Origin: Acidobacteriota bacterium
Lineage (GTDB): Bacteria; Acidobacteriota; Blastocatellia; Pyrinomonadales; Pyrinomonadaceae
Assembly (NCBI GenBank): GCA_020200095.1
Contig: JAIVJJ010000023.1
Span: 1 to 42,256, forward strand
Direction: 5' to 3'
Length of the DNA stretch: 42,256 bases
In this document: positions 1 through 42,256 of the stretch, in pieces
Numbering within the stretch: position 1 is the stretch's first letter
Layout of the letters: every line of letters starts with the position of its first letter
Position numbers and translations under genes: made by a program
Notes under the pieces: generated by a model
Database searches by the model: none
What the model was told of the DNA's origin: nothing
The model's input: the letters and a program-made list of their open reading frames with translations, nothing else

Positions 1-1
1 T

Positions 2-1153
2 GAGGGAGATTTAATAACAACGGTTGATTTATCTAATGATGTTCAAGGCAGCGATATAGAAAGCACTGATATAGAAGCAAAGATAGATTTAGGTCTTGAT
101 CTAATGAAGCCATATATGTCGTCGGCAATGGCGGTGGCAGAGTTGAAGACGCTGGAAGTTGCTACAGAAGCTGATTATCAATGGGTAACTCAAGCCGGCG
201 GCGCAGCGACAGCAAATAGTCAGATTTTAAGTATATTAAATTTAGTAGATGGAATATACGAAAGAGATTTAAATTTAAGTGTTACAGTAACATTCCAGCA
301 CGTCTGGTCTTCTTCTGACCCCTATCCAGCGACTTCAACACAAGCAGAACTGGATTCGTTTTTAAGTTATTGGAACGGAAACTATCCAAAAACACAATAT
401 CCTCGTGATGTAGCACATCTTTTTACAGGGAAATTTACTAATCAAGGAATTGCTTATCAAAGCGTTATTTGTAGCAATCCGGCTTATGCTTATGGATTGA
501 CCGCTCGAAGCGGGAGCGTAACAAATCTAATTACTGCTCACGAAATCGGTCACAATTTAGGTGCACCACACGTTGACAATAGTGGAACCTGTGCTAGCTC
601 AATAATGAATCCAACTTTATATTCCAATGCGACTAGTTTTTGTGATGTTTCGAAATCTCAGATTCAAACTTACATAGCTTCAAAAGGTAGTTGTTTAAGT
701 TCGGCTGGAACAACCCCAACACCAACGCCGGTTCCAACAGTAACGCCGATTCCGACGCCAACAATTACGCCAACGCCAACGCCAACGGTTACTCCAAAAC
801 CGACAATTACACCGACACCGACGCCGACAATTACGCCGACGCCAACACCGACAATTACGCCAACACCAACGCCGACACCGACGCCGTTCACGCGAGGAAT
901 ACCAACACCGATTCCAACACTAACACCAACGCCGGTTCCAACAGTAACGCCGATTCCGACGCCGACAATTACGCCAACGCCGACGCCGGACCCACGGCTG
1001 ACACCAACGCCAACAATTACACCGACGCCAACACCATTTACGAGAGGAACCACCTATTTGGCATTTTCCACTAACGAAGGTATTGCTTCAGATCAGTTAT
1101 ATTACGTAGCTATGCATTTGACGCTGTTATTAAAGGCGATTGCAAAGGTCTGA
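2..1153 (+). CDS. Secreted zinc metallopeptidase (zincin) with Thr-Pro repeat tail, 5' partial
   Basis: The frame is open to the left edge, so the N-terminus, any signal peptide and the propeptide are missing; the ATG at 104 is only an internal Met. The zinc site [11 protein letters not shown] fits HExxHxxGxxH of metzincins (reprolysin/M12B-like and relatives), and SIMNP a short way downstream is a plausible Met-turn. Paired Cys residues follow, as in secreted members. After the catalytic domain comes a long low-complexity Thr-Pro linker (about 709-1050) with two copies of FTRG, then a short tail. This frame stops at 1153, but coding sequence clearly continues in other frames to 1319 (separate entry), so the printed C-terminus is probably not the real one. 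Family membership is firm; substrate is unknown. Confidence 0.85.
709..1050 (+). repeat. Hexanucleotide-type repeat coding for a Thr-Pro linker
   Basis: Degenerate 6-bp units of the ACRCCR type encode TP/PT runs with interspersed I and V. A longer unit coding [19 protein letters not shown] occurs twice (about 719-775 and 923-980), so the linker grew by segmental duplication. Such linkers usually separate a catalytic domain from a surface-binding or sorting domain. Confidence 0.85.
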
Positions 1154-1319
1154 ACGGGATAACTATTTTGGTTTAGTTGAACTAACAGAAAGCAATCTCT
1201 TTAGCGCTTATGGCATTACGAGTTTTGTGTTCGTAATTGAATGGTTCAAAATTGTAGTAGATAACACATTAGCCCGTTACAGTGGATTTGTTGAAGTCGT
1301 GAATATTCGAGGAATATAA
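1105..1319 (+). other. Frameshifted C-terminal domain of the metallopeptidase gene
   Basis: Past the repeat tail the coding signal moves frame twice. Restoring one C near 1104-1105 (TACGT read as TACCGT) and one G in the GGG run at 1156-1158 gives one continuous reading: [18 protein letters not shown], then LNGDNYFGLVELTESNLF, ending VVNIRGI with TAA at 1317-1319. Both lost bases fall next to identical bases, as expected for homopolymer contraction. The domain is not one I recognise; it is about 75 residues and hydrophobic towards the end. Either the gene is decaying or the assembly has two single-base errors. Confidence 0.6.
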
Positions 1320-1380
1320 CTATTGATTAAAACAATTTGAGACAAATTCAGCAAAGGGCAAAATGTCCGTATATTCATCA

Positions 1381-1415
1381 AATTAAAGAGGTTTCTATTC
1401 GAAGCCTCTTTAATT
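1381..1415 (+). terminator. Rho-independent terminator after the metallopeptidase
   Basis: Fifteen-base arms 1381-1395 and 1401-1415 pair with a single G-T wobble around a 5-base loop, and the 3' arm ends in a T-rich stretch. It lies 60 bases after the reconstructed stop at 1319, which supports that stop. The arms are A-rich on the left and T-rich on the right, so it could work in both directions. Confidence 0.75.
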
Positions 1416-1602
1416 TTGTATCAGACCTTGTAGCGGAAATGGCTTGATGGAGTTTTTATTGTTCGACAATCAATATTATATTTTTGCTGCCAAAATCTGG
1501 TTTCCAAATGCTTAACGATTATTATTTCCTCTACCGTACATTATATTTTGTTTGAGATTTTCATTTCGTAAAAGCTAGCGTAAATTAGATTCACATAGAA
1601 TA

Positions 1603-1933
1603 GTGATTCTGCAATCGGTGATTGATACTGCACCAAAAGCAGAAAACTATTACACGGATGGATTTTTGATGTATCAGGACTTGAGTTATTGGGGCGCTCA
1701 TCTGATGCTCAAAGACAAATCGGAAACTTATTCGGTTGAAGGTGGCAATTCGGATTTACGTCATTATTTGGCAAGGTTGCAAAGAGCCTCACGTTAGTTT
1801 TTCTAGATGTTTTAAGGCATTGATACGAGCCGTTGAACTATTTGTTCATTTTTACAACGAGCGCCAGCTTAAGAAAAGGCACTTTCCAAAATATCCGGCT
1901 TACATAGCTCAAAACTTGTCAACGCTTATTTAG
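1603..1933 (+). pseudogene. IS1-family transposase remnant (C-terminal part, frameshifted)
   Basis: Two overlapping frames together give the C-terminal half of an IS1-type DDE transposase: first frame YYTDGFLMYQDL and SVEGGNSDLRHYLARLQRASR, second frame FSRCFKALIRAVELFVHFYN and PKYPAYIAQ. These match the conserved IS1 block ending in the R-H-Y-L-A-R-L and C-F-S-R segments. Removing one A near 1796 (the TAG becomes part of a TGT Cys codon) rejoins them. The N-terminal zinc finger, HTH and first catalytic Asp are absent upstream, and I see no convincing terminal inverted repeats. It is therefore a dead IS fragment, not a mobile copy. Confidence 0.8.
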
Positions 1934-1968
1934 TCACTCCCAACTTTCGATTGTGTAATACTTTGATT

Positions 1969-2191
1969 ATGCCAAAAGGACCACGCGACGCAAATCAGCT
2001 AGCCAAGATGATTGTTAATATTTCGACAGGCGAAATTGAGGACGTAGTTTCTGACAACAAGAAAGGCGCAAGGGCGTCCCGGCGGCTTAAAAGGTGGTAA
2101 GGCGCGAGCCACTAAACTCACGCCCGAACAAAGAACCGACATTGCGCGGATTGCCGCAACAGCGCGTTGGAAGAAAAGCGAAACCAAATAA
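1969..2191 (+). pseudogene. Small basic GGLKGGKARA-type protein, frameshifted
   Basis: The ATG at 1969 opens MPKGPRDANQLAKMIVNIST and the frame runs into TAA at 2098. One base out of frame the reading continues as GRPGGLKGGKARATKLTPEQ and ends ARWKKSETK, TAA 2189-2191. Dropping one G near 2065 fuses them into a single protein of about 73 residues. This is a familiar but uncharacterised small, lysine-rich family found in many environmental bacteria, often next to mobile DNA; a nucleic-acid-binding role is guessed from composition only. A good terminator follows directly, so the gene end is probably right. Confidence 0.6.
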
Positions 2192-2200
2192 TATTCAATT

Positions 2201-2232
2201 AAAAAGCCTAATTGTTAAGACTAGGCTTTTTT
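2201..2232 (+). terminator. Rho-independent terminator
   Basis: Arms AAAAAGCCTA (2201-2210) and TAGGCTTTTT (2222-2231) enclose an 11-base loop and are followed by further T residues. It sits 10 bases after the reconstructed stop of the small basic protein. Confidence 0.8.
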
Positions 2233-2370
2233 TCTTTGAGTTTGCACTCATTTGTTCTAATTACCAGTTTTTACCCGCTCCGTCTCCGTCGTGCATTTGA
2301 ACCTCGTTAAACCATAACAGAAATGTACTTTAATGAACACAAATACACTCAAATAAAGTGACATTTAATT

Positions 2371-2415
2371 CTGCAAAAGCTTTATTCATCGGTTCGATTC
2401 TGATCGACGCCTCCA
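2371..2415 (+). other. tRNA-Cys(GCA) 3' half, probable attachment-site scar
   Basis: The 45 bases fold as the 3' half of a tRNA: anticodon loop CTGCAAA with GCA, 3' anticodon-stem strand AGCTT, 5-base variable loop TATTC, T-stem ATCGG/CTGAT around TTCGATT, acceptor strand CGACGCC, discriminator T, and encoded CCA. A U73 discriminator with GCA anticodon is diagnostic of tRNA-Cys. Upstream bases cannot form the 5' anticodon stem, D-arm or acceptor, so this is not a working tRNA. Integrases commonly recombine in tRNA 3' halves and leave such copies at the distal end of the element. A terminator hairpin follows, as expected for the original 3' flank of the gene. Confidence 0.75.
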
Positions 2416-2431
2416 ATAGAATCAACAACTT

Positions 2432-2457
2432 AGAGCTACCATTAAGGTAGCTCTTTT
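2432..2457 (+). terminator. Terminator behind the tRNA-Cys 3' half
   Basis: Arms AGAGCTACC (2432-2440) and GGTAGCTCT (2446-2454) are perfect around a 5-base loop and are followed by TTT. Its place 17 bases after CCA suits the native terminator of a tRNA-Cys gene. Confidence 0.75.
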
Positions 2458-2695
2458 CAATTCGTGTGCGAAACGTGTACGAAGACTTATTGAAAATAGA
2501 GCGAATGTTTTTAGTTCTTTAAAGAACAAAGATTATAATTATTCGAAATTAAGGATTTTGACTGTTGGTATCAAAGTTCAAATGGTTAGTATCGTTTTCT
2601 AGATGATTAGAGGAAAATTTAGAGGGAAATTAAAATATAAAAGACTTATCAAGAAGTTGTACTGTCTTACAAGTCCTTTACATACAGGAATTAAT

Positions 2696-2740
2696 TGGAG
2701 CCGGTGAACGGATTTGAACCGCCGACCTGATGATTACAAA
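2696..2740 (-). other. tRNA-Thr(UGU) 3' half, probable attachment-site core of the integrase element
   Basis: Read on the minus strand, this gives anticodon loop TTTGTAA, stem strand TCATC, variable loop AGGTC (typical of tRNA-Thr), T-arm GGCGG/TTCAAAT/CCGTT, acceptor CACCGGC, discriminator T and CCA. Only three bases of the 5' anticodon stem still pair and no D-arm or 5' acceptor (GCCGGTG) is present further on, so the gene is incomplete. It ends about 150 bases before the integrase start, the usual spacing between an att core and int. I did not find an intact tRNA-Thr elsewhere in the window. Confidence 0.75.
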
Positions 2741-2893
2741 TCACACAGGCATTAGTACCAATCTTTTTCATCTTATTTCAATCAACAACATAATAGCCTC
2801 TACTTACAGCCTTTTCTGATTACAAGGCTTTCATTTTATTTCAAAATGTTTCATAATATCTCATAATATTTGGTGGGAATATTGGTGGGATAA

Positions 2894-3994
2894 ATGAAAA
2901 TAAGAGATAAAGTATTCAAACGTAAATCAGGCAAAAGCAAAGACAAGTGGATCGTTCGCATTGAGTATCTAGATGAAACAACGGGAAAGACAAAATACAT
3001 TGAGCGGCAGGCCGACCGAAAAGGCGATGCCTCTGATCTAAGAAATAAATTGATTAATGATGTTAGAAACTCTCACGGACAAGTTGCTGGCATTCGTTCA
3101 ATCCATTCAGTAAAACCCCAAATTGACAACTTACGTTTGTTTTTCGGTAAACGTCTTATTAAAGATATAACGACTGAAAGTTTAATTGATTACAAACTCT
3201 GGCGACTGAAAACCAAAACTGAACAATTAGGGCGTCCCGTAAAGATAGCAACCGTTAACCGCGCACTTTCGGCGATGCGGAAAATGATGCGGTTTGCTTT
3301 TAGTAACGGATGGGTATTAAAGGATGTTTTCTTGAACGCTAAGGTAATAGATATGTCCAATGAAATCGAGCGGCACCGGCTTCTAACGCTTGATGAAGAA
3401 ATGCGTCTACTCAGATCGTGCCAGGGTGAGCGACAAATAGTTTATAAGCGCAAAGGGAAAGAGATAAAAGCCACTATAAGCATAAATAATCCTTTTCTAA
3501 AAGCAATAATAATTATTGCTTTAGACAGTGCTATGCGGCTCGGCGAGATATTGAAGCTTCACTGGCAGGACATTGATTTTGAAAATAATTTGATACGGGT
3601 ATTAGCGACAAATACCAAGACCGAAAGAGAAAGATTTGCGCCTTTATCAAGAAGAGCAAAAAGGGAGCTTGAAAAAATAAAGGAAATATCTCCCGGTGAA
3701 AAACCATTTCCTTTTGCTGATATTAAACGTTCATATGCAACAGCCAAAAAACTTGCCGGAATAGAAGACCTACACTTTCACGATTTACGGCGAACCGCTA
3801 TAACCCGTTGGATACAGCAAGGTACGCCACTAGCTTTAGCCGGAAAGCTTGGCGGGCATTCACAATTGCAAACAACTATGAAGCATTACACGGCAAATGA
3901 TGCCGATTCCATTAAAGAGATAACAGAAAGAATGAATAATTTTCATTCTCAATTAAACGAGGCAAAACAGATTGAAAGCGAATTGGTAAATTAA
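2894..3994 (+). CDS. int: Tyrosine site-specific recombinase (integrase)
   Basis: The 366-residue protein has the phage-integrase layout: an N-terminal arm-binding part, a SAM-like core-binding domain (about 70-155) and a catalytic domain from about 165. The catalytic set is visible: Arg215 in SAMRLGEI, Lys242, His296-x-Leu-Arg299 in FHDLRRT, His322 in GGHSQ and nucleophile Tyr332 in KHYT. All are present, so the enzyme should be active. ATG 2894 follows a GGTGGG stretch. Its position beside the tRNA-Thr 3' half marks it as the integrase of the element that runs rightward to about 10.6 kb. It would catalyse integration and, with a directionality factor, excision. Confidence 0.95.
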   Translation: MKIRDKVFKRKSGKSKDKWIVRIEYLDETTGKTKYIERQADRKGDASDLRNKLINDVRNSHGQVAGIRSIHSVKPQIDNLRLFFGKRLIKDITTESLIDYKLWRLKTKTEQLGRPVKIATVNRALSAMRKMMRFAFSNGWVLKDVFLNAKVIDMSNEIERHRLLTLDEEMRLLRSCQGERQIVYKRKGKEIKATISINNPFLKAIIIIALDSAMRLGEILKLHWQDIDFENNLIRVLATNTKTERERFAPLSRRAKRELEKIKEISPGEKPFPFADIKRSYATAKKLAGIEDLHFHDLRRTAITRWIQQGTPLALAGKLGGHSQLQTTMKHYTANDADSIKEITERMNNFHSQLNEAKQIESELVN

Positions 3995-4100
3995 AGTTTC
4001 GGTTGCCCTCAACGCAAGACTAGCTATCTTGCGGACAAGCGCGAAACCTGACGCGCCGGGTAACCGGATATTTTCAGGATTAAAACTTACAGGGAGTTTT

Positions 4101-5090
4101 ATGAGTGAGTCTAAGACAACAAAGAAACAAACCTTTGAAGAGCATATGTCCGAAGTTTTCAAAAATGAGTTGCAGAGGTTTTTCGTAACTCCGACGTTTG
4201 AAAGGTTAGAGAATGCCCAAAGACATTTTGAAAAGCTTGAGATAGGCAAGCGGATTAACGGCAAATTTATTCCACTTATAGAATTTAATTTTCACGCCTT
4301 AAAAAAAGTGCTTGAGAAAGCGTTGGAGTATTCATCAGACGAATATAATAGGGTTGATAATCCTTCAAGCAAAGCAGATTACTTAGAAGCTCAAGACCGT
4401 GAGTTACAAAATTACTTAGAACATAAGTGGAAAGAAGCCTTTTTCTTGCTTACACCTTTATTTCTTGCCAACTTTTATCTTTTTGACCACAATGCACCTC
4501 CATCATTTGATAAAGAGTTGAAAGAAGAATTACGTAGGGAAAGTAGACTAGATACTCCCAAAAAACGAAAAGATGCGTGTCTCGACTATTTAAACCAACT
4601 TCTGCTTGATGAAGAGGTTAAGCACGGCGGGCGCAAAGGTTTTTGGGACGAAAAGAAGCGACGGCAATTTCTTGCGGACTACAATCGTTTTTGTTTCGTA
4701 ATCAAAAATGCAAAGAACGATTGCAAACAACTAAGAAAGAAAAGGCTTTTGGACAGAAAGATTCGAGAACAAATTCAAGAAAAATATGAAATCCCAAATG
4801 AATGTATCCAAGACATTTTTTTACCCGATTCAAAAGCAGATATTGCGTTAAAATGGGCAAAGCGTGAATTACAAATTGATGAGTCCAACGAGCACTTAAG
4901 AGACAGAATCCTAAGCCGAGCGCGAAGGGAAGAAAAGAGTGGTTTTAGAAGCAATAAATCACGTCGGATAGTAGGCTTTAAAACTCGCAGCAACGGAATG
5001 ATTGACAGTTACTACGTTGATCTAAATAACCCAAATCACGGAAAGGAATTACGCTACACTTTATCAAAGTGGGATGAAGAACAGCAGTAA
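4101..5090 (+). CDS. Element-encoded protein of unknown function, highly charged
   Basis: The frame is open from 4029, but ATG 4101 is preferred because AGGGAG lies 7 bases upstream; the 24 extra codons overlap what looks like a structured leader. The 329-residue product is rich in Lys, Arg and Glu, mostly helical by composition, with no signal peptide or membrane segment. It contains a strongly basic C-terminal part (about residues 270-300, RARREEKSGFRSNKSRRIVG) that could bind nucleic acid. I do not recognise a family. Its place right after the integrase and before the replication genes suggests an element maintenance or replication role, which is inference from position. Confidence 0.7.
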   Translation: MSESKTTKKQTFEEHMSEVFKNELQRFFVTPTFERLENAQRHFEKLEIGKRINGKFIPLIEFNFHALKKVLEKALEYSSDEYNRVDNPSSKADYLEAQDRELQNYLEHKWKEAFFLLTPLFLANFYLFDHNAPPSFDKELKEELRRESRLDTPKKRKDACLDYLNQLLLDEEVKHGGRKGFWDEKKRRQFLADYNRFCFVIKNAKNDCKQLRKKRLLDRKIREQIQEKYEIPNECIQDIFLPDSKADIALKWAKRELQIDESNEHLRDRILSRARREEKSGFRSNKSRRIVGFKTRSNGMIDSYYVDLNNPNHGKELRYTLSKWDEEQQ

Positions 5091-5175
5091 AAACCAACAC
5101 TTAACATTTTTTCAAATGTTGTAGATTTGTAGAAACTATGTGAAGTAAACTGATTTTGTTTTTAAGGCAAAGAAA

Positions 5176-5217
5176 GCCGTTTTCGTCTAGGTCGCCAAAC
5201 TCAAGAACGAAAACGGC
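5176..5217. repeat. 11-bp inverted repeat upstream of the HTH gene
   Basis: GCCGTTTTCGT (5176-5186) and ACGAAAACGGC (5207-5217) are perfect arms with a 20-base spacer. No T-run follows, so a simple terminator is unlikely; an operator or structured leader for the downstream HTH gene is possible. The rest of 5091-5286 holds only a small GCGCC/GGCGT hairpin near 5240-5253. Confidence 0.55.
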
Positions 5218-5286
5218 ACTCGATAAGCCTTTAACAACGCGCCTTGCGGCGTGTCAGACCTATTTCTATTTAAGGATAAACAAAAT

Positions 5287-5538
5287 ATGACTGAAAAACA
5301 AATTTCTCATGACCGCCAACAGCTCATTAATAAAAATCAAGAAATTGAGCGTCGACAAAATTTCACAGATAAAGAAGCTGCGGCATATCTGCGAATTTCT
5401 CAAGTCACGCTCTGGCGCGAACGTAAAAAGGGAAAGATTTCTTTTCGGCGTGCCGCTTCAAAGATTATCTATACGCAGGCGGATTTAGATAATTATTTGC
5501 AAAGCACTAAGCGGGACGCGTTTGCGTGTGCGGCTTAA
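5287..5538 (+). CDS. Helix-turn-helix excisionase/MerR-type DNA-binding protein
   Basis: The 83-residue protein contains one winged-helix HTH (about 28-72): FTDKEAAAYLRISQVTLWRE followed by KKGKISFRRAASKIIYTQADLDNYL split by a basic turn, the pattern of the HTH_17/excisionase family. ATG 5287 has AAGGA upstream; an in-frame GTG at 5251 is possible but lacks a good site. In integrative elements such proteins act as recombination directionality factors or as activators of the replication genes. The next genes are replication genes, so either role fits. Confidence 0.75.
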   Translation: MTEKQISHDRQQLINKNQEIERRQNFTDKEAAAYLRISQVTLWRERKKGKISFRRAASKIIYTQADLDNYLQSTKRDAFACAA

Positions 5539-5559
5539 TAAAAATGGAGGCAAAGAAAA

Positions 5560-5580
5560 AAGCCGTGTGCAAAACGGCTT
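5560..5580 (+). terminator. Weak hairpin after the HTH gene
   Basis: AAGCCGT and ACGGCTT pair around a 7-base loop 22 bases after the HTH stop. Only a loose T-rich stretch follows, so it may attenuate and not fully stop transcription into the replication genes. It shares AAAGCCGT with the inverted repeat at 5176. Confidence 0.4.
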
Positions 5581-5595
5581 CACATTTCTTAACTA

Positions 5596-5832
5596 ATGAC
5601 AATGAAAAATCTATCAAAAAATCAAATACAAGTCAACAATTCGGAAATGTCTTACTCGGTTAAAGAGCGGGCATATTATTGCTCATTCTGTTTTCGAGAA
5701 TTACCGAATAACTCAATTCGTTTTCACGGGATTAGTGCTTGTCCGGCACATCTGGCGATCGCACAAAAATTGATCGCTAATTTGCGCGAACACGAAGCTA
5801 ACTACTTTTTTAATTTGGGGGTGCGAAAATAA
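5596..5832 (+). CDS. Small putative zinc-binding protein of unknown function
   Basis: The 78-residue product carries CSFC (about residues 30-33) and CPAH (about 49-52), a CxxC...CxxH arrangement that could hold one zinc ion. No known family is recognised. ATG 5596 or the in-frame ATG 5602 may start it; both lack a clear ribosome site. Its stop directly abuts the helicase ATG at 5833, so the two are likely translated together. Confidence 0.55.
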   Translation: MTMKNLSKNQIQVNNSEMSYSVKERAYYCSFCFRELPNNSIRFHGISACPAHLAIAQKLIANLREHEANYFFNLGVRK

Positions 5833-7293
5833 ATGACACTCCAAACAGCAACCAAAACAATTACGGCCGACGATTTTCAAGACGAAGCCGAAAATTTCTT
5901 TACGATAAAAACCAAAATCACGCACGATTTAGTTTTGCGTGAAATTCTTGACACCTTGCAGCAAATTGATTTTGACGCTGAAGCGAAACTCGGACCAACC
6001 GAAAAACTTTCCCAAAAACATCTGGTCGTTTTGACAATCCGCGAAGTCCTAAGAAGTGCCAATTTATTAAACTGCGGTTTATGCCGCCAGCAGGATTTTA
6101 TTTATTCGTACAATGGAGAATTTTGGAAACTTCTGGACCGTGAAGAACTTAAAATCTTCTTGGGTGAGGCGGCGGAAAAATTAGGCGTGCGTAAAATCAC
6201 AGCTACCTATTTCAAATTCAAAGACGAACTGTATAAGCAATTCCTCGCTGCTGCACATTTACCGAAACCCGAAAAGGCAAACAATGCAGTTTTAATCAAT
6301 TTTCAAAACAAGACGGGCGAAATCACAAAAGACGGTTTAAAGCTCCGTCCGTTTTCCCGCGCCGATTTTCTTACGTATCAATTGAATTTTGCTTACGACA
6401 AGGACGCAACTTGTGAAAGGTGGCAATCGTTTCTCGATGAAGTTTTACCCGAAAAAGACAAGGTCGGAAATGTAATTGACGAAGGTAAATCACGGCAAAA
6501 AGTTTTGGCTGAATACATTGCTTATATTTTTACGTCGTTAAAATTAGAAAAAACTTTAATTCTATTCGGTTCCGGGGCAAACGGTAAATCAGTATTTTTC
6601 GAAGTGATTTACGCACTTTTAGGAAAAAACAACATTTCAAACTTTAGTCTTGAGTCCCTTGGAGATCAATACTATCGCGCGATGCTCGCTAACAAAATTC
6701 TTAACTATTCATCGGAAATCTCGAACCGTCTACAGGCGGAGAAATTCAAACAATTGACGAGCGGCGAACCGATAGAAGCCCGGTTGCCCTACGGTCAACC
6801 GATGACCTTAACCAACTACGCAAAACTTGCCTTCAATACAAACGAATTGCCGCGGGACGTAGAACATACTAAAGCATTTTTCCGGCGTTTTTTGATAATA
6901 CCTTTCGATGTAACAATTCCTGAAGAAAAGCAAAACCCGAATCTGGCTAATGAAATTATTGAAACGGAACTAGCGGGCGTCTTCAATTGGATACTCGAAG
7001 GCTTAAACCGATTGCTTCAGCACGGTAAATTTTCAAAGTGCGACGCCGCTCAAAAAGCACTTGAAACTTACCGCAAGGAATCCGATTCGGTCGCGATGTT
7101 TATTGAAGATGAACGCTACGAAAAAAGCAGTAATTACTCGGTAGTAAAAACCATTTACCAAAATTACCGCTCTTACTGTCTTGATAATGGATATAAACCG
7201 CTCGGAAGAAATAATTTCACCAAACGATTAGAAGCCAACGGTGTTGTTACAGACAGGTTGAGCATGGGACTTGTGGCATATATTCAACAATAA
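5833..7293 (+). CDS. D5/P4-type superfamily 3 replicative helicase
   Basis: The 486-residue protein matches the C-terminal half of phage/plasmid P4-family primase-helicases. A D5_N-like region (about 150-235) precedes the ATPase with Walker A GSGANGKS (246-253), an acidic Walker B-like segment ending SSEIS (about 292-296), the sensor LAFNTNELP (332-340) and a basic Arg-finger region FFRRF (349-353). It probably forms a hexamer that opens the element's origin. The primase domain is not in this polypeptide; a zinc-finger and Toprim-like pair follows at 7458-8611, so the two functions are split across genes. Start is ATG 5833, immediately after the previous stop. Confidence 0.92.
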   Translation: MTLQTATKTITADDFQDEAENFFTIKTKITHDLVLREILDTLQQIDFDAEAKLGPTEKLSQKHLVVLTIREVLRSANLLNCGLCRQQDFIYSYNGEFWKLLDREELKIFLGEAAEKLGVRKITATYFKFKDELYKQFLAAAHLPKPEKANNAVLINFQNKTGEITKDGLKLRPFSRADFLTYQLNFAYDKDATCERWQSFLDEVLPEKDKVGNVIDEGKSRQKVLAEYIAYIFTSLKLEKTLILFGSGANGKSVFFEVIYALLGKNNISNFSLESLGDQYYRAMLANKILNYSSEISNRLQAEKFKQLTSGEPIEARLPYGQPMTLTNYAKLAFNTNELPRDVEHTKAFFRRFLIIPFDVTIPEEKQNPNLANEIIETELAGVFNWILEGLNRLLQHGKFSKCDAAQKALETYRKESDSVAMFIEDERYEKSSNYSVVKTIYQNYRSYCLDNGYKPLGRNNFTKRLEANGVVTDRLSMGLVAYIQQ

Positions 7294-7299
7294 AGTGCG

Positions 7300-7445
7300 G
7301 AAAAAAGTTGTTCTTAGAAACGTCATAAATAACATAAACAACATCCTCGAAAATATGGTTGCTGAAAATAAAACACTTACAGCTTTGGATAAACCGAAGA
7401 ATGTTGTTTCTGACGTTTCTGACGTTTTCACGAACAACTTTTTTT
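7300..7445. repeat. Long imperfect inverted repeat between helicase and primase, candidate origin
   Basis: The gap between the helicase and primase genes is almost wholly an imperfect hairpin. Pairing blocks are GAAAAAAGTTGTTC (7300-7313) with 7432-7445, AGAAACGTCA (7316-7325) with TGACGTTTCT (7411-7420), and AAACAACAT (7336-7344) with ATGTTGTTT (7401-7409). The right arm also carries two tandem 9-bp copies of TTTCTGACG (7407-7424), which resemble iterons. Position, symmetry and direct repeats suggest a replication origin for the element, a structured leader or a MITE remnant. Confidence 0.6.
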
Positions 7446-7457
7446 GATGATAAAATT

Positions 7458-7859
7458 ATGATTCAACTCGAAACCTACAAAGGAACACAATCAAGACACA
7501 CTTGTCCGAAATGCGGTAAGCGGCGCGAGTTTACCCGTTTTATTGACACGGAAACAGGCGAGTACCTGCCTGACTTCGTAGGCATCTGCAATCGTTCGTC
7601 AAACTGCGGTTATCGTTATACGGCGAAAGAGTTTTTCAGAGATAACCCGACAACAAAAAACAAAACTTTTTTTGAACCGTCATTATTGCCGCCTGCGTCA
7701 CGAAGGCCGGTCAGAGCGCAGAAACAAGCAGGTCGATCTTTTGATGTTATTCCGCCAGAACATTTCATAGCGACGCTTGATAATAATGAGGAAAATGCCT
7801 TTGTCCAATTTCTGCTTAATCTTTTCCCCGACAACCCGCAAGATGTGCAGAAGTTTTGA
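7458..7859 (+). CDS. Primase zinc-finger part (DUF6371-like), N-terminal piece of a split gene
   Basis: ATG 7458 is chosen over the upstream in-frame starts at 7359 and 7401 because those lie inside the inverted repeat and add no recognisable domain. The 133-residue product begins MIQLETYKGTQSRHTCPKCG and has CPKCG...CNRSSNCGY, a four-Cys zinc ribbon as in DUF6371/DnaG-type primases. It ends NPQDVQKF at TGA 7857-7859. The next frame continues the same family with only a 4-base TTGA overlap. One extra T in the TTTT run at 7854-7857 would join them into about 385 residues, so the split is probably a homopolymer error or mutation, although translational coupling or programmed frameshifting is possible. 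Confidence 0.7.
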   Translation: MIQLETYKGTQSRHTCPKCGKRREFTRFIDTETGEYLPDFVGICNRSSNCGYRYTAKEFFRDNPTTKNKTFFEPSLLPPASRRPVRAQKQAGRSFDVIPPEHFIATLDNNEENAFVQFLLNLFPDNPQDVQKF

Positions 7860-8611
7860 AGATGTATTTTGTCGGAACTTACGCGGATTGTCGCGGTAAT
7901 TATACCTGCTTTCCAAGCATTGACCGACTAAACCGCGTTTGCAGAGCGAAGCTCATCAGATTCAACGAAACGACCGGGAAACGACTTAAGGGCGAATTTG
8001 ATACATCCTCTTTACCAGCGAAGCTAAAACTCAAAAAAGATTTTAATTACAAACAAATCTTTTTCGGTGAACATCTTCTGGCAAAGTATCCAAACAAGCC
8101 TGTCGCAATAGTTGAAGCAGAAAAAACAACAATCATAGCAAGCCTTTGTTTTCCTGAATTTGTTTGGCTCGGTAGTAATTCAAAAACTTGGCTGAAAATT
8201 GAACGGCTAAAACGGCTCGGAAATCGGCAGATCATTCTTTACCCTGACGCGGATGGCTTTAACCTTTGGCAACAAATAGCTGCAGACGCCCAAAGGCAAG
8301 GTTTAACGGTCAAAATATCTACTTTGATAGAAACGCAATCCACAGCCGAACAGAAAGCCAACGGTTATGACTTAGCGGATTATTTAATAAACCAGCAAAC
8401 CGAAATAAACGCTCATAACGAATTTGCTGACCAATACAATTTCGCAGTTGAAAAAATTCAAGCCGATGCCAATTTAATGCGGGAGTTTGAAACGATTTTA
8501 GATGAAAGAATTTCGATCGTTGAGATTGACGGTAACCTTTCACGGAAGGAAGCCGAAAGAATATGCACGCAACCCGCAAACGTGCGGCAAATAGTTCTAA
8601 AAAATTACTAA
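7856..8611 (+). CDS. Toprim-like primase part (DUF6371-like), C-terminal piece of a split gene
   Basis: The reading starts at TTG 7856 or ATG 7862. It contains MYFVGTYADCRGNYTCFP, then a basic strip TGKRLKG, then FGEHLLAKYPNKPVAIVEAE (Toprim-type acidic motif with Glu) and ILYPDADGFNLW (DxD motif). This is the order seen in DUF6371-type and DnaG-like Toprim primases. With the preceding zinc ribbon it would supply primer synthesis for the D5 helicase. The product ends at TAA 8611, followed by a gene with a good GGAG site. Family call is fairly firm; whether the two halves are made as one protein is not. Confidence 0.72.
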   Translation: MKMYFVGTYADCRGNYTCFPSIDRLNRVCRAKLIRFNETTGKRLKGEFDTSSLPAKLKLKKDFNYKQIFFGEHLLAKYPNKPVAIVEAEKTTIIASLCFPEFVWLGSNSKTWLKIERLKRLGNRQIILYPDADGFNLWQQIAADAQRQGLTVKISTLIETQSTAEQKANGYDLADYLINQQTEINAHNEFADQYNFAVEKIQADANLMREFETILDERISIVEIDGNLSRKEAERICTQPANVRQIVLKNY

Positions 8612-8636
8612 AACTTACTAAAAGGAGAAAAAGAAA

Positions 8637-8885
8637 ATGGAATTTAAAACCGAAGATTTTACAATGGACAGAGACACAGCAACAGCCAAGCGAATATCGA
8701 ACCGGCTAGATAACCTCTACGACGACTTAAACCGATGTAGGAATCCTCGCTGCAATCATAGCAATCGAATCCGCGAAGAAGACTTTTTACTAACCGAGGC
8801 TCTCAAGATACTTCAGGATGAAACAGCAACTCGAGCGGAACAAGCGTTTGCTGGAATCGTTTATGAACTTGTTAGCCAATGGTAG
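8637..8885 (+). CDS. Small element protein of unknown function
   Basis: The 82-residue product starts at ATG 8637 behind GGAGAAAAAGAAA, a good ribosome site. It is hydrophilic and helical by composition, with RCRNPRCNH in the middle (two Cys and a His, perhaps a partial metal site). No family recognised. It lies between the primase and a small-terminase-like gene, all on the same strand with short gaps. Confidence 0.6.
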   Translation: MEFKTEDFTMDRDTATAKRISNRLDNLYDDLNRCRNPRCNHSNRIREEDFLLTEALKILQDETATRAEQAFAGIVYELVSQW

Positions 8886-8943
8886 AACCAGAAAATAAAC
8901 AAAATGTCAGATTTTGGCAGATTTTGGCAGGAATAAAACGAAT

Positions 8944-9318
8944 ATGCCCAAACCAAATAACAAAGAAACAGCCTTAAACGCACTTCTTAATTCGGCTTCA
9001 ATTGCTGAAGCAGCGCAGACTAGCGGGCTTTCAGAAAGAACACTTTACCGTTTTCTGGAAGATGCCGAATTTCAAACCGAATACCGAAACGCTCGACGGC
9101 GTGTTTTTGAGCAAAACATTGTTCGCCTGCAATCGCTTCACAGTGGAGCGATCGACACGCTCGAAAGAAACTTAACTTGTGAAAATCCAAGCGTAGAAGT
9201 TCGCGCCGCGCAAATCATTATCGAAGGAAACCGCAAGGACTTTGAAACGCTCGATATTTTAGAACGAATGGAGAAATTAGAAGATGCAATTGAAGAAAGT
9301 GCTAAAGAAAATGGATAA
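8944..9318 (+). CDS. HTH protein resembling phage small terminase subunits
   Basis: ATG 8944 (AGGA 11 bases upstream) gives 124 residues; a TTG at 8914 is in frame but falls in a duplicated CAGATTTTGG stretch. The N-terminal half has a clear HTH: ALNALLNSASIAEAAQTSGL followed by SERTLYRFLEDAEFQTEYRN, as in HTH modules of small terminases and transposase-type regulators. The C-terminal half is helical and acidic (LEDAIEESAKENG). No large terminase or capsid genes are in the window, so packaging cannot be claimed; in a satellite-type element the protein could redirect a helper's packaging machinery or regulate genes. Confidence 0.6.
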   Translation: MPKPNNKETALNALLNSASIAEAAQTSGLSERTLYRFLEDAEFQTEYRNARRRVFEQNIVRLQSLHSGAIDTLERNLTCENPSVEVRAAQIIIEGNRKDFETLDILERMEKLEDAIEESAKENG

Positions 9319-9550
9319 ACAGCTAGATATTAGAAGAGAATTTTACGAATGCCCGGAGACGCCAAAATTCGAATATATTGACCGGCTTTATGATGACAGC
9401 GAAATTGAAATCGCGGTTGACGACCTTTGTAATAAATGCGGCAAGCCAGTAGATAAAACGGTCATTATCATTCAAGGCGTGAGAGCGAAAAAGCCGGATT
9501 GGATGACTGACGAACATTACGAAGAGGCGTATGCAAAAACAGAGAATTAA
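9284..9550 (+). CDS. Small zinc-ribbon protein, array copy 1
   Basis: ATG 9284 overlaps the end of the previous gene by 35 bases and has GGAG 10 bases upstream; the alternative ATG 9311 lacks a site and would remove an LKK-rich start shared with the next copies. The 88-residue protein has FYECPETPKFEYI, then an acidic stretch, then CNKCGKPVDKTVIII. This Cys-x-n-CxxC plan is close to copy 3 (FCECPNTQKHEVII, then CEQCRKPVEKQIIIV), so the two are paralogues. Function unknown; one zinc per protein is likely. Confidence 0.6.
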   Translation: MQLKKVLKKMDKQLDIRREFYECPETPKFEYIDRLYDDSEIEIAVDDLCNKCGKPVDKTVIIIQGVRAKKPDWMTDEHYEEAYAKTEN

Positions 9551-9553
9551 AGA

Positions 9554-9805
9554 ATGAACATTTTAAGTCGATTAAAGAAACTCGAATTGAAAAACCCGAA
9601 TAAACCGCAATGCTTTTGCGGCAAAACATTTATTGATTTGTGCTATGGCAAACCGGGCGCGTCGGCTTTAACGTTTTGCCCGAACTGCAAGGATAAATTC
9701 GATTTTTGGGCAAATCTTACCGCCGAAGCAAATTTATCGGAAAATCTAACAGACCAAAAGACGCAAAAACAAAGTGAACATATTGAACCGATTAAAGAAA
9801 ATTGA
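9554..9805 (+). CDS. Small zinc-ribbon protein, array copy 2
   Basis: The gene starts 4 bases after copy 1 with MNILSRLKKLE, the array's shared N-terminal signature. CFCGKTF and CPNCKDKF supply four Cys for a zinc ribbon. The last 32 bases overlap the start of copy 3 in another frame, so this copy's C-terminal SEHIEPIKEN is encoded by the next gene's N-terminal signature. That suggests unequal duplication trimmed the end of copy 2. Product 83 residues, function unknown. Confidence 0.6.
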   Translation: MNILSRLKKLELKNPNKPQCFCGKTFIDLCYGKPGASALTFCPNCKDKFDFWANLTAEANLSENLTDQKTQKQSEHIEPIKEN

Positions 9806-9974
9806 ATCAAAAGCAAAAATGACTTCCGCCTTTTGCGAGTGTCCTAATACGCAGAAACACGAAGTCATTATTCGAGATGACGGCACTGATACAATCAAAA
9901 ATCCGGTTGCCGATGTTTGCGAGCAATGCCGGAAACCAGTTGAGAAACAAATTATTATTGTAAACATTATTTGA
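9774..9974 (+). CDS. Small zinc-ribbon protein, array copy 3
   Basis: A GTG start at 9774 gives MNILNRLKKIESKAK, matching the signature of copies 2 and 4. The 66-residue product has FCECPNTQKHEVII and VCEQCRKPVEKQIIIV, the closest relative of copy 1. The start lies inside copy 2, so translation is probably coupled. Function unknown; the family may be an element-specific set of short zinc proteins. Confidence 0.55.
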   Translation: MNILNRLKKIESKAKMTSAFCECPNTQKHEVIIRDDGTDTIKNPVADVCEQCRKPVEKQIIIVNII

Positions 9975-10003
9975 GCGAAAATGTGAGGTATTGCCTAAAG
10001 ACT

Positions 10004-10279
10004 ATGAACATTTCAAGCCGATTAAAGAAAATCGAAGCGATAATAAAAGTAGAAGATGATTTCATTTCGAGATTCACATCGCAAGTGCAGCCGTTGTCAT
10101 TTGCATGGTGGGCATTCCGAACCTTTACCGCATTAAGCCTATATTCTCGCGCCGGACGACGAAACAATGATTCCGACAATTATCAATGGTCGCCAAGTTT
10201 ATCCGCCGAGGAATTACCCGGACGTTCTTCAACCGCAAGAACTCCACGACTCGGACCTGATGCGCTACCAGTTCTCTAA
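10004..10279 (+). CDS. Array copy 4, N-terminal signature with diverged remainder
   Basis: ATG 10004 opens MNISSRLKKIEAIIKVEDDF, clearly the array signature, but no Cys pairs follow. After about residue 50 the frame turns Ser/Arg-rich, while the frame starting before ATG 10167 looks more like coding sequence (YILAPDDETMIPTIINGRQV). A frameshift near 10140 is therefore likely and the true protein may run into the next entry. Confidence 0.35.
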   Translation: MNISSRLKKIEAIIKVEDDFISRFTSQVQPLSFAWWAFRTFTALSLYSRAGRRNNDSDNYQWSPSLSAEELPGRSSTARTPRLGPDALPVL

Positions 10280-10599
10280 TTGGCGATGGCGCGAACCAGT
10301 CCTGACCGCAACCGGCGAAACAGTCGACGACGTATTGAAGATAAACGACGATTTTGGGCAATGTGTCCAGATGTGCTATTTCAAAAAACTGCTGTCGAAA
10401 CATTCCGCTCACCCGAACTGAAGCCATTGAAGCGCAACTGCCCGAAAGACTGCGAGAAGGCGTAATCGCAGAGATAACGGACCAGGGCGTTCTCGATATG
10501 ACTTTGCAGCGGAAAAGACTTGAACTAAATCGAATTGAGGCGGAGCAGAAACAAAAAAGCGGTCGCCGTTTGGGTTTGGGAAAATACGCAAGGAGATAA
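10167..10599 (+). pseudogene. Disrupted element gene, two coding-like frames
   Basis: Frame one, ATG 10167-10421, reads MIPTIINGRQVYPPRNYPDV and on to FGQCVQMCYFKKLLSKH. Frame two, to TAA 10597-10599, reads PLTRTEAIEAQLPERLREG and ends GRRLGLGKYARR with ordinary codon use. They join naturally near 10405-10415 with a one-base shift, giving roughly 145 residues. Two overlapping small genes are the alternative. I recognise no family; with copy 4 upstream, three frames in a row look interrupted here. Confidence 0.4.
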
Positions 10600-10999
10600 T
10601 ATTGACGAAGAGCATCAAATAAATTTGAAAATTGATAACGCGGACAGACCAGTTAAGTGTATAGCGACCAAATTTCTCAGCATTAAGCTCGGTTTTTGCT
10701 ATGGTCTAGGTCTGGCGTCTCCTAAAATCTTCTTCCCTACATGCCTTAAAATGGTCAAAATACCTTATCAAAATAACTTACTAAAATGCTGCTGCAAGAG
10801 TAAGATTTGTAACTTGTAATCCCAGACAGAGAATACAAGGGGGATAGGGGGGTCTCAGAAATTTTTTAGGTTCTATTCTGGCTTCCTAAGGTTTTCAAAT
10901 TTCAGACTTCAAGCTAGTAGACATTCCTTAAGGATTGGAGGACGCTACTTAACTAGGGTAGGGGAAATATCTGTATAATAAACCTGTTCTAGGGAAGCC
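10600..10999. other. Non-coding stretch at the right end of the element
   Basis: No convincing gene is seen on either strand. It contains two adjacent G-runs (10839-10843 and 10847-10852) and AT-rich sequence. No second copy of the tRNA-Thr core is visible here, so the element's right boundary is not defined by a direct repeat in this window. Confidence 0.5.
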
Positions 11000-11232
11000 T
11001 TGTAGGGCTAGAAGGGTTTGTGAGAGATGTAGGTAAAGTCGCTGTTTCTGCCTCGCGTCTGATGACTTGTTGGGCATCGTGCTCCATCACCACATTAAAT
11101 TTTCCGGCATTAACGAAAACGAAAACCTTTATGAATGAAGCAGGGAAGAACTGCAAGAGCGAAGCGATCTGGATTTTCCGGCAAGCCAATATCAAGCAGC
11201 ACTAAGTCCGGTTGATATTCAACTGGAATAGT
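11000..11232 (-). pseudogene. Response-regulator receiver-domain remnant
   Basis: On the minus strand the sequence reads IPVEYQPDLVLLDIGLPEN, the classic receiver-domain block around the phospho-acceptor Asp (LLDIGLP). The frame then breaks; another frame gives KVFVFVNAG and VVMEHDAQQVIRREAETA, which could be the eroded beta4-alpha4-beta5 part. No output domain follows. It is a short, multiply frameshifted relic, probably of a NarL-type regulator. Confidence 0.45.
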
Positions 11233-11310
11233 TTTAGTTGGACGCAGAGTCTGCTTAGAAAAACCTATTTTAGCTTACAAATTCATTAAAAGAGTTTGAG
11301 GCTTGAATAT

Positions 11311-11330
11311 GACGTTAGCGGGCTAACGTC
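11311..11330. promoter_or_regulatory. Perfect 8-bp palindrome in a 270-base non-coding leader
   Basis: GACGTTAG and CTAACGTC are separated by CGGG, and the flanks extend with TTGAG/CTCAA. The rest of 11233-11501 holds no gene. It could be an operator or a terminator-like hairpin ahead of the gene at 11502; no T-run follows, favouring a binding site. Confidence 0.4.
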
Positions 11331-11501
11331 TCAAATGTTTGCATCTGTGATATTCAATATGTAGCGAAATTAAATTAAAGCAGTTGGTTTTGAATTCCGG
11401 CTTAATATGACTGAAATAAACAGCCGTTAAAGCTAATTCTCAAGACCCGCTCTCGAATATTTTATAACTCGCTAAAAATTTAAACACGCGGAGGGAAATT
11501 T

Positions 11502-12182
11502 ATGAAGGCAATGGAAGCTAAAGAACGATTAGAGACAGCAATTACCGGGACGGTGGCGGCAAAGAAGATTGAAGCCGGCGGCGAACACGGCGAAAAAGGA
11601 ACGGCGCAAACCGCTGAGATGAATTTGGTGCAAAATATTATTAAAGATTGGGCGCCGATGCCAAAAAAATCGGCTGAGCAAACGATTGCTTCTTACGGCG
11701 CGCCAAATGAAGCGATTGACAGTCGGCTGATTTGGTATAACAACGGACCTTGGAAACGAACTATCGTTTATCGTGACGAAGTTCTGCACAACTTTCCCGC
11801 TCCGCACACTGATGTCATTGAGCAGTTTATTGATTATCAGGTGCCGCCGGAAATGTTCAGCGAATTGGCGAAGTTTGACGGCAGCGTGATTGTCGAAAGA
11901 ACTAAAGGCGAAGTGTCGGCGCGCTGCGATATGGAAGCGGCGAATATTCTCGCGCTCAATCTGATGCACGACATTGTGACCGGAAAATGCGATGCCGAAA
12001 AGGGGCGTGAAATCTATGCCGAAACAACCGGAAAATTTTTAATGAATCAGCCCGCGCCGTATGCCGAAGCGCTGCAATTCGATTTACAACACGGCAACAC
12101 TGAAGATAATGACCAGGCAAAATTAATTGAACCGTTAAACCAGGCGGTTGATAAAGTCAAAGAAATTATCGGCGACAAATAA
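11502..12182 (+). CDS. Conserved hypothetical protein, soluble
   Basis: ATG 11502 has a strong GGAGGG site. The 226-residue product has no signal peptide or membrane segment. Visible blocks are IIKDWAPMPKKSAEQTIASY, YNNGPWKRTIVYRDEVLHNF and AANILALNLMHDIVTGK. These are regular and well conserved in appearance, but I cannot name a domain. The next gene is a Crp/Fnr regulator 124 bases downstream, and the region as a whole carries redox and stress genes, so a role in stress response is possible. Confidence 0.7.
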   Translation: MKAMEAKERLETAITGTVAAKKIEAGGEHGEKGTAQTAEMNLVQNIIKDWAPMPKKSAEQTIASYGAPNEAIDSRLIWYNNGPWKRTIVYRDEVLHNFPAPHTDVIEQFIDYQVPPEMFSELAKFDGSVIVERTKGEVSARCDMEAANILALNLMHDIVTGKCDAEKGREIYAETTGKFLMNQPAPYAEALQFDLQHGNTEDNDQAKLIEPLNQAVDKVKEIIGDK

Positions 12183-12209
12183 AGCCAAAAAGCGTTTTAT
12201 CAGTGGTTT

Positions 12210-12270
12210 GGAGTTTGCGCTTCAAGAGTGATTTTAATTCAACAAACTCACGCCTGAAGGCGCAAATTCC
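12210..12270 (+). repeat. Imperfect hairpin between the hypothetical and the Crp/Fnr gene
   Basis: Arms 12210-12224 and 12255-12270 pair (GGAGTTTGCGC/GCGCAAATTCC, then TTCA/TGAA) with one bulged base and a 30-base loop. There is no T-run. It may separate the two transcripts or act as an operator for the regulator gene that starts 35 bases on. Confidence 0.4.
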
Positions 12271-12305
12271 GAACACGAAATTAAAGATTGCCGCCTAGTT
12301 TAATT

Positions 12306-13019
12306 ATGAGCACAGAAAATACCGGGCAAGAATTTTCTAATCATCAGGCTTGCGAAACGCTGACGGGCTTTACGCTTGAACATCTTCCGCAAGACGGCGC
12401 GCTCAGGCATCTTCAAACTTATCAAAAGGGAAACGACATCTGGGAAGCGGACGACTTAGCGGATCGAATTTACTTTCTGAAAAAAGGACAAGTCGCGGTG
12501 ATGACGAGCGATGTCGAAGGGCATGAAATCATTCTCAGCGTGATTAAAGTCGGCGAGCCGTTTGGCGAGTTGTGTTTTTGCTCGGAAGAAAAAGGGCTGC
12601 GAATGACGACTGCCCGCGCCGTCATTGAAAGCGATGTTATCGAAATCAGTTACCAGGATTTCCTGAATTATCTGCAATCGGACGCGAAAGCTCTGCACTC
12701 GTTTGTGATTACTTTTTGTAAGCGTTTAAGCGAAGCCGAACGCCGCACTGAGGTATTAGCTCATCGCGGCGCGGAAAATCGTCTAGGCAGGCTTTTGCTT
12801 CACCTTGTCACTACGCGCGGGCATTCCAGCACGCAGGAAAACAATAAAGTAATTTTGCACGTTAGCCACGACGAATTGGCGCAAATGGCTGCGATGAGTC
12901 GCTCGCACGTCACCGTGACGATGGGAAAACTGCGCCGTCAGAATCTTGTGTTTTATGAGCGTAGTCGTCCGCTGACAGTTGATGTGCCGTTGCTGACGGC
13001 GTATTTAAATCGTGATTAA
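12306..13019 (+). CDS. Crp/Fnr-family transcription regulator
   Basis: The 237-residue protein has an N-terminal cyclic-nucleotide-binding beta roll (about 35-150, with GEPFGELCFC at the phosphate-cassette position) and a C-terminal winged HTH (about 160-235) whose recognition helix lies in ISHDELAQMAAMSRSHVTVT-type sequence. The cassette lacks the Arg-Ser pair of cAMP-binding Crp and no N-terminal Cys cluster of Fnr is present, so the signal is not obvious. ATG 12306 fits the paralogue at 15891 better than the upstream TTG 12288. The two share most of their HTH (QMAAMSR.HVTVTMGKLRR) and probably bind similar sites. It precedes a di-haem cytochrome gene, a plausible target. Confidence 0.88.
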   Translation: MSTENTGQEFSNHQACETLTGFTLEHLPQDGALRHLQTYQKGNDIWEADDLADRIYFLKKGQVAVMTSDVEGHEIILSVIKVGEPFGELCFCSEEKGLRMTTARAVIESDVIEISYQDFLNYLQSDAKALHSFVITFCKRLSEAERRTEVLAHRGAENRLGRLLLHLVTTRGHSSTQENNKVILHVSHDELAQMAAMSRSHVTVTMGKLRRQNLVFYERSRPLTVDVPLLTAYLNRD

Positions 13020-13103
13020 TCAATTTAGAGAGGGCTAATCATTCGCCCGCTGTGTCCCCGGCGAGCAAATGGTATTTCATTTTAGGACAAAAAGGAGGTA
13101 ATA

Positions 13104-14891
13104 ATGCAGTTTTTTGAATCAATTCGACGTAATCACAATTTCCACTTTTTTTTATTATTTCTCGTCGCAGCGACAATTATTTTGTCCGGTTTTGGTTGTA
13201 ACAGCAGTAAAGAAATGACACAAATGCAGAAACCGCATGCGCCTTCCGACGGTCCTGAATTCACCGGAAATCCGCATCCGCATCAAACGGGAGACCCAGT
13301 TTCGGGTAAAGAAGTTTATCGCTTCGAGACTTTCGGCAACGAAGGCTTTTGGACTGACGCAGCGCGGCTGCCGAAAGGAATGACGGATGCCAAATTCACG
13401 CCGAAACAGGCTTTGGAAGCCGGTCTGCAAATTGACATCGAAGCTGTTGAACCTGATTTGCGTAAAACCTTGGAAACAGAGTTTAAGACAGACCTCTCGG
13501 CACAGAACGCGCCGCTTCTCAATGACCCGAAAACGATGGTTGCGCTCGTCAACGCCAATGCCATCGTCGGGATTGTTCCGAAAGACAGCAACAATGATAA
13601 AAAGCTGGATATTATGGCTGGCGATAAAGTCGGAATTTCCTGCACGATTTGCCACACGATTACGGATAAAGCGGTTTTCGATATGCCGAAAGGCGGTTCG
13701 GTCGGTCGTCGCGTTGACGGACCCGCCGCGCTGACTTTGAACGTCGGCAAATTGATGGCGATGGCTGCCAACTCACGCGCCCTTTACCCGAATCTCCAAC
13801 AAACATTTTTGGGAATCAGCATCGGTCGCGCTCCAACGGGTTTAGGTCCGAACTCGACGGAAGCGGAAGTTGACGCTTACTTGAGCAATCCCGCTTTTTA
13901 TCCAATCGGAACTTTTGACGAGACGCAGGACGGCAACGGCAATTCGGTCAAAAACGTTCCTTTATTCAGGCAAGATTTAGCCGCGCCATACGGGACGGCG
14001 GGCGAGTTCAGCAAACTGGACGACATCGGCAACAGTTCTTACACGACCAATCTCGACCCGACAACTCTGCTCACGCCGGAAGGACGGCAGTTTTTGGAGA
14101 TGAAAGCCGGACCTGCCGGAAAACAAATGGTCAGCGAGTATGAAAAGATTCTGCAAGAGACGGGCGTGACGAATTACCCATTTGTTAAAGCAGAGATGAC
14201 CAATAAAGTCGGAGACCCGGCGAGCATCGTCGGACGGCGCGTGGATAACCAGAAACTGCTTGACATGAACGCTTATCTCGACCAGTTGCAAGCGCCGCCG
14301 GGCGCAACTGTCAACCCTGAGATGGCGACGCGCGGGCGTGAAATGTTCCGCGCCAGTTGCACGCAGTGTCATAACGCCGACCAGAGCAAAATCGTTCCGC
14401 CGATGCTCGTCGAATTGAAAAAGATGTGGAAGGGCTACACGCCCGTCCCGGCAGGCAAGCGCGGCGACACAAAACTCAGCACAATCCTGAATTCGCCCGG
14501 AACTTTTGACGACAAGATGATTGTGGTTGACGCGAGCGACCGCGGCGAAAATCGCGGCAATGCTCTGCCTTTGCTGCTCGATTTAGCCAGAACGAACATC
14601 TTTCTGCACGACGCTTCGGTGCCGAGTCTGGACAACCTACTCGACCCGTCGCGCGGCGACAGCGCTCCGCATCCGTTTTACATTGCCGACGCTTCGCAAC
14701 GTGCCGATATGGTAGAGTTCCTTCGTGGTCTCGACACTGGCAATTCCGGTCAAGAACGTCAAACTGCGGCGATGAGTCGGCAAATCGACAATCGGCAGCG
14801 AAGTATCGGTTTTCCATTATGGGCAGGCATTGTTTTCCTTGTTGCCGTCGGTATGGTTGGGCTAAAAATTAAACAAGTGGCGTCAAGATAA
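13104..14891 (+). CDS. Di-haem c-type cytochrome, membrane-anchored
   Basis: A strong AAGGAGG site precedes ATG 13104. The 595-residue protein has an N-terminal hydrophobic export segment (about 14-32), two haem-c motifs, CTICH (180-184) and CTQCH (419-423), and a C-terminal membrane helix (about 570-588). Near the end FLHDASVPSLDNLLDP and HPFY resemble the conserved C-terminal block of cytochrome c peroxidase/MauG/RoxA-type di-haem enzymes. Cys32 follows the hydrophobic stretch but the preceding residues (GFG) are not a good lipobox. It should sit on the outer face of the cytoplasmic membrane and carry out electron transfer or peroxide or oxygen chemistry; the exact reaction cannot be read. 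Confidence 0.85.
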   Translation: MQFFESIRRNHNFHFFLLFLVAATIILSGFGCNSSKEMTQMQKPHAPSDGPEFTGNPHPHQTGDPVSGKEVYRFETFGNEGFWTDAARLPKGMTDAKFTPKQALEAGLQIDIEAVEPDLRKTLETEFKTDLSAQNAPLLNDPKTMVALVNANAIVGIVPKDSNNDKKLDIMAGDKVGISCTICHTITDKAVFDMPKGGSVGRRVDGPAALTLNVGKLMAMAANSRALYPNLQQTFLGISIGRAPTGLGPNSTEAEVDAYLSNPAFYPIGTFDETQDGNGNSVKNVPLFRQDLAAPYGTAGEFSKLDDIGNSSYTTNLDPTTLLTPEGRQFLEMKAGPAGKQMVSEYEKILQETGVTNYPFVKAEMTNKVGDPASIVGRRVDNQKLLDMNAYLDQLQAPPGATVNPEMATRGREMFRASCTQCHNADQSKIVPPMLVELKKMWKGYTPVPAGKRGDTKLSTILNSPGTFDDKMIVVDASDRGENRGNALPLLLDLARTNIFLHDASVPSLDNLLDPSRGDSAPHPFYIADASQRADMVEFLRGLDTGNSGQERQTAAMSRQIDNRQRSIGFPLWAGIVFLVAVGMVGLKIKQVASR

Positions 14892-15008
14892 TGGTTTGAT
14901 GTATAGTGTGCATTACTTAAAGCCTTCTCTTGAAACGGTGCTGAGCCTTGCGGTTATATTGAGTTAATATGTTTAATTGACCGGATTTAGATCAAATAAG
15001 GAGATAAT

Positions 15009-15314
15009 ATGCGTTTTGTTCCTACTTGGATTCACGGTATTGCAGACTGGCTCTTGGGTATTTTGCTCATCGCAGTTCCATACATTCTCGGCTTCGCTCG
15101 CGGCGGAGCCGAGACTTTTGTGCCTGTCGCCCTTGGAATTACTGGTCTGATAGTCACCTTCTTCACCAATCATGAATACGGCATCGTGCGAAAAATTCCC
15201 ATGATTGGGCACTTGTGGGTAGACGGGTTCGCCGGCATCCTACTGGCGGCATCACCATGGATTTTCGGGTTCGCCGATATGGTATGGATTCCACATGTAG
15301 TACTGGGAGAGTAG
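15009..15314 (+). CDS. SPW-repeat small membrane protein, possibly C-terminally shortened
   Basis: AAGGAG lies 8 bases before ATG 15009. The 101-residue protein carries two SPW-type repeats, ADWLLGILLIAVPYILGFA and DGFAGILLAASPWIFGFAD, each a membrane hairpin, with three to four membrane segments in all. Family members usually continue for another 15-20 residues after the WxPHxxLG block; here the stop comes right after HVVLGE, so a small 3' truncation is possible. Function of the family is unknown. An imperfect TTGA...TCAA inverted pair (14977-14995) in the leader could be a site for the neighbouring Crp/Fnr proteins. Confidence 0.75.
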   Translation: MRFVPTWIHGIADWLLGILLIAVPYILGFARGGAETFVPVALGITGLIVTFFTNHEYGIVRKIPMIGHLWVDGFAGILLAASPWIFGFADMVWIPHVVLGE

Positions 15315-15890
15315 TGCCCTCAAAAAAGCCTATTTTGCTACATTTTTTCACGAAATTATTTAACAATTAAAACCTAATAAACCACAGATATTTCACGTGT
15401 AGGACACTAACCCAAAAAGCTAATCGGTTTTTTGAAATTTAGCTATGAAAGCGTATCGACGCCCGATTGAAGTAATTTCTTTTCGACCCAAACCCTGTTT
15501 CTCCGCCTCTTCAAGATGCGGCAATAAAGCGCTCCAAAATCGAACGTGAAATTGCTTGAGTCAGCTTTTTAAGATTCTGCGAAACCACGCGGGTATCTCT
15601 TTTTGGTCGTAAAAATCCACGATGTAAAAACTTCTGCCTGGACTTTAAATTTGGCAAAGCACTGGTGATTGATTTTTCCCAGGTTGGAATCATCGAAATT
15701 GAATAACTAAAAAAATCGTGTCAAAAGGTTTTTCTATAATTAACAGAAACTTTGTTAGCGAGTTAACAGTGAGAAATATTGAAAGAATGTTAGAATAAAT
15801 AAAATTCAAACTGGTCGAAAAAAGGGTTTCTGAATGATTGATTAATCAGACGTTTGCAAATATAAATTTGGAATCGCTTCAAAAATTGAA
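15315..15890. other. Gene-free stretch with a possible eroded fragment
   Basis: No intact gene is seen. On the minus strand about 15430-15560 a coding-like run reads ALLPHLEEAEKQGLGRKEIT and then SIGRRYAFIAKFQKTD before a stop, without a usable start or recognised family; it may be the tail of a lost gene. The rest is AT-rich and probably holds the promoter of the Crp/Fnr gene at 15891. Confidence 0.4.
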
Positions 15891-16613
15891 ATGCCGCAAG
15901 AAAATATACCGCCGCTTCCCGACCATCGAGACTGCGAGGTTTTAACGGGTCTGACCGTTGACAGCGTTCCGCGTGATAATTCGCTCGGACGTGTCCGCGG
16001 AGTGCGTAAGGGCGGCAGCGTTTGGAAGCCGGACGACCGTTCGGACGGCATCTTTTTTCTGCAAAGTGGGCAAATCGCCATCGTCGCAAGCGACCGCGAC
16101 GGGCGCGAATTGGTTTTAGGCGTTGTCGAAGCCGGAGAACCGTTCGGCGAGCTTTGTTTCTGCGCTCCAAAAAAACATTTCTTGCGCGGAACTTACGCTC
16201 GCGCCACCGTCAAAAGCGAAGTTCTCGAAATCAAGCTCGAAGCGTTTTTAAGTTTTCTGCAAACGAGTCGCGATTTGCTGCAAGCGTTTACTTTTACTTT
16301 CTGCTGCCGTTTGAGCGATTGCCAGCGGCGCGTGGAATTTTTGGCGTATCGCGGCGCCGAAGAAAGATTGGGGCGCGTTCTGCTGCACATTGCTTCAACG
16401 CGCGGAAAGCCGAGCGACGCGCTTGCGGGTCAAATCGTTTTGCCGGTCAGCCACGATGAACTGGCGCAAATGGCAGCGATGAGTCGTCCGCACGTTACCG
16501 TCACAATGGGCAAACTGCGCCGTCGCGGGCTGGTCAATTACGAGCGCAACAAGCCTCTGACGGTTGACCCCGAAGCGCTCAGCATTTACTTGACGGGAAT
16601 AAGTTCGTCTTAA
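15891..16613 (+). CDS. Crp/Fnr-family transcription regulator, paralogue of 12306
   Basis: The 240-residue protein has the same layout as the gene at 12306: beta-roll sensor domain with GEPFGELCFCAPKK, long dimer helix, and HTH VSHDELAQMAAMSRPHVTVT with MGKLRRRGLVNYERNKPLTVD-like wing. ATG 15891 is chosen by alignment of the N-termini (PDHRDCEVLTG against NHQACETLTG). It stands 16 bases before a small gene and selenoprotein gene on the same strand and is thus the likely first gene of that cluster. The near-identical recognition helices suggest both regulators read the same or overlapping operators. Confidence 0.88.
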   Translation: MPQENIPPLPDHRDCEVLTGLTVDSVPRDNSLGRVRGVRKGGSVWKPDDRSDGIFFLQSGQIAIVASDRDGRELVLGVVEAGEPFGELCFCAPKKHFLRGTYARATVKSEVLEIKLEAFLSFLQTSRDLLQAFTFTFCCRLSDCQRRVEFLAYRGAEERLGRVLLHIASTRGKPSDALAGQIVLPVSHDELAQMAAMSRPHVTVTMGKLRRRGLVNYERNKPLTVDPEALSIYLTGISSS

Positions 16614-16629
16614 AAAGGAATTTTTATTT

Positions 16630-16920
16630 GTGTCATTAAATTACTTGAACGAAGCTGTTGAGAGCGGTGATACGGAGCAATTAATTCGCTATGTGCGTCT
16701 GCATTTCGGCGACGGTAATGAAAAAAACGGACGTAAAGAAATTGATAAAGCGTGGATTGAAGCCTTGAAATTATTGCTCGACGTTCCCGCAACCGACCGC
16801 GAATTTATCCTTAAAACTTTGGGTGAAAAGGATGCGGCGACGCTGGCGCATCTTTTCTTTCATCTTCATTTTTATTTTGTCGGGCGTTCGGGAGAATGGA
16901 TTCACGATGGAGAACTTTAA
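16630..16920 (+). CDS. Small unknown protein coupled to the selenoprotein gene
   Basis: GTG 16630 with AAAGGA 11 bases upstream gives 96 residues beginning SLNYLNEAVESGDTEQLIRY. It looks like a small alpha-helical repeat-type protein (residues 5-65), followed by AHLFFHLHFYFVGRSGEW, which is rich in His and aromatics. No family recognised. Its last 14 bases overlap the selenoprotein start, so the two are probably co-translated and may form a complex. Confidence 0.65.
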   Translation: MSLNYLNEAVESGDTEQLIRYVRLHFGDGNEKNGRKEIDKAWIEALKLLLDVPATDREFILKTLGEKDAATLAHLFFHLHFYFVGRSGEWIHDGEL

Positions 16921-17728
16921 GGAAACAGATTTAAAACAACTGCGTCCCGGACTGTGGGCGACGGTCAACGAACGCTATCCGGGTTCGATGATTACGAAAA
17001 CGGATTTTGTGCCGCTCGCCCGATTGAAAAAACCGCTGCCTGAATCGCGTATCGCTTTCATCAGCACCGCGGGAGTGCAGCCGAAAAACTCTTTGCCGTT
17101 CGACACGGTTCACCCCGTCGGCGATTATACTTTCCGGCGCGTTCCTTCCCGTTCAAAGCCCGAAGATTTGGAAATTCATCAACTGAAATATCCGACCGTC
17201 GGAGCAAAGCGCGATTTGAATGTTATCTTTCCGATTGAGCGATTACAGGAATTAACCGAGGAAAAAATTATCGGTGAACTCGCCCCTAATTTCTTTTCGT
17301 TTATCGGCTACAATATGGACGCGCTAAAATTGGAACAAACATTGGCGGAAGACCTCGCCGATGCGGTCGAAGCCGAAAAGCCCGATGGTGCGCTGCTTGC
17401 CCCGGCGTGACCGATTTGCCATCAGAGCATCGCGCTGGTTCAGCGCGCCATTGAAAAAAGAGAAATTCCGACCGTTTCAATCTCGGTTGCATTAGATGTA
17501 ACCGAACACATCAAGCCGCCGCGAGCGGTTTTCGCGCCGTTTATGATGGGACACCATTTCGGCGTGCCGCGTCATAAAGAATTACAACGCCGAATAATTC
17601 TGGAAATGCTCGATTTTTTAACGACGGCGACGCGGAGCGGCGAAGTAAAAATGCTGCCGTTAAAATGGGCGAATGCACGACAAGAAGGTAAAGAAATCGA
17701 AAGGAGACTCGAATTAAAAGAAGTATAA
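16907..17728 (+). CDS. GrdB/PrdB-like selenoprotein (glycine/betaine/D-proline reductase B family), UGA = Sec168
   Basis: Read conventionally this is an ORF ending at TGA 17408-17410 plus an orphan ORF ending at 17728. Both are in the same frame with no other stop between them. Around the TGA the reading is DGALLAPAUPICHQSIALVQ, then REIPTVSISVALDV, matching the Sec site of the GrdB/PrdB reductase family, where U-x-x-C is the redox centre (Cys in many non-Sec homologues). The full product is 273 residues with Sec168 and Cys171. ATG 16907 is preferred: GGAGAA lies upstream and earlier in-frame codons only read the neighbouring gene out of frame. A hairpin with GU in its tip follows the UGA at suitable distance. 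The family reduces C-N or similar bonds in amine or amino-acid substrates with a pyruvoyl partner in clostridia; no such partner is seen here, so the substrate is unknown. A nonsense mutation of a Cys codon is the alternative. Confidence 0.85.
17431..17447 (+). promoter_or_regulatory. Candidate bacterial SECIS apical hairpin
   Basis: CGCGCTG (17431-17437) and CAGCGCG (17441-17447) form a perfect 7-bp stem around GTT. The tip lies 27 bases after the UGA, within the usual bacterial SECIS range, and carries the GU needed for SelB contact. It lies inside the coding sequence, as bacterial SECIS elements do. Confidence 0.6.
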
Positions 17729-17761
17729 AAACTTCTCTTTGTAAATTCTGTGCAGGGGAAA

Positions 17762-18694
17762 ATGGCGGATAAATTAACCGTCGGCATCGTTCAGGCGAGT
17801 CCGATTTTTATGAATCTCGAAGCAAGTCTCGCCAAAGCCGTGAGCTTGATTGAGCAGGCGGCAAGGAAGGGCGCGAAACTCATCGCGTTCGGCGAAACCT
17901 GGCTGGCGGGTTATCCGGCGTGGCTCGATTATTGTCGAGGTGCCGCGCTCTGGAATTACGAGCCCACAAAGGAAGTTTTCGCACAACTGCGCCGTAACAG
18001 CGTCGTAGTTCCGGGCGCGGAAACGAAAACGCTCGGCGAAATCGCGGCAAAACATAACATCGTTTTGATAATCGGCATCAACGAGCGCGTCGAGCAGGGC
18101 GCGGGCAACGGAACGCTTTACAATTCTTTGCTGACTTTCGGCGCGGATGGAAAACTCGCGGGTCATCACCGCAAACTCGTTCCGACTTACACTGAAAGAC
18201 TCGTTTGGGGGCAAGGCGACGCGGCGGGACTTGAAGCCGTTAAAACTGAATTCGGGCGCGTCGGCTCTCTTGTTTGCTGGGAACACTGGATGCCGCTGGC
18301 GCGTCAGGCAATGCACAATTCGGGCGAGCATATCCACATCGCGGTTTTCCCGACGGTTCACGAAACTCATCAGATTGCGAGCCGCCATTACGCGCTCGAA
18401 GGCAGATGTTTCGTTCTCGCGGCGGGTTTGCTTATGAAATCGGCAGATTTGCCCGAACAGCTTTTGACCGGGACGGATTTGTCGAAAATTCCAGAAAACA
18501 TTCTGCGCGGCGGAAGCTGCATAATCGCGCCCGACGGCAAATTTGTAGTGGAGCCGGTTTTCGACGACGAAACAATTATCATCGCTGAACTCGATTTAAC
18601 GCGGATTGACAAAGAAAAAATGACGCTTGACGTTTCAGGTCATTACAGCCGACCGGACATTTTCGATTTTGCGGTTAATCGCAAACCGCGCTGA
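17762..18694 (+). CDS. Nitrilase-superfamily carbon-nitrogen hydrolase
   Basis: ATG 17762 is preceded by GGGG; the GTG at 17750 is in frame but less likely. The 310-residue enzyme shows the Glu-Lys-Cys triad: Glu45 in FGETWL, Lys138 in HHRKLVPTY and Cys172 in CWEHWMPLAR. The CWEHxxP block is typical of true nitrilases (branch 1, aliphatic or aryl nitrile to acid and ammonia) and cyanide-degrading relatives. The protein is cytoplasmic. The gene follows the selenoprotein by 33 bases on the same strand, so both likely share a transcript and perhaps a nitrogenous substrate pathway. Confidence 0.9.
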   Translation: MADKLTVGIVQASPIFMNLEASLAKAVSLIEQAARKGAKLIAFGETWLAGYPAWLDYCRGAALWNYEPTKEVFAQLRRNSVVVPGAETKTLGEIAAKHNIVLIIGINERVEQGAGNGTLYNSLLTFGADGKLAGHHRKLVPTYTERLVWGQGDAAGLEAVKTEFGRVGSLVCWEHWMPLARQAMHNSGEHIHIAVFPTVHETHQIASRHYALEGRCFVLAAGLLMKSADLPEQLLTGTDLSKIPENILRGGSCIIAPDGKFVVEPVFDDETIIIAELDLTRIDKEKMTLDVSGHYSRPDIFDFAVNRKPR

Positions 18695-18723
18695 ACGATT
18701 TTGAAAACTTAAAGCTCTTTCAG

Positions 18724-19275
18724 TCAAGAAAATTATCGTATTCTTCTTTAATGCTGCGATAGCAATCGCACGAAGCCGCCTCTAATCCCGCATTGTCCAA
18801 AATCGTCAGAACGCTGCTCGTTTAAGTGATAAGTCCTTGCCTTTGAAGCGTTCCGGCTTTGTTAGCAGAGCAAAACGCGCTGCATCGCGCCGACGCGCCC
18901 GAATTCGTCCTGTATAATTTTCGCTTTAATATGAAACGCGCCGCCCGCAATCTGCACAACGACCTAATTAGGCGTAGCTTTGCCGCCCATAAACAAAGCG
19001 ACTCCCAAGATGCCGCATCTGCCCGCCATTCCCATCTCGGCGGTTGCACCGCTTTCGGTGGTGTAAAGAAGAGAAACAATCCCAGTCGTCGGAAAATAGA
19101 GATACGCCATCTCCCCGCCTGAATGATAAAGAATTTCGCTGAGAGCTAAATTAACAAATTCAAAAGACGGCGACAGCCGCGTGTAATCTTCTTCGGGCAG
19201 TTTGTCGAGCAATGGGTTGGCGCGAGCGTCGTGCGAATTTACGGCAATCGGCATAAGTGAAGTTTTGCTTGTCAT
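18724..19275 (-). pseudogene. Decayed Crp/Fnr-family regulator
   Basis: On the minus strand the start reads LLDKLPEEDYTRLSPSFEFV, YFPTTGIVSLLYTTESGATA and EMGMAGRCGILGVALFMGGKATPN, then a TAG stop. The same frame goes on VVVQIAGGAFHIKAKIIQDE to QRVLLC and another stop. The C-terminal end survives as KAGTLQRQGLIT and TILDNAGLEAASCDCYRSIK. Most of the HTH between QRVLLC and KAGTLQ is deleted. With at least two stops, a frameshift and no DNA-binding helix, the gene is dead. It belongs to a different Crp subfamily from the two intact regulators. Confidence 0.85.
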
Positions 19276-19400
19276 GCGACGATTTATCGGTTACGCCAAA
19301 AAGCTCAACATTAAAAACGAATCCTGTTAGTCTGCTAATGTATAGAATTTTATTTTATTCGGCAATATATAATGACGAATTGAAGAGAAAGCAATAAGAA

Positions 19401-20011
19401 ATGAACGAATAAAAATTGGTATTTTATTAATGTCAGCCGTTGTTTTAACGACTATCGGGACTGCTTGCTCAAATGAGCCGGGCAAAAAGGAAACCGCCAA
19501 CAGCGCTCCGATAATAAAAACCGAACCGGCAAAACCAGCGAGCGACAAGGGCGTATTCGGTCGTTACGGGCGGTGACCTCGATTTTATGAACAATGCCGC
19601 GCCGGGCGGAATGGCGGAAGTCGAACTCGGAGAAATGGCGGCGGGCAAGTCGCAGAACGCCGAAATCAAAGCGTTTGGGCAAAAGATGGTTGAAGACCAC
19701 TCGAAAGCGGGCGAAGAATTTAAGCAGTTGGCGGCGCAGAAAAAAGTTACGTTGCCGCCGGACGTAAGCCCGTGCATAAACAGTTAATGGAAAAATTGTC
19801 GAAAGTAAGCGGCGCGGATTTTGATAAAGAATACGTTAAAGCGATGGTCGAGGCGCACGAAAAAGATGTCGCGGCGTTTGAAAATGCATCTAAAACCGCC
19901 GCCGACGCGGACGTAAAATCCTTTGCGACGAAAACTCTACTGACTTTAAAAATGCATTTGGAAATGATTAAAGCGATGGCGGGCAAAATGGGTATGAAAT
20001 CGAATTCGTAA
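19401..20011 (+). pseudogene. DUF4142 lipoprotein, broken by three frameshifts
   Basis: Restoring one A after ATG 19401 (ATGAACG to ATGAAACG) gives MKRIKIGILLMSAVVLTTIG then TACS, a proper lipoprotein signal with Cys. A second shift near 19555 leads into VVTGGDLDFMNNAAPGGMAE and VELGEMAAGKSQNAEIKAFG. A third near 19765 leads into HKQLMEKLSKVSGADFDKEY to the stop at 20011. These blocks are the DUF4142 ferritin-like four-helix family, exported and of unknown role. Three single-base losses in 600 bases mean either a pseudogene or poor local sequence. Confidence 0.75.
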
Positions 20012-20177
20012 AGCGACGAGCGGCGGTTTTATAAATTTAACGGACGCCGGAGAAGCGGAACATTTTTAGAAAAATCTTCGCTTGGATAAACTCGAGACTT
20101 GTCGCAAAAGCAGCGGACGCAAATAAACAAACACGCCGCCTGCCGCTTTTTGCGGCAGCAAATTAAGGAGAATCAAA

Positions 20178-20678
20178 ATGGCAAGCAATGCGGAACGAAT
20201 GGATATGGCTGGTCAATCGGATTGGGGATTGACTCTGGAGAACACGGGAGCGAACATTATTCGCTACGGTCTGGTCGTAATTTTGCTGTGGGTCGGCGCG
20301 CTCAAATTTACCGCCTACGAAGCCGAAGGCATTCAGGGTTTGATCGCCAACTCGCCGTTTATGTCGTGGATGTATAGCGTGATGAGCGTCCGGACGGCTT
20401 CGATGCTGATTGGCATTGTCGAAATTATCGCGGGGTTGATGATTGCGACGCGCCCGTTTGCGCCGAAGGTTTCAGCCGTCGGCAGTTTTATTGCGATTGG
20501 AATTTTTCTCATCACCCTGCACTTCCTTTTGACGACGCCGGGCGTGTGGCAGCCTGGTTACGGCTTTCCGTTTCCGTCGCCAATGCCGGGACAGTTTATT
20601 GCGAAGGATTTGGCGCTCCTCGGAATCGCCGTCTGGTCGGCGGGTGAGGCTCTGCGGGCGGCGCGGCGAAGTCGCTGA
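20178..20678 (+). CDS. DUF417/RclC-like membrane protein
   Basis: AAGGAG sits 8 bases before ATG 20178. The 166-residue protein has four membrane segments and the family signature GALKFTAYEAEGIQGLIANS followed by PFMSWMYS. DUF417 members such as YkgB and RclC of enterobacteria are linked to survival of reactive chlorine or other oxidative stress. The C-terminus ends in a basic tail (RAARRSR). It appears to be a single-gene unit next to the broken DUF4142 gene. Confidence 0.85.
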   Translation: MASNAERMDMAGQSDWGLTLENTGANIIRYGLVVILLWVGALKFTAYEAEGIQGLIANSPFMSWMYSVMSVRTASMLIGIVEIIAGLMIATRPFAPKVSAVGSFIAIGIFLITLHFLLTTPGVWQPGYGFPFPSPMPGQFIAKDLALLGIAVWSAGEALRAARRSR

Positions 20679-21055
20679 ACATTGGACTTGGGCGAATTTA
20701 AAGTTAAAGTGAAATCTCCAATGGTAGAAAAGACGTTTCGCGCAGTATTGCCGTATTGTGAACGGCTCAATTTCCGAAAAAAAACTAAATTGAGTAATCA
20801 TCTGTTGGATAAATTCAAGAGCCGGCATATTTCACTTTGTTTGAGCCGTATGACGCGCAAATCAAAGATTTTTTCAACGATATTTTAATTTGACGTTTGC
20901 AGACTTACATAACAAACTTCAACATTGATGTTATATCTTCATTCAACCAACCGTGACGATTTCCAATATTTCAGCGAGCGATTTTTCAGCCGAACGGTGA
21001 AAGCGCAATCGAACATTTGGGTAATAAATAACTTCGGCGGAGATATGCTTAAAGT
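20679..21055. other. Gene-free stretch before the BTAD regulator
   Basis: Short open frames exist on both strands but have no family signature or ribosome site. The AT-rich part after 20880 probably contains the promoter of the large regulator gene. Confidence 0.4.
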
Positions 21056-24046
21056 ATGACGGGAAAGGCGTGGAAAATTGAACTCCTCGGACGTTTGTCC
21101 GCCGGGCAGGACGGAAAAATAATTACACGCTTTCGGACACATAAAACCGGCTTGCTGCTTGCGTATTTAGCCTTTTATCCGAAGCGAATTCACGCCCGCG
21201 AAGAACTTATCGGAATGCTTTGGTCAGATTCGGACGCGGATGCCGGACGCACGAGTTTTCGCACCGCGCTTGCTTCGCTGCGCCGCCAACTCGAACCGAG
21301 CGGCACGCCCGCCGGAAGTTTTCTTATCGCCGACCGCGCAAATGTTCAAATCAATCCAAACACTGTCACGACCGATGTCGCAGAATTTGAATTTGCTCTT
21401 AAAACCTCAAAGAAAACTGCGAATCTTTCAGAAAAAATTATCGCGCTTGAACAAGCTGTGGAATTGTATGGCGGCGAGTTTCTGCCTGGCTTCTATGAAG
21501 ATTGGGTGATTTCCGAACGCGAGCGGTTAGCTCAATATTTTCTCGACGCTTTATGCCGCCTCGCAGCGTCTTTCGAGCAAACCGGGAATGTCGGGCGGGC
21601 GATTGAATATGCGCGGCGCGTCGTCGGCGCGGATTCTTTGCGCGAGGAAGCGCACGGCGAATTGATGCGTTTATATGTAAAAGCCGGACAAATTTCCGCC
21701 GCCAAACGGCAATACAACGAATTGGAGCAGATTCTGCACGAAGAATTAGGTGTTGCGCCTTCGCCGGAAACACGACTCCTCGCCGCGCGATTGCAGATAA
21801 CCGGCGAGCGCGGCGAAAAGTTAATTTCGTCGTCCGCGAAAACTTCGATAAAATCTTCAATTTCTCTGGGACACAGCGCGGCGCGATTGCCGGTTTTTCT
21901 CACCAAATTCATTGCCCGAAGAGAAGAATTAGGGCAAATTAAAGCGATGCTGACTTCGGCTCAGACGCGAATTTTGACGCTGACCGGAATGGGCGGTTCG
22001 GGCAAAACGCGGTTGGCGGTCGAAGCGGCGAGAGATTTGCTCGACAATTTTAACGGCGCGATTTATTTTGTTTCCCTTGCCGATTTGAGAGATGCGCGGC
22101 TTATCGCGGATACGCTGTTAAAAGCGTTAAGTTTGTCGCGCCTGGCAAACTCCGAGGCGCTTGCTCAAGCGGCTGTAAAATTGAGCGAGCAGCCGTCGCT
22201 GTTAATACTTGATAATTTTGAACATCTGCTTGTCGAAGGTTCGCTCGTCGTCCGCGAATTGTTGGAGCGCGTTCCATCGCTTGTCTGCCTGATTACGTCG
22301 CGTCAGCCGTTGGGCATTTCCGGCGAGCAGGAATTTCCAGTTTCGCCTTTGCCGATTCCGGCGGCGACCGATGCGCCGGAGAATTTGCTCGGATTCGGCA
22401 GCGTTCAGCTTTTTCTCGACCGGGCGCAGGCGGTGCGACCCGATTTTCAAATAACGCAGGCAAACACCGAAGCGATGGGGCAGTTGTGCTGCCATCTGGA
22501 AGGAATTCCGCTCGCTATCGAATTGGCGGCGGCGCAGGCTAAAGTGTTAACGCCTTCGCAAATGCTCGGACAATTGGCGCGGCGATTCGATTTTCTGGTC
22601 AGCCGGCGGCGCGACGTTATCGAACGTCATCGCACTCTGCGGTCAGCGATTGATTGGAGTCATCAGCAGCTTGCGCCAGAATTGCAGCGGTTTTTTGCCG
22701 GACTTTCCGTTTTTCGCGGCGGCTGGGAAATCGAGGCGGCGGAAGCGATTTGCGAAGAATCCGGCGCATCGGATTATTTGATGAAGCTACAGGAAAATTC
22801 GTTTGTGGTTGTCGAAGAACACGCCGGAACGATGCGCTTTCGGACGCTGGAAACGGTGCGCGAATATGCCGAACAACAATTGAGCGAAGAAGAGCGGACA
22901 AAACTTTTACGTCGTCACGCCGATTTCTTTTTGCAATTGGCGGAAACCGCCGAACCGGAACTCGGAAAACCCGAACAGGCTGAATGGCTCAAACGATTGG
23001 AAGCCGAACACGACAATATTCGCGCCGCGCTCGAATGGTTTAAAGCCGACGAAAATTGCGCTGACGGCTTGCAGTTGGCGAGTTCGTTGCTCAGATACTG
23101 GACGGGAAACGGTCATCTGAACGAGGGGCGCGAGTATCTTGAGTTTTTTTTAACTCGCAGCGACAACGTGCCGAAAGCGGTGCGGGCAAAAGCGTTTCAC
23201 GCGGCTGGCTGGTTATGTTTGGAGCAAGGCGACTACACGACGGCAAACGATTTTTACGAAAAAGCCTTGATTCTGCGACATGAATCAGGCGATAAGGCGG
23301 GTGTAGCGGCTTTGTTGAGCAGTTTAGGAACGGCGGCTCTGCGGCAAGGCGATTACGCGACGGCGCGGAATCTCAACGAGGAAAGTCTCTCGGCTTTTCG
23401 GGAATTGGAACACAAGCAAGGTATTGCCGCCTCACTCGGCGGTTTGGGCAGAGTGGCGCAGGAAATGGGCGATTATGACACCGCATTTTCTTTTTACGAA
23501 GAAAGTCTCGCGCTCAGGCGCGAATTGGGAGACAAAATTGGGATTGCCACTTCGCTCGCCAATCTGGGTGAAACGGCGCGGTATCAAGGCGATTATCTGC
23601 AAGCAACTGCGCTGTTTGAAGAAAGTATGGTTTTGTGCCGCAGCCAGGACGATAAAAGATTGATGCCGCCCCTTTTGCACAGTCTCGGCGAAATTGCGCG
23701 TGAGCAAGGCGATTACGAGCGGGCTACCGCGCTTTTTGTTGAAAGCCTGAAGATTTGCCGCGAAAAGGGCGAGAAACGAAATATTCCTTATTGCCTCGAA
23801 GGTCTAGCCGCTGTTGCCGCATTGCGGCAACAATCCGAACGAGCGGCGTATCTTTTCGGCGCGGCGACGACAATGCGCGACGCGATGAAGTTTCCTCTGC
23901 CGCCTGTTCTTCATTCAGGTTACGAGTCAGTCATCACCATTGCCCGCGATGCGCTCGATGACAAAACATTCACGGCGGCGTGGCGCAAAGGACAAACATT
24001 TCCGCTCGAACAAACAATTGCCGACGCTCTGCAAACGGCGCAATAA
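21056..24046 (+). CDS. BTAD/AfsR-like regulator with NB-ARC ATPase and TPR repeats
   Basis: The 996-residue protein has four parts. First, an OmpR-type winged helix (about 5-100) with ELIGMLWSDSDADAGRTSF and LASLRRQLEP. Second, a bacterial transcription activation domain (about 105-250). Third, a STAND-type NTPase with Walker A GMGGSGKT (311-318) and Walker B SLLILDNF (381-388). Fourth, C-terminal TPRs (about 700-950) with repeated QGDYxxAxxxxEESL units. This is the SARP/AfsR large-regulator plan: ligand or partner binding to the TPRs controls ATP-dependent DNA binding. ATG 21056 starts directly at the conserved domain. An 11-bp direct repeat lies 38 bases after the stop, upstream of the ECF gene, and is a candidate target. 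Confidence 0.9.
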   Translation: MTGKAWKIELLGRLSAGQDGKIITRFRTHKTGLLLAYLAFYPKRIHAREELIGMLWSDSDADAGRTSFRTALASLRRQLEPSGTPAGSFLIADRANVQINPNTVTTDVAEFEFALKTSKKTANLSEKIIALEQAVELYGGEFLPGFYEDWVISERERLAQYFLDALCRLAASFEQTGNVGRAIEYARRVVGADSLREEAHGELMRLYVKAGQISAAKRQYNELEQILHEELGVAPSPETRLLAARLQITGERGEKLISSSAKTSIKSSISLGHSAARLPVFLTKFIARREELGQIKAMLTSAQTRILTLTGMGGSGKTRLAVEAARDLLDNFNGAIYFVSLADLRDARLIADTLLKALSLSRLANSEALAQAAVKLSEQPSLLILDNFEHLLVEGSLVVRELLERVPSLVCLITSRQPLGISGEQEFPVSPLPIPAATDAPENLLGFGSVQLFLDRAQAVRPDFQITQANTEAMGQLCCHLEGIPLAIELAAAQAKVLTPSQMLGQLARRFDFLVSRRRDVIERHRTLRSAIDWSHQQLAPELQRFFAGLSVFRGGWEIEAAEAICEESGASDYLMKLQENSFVVVEEHAGTMRFRTLETVREYAEQQLSEEERTKLLRRHADFFLQLAETAEPELGKPEQAEWLKRLEAEHDNIRAALEWFKADENCADGLQLASSLLRYWTGNGHLNEGREYLEFFLTRSDNVPKAVRAKAFHAAGWLCLEQGDYTTANDFYEKALILRHESGDKAGVAALLSSLGTAALRQGDYATARNLNEESLSAFRELEHKQGIAASLGGLGRVAQEMGDYDTAFSFYEESLALRRELGDKIGIATSLANLGETARYQGDYLQATALFEESMVLCRSQDDKRLMPPLLHSLGEIAREQGDYERATALFVESLKICREKGEKRNIPYCLEGLAAVAALRQQSERAAYLFGAATTMRDAMKFPLPPVLHSGYESVITIARDALDDKTFTAAWRKGQTFPLEQTIADALQTAQ

Positions 24047-24083
24047 ACCTTTTCTAAATAGAAATACATAAAATTAAAAATCT

Positions 24084-24132
24084 TGTCACGATGCTGTCAC
24101 GATGCGCTTATATCATCACGATTAAGGCGCAT
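24084..24132. promoter_or_regulatory. Tandem 11-bp direct repeats upstream of the ECF sigma gene
   Basis: TGTCACGATGC occurs twice back to back (24084-24094 and 24095-24105), and a third core TCACGATT follows at 24115. ATGCGC (24102-24107) and GCGCAT (24127-24132) form an inverted pair around it. SARP/AfsR regulators bind direct repeats with 11-bp period upstream of promoters, and the BTAD gene is directly upstream, so this may be its operator. The repeats end 28 bases before a predicted -35 element. Confidence 0.55.
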
Positions 24133-24133
24133 T

Positions 24134-24160
24134 GGAACTTTTTTGGGGATTTATGACTTA
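24134..24160 (+). promoter_or_regulatory. Predicted ECF-type promoter of the sigma/anti-sigma pair
   Basis: GGAACT (24134-24139), 15 bases, then GACTTA (24155-24160). GGAAC is the usual -35 core for ECF sigma factors. The same motif with the same 15-base spacing, including TTTT after the first box, precedes the DUF4331 gene at 25175, suggesting autoregulation. Confidence 0.5.
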
Positions 24161-24232
24161 TAACAGTTATCGGGCGAAGCATTTGAAAAACGCGCTTTTT
24201 GCTTCCCCGCTTGACTGTCGGAGGAAACGAGC

Positions 24233-24877
24233 ATGGCGGGTATCAAGGGCGCGGCAAAATTATTCGAATCGAATTTAGAACCGATTCTCGGCGTAGCTTA
24301 CGGAGTGGCTTTTCATTTGACACATAACGCGGCGGATGCTGAAGATTTGGTGCAGGAAGCGGCAGTTAAATCTTTTTGCGGTTTTCACAATTTTCAGGCG
24401 GACACGAATTTCAAGGCGTGGTTTTTGAAGATATTGACCAACGCTTTTTTCAAAAGATGCAAGAAGAAGCGATGCGAGCCTGAAATTGTTGATTTGGAAG
24501 AGAATTCCGCACTTTATCTGTATAATCAAACGTGCAAAGCCGGGTTACACAAAGTCAGCGACGACCCGGCGACAGATTTGCTCCGCAGAATTGATGCAGA
24601 ACATATTACGGCGATGATGAAACTATTGCCTTCGGAGTATCAGATCGTTACTGTTCTTTATTTTATGGATGAATTTTCTTATCAGGAAATCGCCGAAATA
24701 ATTGATTGTCCGGTCGGAACGGTGCGTTCGCGTCTGCATCGCAGCAGGAAAATACTGCAAAAATTACTATGGCGCGTTGCCGAGGAACAAGGCATCGTTT
24801 CCAAATATTTGAACGCGCAAATACCAAAAGAAAATGATAGACCAAATGACTTGCGAGGAAACATTCAGGCGGCTTGA
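24233..24877 (+). CDS. ECF-family RNA polymerase sigma factor
   Basis: The 214-residue protein has region 2 (about 10-80; NAADAEDLVQEAAVKSFCGF) and region 4 (about 125-180; DEFSYQEIAEIIDCPVGTVR then SRLHRSRKILQ), the minimal ECF design. GGAGG is 11 bases before ATG 24233. The gene overlaps the following zinc anti-sigma gene by 44 bases, so the two are co-translated. Likely targets are its own promoter and the DUF4331 operon, from the shared motif. Confidence 0.92.
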   Translation: MAGIKGAAKLFESNLEPILGVAYGVAFHLTHNAADAEDLVQEAAVKSFCGFHNFQADTNFKAWFLKILTNAFFKRCKKKRCEPEIVDLEENSALYLYNQTCKAGLHKVSDDPATDLLRRIDAEHITAMMKLLPSEYQIVTVLYFMDEFSYQEIAEIIDCPVGTVRSRLHRSRKILQKLLWRVAEEQGIVSKYLNAQIPKENDRPNDLRGNIQAA

Positions 24878-25094
24878 CGATTTTCTCGACCACGAGTTGA
24901 GCGCGAGCGAATGTCTGCTTGTGCAGGAACATTTGGAAATATGCACAATCTGCGCGGCGGAATTTAAGTTTGAAGCCGGCATTTGGAGTGAAGTCCGCGC
25001 CAAACTCCAACGCACGACTGTTCCGCCGAGCCTGCGCGAAAAGGTGACGCGTCTCTTGAGAGATACAAACTGCTCCGACTCTACCGAAAAATAA
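24834..25094 (+). CDS. Soluble zinc-finger (ZAS) anti-sigma factor
   Basis: The 86-residue protein contains His33-x3-Cys37-x2-Cys40 in EHLEICTICAAEF, the zinc-binding anti-sigma signature, with an N-terminal Cys7 as possible fourth ligand or redox partner. There is no membrane segment, as in RsrA/ChrR-type cytoplasmic sensors that release sigma on oxidation or other stress. ATG 24834 lies inside the sigma gene. It should hold the product of 24233 inactive. Confidence 0.85.
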   Translation: MIDQMTCEETFRRLDDFLDHELSASECLLVQEHLEICTICAAEFKFEAGIWSEVRAKLQRTTVPPSLREKVTRLLRDTNCSDSTEK

Positions 25095-25174
25095 CTGCTT
25101 TCCTTTCCCCAATTTCACTTTTACCCTATTTTTCTTTAATCCATTCAAAATATTTTTTATTTATCTTTCTGGCG

Positions 25175-25200
25175 GGAACTATTTTCCTCGAAAAGGACTT
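25175..25200 (+). promoter_or_regulatory. Predicted ECF-type promoter of the DUF4331 operon
   Basis: GGAACT (25175-25180), 15 bases, then GACTT (25196-25200), matching the motif before the sigma gene. The start codon at 25392 is 190 bases downstream, so the transcript would have a long leader with a GCCGACGG/CTGTCGGCG hairpin near 25222-25240 and a CCGCTTTTGATAAGCGG hairpin just after. Confidence 0.5.
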
Positions 25201-25391
25201 TTAGCTATATCCGTATAATTTCGCCGACGGACTGTCGGCGATATGCCGCTTTTGATAAGCGGACAAATTAGAAACAAAAGTGAGATGTGAAATCGCGCGT
25301 AAAAAAATCACTACTGAAATTTATTTCTAATTTTCGGAATTTTACATAACAGAAGTTTTACAAATTAAACTTCGCAAAGGAGCAGAAGATT

Positions 25392-26618
25392 ATGATTAGT
25401 TTCAAAAATAAAAAAAATGCGCTGGCGGTTTTTGCAGTAGCAGCGGGACTGGCAGTTTTGCCGTCGCCTTTGACGCGCACGAGCGCATCCGACCATATTG
25501 ATTCGCCGATTATCACGCACGACCGAAGTTCGGATTTAACCGATACGTTTGCCTTTTTAGACCCGAACGATAACTCGAAAGTCGTTTTGATTATGTCAAC
25601 GCAAGGCTTTGTCGTTTCGGGTGAGCATTTCGGTATGGCGATTTTCGACAGTAACATTCGGTATCGTTTCGAGATTGAAAATACGGGAGATGCCAAACCC
25701 GATACGTTTGTTGACGTTTATTATTCGAAAGGCTTGGGGCGCGTCACGCCGCAGACGGCGACGATTGAATTGCCGAACGGCAAAAAGTTTACCGCTCCGA
25801 CAACCGTTTCAGACCAGGAATACAAAGCGCCGCCGCCCGCGATTACAACCGACCCGGCGACCGGCGTTGTGTTTTACGGGGGAAACGCCGACGACCCGTT
25901 TTTCCTTGACGATACGGGCGCGAACCGGATGATTGCTTCAGCGATTATGAATCCGGGACGACCGAACACCGCTCTGCTCTCCGAACGCGGCGGGCGCGAT
26001 ACTTACGCCGGTTTCAACACGATGATCACCGCTGTCAGTGTTCCGGCTTCGATGCTGAAAGGTAAAGGAAAGGTCATCGGCATCAATGCCGTCACGCAGC
26101 GTCAGGAACGCCAAAAAATCGGTAAAAACAACGTCGTGACAGGCGACGGCGATTGGGTCACGGTTGACCGGGACGGCGTGCCGGCAGTCAACAACGGTTT
26201 GATTCCGCCCGCGCGCAAAGACGAATACAACGCCGCTTCGACCGAAGACGATGCGAAAGGCAGATTCAAAGACGACATTATTAAATCACTCAAGGCGTTC
26301 AATACTGACGACGCGCATATCGCAATGCTGGCGAAAATAGCGATAGAGAAAGGCGATATTCTGCGCCTCGATTTGACCGTGCCGAACAAAGGCGCGGGCG
26401 GCGGAAATAACAAAGACGGCGGATATGGAAAAATGGGTGGACGAAGGTTGCAGGACGACGTGATGGATATGACTTTCACTATTGTCAACAACGGCAAGCC
26501 GCTCGGCGACAAAGTTGACCGCAACGAAGTAGCGTTCCGCAACCAATTTCCTTTTGTCGCCGACCCGACGCAGCCTTTCCCGCCGGGAAGCGGCACGGAC
26601 GATCACACGCGGCAATAG
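25392..26618 (+). CDS. DUF4331 exported protein, first copy
   Basis: AAAGGAG lies 10 bases before ATG 25392. The 408-residue protein has a signal peptide (about 1-32, ending TRTSA) and begins the mature part with SDHIDSPIITHDRSSDLTDT then FAFLDPNDNSK, the DUF4331 signature. Later blocks GRDTYAGFNTM, WVTVDRDG and RKDEYNAA recur in the second copy. The family is secreted or periplasmic, common beside ECF sigma and TPR genes, and has no proven activity. A metal-binding or beta-sandwich role is suggested by its Asp/His-rich start but is not shown. Confidence 0.88.
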   Translation: MISFKNKKNALAVFAVAAGLAVLPSPLTRTSASDHIDSPIITHDRSSDLTDTFAFLDPNDNSKVVLIMSTQGFVVSGEHFGMAIFDSNIRYRFEIENTGDAKPDTFVDVYYSKGLGRVTPQTATIELPNGKKFTAPTTVSDQEYKAPPPAITTDPATGVVFYGGNADDPFFLDDTGANRMIASAIMNPGRPNTALLSERGGRDTYAGFNTMITAVSVPASMLKGKGKVIGINAVTQRQERQKIGKNNVVTGDGDWVTVDRDGVPAVNNGLIPPARKDEYNAASTEDDAKGRFKDDIIKSLKAFNTDDAHIAMLAKIAIEKGDILRLDLTVPNKGAGGGNNKDGGYGKMGGRRLQDDVMDMTFTIVNNGKPLGDKVDRNEVAFRNQFPFVADPTQPFPPGSGTDDHTRQ

Positions 26619-26639
26619 CAGGTAAAAGCCGGCTATCGG

Positions 26640-26689
26640 ATGAAGGCGGAAAGATGATTGCCACAGGAAACTTTCATCTTCTCCTTCAT
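26640..26689 (+). repeat. Imperfect hairpin between the DUF4331 genes
   Basis: Arms 26640-26657 (ATGAAGGCGGAAAGATGA) and 26674-26689 (TCATCTTCTCCTTCAT) pair with small bulges. It has no T-run and may set the ratio of the two gene products through RNA processing or partial termination. Confidence 0.45.
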
Positions 26690-26730
26690 TCTCATCAAGG
26701 GAAAAACAAAAAATTCAAGGAGATCGAAAT

Positions 26731-28200
26731 ATGCTTTACGCAAAAAACAAAAAACTTTCGCTCGTCGCTGTCATGATGCTGGCGATTTTTACGTTTCAAA
26801 TAATTGTCCCGATAAAAGCCTCCGACCACATCGACGGACCGCAGCTCGCCCACGACCACGCTTCGGATATCAACGATATGTATTTCTTTCTTGACCCGAA
26901 CGATAATTCGAGAGTCGTGATGATTATGACCATCAACCCGTTTCTGATTTCCTCGGAAATTATCGGACAAGCTATCTTCGACCACAACCTGCGATACAGA
27001 TTTGAAATCGAAAACACGGGCGACGCGCGCCCAGATCGGTTTATTGATGTCAGGTTCACGCGCGGAGTCGGTCGTGAAACGGCTCCGCAGACCGCGATGG
27101 TTACGCTTCCCGATGGGCGAAGATTCGACGCAGCGGTGAACACTTCGATTCCGAACGTCGAAATTCCGAACTCCGACATCGCCAACATCGACGCTTCTCG
27201 TTTCGATATTAACGCGCTGGTCAACGGGGAAAATTTCCTCGCTCGAACCAACGTTCCTTCGCAAGGCGACGACGTAGATGATATTGAACCGCCCGATTTG
27301 CCAGTAACTACCGATGCGACTACCGGAGTCAGCTTCTTTGCCGGTATTACGGAAGACCCGTTCTTTCTCGATAACACCGCCGCGAATCGCTTCGTTTTAT
27401 CTTCGATTCGCAATCCGGGAAATCCTAACCGCAATATATTTAGAAATCGTGCCGGTTTCAATGCACCCGACGGCTCAAGTCCCGACGCGGACAACCAAGG
27501 TCCGGCTCCGCTTCAGGCTCGAAATCAGGGCGTCAATCAGGGACCGGGACGCGATACTTATGCGGGATTTAACACTTTGACAATTGCCGTAAGTGTACCG
27601 GCAGTGATGTTACGCGGTCTGCCACGAACTTTTAGAAATCGGTTTGGCAGTGAAATCGGTCTAAATGGAGTAACACAGCGCCAGCGCATCCAAACGGTCA
27701 GAGAGGACGGTCAGGTCAGCGGCTCCGGCGAATGGGTAACGGTTGACCGTGAAGGCAACCCGCTTGTCAACAACGGACTCATCCCGGCTCCGCGCAAAGA
27801 CGAATACAACGGTGCCAGAACGGTTGATGATGAAAGCGGCAGGTTTAGAACCGACCTTATTATTTCGCTTAAAAATTTTGGAACTAACGACGAATTTACC
27901 GAAAGAATCCTGAATATGATTCAGGTTAGAGGCGACATCATCCGACTTAATCTCCGTGTTCCGAACAGCGGTTCGGGCGGCGGCAACAATGCAGACGGCG
28001 GTCCCGCGAATATGGGCGGGCGACGGCTTCGTGACGACGTAGCAGACGCGACTTTTACGCTGATTAATAACGGAATGCCGTTAGGCGACTTTGTTGACCG
28101 CAACGAATTTTTGTTCGGCGACCGATTTCCATTTGTCGCGCCGCAAATTATGCCGAATCCAAACGGCATCAATAGCGTGGATGACAGAACACGTCTCTAG
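26731..28200 (+). CDS. DUF4331 exported protein, second copy (longer)
   Basis: AAGGAG precedes ATG 26731. The 489-residue product has a signal peptide ending at about residue 30 (IVPIKA) and then SDHIDGPQLAHDHASDINDM followed by YFFLDPNDNSR. It matches the first copy along its length (GRDTYAGFNTL, WVTVDREG, RKDEYNGA, GGRRLRDDVADATF) but carries about 75 extra residues in two loops, one Asn/Pro-rich around residues 140-190 and one around 235-265. The pair probably arose by tandem duplication and may form a hetero-oligomer outside the membrane. Confidence 0.88.
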   Translation: MLYAKNKKLSLVAVMMLAIFTFQIIVPIKASDHIDGPQLAHDHASDINDMYFFLDPNDNSRVVMIMTINPFLISSEIIGQAIFDHNLRYRFEIENTGDARPDRFIDVRFTRGVGRETAPQTAMVTLPDGRRFDAAVNTSIPNVEIPNSDIANIDASRFDINALVNGENFLARTNVPSQGDDVDDIEPPDLPVTTDATTGVSFFAGITEDPFFLDNTAANRFVLSSIRNPGNPNRNIFRNRAGFNAPDGSSPDADNQGPAPLQARNQGVNQGPGRDTYAGFNTLTIAVSVPAVMLRGLPRTFRNRFGSEIGLNGVTQRQRIQTVREDGQVSGSGEWVTVDREGNPLVNNGLIPAPRKDEYNGARTVDDESGRFRTDLIISLKNFGTNDEFTERILNMIQVRGDIIRLNLRVPNSGSGGGNNADGGPANMGGRRLRDDVADATFTLINNGMPLGDFVDRNEFLFGDRFPFVAPQIMPNPNGINSVDDRTRL

Positions 28201-28210
28201 GTTCCAAATT

Positions 28211-28250
28211 TTGTTCGTGCCGTAAAACTATGATTTTCCGGCACGAACAA
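28211..28250. repeat. Perfect 12-bp inverted repeat after the second DUF4331 gene
   Basis: TTGTTCGTGCCG (28211-28222) and CGGCACGAACAA (28239-28250) start 11 bases after the stop. Strong stem, no T-run; it may protect the 3' end of the mRNA. Confidence 0.6.
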
Positions 28251-28256
28251 TAATAA

Positions 28257-28333
28257 GATAAGGAACGAAGCACAAAGTTGAAAAATGAGAAGACTGGAAA
28301 TATTTCAATTTCAATCTCGTTCCTTATCTTTTT
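28257..28333 (+). terminator. Hairpin with T-run just before the TPR gene, terminator or attenuator
   Basis: GATAAGGAACGA (28257-28268) pairs perfectly with TCGTTCCTTATC (28317-28328), followed by TTTTTG. The loop is long (48 bases). The T-run ends only a few bases from the TPR gene start at 28340, so folding would both reduce read-through and hide the start region. Confidence 0.5.
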
Positions 28334-28339
28334 GTGATT

Positions 28340-29677
28340 ATGCGAAAATCGAAAAATAAAACTGCTCTGTTTGTTTTTTTAATGTGTGCCGCGCTGCTGG
28401 CGAATGCCTGCGGCGGAGTGCAGTCGGCGACGAGCAATCCGGCGGGCATCGCCGTTCCACCGGCTGCGCCGATTTCGCCGGACGAAAACATAACCGTAAA
28501 AACTATCCGTTTTCTCGAAGATAAAGTTAAGCGCGACCCGGAAGACTTCAGCGCGAACAATAAACTTGCAGGTCAATATCTGCAGCGTCTGCGTGAAACG
28601 GGAGACTTTCAATATCTCGATTTAACCTTCCGCGCCGCCCGCGCTTCGCTCGCTTCCGTGCCTGAGGTGCGAAATCCCGGCGGGCTTGCCGCGCTTGCCC
28701 AAGCCGAATTTGCCGCGCATGATTTTGCAAATGCCCGCGACCACGCCGTTCGTTTAACCGAGATTGAACCGGGCAAAAGTTATCCGCAGGGAATGTTGGG
28801 CGACGCGCTGCTCGAACTCGGCGAATACGACAAAGCCAAAGCCACTTTTTACAAAATCGCCAAACTCGACGGCGCGGTCAGCCACTATAGCGAAACCCGA
28901 ATGGCGAGACTCGCGCAGCTACGCGGCGACAACACGGAAGCGCAAAAACATTTTGCAAACGCGCTTGTCTTCGCGCTCAACCAAACCGCGCCGCCGCGTG
29001 AAACTGTCGCCTGGCTGCGCTGGCAATTGGGCGAAACGGCTTTCTCGGTCGGCGATTATGAAACGGCGGAAAAACATTATCTGGACACGCTGGTTACATT
29101 TCCCGATTATTATCGCGCAATCGCTTCGCTCGGTCGCGTCTGCGCGGCTCTGGGCGATTCGCCGGGCGCAATCGAACAATACGAAAAAGTCGTGCGTATT
29201 CTTCCTGACCCGACTTATATCGCTGCACTCGGCGATTTATACAAACTCGCCGGACGTGAAGGAGACGCAAAAAAGCAATACGAATTGGTTGAACAAATCG
29301 GACGCTTGAGCGAACTGAATGGAGAACTTTACAACCGTCAACTCGCGCTTTTCTACGCCGACCACGACATAAAACTCGAAGAAGCATACCGGCTCGCGGC
29401 GAAAGAATACGAAGCCCGAAAGGATATTTACGGCGCGGACGCGCTGGCTTGGACGGCGTTAAAGGCAGGCAAATTGAATGAAGCGAAAGCGGCGATAAAA
29501 GACGCTTTGCGATTAAATACCGAGGACGCAAAACTGTTTTATCACGCCGGAATGATTGCCCGCGCAGGTGGCGACGAAGCGGCGGCGCGTCAATTTTTAC
29601 AACGCGCCTTCAAACTCAATCCGCAATTCGACCCGTTACAATCGGCAATCGCCAAAACATTGCTTGAAAATCGTTAA
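28340..29677 (+). CDS. TPR-repeat lipoprotein
   Basis: ATG 28340 (better than GTG 28334) gives 445 residues with a signal peptide and Cys in LLANACGG, a probable lipid-attachment Cys. The rest is tetratricopeptide repeats (about 60-440), for example GDYETAEKHYLDTLVTFPDY and AALGDSPGAIEQYEKVVRIL. It should be an extracytoplasmic scaffold. Its position behind two DUF4331 genes is a recurrent arrangement, suggesting it binds or assembles them. Confidence 0.85.
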   Translation: MRKSKNKTALFVFLMCAALLANACGGVQSATSNPAGIAVPPAAPISPDENITVKTIRFLEDKVKRDPEDFSANNKLAGQYLQRLRETGDFQYLDLTFRAARASLASVPEVRNPGGLAALAQAEFAAHDFANARDHAVRLTEIEPGKSYPQGMLGDALLELGEYDKAKATFYKIAKLDGAVSHYSETRMARLAQLRGDNTEAQKHFANALVFALNQTAPPRETVAWLRWQLGETAFSVGDYETAEKHYLDTLVTFPDYYRAIASLGRVCAALGDSPGAIEQYEKVVRILPDPTYIAALGDLYKLAGREGDAKKQYELVEQIGRLSELNGELYNRQLALFYADHDIKLEEAYRLAAKEYEARKDIYGADALAWTALKAGKLNEAKAAIKDALRLNTEDAKLFYHAGMIARAGGDEAAARQFLQRAFKLNPQFDPLQSAIAKTLLENR

Positions 29678-29723
29678 AGAATTAAAATTGACGAACAAGT
29701 TTATTTTGACAGGGAGGAAAAAA

Positions 29724-30596
29724 ATGAGTGAAGAAAAGCGTCCGATGGCGGAAGAATTCGAGGGCGAGAAATTACCGTATCCGGCGAAGCAGTCGGAGAT
29801 GAAACGGCAGCCGGATTCGGATTTATCAAACTACAAGCCCGCCGGAAAATTAAAAAATAAAGTAGCAATAATAACCGGCGCGGATTCGGGAATCGGGCGA
29901 GCGGTCGCAATCGCTTTTGCGATGGAAGGCGCGAAGGTAGCGATTGTCTATAACGAAAACGATGATGACGCGGCGGAAACAAAACGCTTGTGTGAAGCGA
30001 AAGGCGGCAAATGTTTAATCATAAAAAGCGACGTGCGCTACCGGCAGATGTGTTTCGACGCGGTTGAAAAAACCGTCGCGGAATACGGCGGCTTGAACAT
30101 TCTCGTCAACAACGCCGCGTTTCAAAAAGCGCAGAAGAAATTTGAAGACATTGCGGAAGAAGATTTACGCCGGACGTTTGAAACCAATATTTTCGGCTAC
30201 TTTTTTATGGCTCAAGCCGCTTTGCCGCACCTCGCAAAAGGCGACGCGATTATCAACACGGGCAGCATCGTCGGCAAGACCGGCATTCCGCTTCTTATTG
30301 ATTATTCCTCGTCAAAAGGCGCGATTCATTCGTTCACGAAATCGCTCGCTTTAAATTTGGGCGAGCAGGGAATCCGCGTTAACTCGGTCATTCCCGGTCC
30401 GGTTTGGACGCCGAACATTCCCGGCACGATGCCGATTGAAGAAGTCGAAAACTTCGGTCACGAAGTCGCGCTCAAACGCCCCGGTCAACCGGAAGAGATA
30501 GCTCCGGCGTATGTTTTGCTGGCTTCGGAAGACGGAAGTTTTATGACCGGCAGCATGGTTGACGTAACGGGCGGGAAATTATCGAGCGATGAATGA
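29724..30596 (+). CDS. Short-chain dehydrogenase/reductase (YhdF/GsgB-like)
   Basis: GGGAGG upstream fixes ATG 29724; earlier in-frame codons overlap the TPR gene. The 290-residue enzyme shows the Rossmann motif TGADSGIG (51-58), NNAA (129-132), catalytic Ser181 and Tyr194-x3-Lys198 (YSSSK), and a C-terminal PGPVWTPNIP loop. The extra 40-residue N-terminus with KLPYPAKQSEM is typical of the general-stress SDR group (YhdF, YhxC, YghA). It is an NAD(P)-dependent alcohol or sugar oxidoreductase, cytoplasmic. The stop overlaps the aquaporin start by 8 bases. Confidence 0.92.
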   Translation: MSEEKRPMAEEFEGEKLPYPAKQSEMKRQPDSDLSNYKPAGKLKNKVAIITGADSGIGRAVAIAFAMEGAKVAIVYNENDDDAAETKRLCEAKGGKCLIIKSDVRYRQMCFDAVEKTVAEYGGLNILVNNAAFQKAQKKFEDIAEEDLRRTFETNIFGYFFMAQAALPHLAKGDAIINTGSIVGKTGIPLLIDYSSSKGAIHSFTKSLALNLGEQGIRVNSVIPGPVWTPNIPGTMPIEEVENFGHEVALKRPGQPEEIAPAYVLLASEDGSFMTGSMVDVTGGKLSSDE

Positions 30597-31359
30597 AATT
30601 TTTACACGACATTGGCGCGAGTATTTGATGGAAGCCGCGGGACTTGCGGGTTTTGTTCTTAGCGCGGGACTTTTGACGGTTTTTCTCGAACATCCCGATT
30701 TGCCGGCAATGCAAAGCTCGTTCGGCGGCGAGGAAAACGCGATTTGGCGGCGCGTTCCGCTCGGTTTAATTTTGGGCGCGTATATCGCTCTCGTCATTTA
30801 TCTGTTCGGCGAAAAATCCGGCGCGCATATTAATCCGGCGACAACGTGGGCGTTTTTTCGTTTAGGGAAAATCAATTTCAAGAACGCTGCTCTTTACACG
30901 CTGGCGCAGTTTGCCGGAGCGATTGCGGCGGCACAATTGCTGAAATTTGCGCTCGGGCATTGGTTCGCGCATCCGAAAGTCGGTTACGCCGTAACCAAAC
31001 CGATGCCGCCGCACGATTCAGGCGAGGCGTTCGTCGCGGAATTTATTATCTCGTTTGTGCTGATGTTTGTAGTTTTAATAATTATGAGTTCCAAACGTCT
31101 GGAAAAATACGCCGCGCCTGTTTCCGGCGTTTTGATTGCGCTTTATTTGATTCTCGAGCTTCCGTTTTCCGGTATGAGCCTTAATCCGGCGCGTTCGTTT
31201 GCCGCCGCGCTCGCAGCAAACAAATGGGAGCATTTGTGGATTTATTTTGTCGCGCCGCCCGTTGCGATGCTGCTCGCCGCGGAAATTTACGTGCTGATGA
31301 AAAAAGTTTCCCCAGACATTTTCGACAAGGAATTGCCGAATCATCCGAAAGAAAGTTGA
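30589..31359 (+). CDS. MIP-family channel (aquaporin/glycerol facilitator-like)
   Basis: The 256-residue protein has six membrane helices and both NPA boxes, HINPATTW (82-84) and SLNPARSF (199-201). An extended first external loop is present (HPDLPAMQSSFGGEENAIWR). The second half has LNPARS as in aquaporins; the Asp typical of glycerol facilitators (NPARD) is absent, which favours water or small polyols over glycerol. It is translationally coupled to the SDR gene before it and to the small ORF after it (TGATG). Confidence 0.92.
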   Translation: MNEIFTRHWREYLMEAAGLAGFVLSAGLLTVFLEHPDLPAMQSSFGGEENAIWRRVPLGLILGAYIALVIYLFGEKSGAHINPATTWAFFRLGKINFKNAALYTLAQFAGAIAAAQLLKFALGHWFAHPKVGYAVTKPMPPHDSGEAFVAEFIISFVLMFVVLIIMSSKRLEKYAAPVSGVLIALYLILELPFSGMSLNPARSFAAALAANKWEHLWIYFVAPPVAMLLAAEIYVLMKKVSPDIFDKELPNHPKES

Positions 31360-31502
31360 TGAAAGATTTTCCCTCAAAAAATTTTCTCGAATTGCTCGAA
31401 AGCGATTTCGTCACCGAAGAAACGCGCCGCGTTTTGCAGGAGAGATTAAACGCAGAGGAAAACCCATGCCGACCGACGGCGAAAGTTATAAAACCGCTTT
31501 GA
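31359..31502 (+). CDS. Short leader ORF, possibly the N-terminus of a gluconate-dehydrogenase subunit-3-like domain
   Basis: ATG 31359 overlaps the aquaporin stop (TGATG). The 47-residue reading MKDFPSKNFLELLESDFVTE then ETRRVLQERLNAEE looks like ordinary coding sequence, but ends out of frame with the GMC gene, which overlaps by 37 bases. The N-terminal 90 residues of the GMC protein resemble the rest of a gluconate 2-dehydrogenase subunit 3 domain, so this could be its frameshifted beginning. An independent leader peptide is the alternative. Confidence 0.5.
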   Translation: MKDFPSKNFLELLESDFVTEETRRVLQERLNAEENPCRPTAKVIKPL

Positions 31503-33367
31503 AATTGGTTGATGAATCGGCGCGGCAAAATTTTAAAAGGGATTTCGCCGCGCTTGAAATTGAAAAAAGGCGAGCTGTTCTCAAACGCTTTGCCGAACAA
31601 ACGGCGCAATCAAACTTTTCGCCCGCGCGTTTTCTCGAAGAACTCTGCGCCGAATACGCCGAAATTTTTTATTCGCATCCGCTCGCGCTGGCGGAAATCG
31701 GCTATGTCGGTTTCGCGGACGCGCAAGGCTGGGATTTGGGAATACAAAGTTCAAAGTTTAAGGTTCAAAGTGAGGAAAACGAATTACGAATTACGAATTA
31801 CGAATTACGAAAAAATGCAATCCAAAATCCAAAATCCAAAATCCAAAATCCTGTTGATGCCGTAATAATCGGCACGGGCGCGGGCGGCGCTCCCGTTCTT
31901 GCACGGTTAGCGCAAGCCGGTTTAAAGGTTGTTGCTTTGGAAGCAGGAAAGAGTTTTGATTATACGAAATTTCCCACCGACGAACGCGAGCAAAGTAAAT
32001 TATTTTGGACGGATGAAAGACTAAGCGCGGGCGAAAATGCGGTGGCGTTTGGAATGAATAATTCTGGCTGCGGCGTCGGCGGTTCGACGCTGCATTTTAC
32101 GGCTTATACGCCGCGTCCGCAGGCGGATGATTTTCGGATTTTTTCGGATTTTGGTGTCGGACGAGATTGGTGTTTGAGTTATGACGATTTAGAGCCGTAT
32201 TTTGACGAGCTTGAATGGTTTTTAGGCGTGTCGGGCGCGTCGCCTTATCCGTGGGGCAAGCCGCGCAAAAAAGGTTATCCGCTGCCGCCGCTTCCTTTGA
32301 ACGGCGCGGCGCGATTGATGCAAACGGCTTGCGAAAAACTAAATATCAAAACCGCGCCCGCGCCGAATGCAGCTTTGTCGCAGGATTATTTTCAGGAAAA
32401 AATCGGCTGGCGACGTGCCTGCACGAATCGCGGTTTCTGCCAGGCAGGTTGTTCGACGGGCGCGAAAGGCTCAATGGACACGACCTTTTTGCCGCTTGCC
32501 GTTTATCACGGCGCGGAAATTCGTTCCGAGTGTTTCGTAACCGAATTTGAATTCGATTCAAACGGCAAAATCAAAGCCGTCGTTTATTCGCAAAACGGCG
32601 AGATAAAAAAACAATTGTGCAAAAACGTTTTCCTTTGCGCGGGCGGAATCGAAACGCCGCGCTTGCTTTTGATCAACAATCTGGCAGATTCGAGCGGGCA
32701 AGTCGGCAAAAATTTTATGGCGCACACGGGCGTACAAATCTGGGGCATTTTTGACGAAGATATTTTCCCACACAAAGGCATTCCTGGCGGCTTAATTAGC
32801 GAAGATACGCATCGCCCGAAAAACGCGGATTTCGCGGGCGGTTATCTTTTGCAGTCAATCGGCGTGATGCCCGTTACTTATGTTTCACAGCTCGCTCGCG
32901 GCGAGAAATGTTTCGGTGCGGAATTGGGCGATTTGATGCGCGATTACAATCACACGGCGGGCATCAATATCTTAGGCGATTGTTTGCCGTACCCGAATAA
33001 TTTTATGGAATTGTCGGATGAAAAAGACGCTCGCGGGTTGCCGAAGCCGCGCATCCATTTTTCGCACGGCGATAATGAAAACCGAATGACCAGACACGCC
33101 GAAAAATTGATGACGGAAATCTGGCGGAAAGCGGGCGCGAGGAAAATGTGGACGTTTCAGCGTAACGCACACATTATCGGGACGTGCATGATGGGAACGG
33201 ACGCAGGAAACTCGGTTGTTAACGAAAACGGGCAAAGTTTCGACATTCCGAATCTTTATATTGCCGACAATTCGATTTTTCCGTCGGCGTTGTCGGTCAA
33301 TCCGGCGCTGACGATTATGGCTTTGGCTTTGCGGACGGCAGACCGCTTTCTGCAAAACCGAAATTAA
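31466..33367 (+). CDS. GMC-type FAD oxidoreductase with N-terminal subunit-3-like domain
   Basis: The 633-residue protein has an N-terminal helical domain (about 1-92) ending YSHPLALAEIGYVGF, which resembles gluconate 2-dehydrogenase subunit 3. A repeat-encoded linker follows (93-129), then the FAD Rossmann motif VIIGTGAGG (133-141) and the GMC body with NRGFCQAGCSTGAKGS and the C-terminal HIIGTCMMGTD and SVNPALTIMA blocks, including the catalytic His region. GMC enzymes of this type oxidise sugars, polyols or alcohols and pass electrons to cytochromes. No Tat or Sec signal is visible on this reading; it may be on the lost or frameshifted N-terminus. The gene belongs to the SDR-aquaporin operon. 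Confidence 0.88.
   Translation: MPTDGESYKTALKLVDESARQNFKRDFAALEIEKRRAVLKRFAEQTAQSNFSPARFLEELCAEYAEIFYSHPLALAEIGYVGFADAQGWDLGIQSSKFKVQSEENELRITNYELRKNAIQNPKSKIQNPVDAVIIGTGAGGAPVLARLAQAGLKVVALEAGKSFDYTKFPTDEREQSKLFWTDERLSAGENAVAFGMNNSGCGVGGSTLHFTAYTPRPQADDFRIFSDFGVGRDWCLSYDDLEPYFDELEWFLGVSGASPYPWGKPRKKGYPLPPLPLNGAARLMQTACEKLNIKTAPAPNAALSQDYFQEKIGWRRACTNRGFCQAGCSTGAKGSMDTTFLPLAVYHGAEIRSECFVTEFEFDSNGKIKAVVYSQNGEIKKQLCKNVFLCAGGIETPRLLLINNLADSSGQVGKNFMAHTGVQIWGIFDEDIFPHKGIPGGLISEDTHRPKNADFAGGYLLQSIGVMPVTYVSQLARGEKCFGAELGDLMRDYNHTAGINILGDCLPYPNNFMELSDEKDARGLPKPRIHFSHGDNENRMTRHAEKLMTEIWRKAGARKMWTFQRNAHIIGTCMMGTDAGNSVVNENGQSFDIPNLYIADNSIFPSALSVNPALTIMALALRTADRFLQNRN
31747..31852 (+). repeat. Heptameric tandem repeats (STRR-like) inside the GMC coding sequence
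   Basis: The block starts with degenerate TTCAAAG units, then four copies of ACGAATT (31779-31806), then four of TCCAAAA (31821-31848). These heptads are the kind normally found between genes in cyanobacteria and some other phyla. Here the block stays in frame and encodes QSSKFKVQSEENELRITNYE and then ELRKNAIQNPKSKIQNP between two domains. Confidence 0.85.
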
Positions 33368-33466
33368 ATCACAGAGACACAGAGGCACAGAGTTTTGAAA
33401 TTACTAAAACCAAATTAATTTAGCTTTTCTTTGTGCCTCTGTGTCTCCGTGTCTCTGTGGTGAATT
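33362..33466. repeat. CACAGAG-type inverted repeat between the GMC and GH1-like genes
   Basis: The left arm (33362-33392) and right arm (33429-33466) are near-perfect inverses built from ACACAGAGGC/ACAGAG units; the right arm has one extra 7-base unit (CCGTGTC). It is a dispersed palindromic repeat and may also end transcription or protect mRNA. It sits just 7 bases before the next ATG. Confidence 0.75.
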
Positions 33467-33473
33467 AAAATTT

Positions 33474-34811
33474 ATGAAAAAAGGATTTCTCGACATTGTA
33501 AAAAAAGAAAAGGGCGACGGCGATTATTCAGGCGATGAGTTTGGCGGCGGGCGTGGGACGGACGGCAGCGGAATGCCGACGGGTAAGCCGGGAAATTTTA
33601 TGTTCGCCACCGGAATCGAATGCTCGTATCCGACGATAAACAACGGCAAAATCCGGCGCGACCTTCTTGAAGAATGCGGACATTACGAACGCTTTGAAGA
33701 AGATTTACATTTGATAAAAGATTTGGGTTTGAAAGTCGTGCGCTACGGTTTGCCGTATTACAAAATCAGTCGGACGGAGGGGCGATACGATTGGGAATTT
33801 GCCGATAAAGCGATGAATCTGATTAAAAAATTGGAGCTGATTCCGATTTTGGATTTAATGCACTTCGGTGTTCCCGATTGGCTTGGCGATTTTCAAAATC
33901 CCGAATTGCCCGTTTATTTTGCTAATTATTGCGCGGCGATCGCGCGGCGTTATCCGTGGGTGCGCTATTACACGCCGGTCAATGAGATTTATGTCACGGC
34001 GAAGTTCAGCGCGAAAGAGGGCGTTTGGAACGAGCAGTTGAAATCCGATAGGGCATTTGTTACGGCTATGAAACATCTTGTCGCCGCGAGCATTTTGGGA
34101 ACGCACGAAATCGTCAAGCATCGCAACGACGCGATTATAGTTCAATCGGAATCAGCCGAATATCTGCACGAAACCTGCGCCGCCGTTTCGCAGGAAACCA
34201 AATTAACCAACAAGCAGCGCCTTATTTCGCTCGATTTGCTTTACGCTTATCCGCCGGACGCGGACATTATTCACTATTTGATGGACAACGGATTGACGCG
34301 CGAGGAATACGATTGGTTTATGGTCGGCGAGCCGCCCGGATACCAGATTATGGGCAACGATTATTACGGGCGAAATGAAAAAATCTTAAAACCCGACGGC
34401 TCGATCTGCACGGCGGAAGACGTTTTCGGCTGGTATCAAATCACGAAAGATTATTACCGACGCTACAAAAAGCCTGTGATGCACACGGAAACCAATGTTT
34501 TTGAGCCGGAACATGCACCGACGTGGCTCTGGAAACAATGGATAAATATTTTGCGGATGCGTTCCGATGGCGTTCCGGTTTTAGGTTTTACCTGGTATAG
34601 CCTAATTGACCAGATTGATTGGGACATCGGGCTTGCCGAAAAAAAAGGGAAAGTCAACGAATGCGGTTTGTATGATTTGAACCGCAAACCGCGCCCCGTC
34701 GCCGACGCTTACCGAATGCTTTTGGAAGAATACGGGCAAATTACAATCGTGCCGCACGGCGAAGTTTTTGAAGTGACGAACGAGGCGGCACGGCTTAAAG
34801 TCGAAGTATGA
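33474..34811 (+). CDS. Glycoside hydrolase family 1-like protein
   Basis: ATG 33474 gives 445 residues with a Gly/Asp-rich start (residues 12-40) followed by a TIM barrel of the GH1/clan A type. The acid/base Glu171 is in TPVNEIY (usual TFNEP) and the nucleophile Glu339 in HTETNVF (usual ITENG), so both catalytic Glu are kept while surrounding residues differ. It may be a beta-glucosidase-like enzyme with unusual substrate. No signal peptide. The operon context suggests it releases or modifies the sugar oxidised by the neighbouring GMC and SDR enzymes. Confidence 0.82.
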   Translation: MKKGFLDIVKKEKGDGDYSGDEFGGGRGTDGSGMPTGKPGNFMFATGIECSYPTINNGKIRRDLLEECGHYERFEEDLHLIKDLGLKVVRYGLPYYKISRTEGRYDWEFADKAMNLIKKLELIPILDLMHFGVPDWLGDFQNPELPVYFANYCAAIARRYPWVRYYTPVNEIYVTAKFSAKEGVWNEQLKSDRAFVTAMKHLVAASILGTHEIVKHRNDAIIVQSESAEYLHETCAAVSQETKLTNKQRLISLDLLYAYPPDADIIHYLMDNGLTREEYDWFMVGEPPGYQIMGNDYYGRNEKILKPDGSICTAEDVFGWYQITKDYYRRYKKPVMHTETNVFEPEHAPTWLWKQWINILRMRSDGVPVLGFTWYSLIDQIDWDIGLAEKKGKVNECGLYDLNRKPRPVADAYRMLLEEYGQITIVPHGEVFEVTNEAARLKVEV

Positions 34812-34908
34812 AGTTTAGCGCGAACTTTGGAAGTTCGGCGAGAGAATCTGTCGCACGGGAAATGAAAGCTGCAACAAGTAAATTTTAAAACGAGGGTAAC
34901 GGATTTTT

Positions 34909-35445
34909 ATGAGAGAACAAGAAAAACACATCAGCAGAAAACAAAGCGAGAGGCAAAATTTAAGACGTGAGCTGCAGGAAGAACAAACCGAAGATTTGCG
35001 TTTGCGGCGTGCAATCATCGGGTTATCGCTGCTTGGAATGGGCGCGATGGCGGCGGTAACCCTTTTTCAAACCGGCATGATATCGCATCTTCCAGACCCG
35101 CCGCTCAAAGATTTTGATTCCGACAAAGTGAATTCGTCCGATACCGCGTACGCTTTGGGCGTGCCGGACGGCGCGCTGTCGCTCGTGAGCTTGGCGGCAA
35201 ACATTCCGCTCGCCGCATTCGGCGGAGCTGATCGCGCACGAACACAGCCTTTGATTCCGCTGGCGGCTGCCGCGAAATCCACTGTCGAGGCGGGTGTTGC
35301 TGGTTGGTATTTTTATCAAATGGCTGCGATTGAAAAGAAATGGTGCGGTTACTGCATCGTTGGTGCGGCGGCAAATTGGGGTATTGCGGCTTTGAGCTTA
35401 ATCGAAGCGAAAAAGGCTTGGAAGTCGCTTAAAAATCATTCGTGA
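34909..35445 (+). CDS. VKOR-like membrane protein
   Basis: GAGGG precedes ATG 34909. The 178-residue protein has a basic helical N-terminus (1-34) and four membrane segments (about 35-55, 88-105, 115-140, 145-165). CxxC lies at Cys146-Gly-Tyr-Cys149 in KKWCGYCIVGA, the quinone-reducing active site of vitamin K epoxide reductase homologues. The second Cys pair seen in full VKOR proteins is not visible, so it may be a reduced version. It could reoxidise thiols and feed electrons to quinones. Confidence 0.75.
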   Translation: MREQEKHISRKQSERQNLRRELQEEQTEDLRLRRAIIGLSLLGMGAMAAVTLFQTGMISHLPDPPLKDFDSDKVNSSDTAYALGVPDGALSLVSLAANIPLAAFGGADRARTQPLIPLAAAAKSTVEAGVAGWYFYQMAAIEKKWCGYCIVGAAANWGIAALSLIEAKKAWKSLKNHS

Positions 35446-35481
35446 GATGGGCTAAAGCGTCCGAATATCAAAGAATAATTG

Positions 35482-37380
35482 ATGCGATTGAAAATCAACG
35501 GCACAGCTTTGAATGTTTTTGAGGCAGGCGTGGAAAATTATAATAAAACGCGTCCGTCGCTGATCTTTCTGCATTATTTCGCCGGCTCATCCCGCGCGTG
35601 GACGGAAGTTATCAGAGAACTCGAAGGCGATTACCACCTGGTCGCGCCGGATTTGCGCGGTTTCGGCGCGTCCGATTCTATGCCAGAAAATTACGCGGTT
35701 AAAGATTACGCCGACGATGTTGCTGAATTGATTTCGACGCTTGAGATTGAAAATTACGTCTTGATCGGTCATTCGATGGGCGGCAAAATTGTGCTCGCGC
35801 TTGCCGCCAGAAATCCGAAAGGTTTGCAGTCTTTAGTTTTGCTCGCCCCTTCGCCGCCTTCGTCCGAACCAATAAAAGAAGAAACTCGCGCAAAACTGCT
35901 CCAAACACACGGCAATCGGTGTGTTGCTACCGAAACGGTTTGCAAAGCGGCGGGCGGTAAATTGCCGGGTGAAGTTTTCGAGCGTGCAATAAATGATAAT
36001 TTGCGGACGTCTGAATCGGCTTGGAAAAAACATCGCTCGCCGGAAAGAGTTCTGCAAGTCGTCCGCGAAGCGATTGACCTTTTGGGCGGAATACAAAAGT
36101 TTGTTAAAGCGGACGACACGGTTCTGCTGAAACCAAATTTGACTGTTTTTTATGGGACTGAGGAAGGCTGCACGACCGATCCACTCGTTATCGGGGCGCT
36201 CATCCGACTGGCGAAAGAAGCGGGCGCGGCGCGGGTTATCGTCGGCGAATCGAGCGGCGAATTTTTCGATTCGATTCAATGTATGCGCATTACGGGCGTG
36301 GCTGCGGTTGCGGAAAGGGAAGGCGCGGAGATTGTTGATTTGGGCAGCGATTCGACTCCGAACCGTGACGTGAAACTCAAAAGCGGCGAAATTGTTCCAC
36401 GTCCCGCGCCGATTCTCGATGCTAACGTGATTATCAACGTCCCGAAAGCCAAGACTCATCATTACGAGCCGGTTTCCGGCGCATTAAAGAATTGGATGGG
36501 AACGTGCAATCAAAATTGGCGGCAGATTCATCATGGCGACGATGATTCCATTAAAAGATTTGTCGAGATAATGGCGCATCGAAAACCGGATTTGAACGTC
36601 GTGGACGCACTGATTGCGGGCGAAGGCGACGGTCCGATTGCCAATCAACCGCATTGGTGCGGCTGTATTCTGGCATCAAGCGACCCGGTGGCGACTGACG
36701 TTTCGATTGCGCGTCTTTTGAGTCAGGAAAAATCGAAAATCACGTTCAAATACGCTGCCGAAGCCGAACTGCAAGGTCTTGGAACGCAAACGAATATCGA
36801 ATACGTCGGGCAGGAAATTGACGAAGTGAAAATTCCGGCTTGGGGCGGTCACGAAGGTTTTGATTATTTACCGATAAATTTTCTCGTCGGCACGGGTGTT
36901 TCTCTGGCGGGAACAATTGGTCACGTTAAAAGCGCGATTGATTCGATGCTGCGCCGCAATGATCTTAACAATCTCATCTGGCTTAAGGGAACGCCGACAA
37001 TAATGATCGGCAACATCGAAGACCCGCAGTTTGAAGAACATTTACAGGAAGGTCCTTATTTGGTTTTCGACGATGCGGCGAGAGAGGAATATAAAAACGA
37101 TTCGCGCGTTCATTTCATCGGTGGTCATCCGGTTTTGAGGGACGCGATGACCGGCTTGCTCAAAGGTTTGGGCGCGGACGCAAATGTCGGCGGGCAGGCG
37201 ATTATGGCTTACGAACAGCTTCAGCGCTGGGGACAGCACAATCTGGAATACGGCACTCCGGCGCGCAAAGTTTTGACAATCGCCAAACCGCTCGCCGTCA
37301 CCGGAATTGCCGTCGCGGGTGTAGTTGCATTAACGACATTGGTTAGAAAATTCACTGAGAAAAGCGAACGGCGGAATTGA
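35482..37380 (+). CDS. Chimera of a truncated alpha/beta hydrolase and a DUF362 protein
   Basis: The 633-residue reading starts as an alpha/beta hydrolase: oxyanion loop region LHYFAGSSRAW, LRGFGASDSM, nucleophile elbow GHSMGG (Ser98) and cap-like region VFERAINDNLRTSESAWK. At about residue 183 (nt 36030) it switches to a DUF362 domain: SPERVLQVVREAIDLLGG, LLKPNLT, VPKAKTHHYEPVSGALKNWM and NVVDALIAGEGDGP. A C-terminal hydrophobic helix follows (about 605-622). The hydrolase part stops before the catalytic Asp and His, so it cannot be a working triad. An in-frame deletion fusing two former genes is the simplest reading. DUF362 proteins are of uncertain function, some iron-sulfur linked. Confidence 0.85.
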   Translation: MRLKINGTALNVFEAGVENYNKTRPSLIFLHYFAGSSRAWTEVIRELEGDYHLVAPDLRGFGASDSMPENYAVKDYADDVAELISTLEIENYVLIGHSMGGKIVLALAARNPKGLQSLVLLAPSPPSSEPIKEETRAKLLQTHGNRCVATETVCKAAGGKLPGEVFERAINDNLRTSESAWKKHRSPERVLQVVREAIDLLGGIQKFVKADDTVLLKPNLTVFYGTEEGCTTDPLVIGALIRLAKEAGAARVIVGESSGEFFDSIQCMRITGVAAVAEREGAEIVDLGSDSTPNRDVKLKSGEIVPRPAPILDANVIINVPKAKTHHYEPVSGALKNWMGTCNQNWRQIHHGDDDSIKRFVEIMAHRKPDLNVVDALIAGEGDGPIANQPHWCGCILASSDPVATDVSIARLLSQEKSKITFKYAAEAELQGLGTQTNIEYVGQEIDEVKIPAWGGHEGFDYLPINFLVGTGVSLAGTIGHVKSAIDSMLRRNDLNNLIWLKGTPTIMIGNIEDPQFEEHLQEGPYLVFDDAAREEYKNDSRVHFIGGHPVLRDAMTGLLKGLGADANVGGQAIMAYEQLQRWGQHNLEYGTPARKVLTIAKPLAVTGIAVAGVVALTTLVRKFTEKSERRN

Positions 37381-37505
37381 CACTGGCGAAACCGCAAGCG
37401 ACAAATTTGAGCTTAATGAACGATGCGATAAGAAAGTCGCTATATAAATTATCGCTAAATAAAAATTCAGCCCCAAAATTTATGCCGAATCCGATTAACT
37501 GATGA

Positions 37506-37967
37506 TTAACTGCCGGCATTCAGCGTGTCGAGCCGGGCGGCATAATCCTTCGGCAATTCGTTTCCGAAAAAGCGGACGACGCCTTTTTTGTCGAGAAAAA
37601 CGACAGTCGGCGTGCCGACAACTTTGTAGGTTTTGGCGACTTGCGCGTCGGCGTCCCGCACAACGTCGTATTCGATGCCGAAATCTTTGATGCCTTCGCC
37701 CACACGCGCCGCGCCTTCGCCGATGTTGATGCCTAAAACCCGAACGCCTTTGCTCTGGTATTCAGCCGCCAGCCGGTTAATGTGCGGAGCTTCTTCTTTG
37801 CACGACGGACACCACGCCGTCCAGAAAACCAGAACTGCCGGTTTGCCCGCGAAATCGGCGGACGAAATTTTCGCGCCGTCGAGCTTTGCGAGTTCAAATT
37901 CCGGCGCGAGACTGCCGACCTTGGCTTCGCGCGCAGGCGCGGCTTGCTCGTTCGGCGTGACGGTCAA
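37506..37967 (-). CDS. TlpA/ResA-like thioredoxin-fold protein, N-terminus damaged
   Basis: The 153-residue reading from TTG 37967 contains VGSLAPEFELAKLDG, active site WTAWCPSCKEE (Cys53, Cys56) and cis-Pro VVGTPTVVFLD, a complete TlpA-like fold. The TTG start overlaps the CcdA-like stop. In the same frame the upstream bases read ACGNAIKTETAPS, which looks like the lipid-attachment end of a lipoprotein signal, but the hydrophobic part before it is missing. The gene has probably lost its signal peptide in a deletion that also cut the end of ccdA. Confidence 0.8.
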   Translation of the reverse strand: MTVTPNEQAAPAREAKVGSLAPEFELAKLDGAKISSADFAGKPAVLVFWTAWCPSCKEEAPHINRLAAEYQSKGVRVLGINIGEGAARVGEGIKDFGIEYDVVRDADAQVAKTYKVVGTPTVVFLDKKGVVRFFGNELPKDYAARLDTLNAGS

Positions 37968-38626
37968 TGACGGAGCAGTTTCGGTTTTGATCGCATTGCC
38001 GCAAGCACGAGTCCGCTGAACGAGCCGAGCAGAATCATCAGCGCGCCCATTCCGAATGCGAACACGAATAAAACGCTCGCGCCGAACAGCGGGTTGCCCT
38101 GCGTTCCGACATAAGCCAGAGTCGCGCCGAGCGCGGGCGCAGTGCAGGGTCCGACGATTAAACCGGATGACGCGCCGACGAGCAATGCCGAAATGTAACC
38201 TTTGCCTTTTTTCTCAGGATTCCAGCGGCTTAAAAACTGCGGAGCTTGCAGGGAAAAAACGTCGAACATCGATAAAGCCAGCAGCAGAACGACGTTTCCC
38301 ATTAAAATATAAACCCACGGGCTTGCCGCCCAACTGCCGAACAGCGTTCCGGTCAGCGCGGCGAACGCGCCCAGAGCGGCGTAAACCAGACTCATTCCGA
38401 CGACGAAAAGCAACGATAGCGTCAAGCCGCGCGAGCTGAAAACGCTTTTCTTTTCGCCTTCGAGCGACGCGGCGGTTTGCCCGCCGATAAAACCGAGTTG
38501 AATCGGAATCACCGGATAAACGCACGGCGTAAAGCTGATGAGCAGACCGGCGACGAAAGCCGCCGGGTAAGCTAGAAGGGAATTCGCGGTCAGATAAGTT
38601 TGAAGCTGTTCGACAAAAGTTTCCAT
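37964..38626 (-). CDS. CcdA/DsbD-type thiol-electron transporter, C-terminally shortened
   Basis: The 220-residue membrane protein starts METFVEQLQTYLTANSLLAY and has the two conserved Cys in FTPCVYPVIPIQ and VGPCTAPALG. This is the DsbD beta-domain/CcdA fold that passes electrons across the membrane to TlpA- or DsbC-like proteins. The sequence breaks off after LLGSFSGLVLAAM with RSKPKLLRH, where family members usually continue with at least part of another helix. Six of the usual helices are present. It overlaps the TlpA-like gene and follows the thioredoxin gene, a coherent redox unit. Confidence 0.85.
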   Translation of the reverse strand: METFVEQLQTYLTANSLLAYPAAFVAGLLISFTPCVYPVIPIQLGFIGGQTAASLEGEKKSVFSSRGLTLSLLFVVGMSLVYAALGAFAALTGTLFGSWAASPWVYILMGNVVLLLALSMFDVFSLQAPQFLSRWNPEKKGKGYISALLVGASSGLIVGPCTAPALGATLAYVGTQGNPLFGASVLFVFAFGMGALMILLGSFSGLVLAAMRSKPKLLRH

Positions 38627-38653
38627 AATCTTTTAATTGAAAAATCTAATTCC

Positions 38654-38711
38654 TTTGAAAAAAGCGCGCCCTTGTTCGTGTCTTTAATTCATCCCGCACG
38701 CTTTTTTCAAA
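38654..38711 (-). terminator. Inverted repeat after the thioredoxin gene
   Basis: TTTGAAAAAAGCG (38654-38666) and CGCTTTTTTCAAA (38699-38711) are perfect 13-base arms with a 32-base loop, directly behind the thioredoxin stop. A-rich and T-rich arms would allow partial termination ahead of the ccdA-like gene. Confidence 0.5.
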
Positions 38712-38721
38712 GAAAAATAAT

Positions 38722-39147
38722 TCACGCTTTTTTCGAGGCTTTGTCGAAGGCGCGAACGTAATCGGCTCGTTTCGGATTGTGCGTGGTGATAAAAATTTGG
38801 CGTTTGTTTTTGAAAATGCCGACGGTCGAAGTGCTTTTCTTGTTTGCTTCAAAAAAGCCGCTCAAGCCGAGCGATTTTGCCGTCGCCGCCGCGCGTTCGG
38901 TGGTTTCGTCGTTTGATACGTCAAGCACGACGAAATTGAATTTGCCCGCGTATTTCTGCCGTAATTCATCCATAATCGGCTCGACCTTTTTGCACGCGCT
39001 GCACCAGTCGGCTCTGATAATTGCCACCGTCGGCTTCGTTTTTCCGCTTGATTTCCCGCTCATCATCGTATCCTGCGCCGATGCGGAAAACGCGAACGCC
39101 GACAGCAGTAGCGCACCAACGAATAAAAATGCTTTTAAGTTTTTCAT
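38722..39147 (-). CDS. Exported thioredoxin-fold protein
   Basis: The 141-residue protein has a signal peptide (1-24, cut likely after SASA) and a thioredoxin active site RADWCSACKK (Cys49, Cys52). The cis-Pro loop reads TSTVGIF and has no obvious Pro, which is unusual for the family. A GGAG site is 9 bases before ATG 39147. It should act outside the membrane as a thiol reductase, with electrons from the CcdA-like transporter. Confidence 0.82.
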   Translation of the reverse strand: MKNLKAFLFVGALLLSAFAFSASAQDTMMSGKSSGKTKPTVAIIRADWCSACKKVEPIMDELRQKYAGKFNFVVLDVSNDETTERAAATAKSLGLSGFFEANKKSTSTVGIFKNKRQIFITTHNPKRADYVRAFDKASKKA

Positions 39148-39337
39148 AGTATTAATTCTCCTTAGTAAATGTTAAATTTTGCCGGAAGCGGAAAAACCGC
39201 CCCGCTGACAAACAAGATACAAAGCGGCAGTCGGATTATTCCCGAAGCGGCGAAAATAAAAATATTTTTCGATTGCGGGAATAAATAACGACAAGCGCGA
39301 TATCATTAAAACGTCGGGGCAGATTTTATAAAATATT

Positions 39338-39749
39338 ATGTTTGGTGTCGGCAGGAAACGCGAAGAAGAATGGGCGGCGTTTGAAGCGGAGGCTGTGCCG
39401 TTGATGGCGGACGTTTTTCGCGTGGCGAACTATTTAGCGCGAGACCGTGAGACAGCCGAAGATTTGACGCAGGAAACTTTCGCTCAGGCTTTAAAATCGT
39501 TTCATCGCTACACGCCCGACACCAGAATTAAAAGATGAGGAAATTTTACAGGCGCTTGAGAAGCTGCCGAAAGCGTTCCGCGATGTCGTAGTTTTAACCG
39601 ATGTCGAGGAGTTTTCTTACAAGGAAGTCGCTGAATTTATGCAGGTTCCGATTGGAACAGTGATGTCGCGCTTGCATAGAGGGAGAAAACTGCTGCGCCA
39701 GCAATTGACCGAATATGCCCGCAATTTCGGTATCGCCGCTGAAGGTTAA
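39338..39749 (+). pseudogene. ECF sigma factor, internally deleted and frameshifted
   Basis: The first frame (ATG 39338) has region 2: EEEWAAFEAEAVPLMADVFR, NYLARDRETAEDLTQETFAQ and FHRYTPDT, then a stop at 39538. The other frame resumes at ELKDEEILQALEKLPKAFRD and gives a full region 4, SYKEVAEFMQVPIGTVMSRL then HRGRKLLRQQL, ending at TAA 39747-39749. The end of region 2 and the linker, about 50-60 residues in related ECF factors, are missing at about 39515-39535. A functional sigma factor cannot be made from this reading. Confidence 0.85.
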
Positions 39750-39761
39750 GAAAGAATTATT

Positions 39762-40712
39762 ATGCGTTGTCAGGAATTTAAGGAAATGATGGATTCGTAT
39801 CTCGGCGATGAGCTGCTCGTCGAGACGAATCACGATGTCTTACGGCATCAGGAAAATTGTCCGGCGTGCCGCAATGAACTTGCCGCGCGGCGAGGACTGC
39901 TGACGCAAATGCGTTCGGCGGTTAAAAACGCGCCGGAAATGCAGTTAAATCAAGTGTTTGCTACTAAACTGCGAAACAATTTGCGCGAAACAGCTTTACG
40001 CCCGTCTGTCTGGGAAAAGTTGAAAAGTGGTAGTTTTAGCAACTCAAGGTTTTTAGCGGCGACGGCAGCCTGCCTTTTGTTGATGACGCTGTTCGGTGTC
40101 GTTTGGTTCAATCAATCGTCTCCCGCGGAAAATATCGCCGCTGTCGGGGAAAATCAAACAAACAAACCCGATGAGCTTTCGCGTCCAACCGAATCGCCGG
40201 TAACGCAAGCCGTTCAGATCACGTGGCGGGAATTGACGCATTCGGCAATCGGTGACCACAAAAACTGCGCGCTTCATTTTCGTCTGGACGAAGAACCGAT
40301 AAGTTTGAAAGCAGCCGAAAAATACGGGAAATTCAACAAAGGTTTGGACAAAACCGTGGCTGCGTCTTTAAGTGAAATTTTCCCTGAAAAACAGCTGGGC
40401 AAAACATCCGACAAAGTTCAGATTTTTGAAGCGCATTCGTGCGTTTTTCAAGGCAGGCGTTTCGCGCACGTCATCTTACTTTATCAAAACCGTCGAATTT
40501 CCGTGCTTGTAACGGAAGCGAATTTTCCGATTGAAACGGACGAAGAAATTTTCAGCGAGGCAACCGAAGGAATGCTGGTAGCTCGTTTTCGCACGGCTCG
40601 CCATGCCGTTTTTGTCGTATCCGATTTGACGGCAACGGAAAATGTCACCATCGCGCAAAATTTGTCGCCCGCCATTCGCCGTCATATCGAGCAATCCGGA
40701 TCGGGAGTGTAA
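39762..40712 (+). CDS. Membrane-anchored zinc-finger anti-sigma factor
   Basis: The 316-residue protein begins with a zinc anti-sigma domain: His29-x3-Cys33-x2-Cys36 in RHQENCPACRNEL. A single membrane helix follows (about 98-118) and then an extracytoplasmic domain of roughly 195 residues containing HSCVFQGRRFAHVILLYQNR, which could sense a signal. ATG 39762 is 12 bases after the broken sigma gene. The reading frame is intact although its sigma partner is not, so it may now act on another sigma factor or be on its way out. Confidence 0.82.
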   Translation: MRCQEFKEMMDSYLGDELLVETNHDVLRHQENCPACRNELAARRGLLTQMRSAVKNAPEMQLNQVFATKLRNNLRETALRPSVWEKLKSGSFSNSRFLAATAACLLLMTLFGVVWFNQSSPAENIAAVGENQTNKPDELSRPTESPVTQAVQITWRELTHSAIGDHKNCALHFRLDEEPISLKAAEKYGKFNKGLDKTVAASLSEIFPEKQLGKTSDKVQIFEAHSCVFQGRRFAHVILLYQNRRISVLVTEANFPIETDEEIFSEATEGMLVARFRTARHAVFVVSDLTATENVTIAQNLSPAIRRHIEQSGSGV

Positions 40713-40763
40713 AAAGAAGAATTATTAAAACCGACCTTACGGGAAAATTAAAAGGAGATTGAT

Positions 40764-41471
40764 ATGGCGAAACAGTTAGAAAAAAAACATCCGCTTGCCA
40801 TCCGCTGGCTGCACTGGATAAATTTCCCGCTTTTAACCTTGATGATTTGGAGCGGAATTTTGATTTACTGGGCGAATGCGGTTTACGGCGTGAAAATTTT
40901 CGGCTACGAATTGTTTCACTTTTTCCCCGCCTGGTTTTATGAATTTTTTGGCATTCCGTTTCGTCTTGCCGAAGGGCTTCAACTGCATTTTTTCTTTATG
41001 TGGTTTTTCCTCGTCAACGGAATAATCTATGTGCTTTATTTAGCTTTTTCCGGCGAATGGCGGGCGATTTTGCCTGTTCCCGGTTCGTTCAAACGCGCCG
41101 CTTTAGTTACGCTTCACGATTTGCATATTGTCAAAAAACTTCCCGCGCAGGGGAAATACAACGACGCACAGCGCATTGCCTATACGGGCGTAATTTTGAT
41201 GGGCGCGGCTGCGGTCGTTACGGGTCTGGCGATTTACAAACCGCTACAATTATCCTGGCTGACCAATATTTTAGGCGGTTACGAATGGGCGCGCTGGCAG
41301 CATTTCTGGCTGACGATTGCGTTTGTCGGATTTTTCGTCGTTCACGTCGCGCAGGTCGCGCTCGCCGGTTGGAGTAATTTCCGCTCGATGGTAACGGGTT
41401 ATGAAGCCGTAGATGTCAAAACAAAAATTCCTGCGTCATCGCTGAATGATAAAGAAGGAGTTGCGGTATGA
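40764..41471 (+). CDS. Cytochrome b561-type membrane subunit of a molybdoenzyme
   Basis: AAAGGAG precedes ATG 40764. The 235-residue protein has four to five membrane helices with haem-ligand candidates in HPLAIRWLHWINF, LQLHFFFMWFF, LHDLHIV and QHFWLTIAFVGFFVVHVAQV, the pattern of di-haem cytochrome b subunits (thiosulfate reductase/Ni-Fe hydrogenase/b561 group). It overlaps the next gene by 4 bases (ATGA) and should move electrons between quinones and the exported molybdoenzyme. Confidence 0.88.
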   Translation: MAKQLEKKHPLAIRWLHWINFPLLTLMIWSGILIYWANAVYGVKIFGYELFHFFPAWFYEFFGIPFRLAEGLQLHFFFMWFFLVNGIIYVLYLAFSGEWRAILPVPGSFKRAALVTLHDLHIVKKLPAQGKYNDAQRIAYTGVILMGAAAVVTGLAIYKPLQLSWLTNILGGYEWARWQHFWLTIAFVGFFVVHVAQVALAGWSNFRSMVTGYEAVDVKTKIPASSLNDKEGVAV

Positions 41472-42256
41472 GCGAACAGAAAGAAAAATTTACCGAAATT
41501 AAATCCGAAGTTTTAGTCGAGAAAGTCCGTGAAATCGAATTGGCGAAACAAAGAGCCGAAAGTTCCGAGGCGCAAAGCCTCGACCGTGACAATACCGCTA
41601 AAACTCTCAACGAAAAGCGTGAATTAAGCGAGCCTTTGAGCGACGATGAAGCAAAACGGCGGATGTCGAGCCGTTCGCGGCGCAGCTTTTTGATGGGCGG
41701 CGCAACCGCCCTCGCCGGCATTTTCGGCTGGCGCTCGATGCCGGACGAAACCAAACAGAATCTTTACCGGCGAGCGTTTGAATTTAACGAAAAGGTCAGT
41801 CAAACCTTTTACAGCCCGAAACGACTCGCGCCCGAATTTCCGCCAGAACTTGCCGGATCACGGGTCAACGGAATGGAAGGCTTAGGCGGAGATTTCAATG
41901 CGGCGGATTGGCGACTGCGCGTCGGCGGTCTGGCGAACCGGAGCGAGGATTTGATTTTAACTTTGGACGATATAAAAGCTTTGCCGCGTACGGAAATGAC
42001 GACCGAGCTGAAATGCATCGAAGGCTGGAGCATCGTCGTCAACTGGACGGGCGTGAGATTTTCAGATTTTATCGCAAAATATCAACCGAAAACGAGCGAC
42101 GGAAACGCGCCCGATACCGCAAATCATCCTGAAAATTTATTACCGTATGTTTCATTGGCGACGCCGGACGAAAAGTATTACGTCGGCTGGGATATGCCGA
42201 GCATTCTGCATCCGCAAACTTTGCTCGCGTATGAAATGAACGGCGCGCCTTTGAGC
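41468..42256 (+). CDS. Tat-exported sulfite-oxidase-family molybdoenzyme, 3' partial
   Basis: The frame is open for 263 codons to the right edge. A long charged, helical N-tail (1-65) precedes a twin-arginine signal SRSRRSFLMGGATALAGIF (Arg71-Arg72). The oxidoreductase molybdopterin domain follows, with WRLRVGGLANRS and LKCIEGWSIVVNWTGV, in which Cys183 is the likely Mo ligand as in YedY/MsrP and sulfite oxidase. The tail before the Tat motif is much longer than usual (about 30 residues is common). Together with the cytochrome b it forms a membrane oxidoreductase; substrate unknown. Confidence 0.88.
   Translation, partial: MSEQKEKFTEIKSEVLVEKVREIELAKQRAESSEAQSLDRDNTAKTLNEKRELSEPLSDDEAKRRMSSRSRRSFLMGGATALAGIFGWRSMPDETKQNLYRRAFEFNEKVSQTFYSPKRLAPEFPPELAGSRVNGMEGLGGDFNAADWRLRVGGLANRSEDLILTLDDIKALPRTEMTTELKCIEGWSIVVNWTGVRFSDFIAKYQPKTSDGNAPDTANHPENLLPYVSLATPDEKYYVGWDMPSILHPQTLLAYEMNGAPLS

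Follow-up and report, generated by a model that had tools for sequence, protein, structure and literature searches.

The window analysed here is the whole stretch of 42,256 nucleotides from an Acidobacteriota bacterium (contig JAIVJJ010000023.1, positions 1–42,256). It encodes a selenoprotein, here called A-type, together with a small helical protein, a regulator and a nitrilase (Table 1). A first-pass annotation, made from the window's letters alone, had named a small protein, a Crp/Fnr regulator and a nitrilase as the neighbours of the selenoprotein gene, and these are indeed its neighbours.

Table 1. Features of the A-type selenoprotein locus, in window coordinates
Feature	Position	Strand	Basis or remark
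Crp/Fnr regulator	15891..16613	+	Pfam; neighbour of the cassette in close relatives only
96-aa all-helical protein, putative partner	16630..16920	+	Conservation in 46/50 loci; predicted structure
A-type selenoprotein of 273 aa, a separate clade in the PrdB/GrdB superfamily	16907..17728	+	Profile searches, alignment, tree
TGA read as selenocysteine 168	17408..17410	+	TGA in 47/47 site-holding loci, plus the window and L056
TGC, Cys171 of UxxC	17417..17419	+	TGA (second Sec, UxxU) in 19/47 homologous loci
Candidate SECIS hairpin with a stem of 6 bp; its loop is GGUUC, in most relatives CGUGC	17431..17447	+	Folding, covariation, codon constraint
Carbon-nitrogen hydrolase (nitrilase), likely start ATG 17762	17750..18694	+	Pfam CN_hydrolase cut-off passed

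The selenoprotein frame runs from an ATG at 16907 through an in-frame TGA at 17408–17410 to a TAA at 17726–17728. The first-pass annotation had seen two ORFs in one frame parted by this TGA and had read the codon as selenocysteine (Sec); the frame is indeed continuous over 273 residues, with U168 in the motif LLAPAUPICHQS. It had also expected standard annotation to truncate the protein, and the standard ORF list does stop the frame at 17410. Because plain ORF calling ends at the UGA, a system of this kind is easily overlooked.

Relatives were collected by scanning an 84,980-species collection with two exact peptide patterns, which distant forms or forms with Cys could escape. The scan gave 50 loci with 62–82% identity. 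The site is present in 47 of them (46 recognised by pattern, L104 by eye), and position 168 is TGA in all of these and Cys in none; L119, L120 and L123 do not contain the site. The window and a second copy in the same genome (L056) add two further TGA codons, and a separate comparison found TGA in 13 of 13 sequences. The 47 loci come from 43 genomes (same-genome pairs L076/L077, L088/L121, L092/L112 and L097/L118), and at least two of them are otherwise damaged, L076 by an in-frame TAG and L121 by a division over two frames. Conservation of the protein is about equal on the two sides of the TGA. With this conservation in 47/47 and 13/13 sequences, the TGA is not there by chance.

The genomes that carry the cassette belong to about ten phyla, including Acidobacteriota, Verrucomicrobiota, Gemmatimonadota, Bacillota, Armatimonadota, Actinomycetota, Planctomycetota, Eremiobacterota, and Thermomicrobiales and Chloroflexia. 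Metagenome bins make up many of these genomes; all seven Bacillota come from named strains. Isolates of Planococcus, Planomicrobium and Bacillus are among the carriers, and the clade should be testable in them. High identity combined with this patchy distribution suggests that the cassette has been transferred horizontally.

Most of the machinery for selenocysteine insertion was found in the window's own genome: selB (402 bits, contig C390), selD (335 bits, C361, itself carrying one in-frame TGA) and tRNA-Sec (72 bits against a cut-off of 47, C72). The only selA over the cut-off is broken – it lies in two pieces with a change of frame (G000:C72:37698–38763, L155) and is missing approximately profile residues 92–198. 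SelA passed the cut-off in all 26 genomes searched, the own genome and 25 others, with G105 and G106 also in pieces; since all 25 others reach it, the break in the own selA may stem from a local deletion or from an error in the assembly. SelB was over the cut-off in 20 of 22 carriers (slightly under in G112, weak matches only in G118) and tRNA-Sec in 27 of 28; SelD was searched for in the own genome. Among 14 control genomes, 5 passed the cut-off for tRNA-Sec, 2 for SelB and 1 for SelA, so the tRNA-Sec cut-off is not fully specific.

From these comparisons the TGA at 17408–17410 is, with near certainty, a selenocysteine codon. That it is a plain stop, a sequencing error or the mark of a decayed gene – as the standard ORF call at 17410 and the truly damaged copies elsewhere (L055/L076, L065/L119, L066/L121) might suggest – is refuted by TGA at every one of 47 sites in 43 genomes, a conserved protein beyond it and Sec machinery in the genome, and has a negligible probability. 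The damaged-looking extra copies are of three kinds: L055/L076 (G002:C2) has an in-frame TAG, the frame of L065/L119 (G021:C583) is cut short, and the match of L066/L121 (G027:C43) is divided over two frames.

A hairpin with GU in its tip had been reported 27 bases past the TGA. It exists – positions 17431–17436 pair with 17442–17447, and the loop starts 27 nt past the TGA and contains GU; the folded minimum adds a seventh pair inside the loop. Single-sequence folding gives it no advantage over shuffled sequences (z −0.54, with 54 of 200 shuffles folding at least as well), and L110 folds differently. In an alignment of 47 distinct sequences, 97.9% of cells are paired. One pair shows double changes, in three cells, and none of 500 shuffles reach its score; sliding the register by +3, however, gives just as high a value, and covariation lends the hairpin modest support. 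Independent evidence of constraint is seen in the codons. Of 119 codons that are degenerate and nearly invariant, only the Gln179 codon shows no synonymous change (CAG in 42 of 42). Synonymous constraint over 63 windows of four sites is highest at codons 177–180, with an excess of 0.372 against 0.177 for the best window apart from this region, in an analysis that included AT-rich Bacillota genes. We take this as a probable RNA-level constraint at the place where a bacterial SECIS is expected. Since the fold is not significant and the +3 slide covaries as much, the SECIS assignment leans mainly on codon constraint.

Residue 171, the second position of the redox motif, is Cys in 28 of the 47 loci (UxxC) and is itself encoded by TGA in the other 19 (UxxU). 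A quick tree, built with the site columns excluded, has 42 rows, of which 14 are UxxU, and 9 of its 39 branches are marked as strongly supported; on it the two states need six changes, and both occur within the Bacillota. In the UxxU forms a single hairpin would have to serve two UGA codons separated by only six nucleotides. Homologues of selenoproteins often have Cys in place of selenocysteine. The accessible part of the Global Ocean Sampling (GOS) survey tabulates such replacement in many families (PMC2398784). Across 47 loci in 43 genomes of about ten phyla, the A-type never has Cys at residue 168, yet has either Cys or Sec at residue 171; with one position fixed and the other switching, the clade offers a natural experiment on the need for a selenol or a diselenide. 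As far as the available sections of two reviews go, PrdB and GrdB are given as UxxC only, and UxxU is given for other families (PMC9312934, PMC13188914). The UxxU selenoproteins listed in the latter – Prx-like, a putative mercuric reductase and an FmdB-type regulator – likewise have two Sec in a CxxC-like position but belong to different families, and the table there gives PrdB and GrdB one Sec, as UxxC.

The first-pass annotation had placed the protein in the GrdB/PrdB family. At the level of the superfamily this holds: the selenoprotein scores 32.1 bits against PF07355 (cut-off 22), although only over the C-terminal part of the profile (208–344 of 347). It does not hold for the named subfamilies. 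The best NCBIfam match is PrdB (TIGR04483), over residues 38–254, with 136 bits where the cut-off is 300, and three A-type members all fall short of it (136, 132.5 and 130.3 bits); scores against TIGR01917 (40.6, cut-off 602.2) and TIGR01918 (43.4, cut-off 65.45) are also too low. The four A-type rows group as a single clade (100/99) in a tree of 14 proteins, separate from three PrdB and from two further subfamilies found in relatives. With GrdB, GrdF and GrdH (PF07355, TIGR01917/01918) the A-type shares C-terminal homology and UxxC, but the match is confined to that part of the profile, stays under the NCBIfam cut-offs and goes with no PF09338-type partner.

Other members of the superfamily turned up alongside. 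A Ser subfamily with PAS-x-x-C and no TGA at that place is represented by L036, L039, L042–L045, L050, L053 and L003; in the own genome it lies on contig C145. A PrdB-like Sec subfamily, mostly UPMC and lacking the 96-aa partner, comprises L037, L040, L041, L046–L049 and L051; another Sec type, with UPVC, is represented by L034 and L035. In 32 loci of other subfamilies and prd controls, which partly overlap and of which some span 2.4–3.7 kb only, neither the 96-aa protein nor the nitrilase was found at E ≤ 1e-3.

No pyruvoyl partner had been seen near the window gene, and the genomes bear this out: none of 28 carriers has a PF09338 (pyruvoyl-type) protein, and both control records were positive. 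PF09338 served as a stand-in for PrdA; a search with a PrdD model found nothing even in its controls and is therefore uninformative. True prdB genes follow prdA and a small CBO2463 gene in three plasmid records. A search of plasmids returned 24 records, all under 60% identity, and among the matches listed the annotated ones say PrdB.

A diverged subunit of D-proline reductase would explain why PrdB is the top NCBIfam match, with homology over residues 38–254 and a UxxC motif in common, and why a small-protein gene stands right upstream in both cases. It is nonetheless highly improbable. The score is 136 bits where 300 are needed, identity to the three PrdB is 32–34%, PAUPIC stands where these have AGUGTC, the A-type forms its own clade and has UxxU forms, and PrdA-type proteins were not found among the carriers. 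The small partners also differ: homology of the 96-aa protein with the CBO2463 protein of true prd operons was considered and rejected (hhalign probability 0.1). The model NF041553 (CBO2463/CBO2479) had no match at E ≤ 10 in four 96-aa members, or at E ≤ 0.001 in the window's own protein, and matched three CBO2463 controls.

The 96-aa gene ends 14 nt inside the selenoprotein gene. It lies directly upstream in 46 of 50 loci, with 61–86% identity (73% for the best piece in L108). The exceptions are L118 (selenoprotein match partial), L122 and L123 (contig begins within the gene), and L092, where the absence is real; the second copy of the cassette in that genome, L112, has the partner. Among 97 genomes including the own one, 14 copies were found in 10 genomes, all adjoining an A-type selenoprotein gene, and none in genomes that do not have this gene. 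An eleventh genome, G018, has the tail of the selenoprotein alone, at a contig edge. The first-pass annotation saw the 96-aa protein as a neighbour; its tight coupling, like the UxxU variants, emerged from comparison.

An AF2 model of the 96-aa protein has five helices (pLDDT 88.6), and the alignment holds no conserved cysteine. Searches against Pfam, NCBIfam, PHROGs, PDB sequences and Foldseek returned nothing convincing (best Pfam E 0.0015, one weak family). The selenoprotein, modelled with pLDDT 86.4, had no Foldseek match in the PDB at E ≤ 0.001, the best weak match having E 0.0069, and fold matches gave no functional clue for either protein. The 42-row alignment of the selenoprotein has 59 invariant positions, many of them distant from the site in sequence.

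Taken together, the selenoprotein and the 96-aa protein very probably make up a distinct two-component system. As far as sequence comparison can tell, the clade would be a GrdB/PrdB-type catalyst that has no pyruvoyl partner and has a tightly linked small one.

Part of this setting is already in print. That the gene stands outside the clostridial reductase context, as the first-pass annotation had stressed, is true but not new. According to the portions available, there are 42 PrdB selenoproteins with UXXC in the Sargasso Sea data (PMC1088965), 235 with UxxC in the GOS data, where UxxU occurs in a Prx-like family (PMC2398784), and proline reductase selenoproteins in Anaeromyxobacter, Geobacter and Alkaliphilus among others (PMC1794560); Sec-containing PrdB homologues outside Clostridia were thus known. 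The marine proteins resemble the A-type as PrdB-family Sec proteins outside Clostridia with UxxC, a likeness drawn from their descriptions and not from their sequences, and differ in that they are given, in those portions, as UxxC only and with no gene context. A literature search covering titles and the openings of abstracts found no description of the A-type clade together with its partner and its UxxU variants. The separate clade, the linkage to the 96-aa partner, the switching to UxxU and the missing gene for a pyruvoyl partner apparently go beyond what we saw in print.

The surroundings of the cassette vary. The neighbour scan covered 141 ORFs of 90–699 aa from loci spanning 5 kb or more; 143 had been selected, and two from L116 were dropped as repeats of L100. 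Genes were called with a home-made codon model, whose output is noisy where contigs are rich in GC, and two of the ORFs next to Sec codons are fragments. No neighbour family is commoner than nitrilase, with 11 of the 141 ORFs; AhpC-TSA/Redoxin matches were found in 5 and SelR in 2. A nitrilase is present in 22 of the 50 loci, a lower bound because of short contigs, and lies downstream or upstream on the same strand or on the opposite strand. It was not seen in 28 loci, some of them on short contigs, including all seven Bacillota loci within the fetched flanks. The window's own nitrilase is nearest the Nit6803 family (TIGR04048), with 243.7 bits, under the cut-off of 502.6. A clear Crp/Fnr homologue stands next to the cassette in two of 50 loci (L076 and L077), with a 25% match in L124. 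In four Bacillota loci that were examined, the two-gene pair stands alone among other genes.

Eight of the 50 loci have a further Sec codon in a nearby redoxin-like gene (L078, L084, L092, L102, L108, L109, L112 and L113; L092 and L112 are from one genome). From Pfam redoxin matches, we take these genes to be peroxiredoxin-like, TlpA-like or deiodinase-like, and together with the cassette they form small selenoprotein gene clusters. Their in-frame TGA codons lie at 2156 in L078, 8512 in L109, 6241 in L084, 5443 and 4282 in L112, 8918 in L108 and 3896 in L092, with others in L102 and L113. A search for second Sec genes common to several loci found none in 42 of 50, many of them on short contigs.

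What the pair does is suggested by these neighbours and by the redox motif. The explanation that accounts best for the whole, and to which we give an even chance, is a two-gene selenol reductase for defence against oxidants or electrophiles. In this scheme the UGA is read as Sec168 by SelB and tRNA-Sec, probably with the aid of the hairpin just downstream. Sec168 opens a helix and lies in U-P-I-C, which is U-P-I-U at 19 of the 47 loci. Most likely it alternates between the selenolate state and a bond to residue 171, either a selenenylsulfide or a diselenide. As there is no pyruvoyl subunit, the pyruvoyl route of glycine and proline reductase would be closed to it. The 96-aa protein would form a complex with it as partner subunit, the pair would reduce a small oxidant or electrophile within redox defence, and the nitrilase may handle a related nitrile product.

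TGA at all 47 sites, Sec machinery in the carriers, the UxxC/UxxU switching, the coupling to the small protein, the absence of PF09338 from 28 carriers, the Sec codons of redoxin-like neighbours and the AhpC-TSA/Redoxin and SelR matches among the scanned ORFs speak in favour of this scheme. Against it, nitrilase as the commonest neighbour fits a nitrogen substrate equally, the own genome's only selA over the cut-off is broken, the tRNA-Sec cut-off is not fully specific, fold matches point to no function, and the search for shared second Sec genes found none in 42 of 50 loci. Taken by itself, the role of an oxidant or electrophile reductase falls just short of an even chance. More tentative is a fuller picture, in which a PrdB/GrdB-type reductase freed of the pyruvoyl cofactor and joined to a helical partner has spread horizontally over about ten phyla as a two-protein selenoenzyme, toggling between a UxxC selenenylsulfide and a UxxU diselenide and acting against reactive oxidants or nitrile-forming chemistry.

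The first-pass annotation had proposed a different reductase system that acts on a nitrogen compound. A system different from the clostridial ones is likely, given its own clade and its own small partner. For the nitrogen substrate the evidence is the nitrilase (22 of 50 loci), and the redoxin-like Sec genes (8 of 50) point equally to oxidant defence. In such an enzyme Sec168 would cleave a C-N or N-X bond, the helical protein would replace PrdA as the substrate-binding part, and the nitrilase would feed or clear the pathway. Homology to GrdB and PrdB, and nitrilase genes found in several gene orders, are consistent with this; the lack of a pyruvoyl partner in 28 of 28 carriers and of a visible nitrilase in 28 of 50 loci, all seven Bacillota among them and some of them short, argues against it. 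We regard it as unlikely, though the strongest of the alternatives.

A carrier or sensor is less probable again, and doubtful. Here the UxxC/UxxU site would store or relay reducing equivalents or selenium to selenoproteins encoded nearby, as the eight loci with Sec genes close by and the unfailing Sec at residue 168 would allow. The 59 invariant positions, so many of them far from the site in sequence, instead suggest a substrate pocket, and no selA, selB or selD was noticed beside the cassette in the neighbour lists, which were the extent of that check.

Several smaller observations concern the surroundings of the cassette. The three-gene cassette occurs twice in the own genome; in the other copy (G000:C386, L056, 3964–5784) the nitrilase was matched as two overlapping pieces reaching residue 238 only. 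At 11502–12182 the window encodes a 226-aa protein with no Pfam match that recurs in fetched cassette flanks at 5 of 50 loci from different phyla (L075, L097, L098, L099 and L112). A short ORF at 18964–19275 resembles a shortened form of the 255-aa gene that a relative, L077, has in this position (7217–7984). Finally, a DUF417/RclC-like membrane protein is encoded at 20178–20678 and is found near the cassette in three of 50 loci as well (L077, L079 and L124); its nearest NCBIfam model, with a score under the cut-off, is a reactive-chlorine resistance protein.
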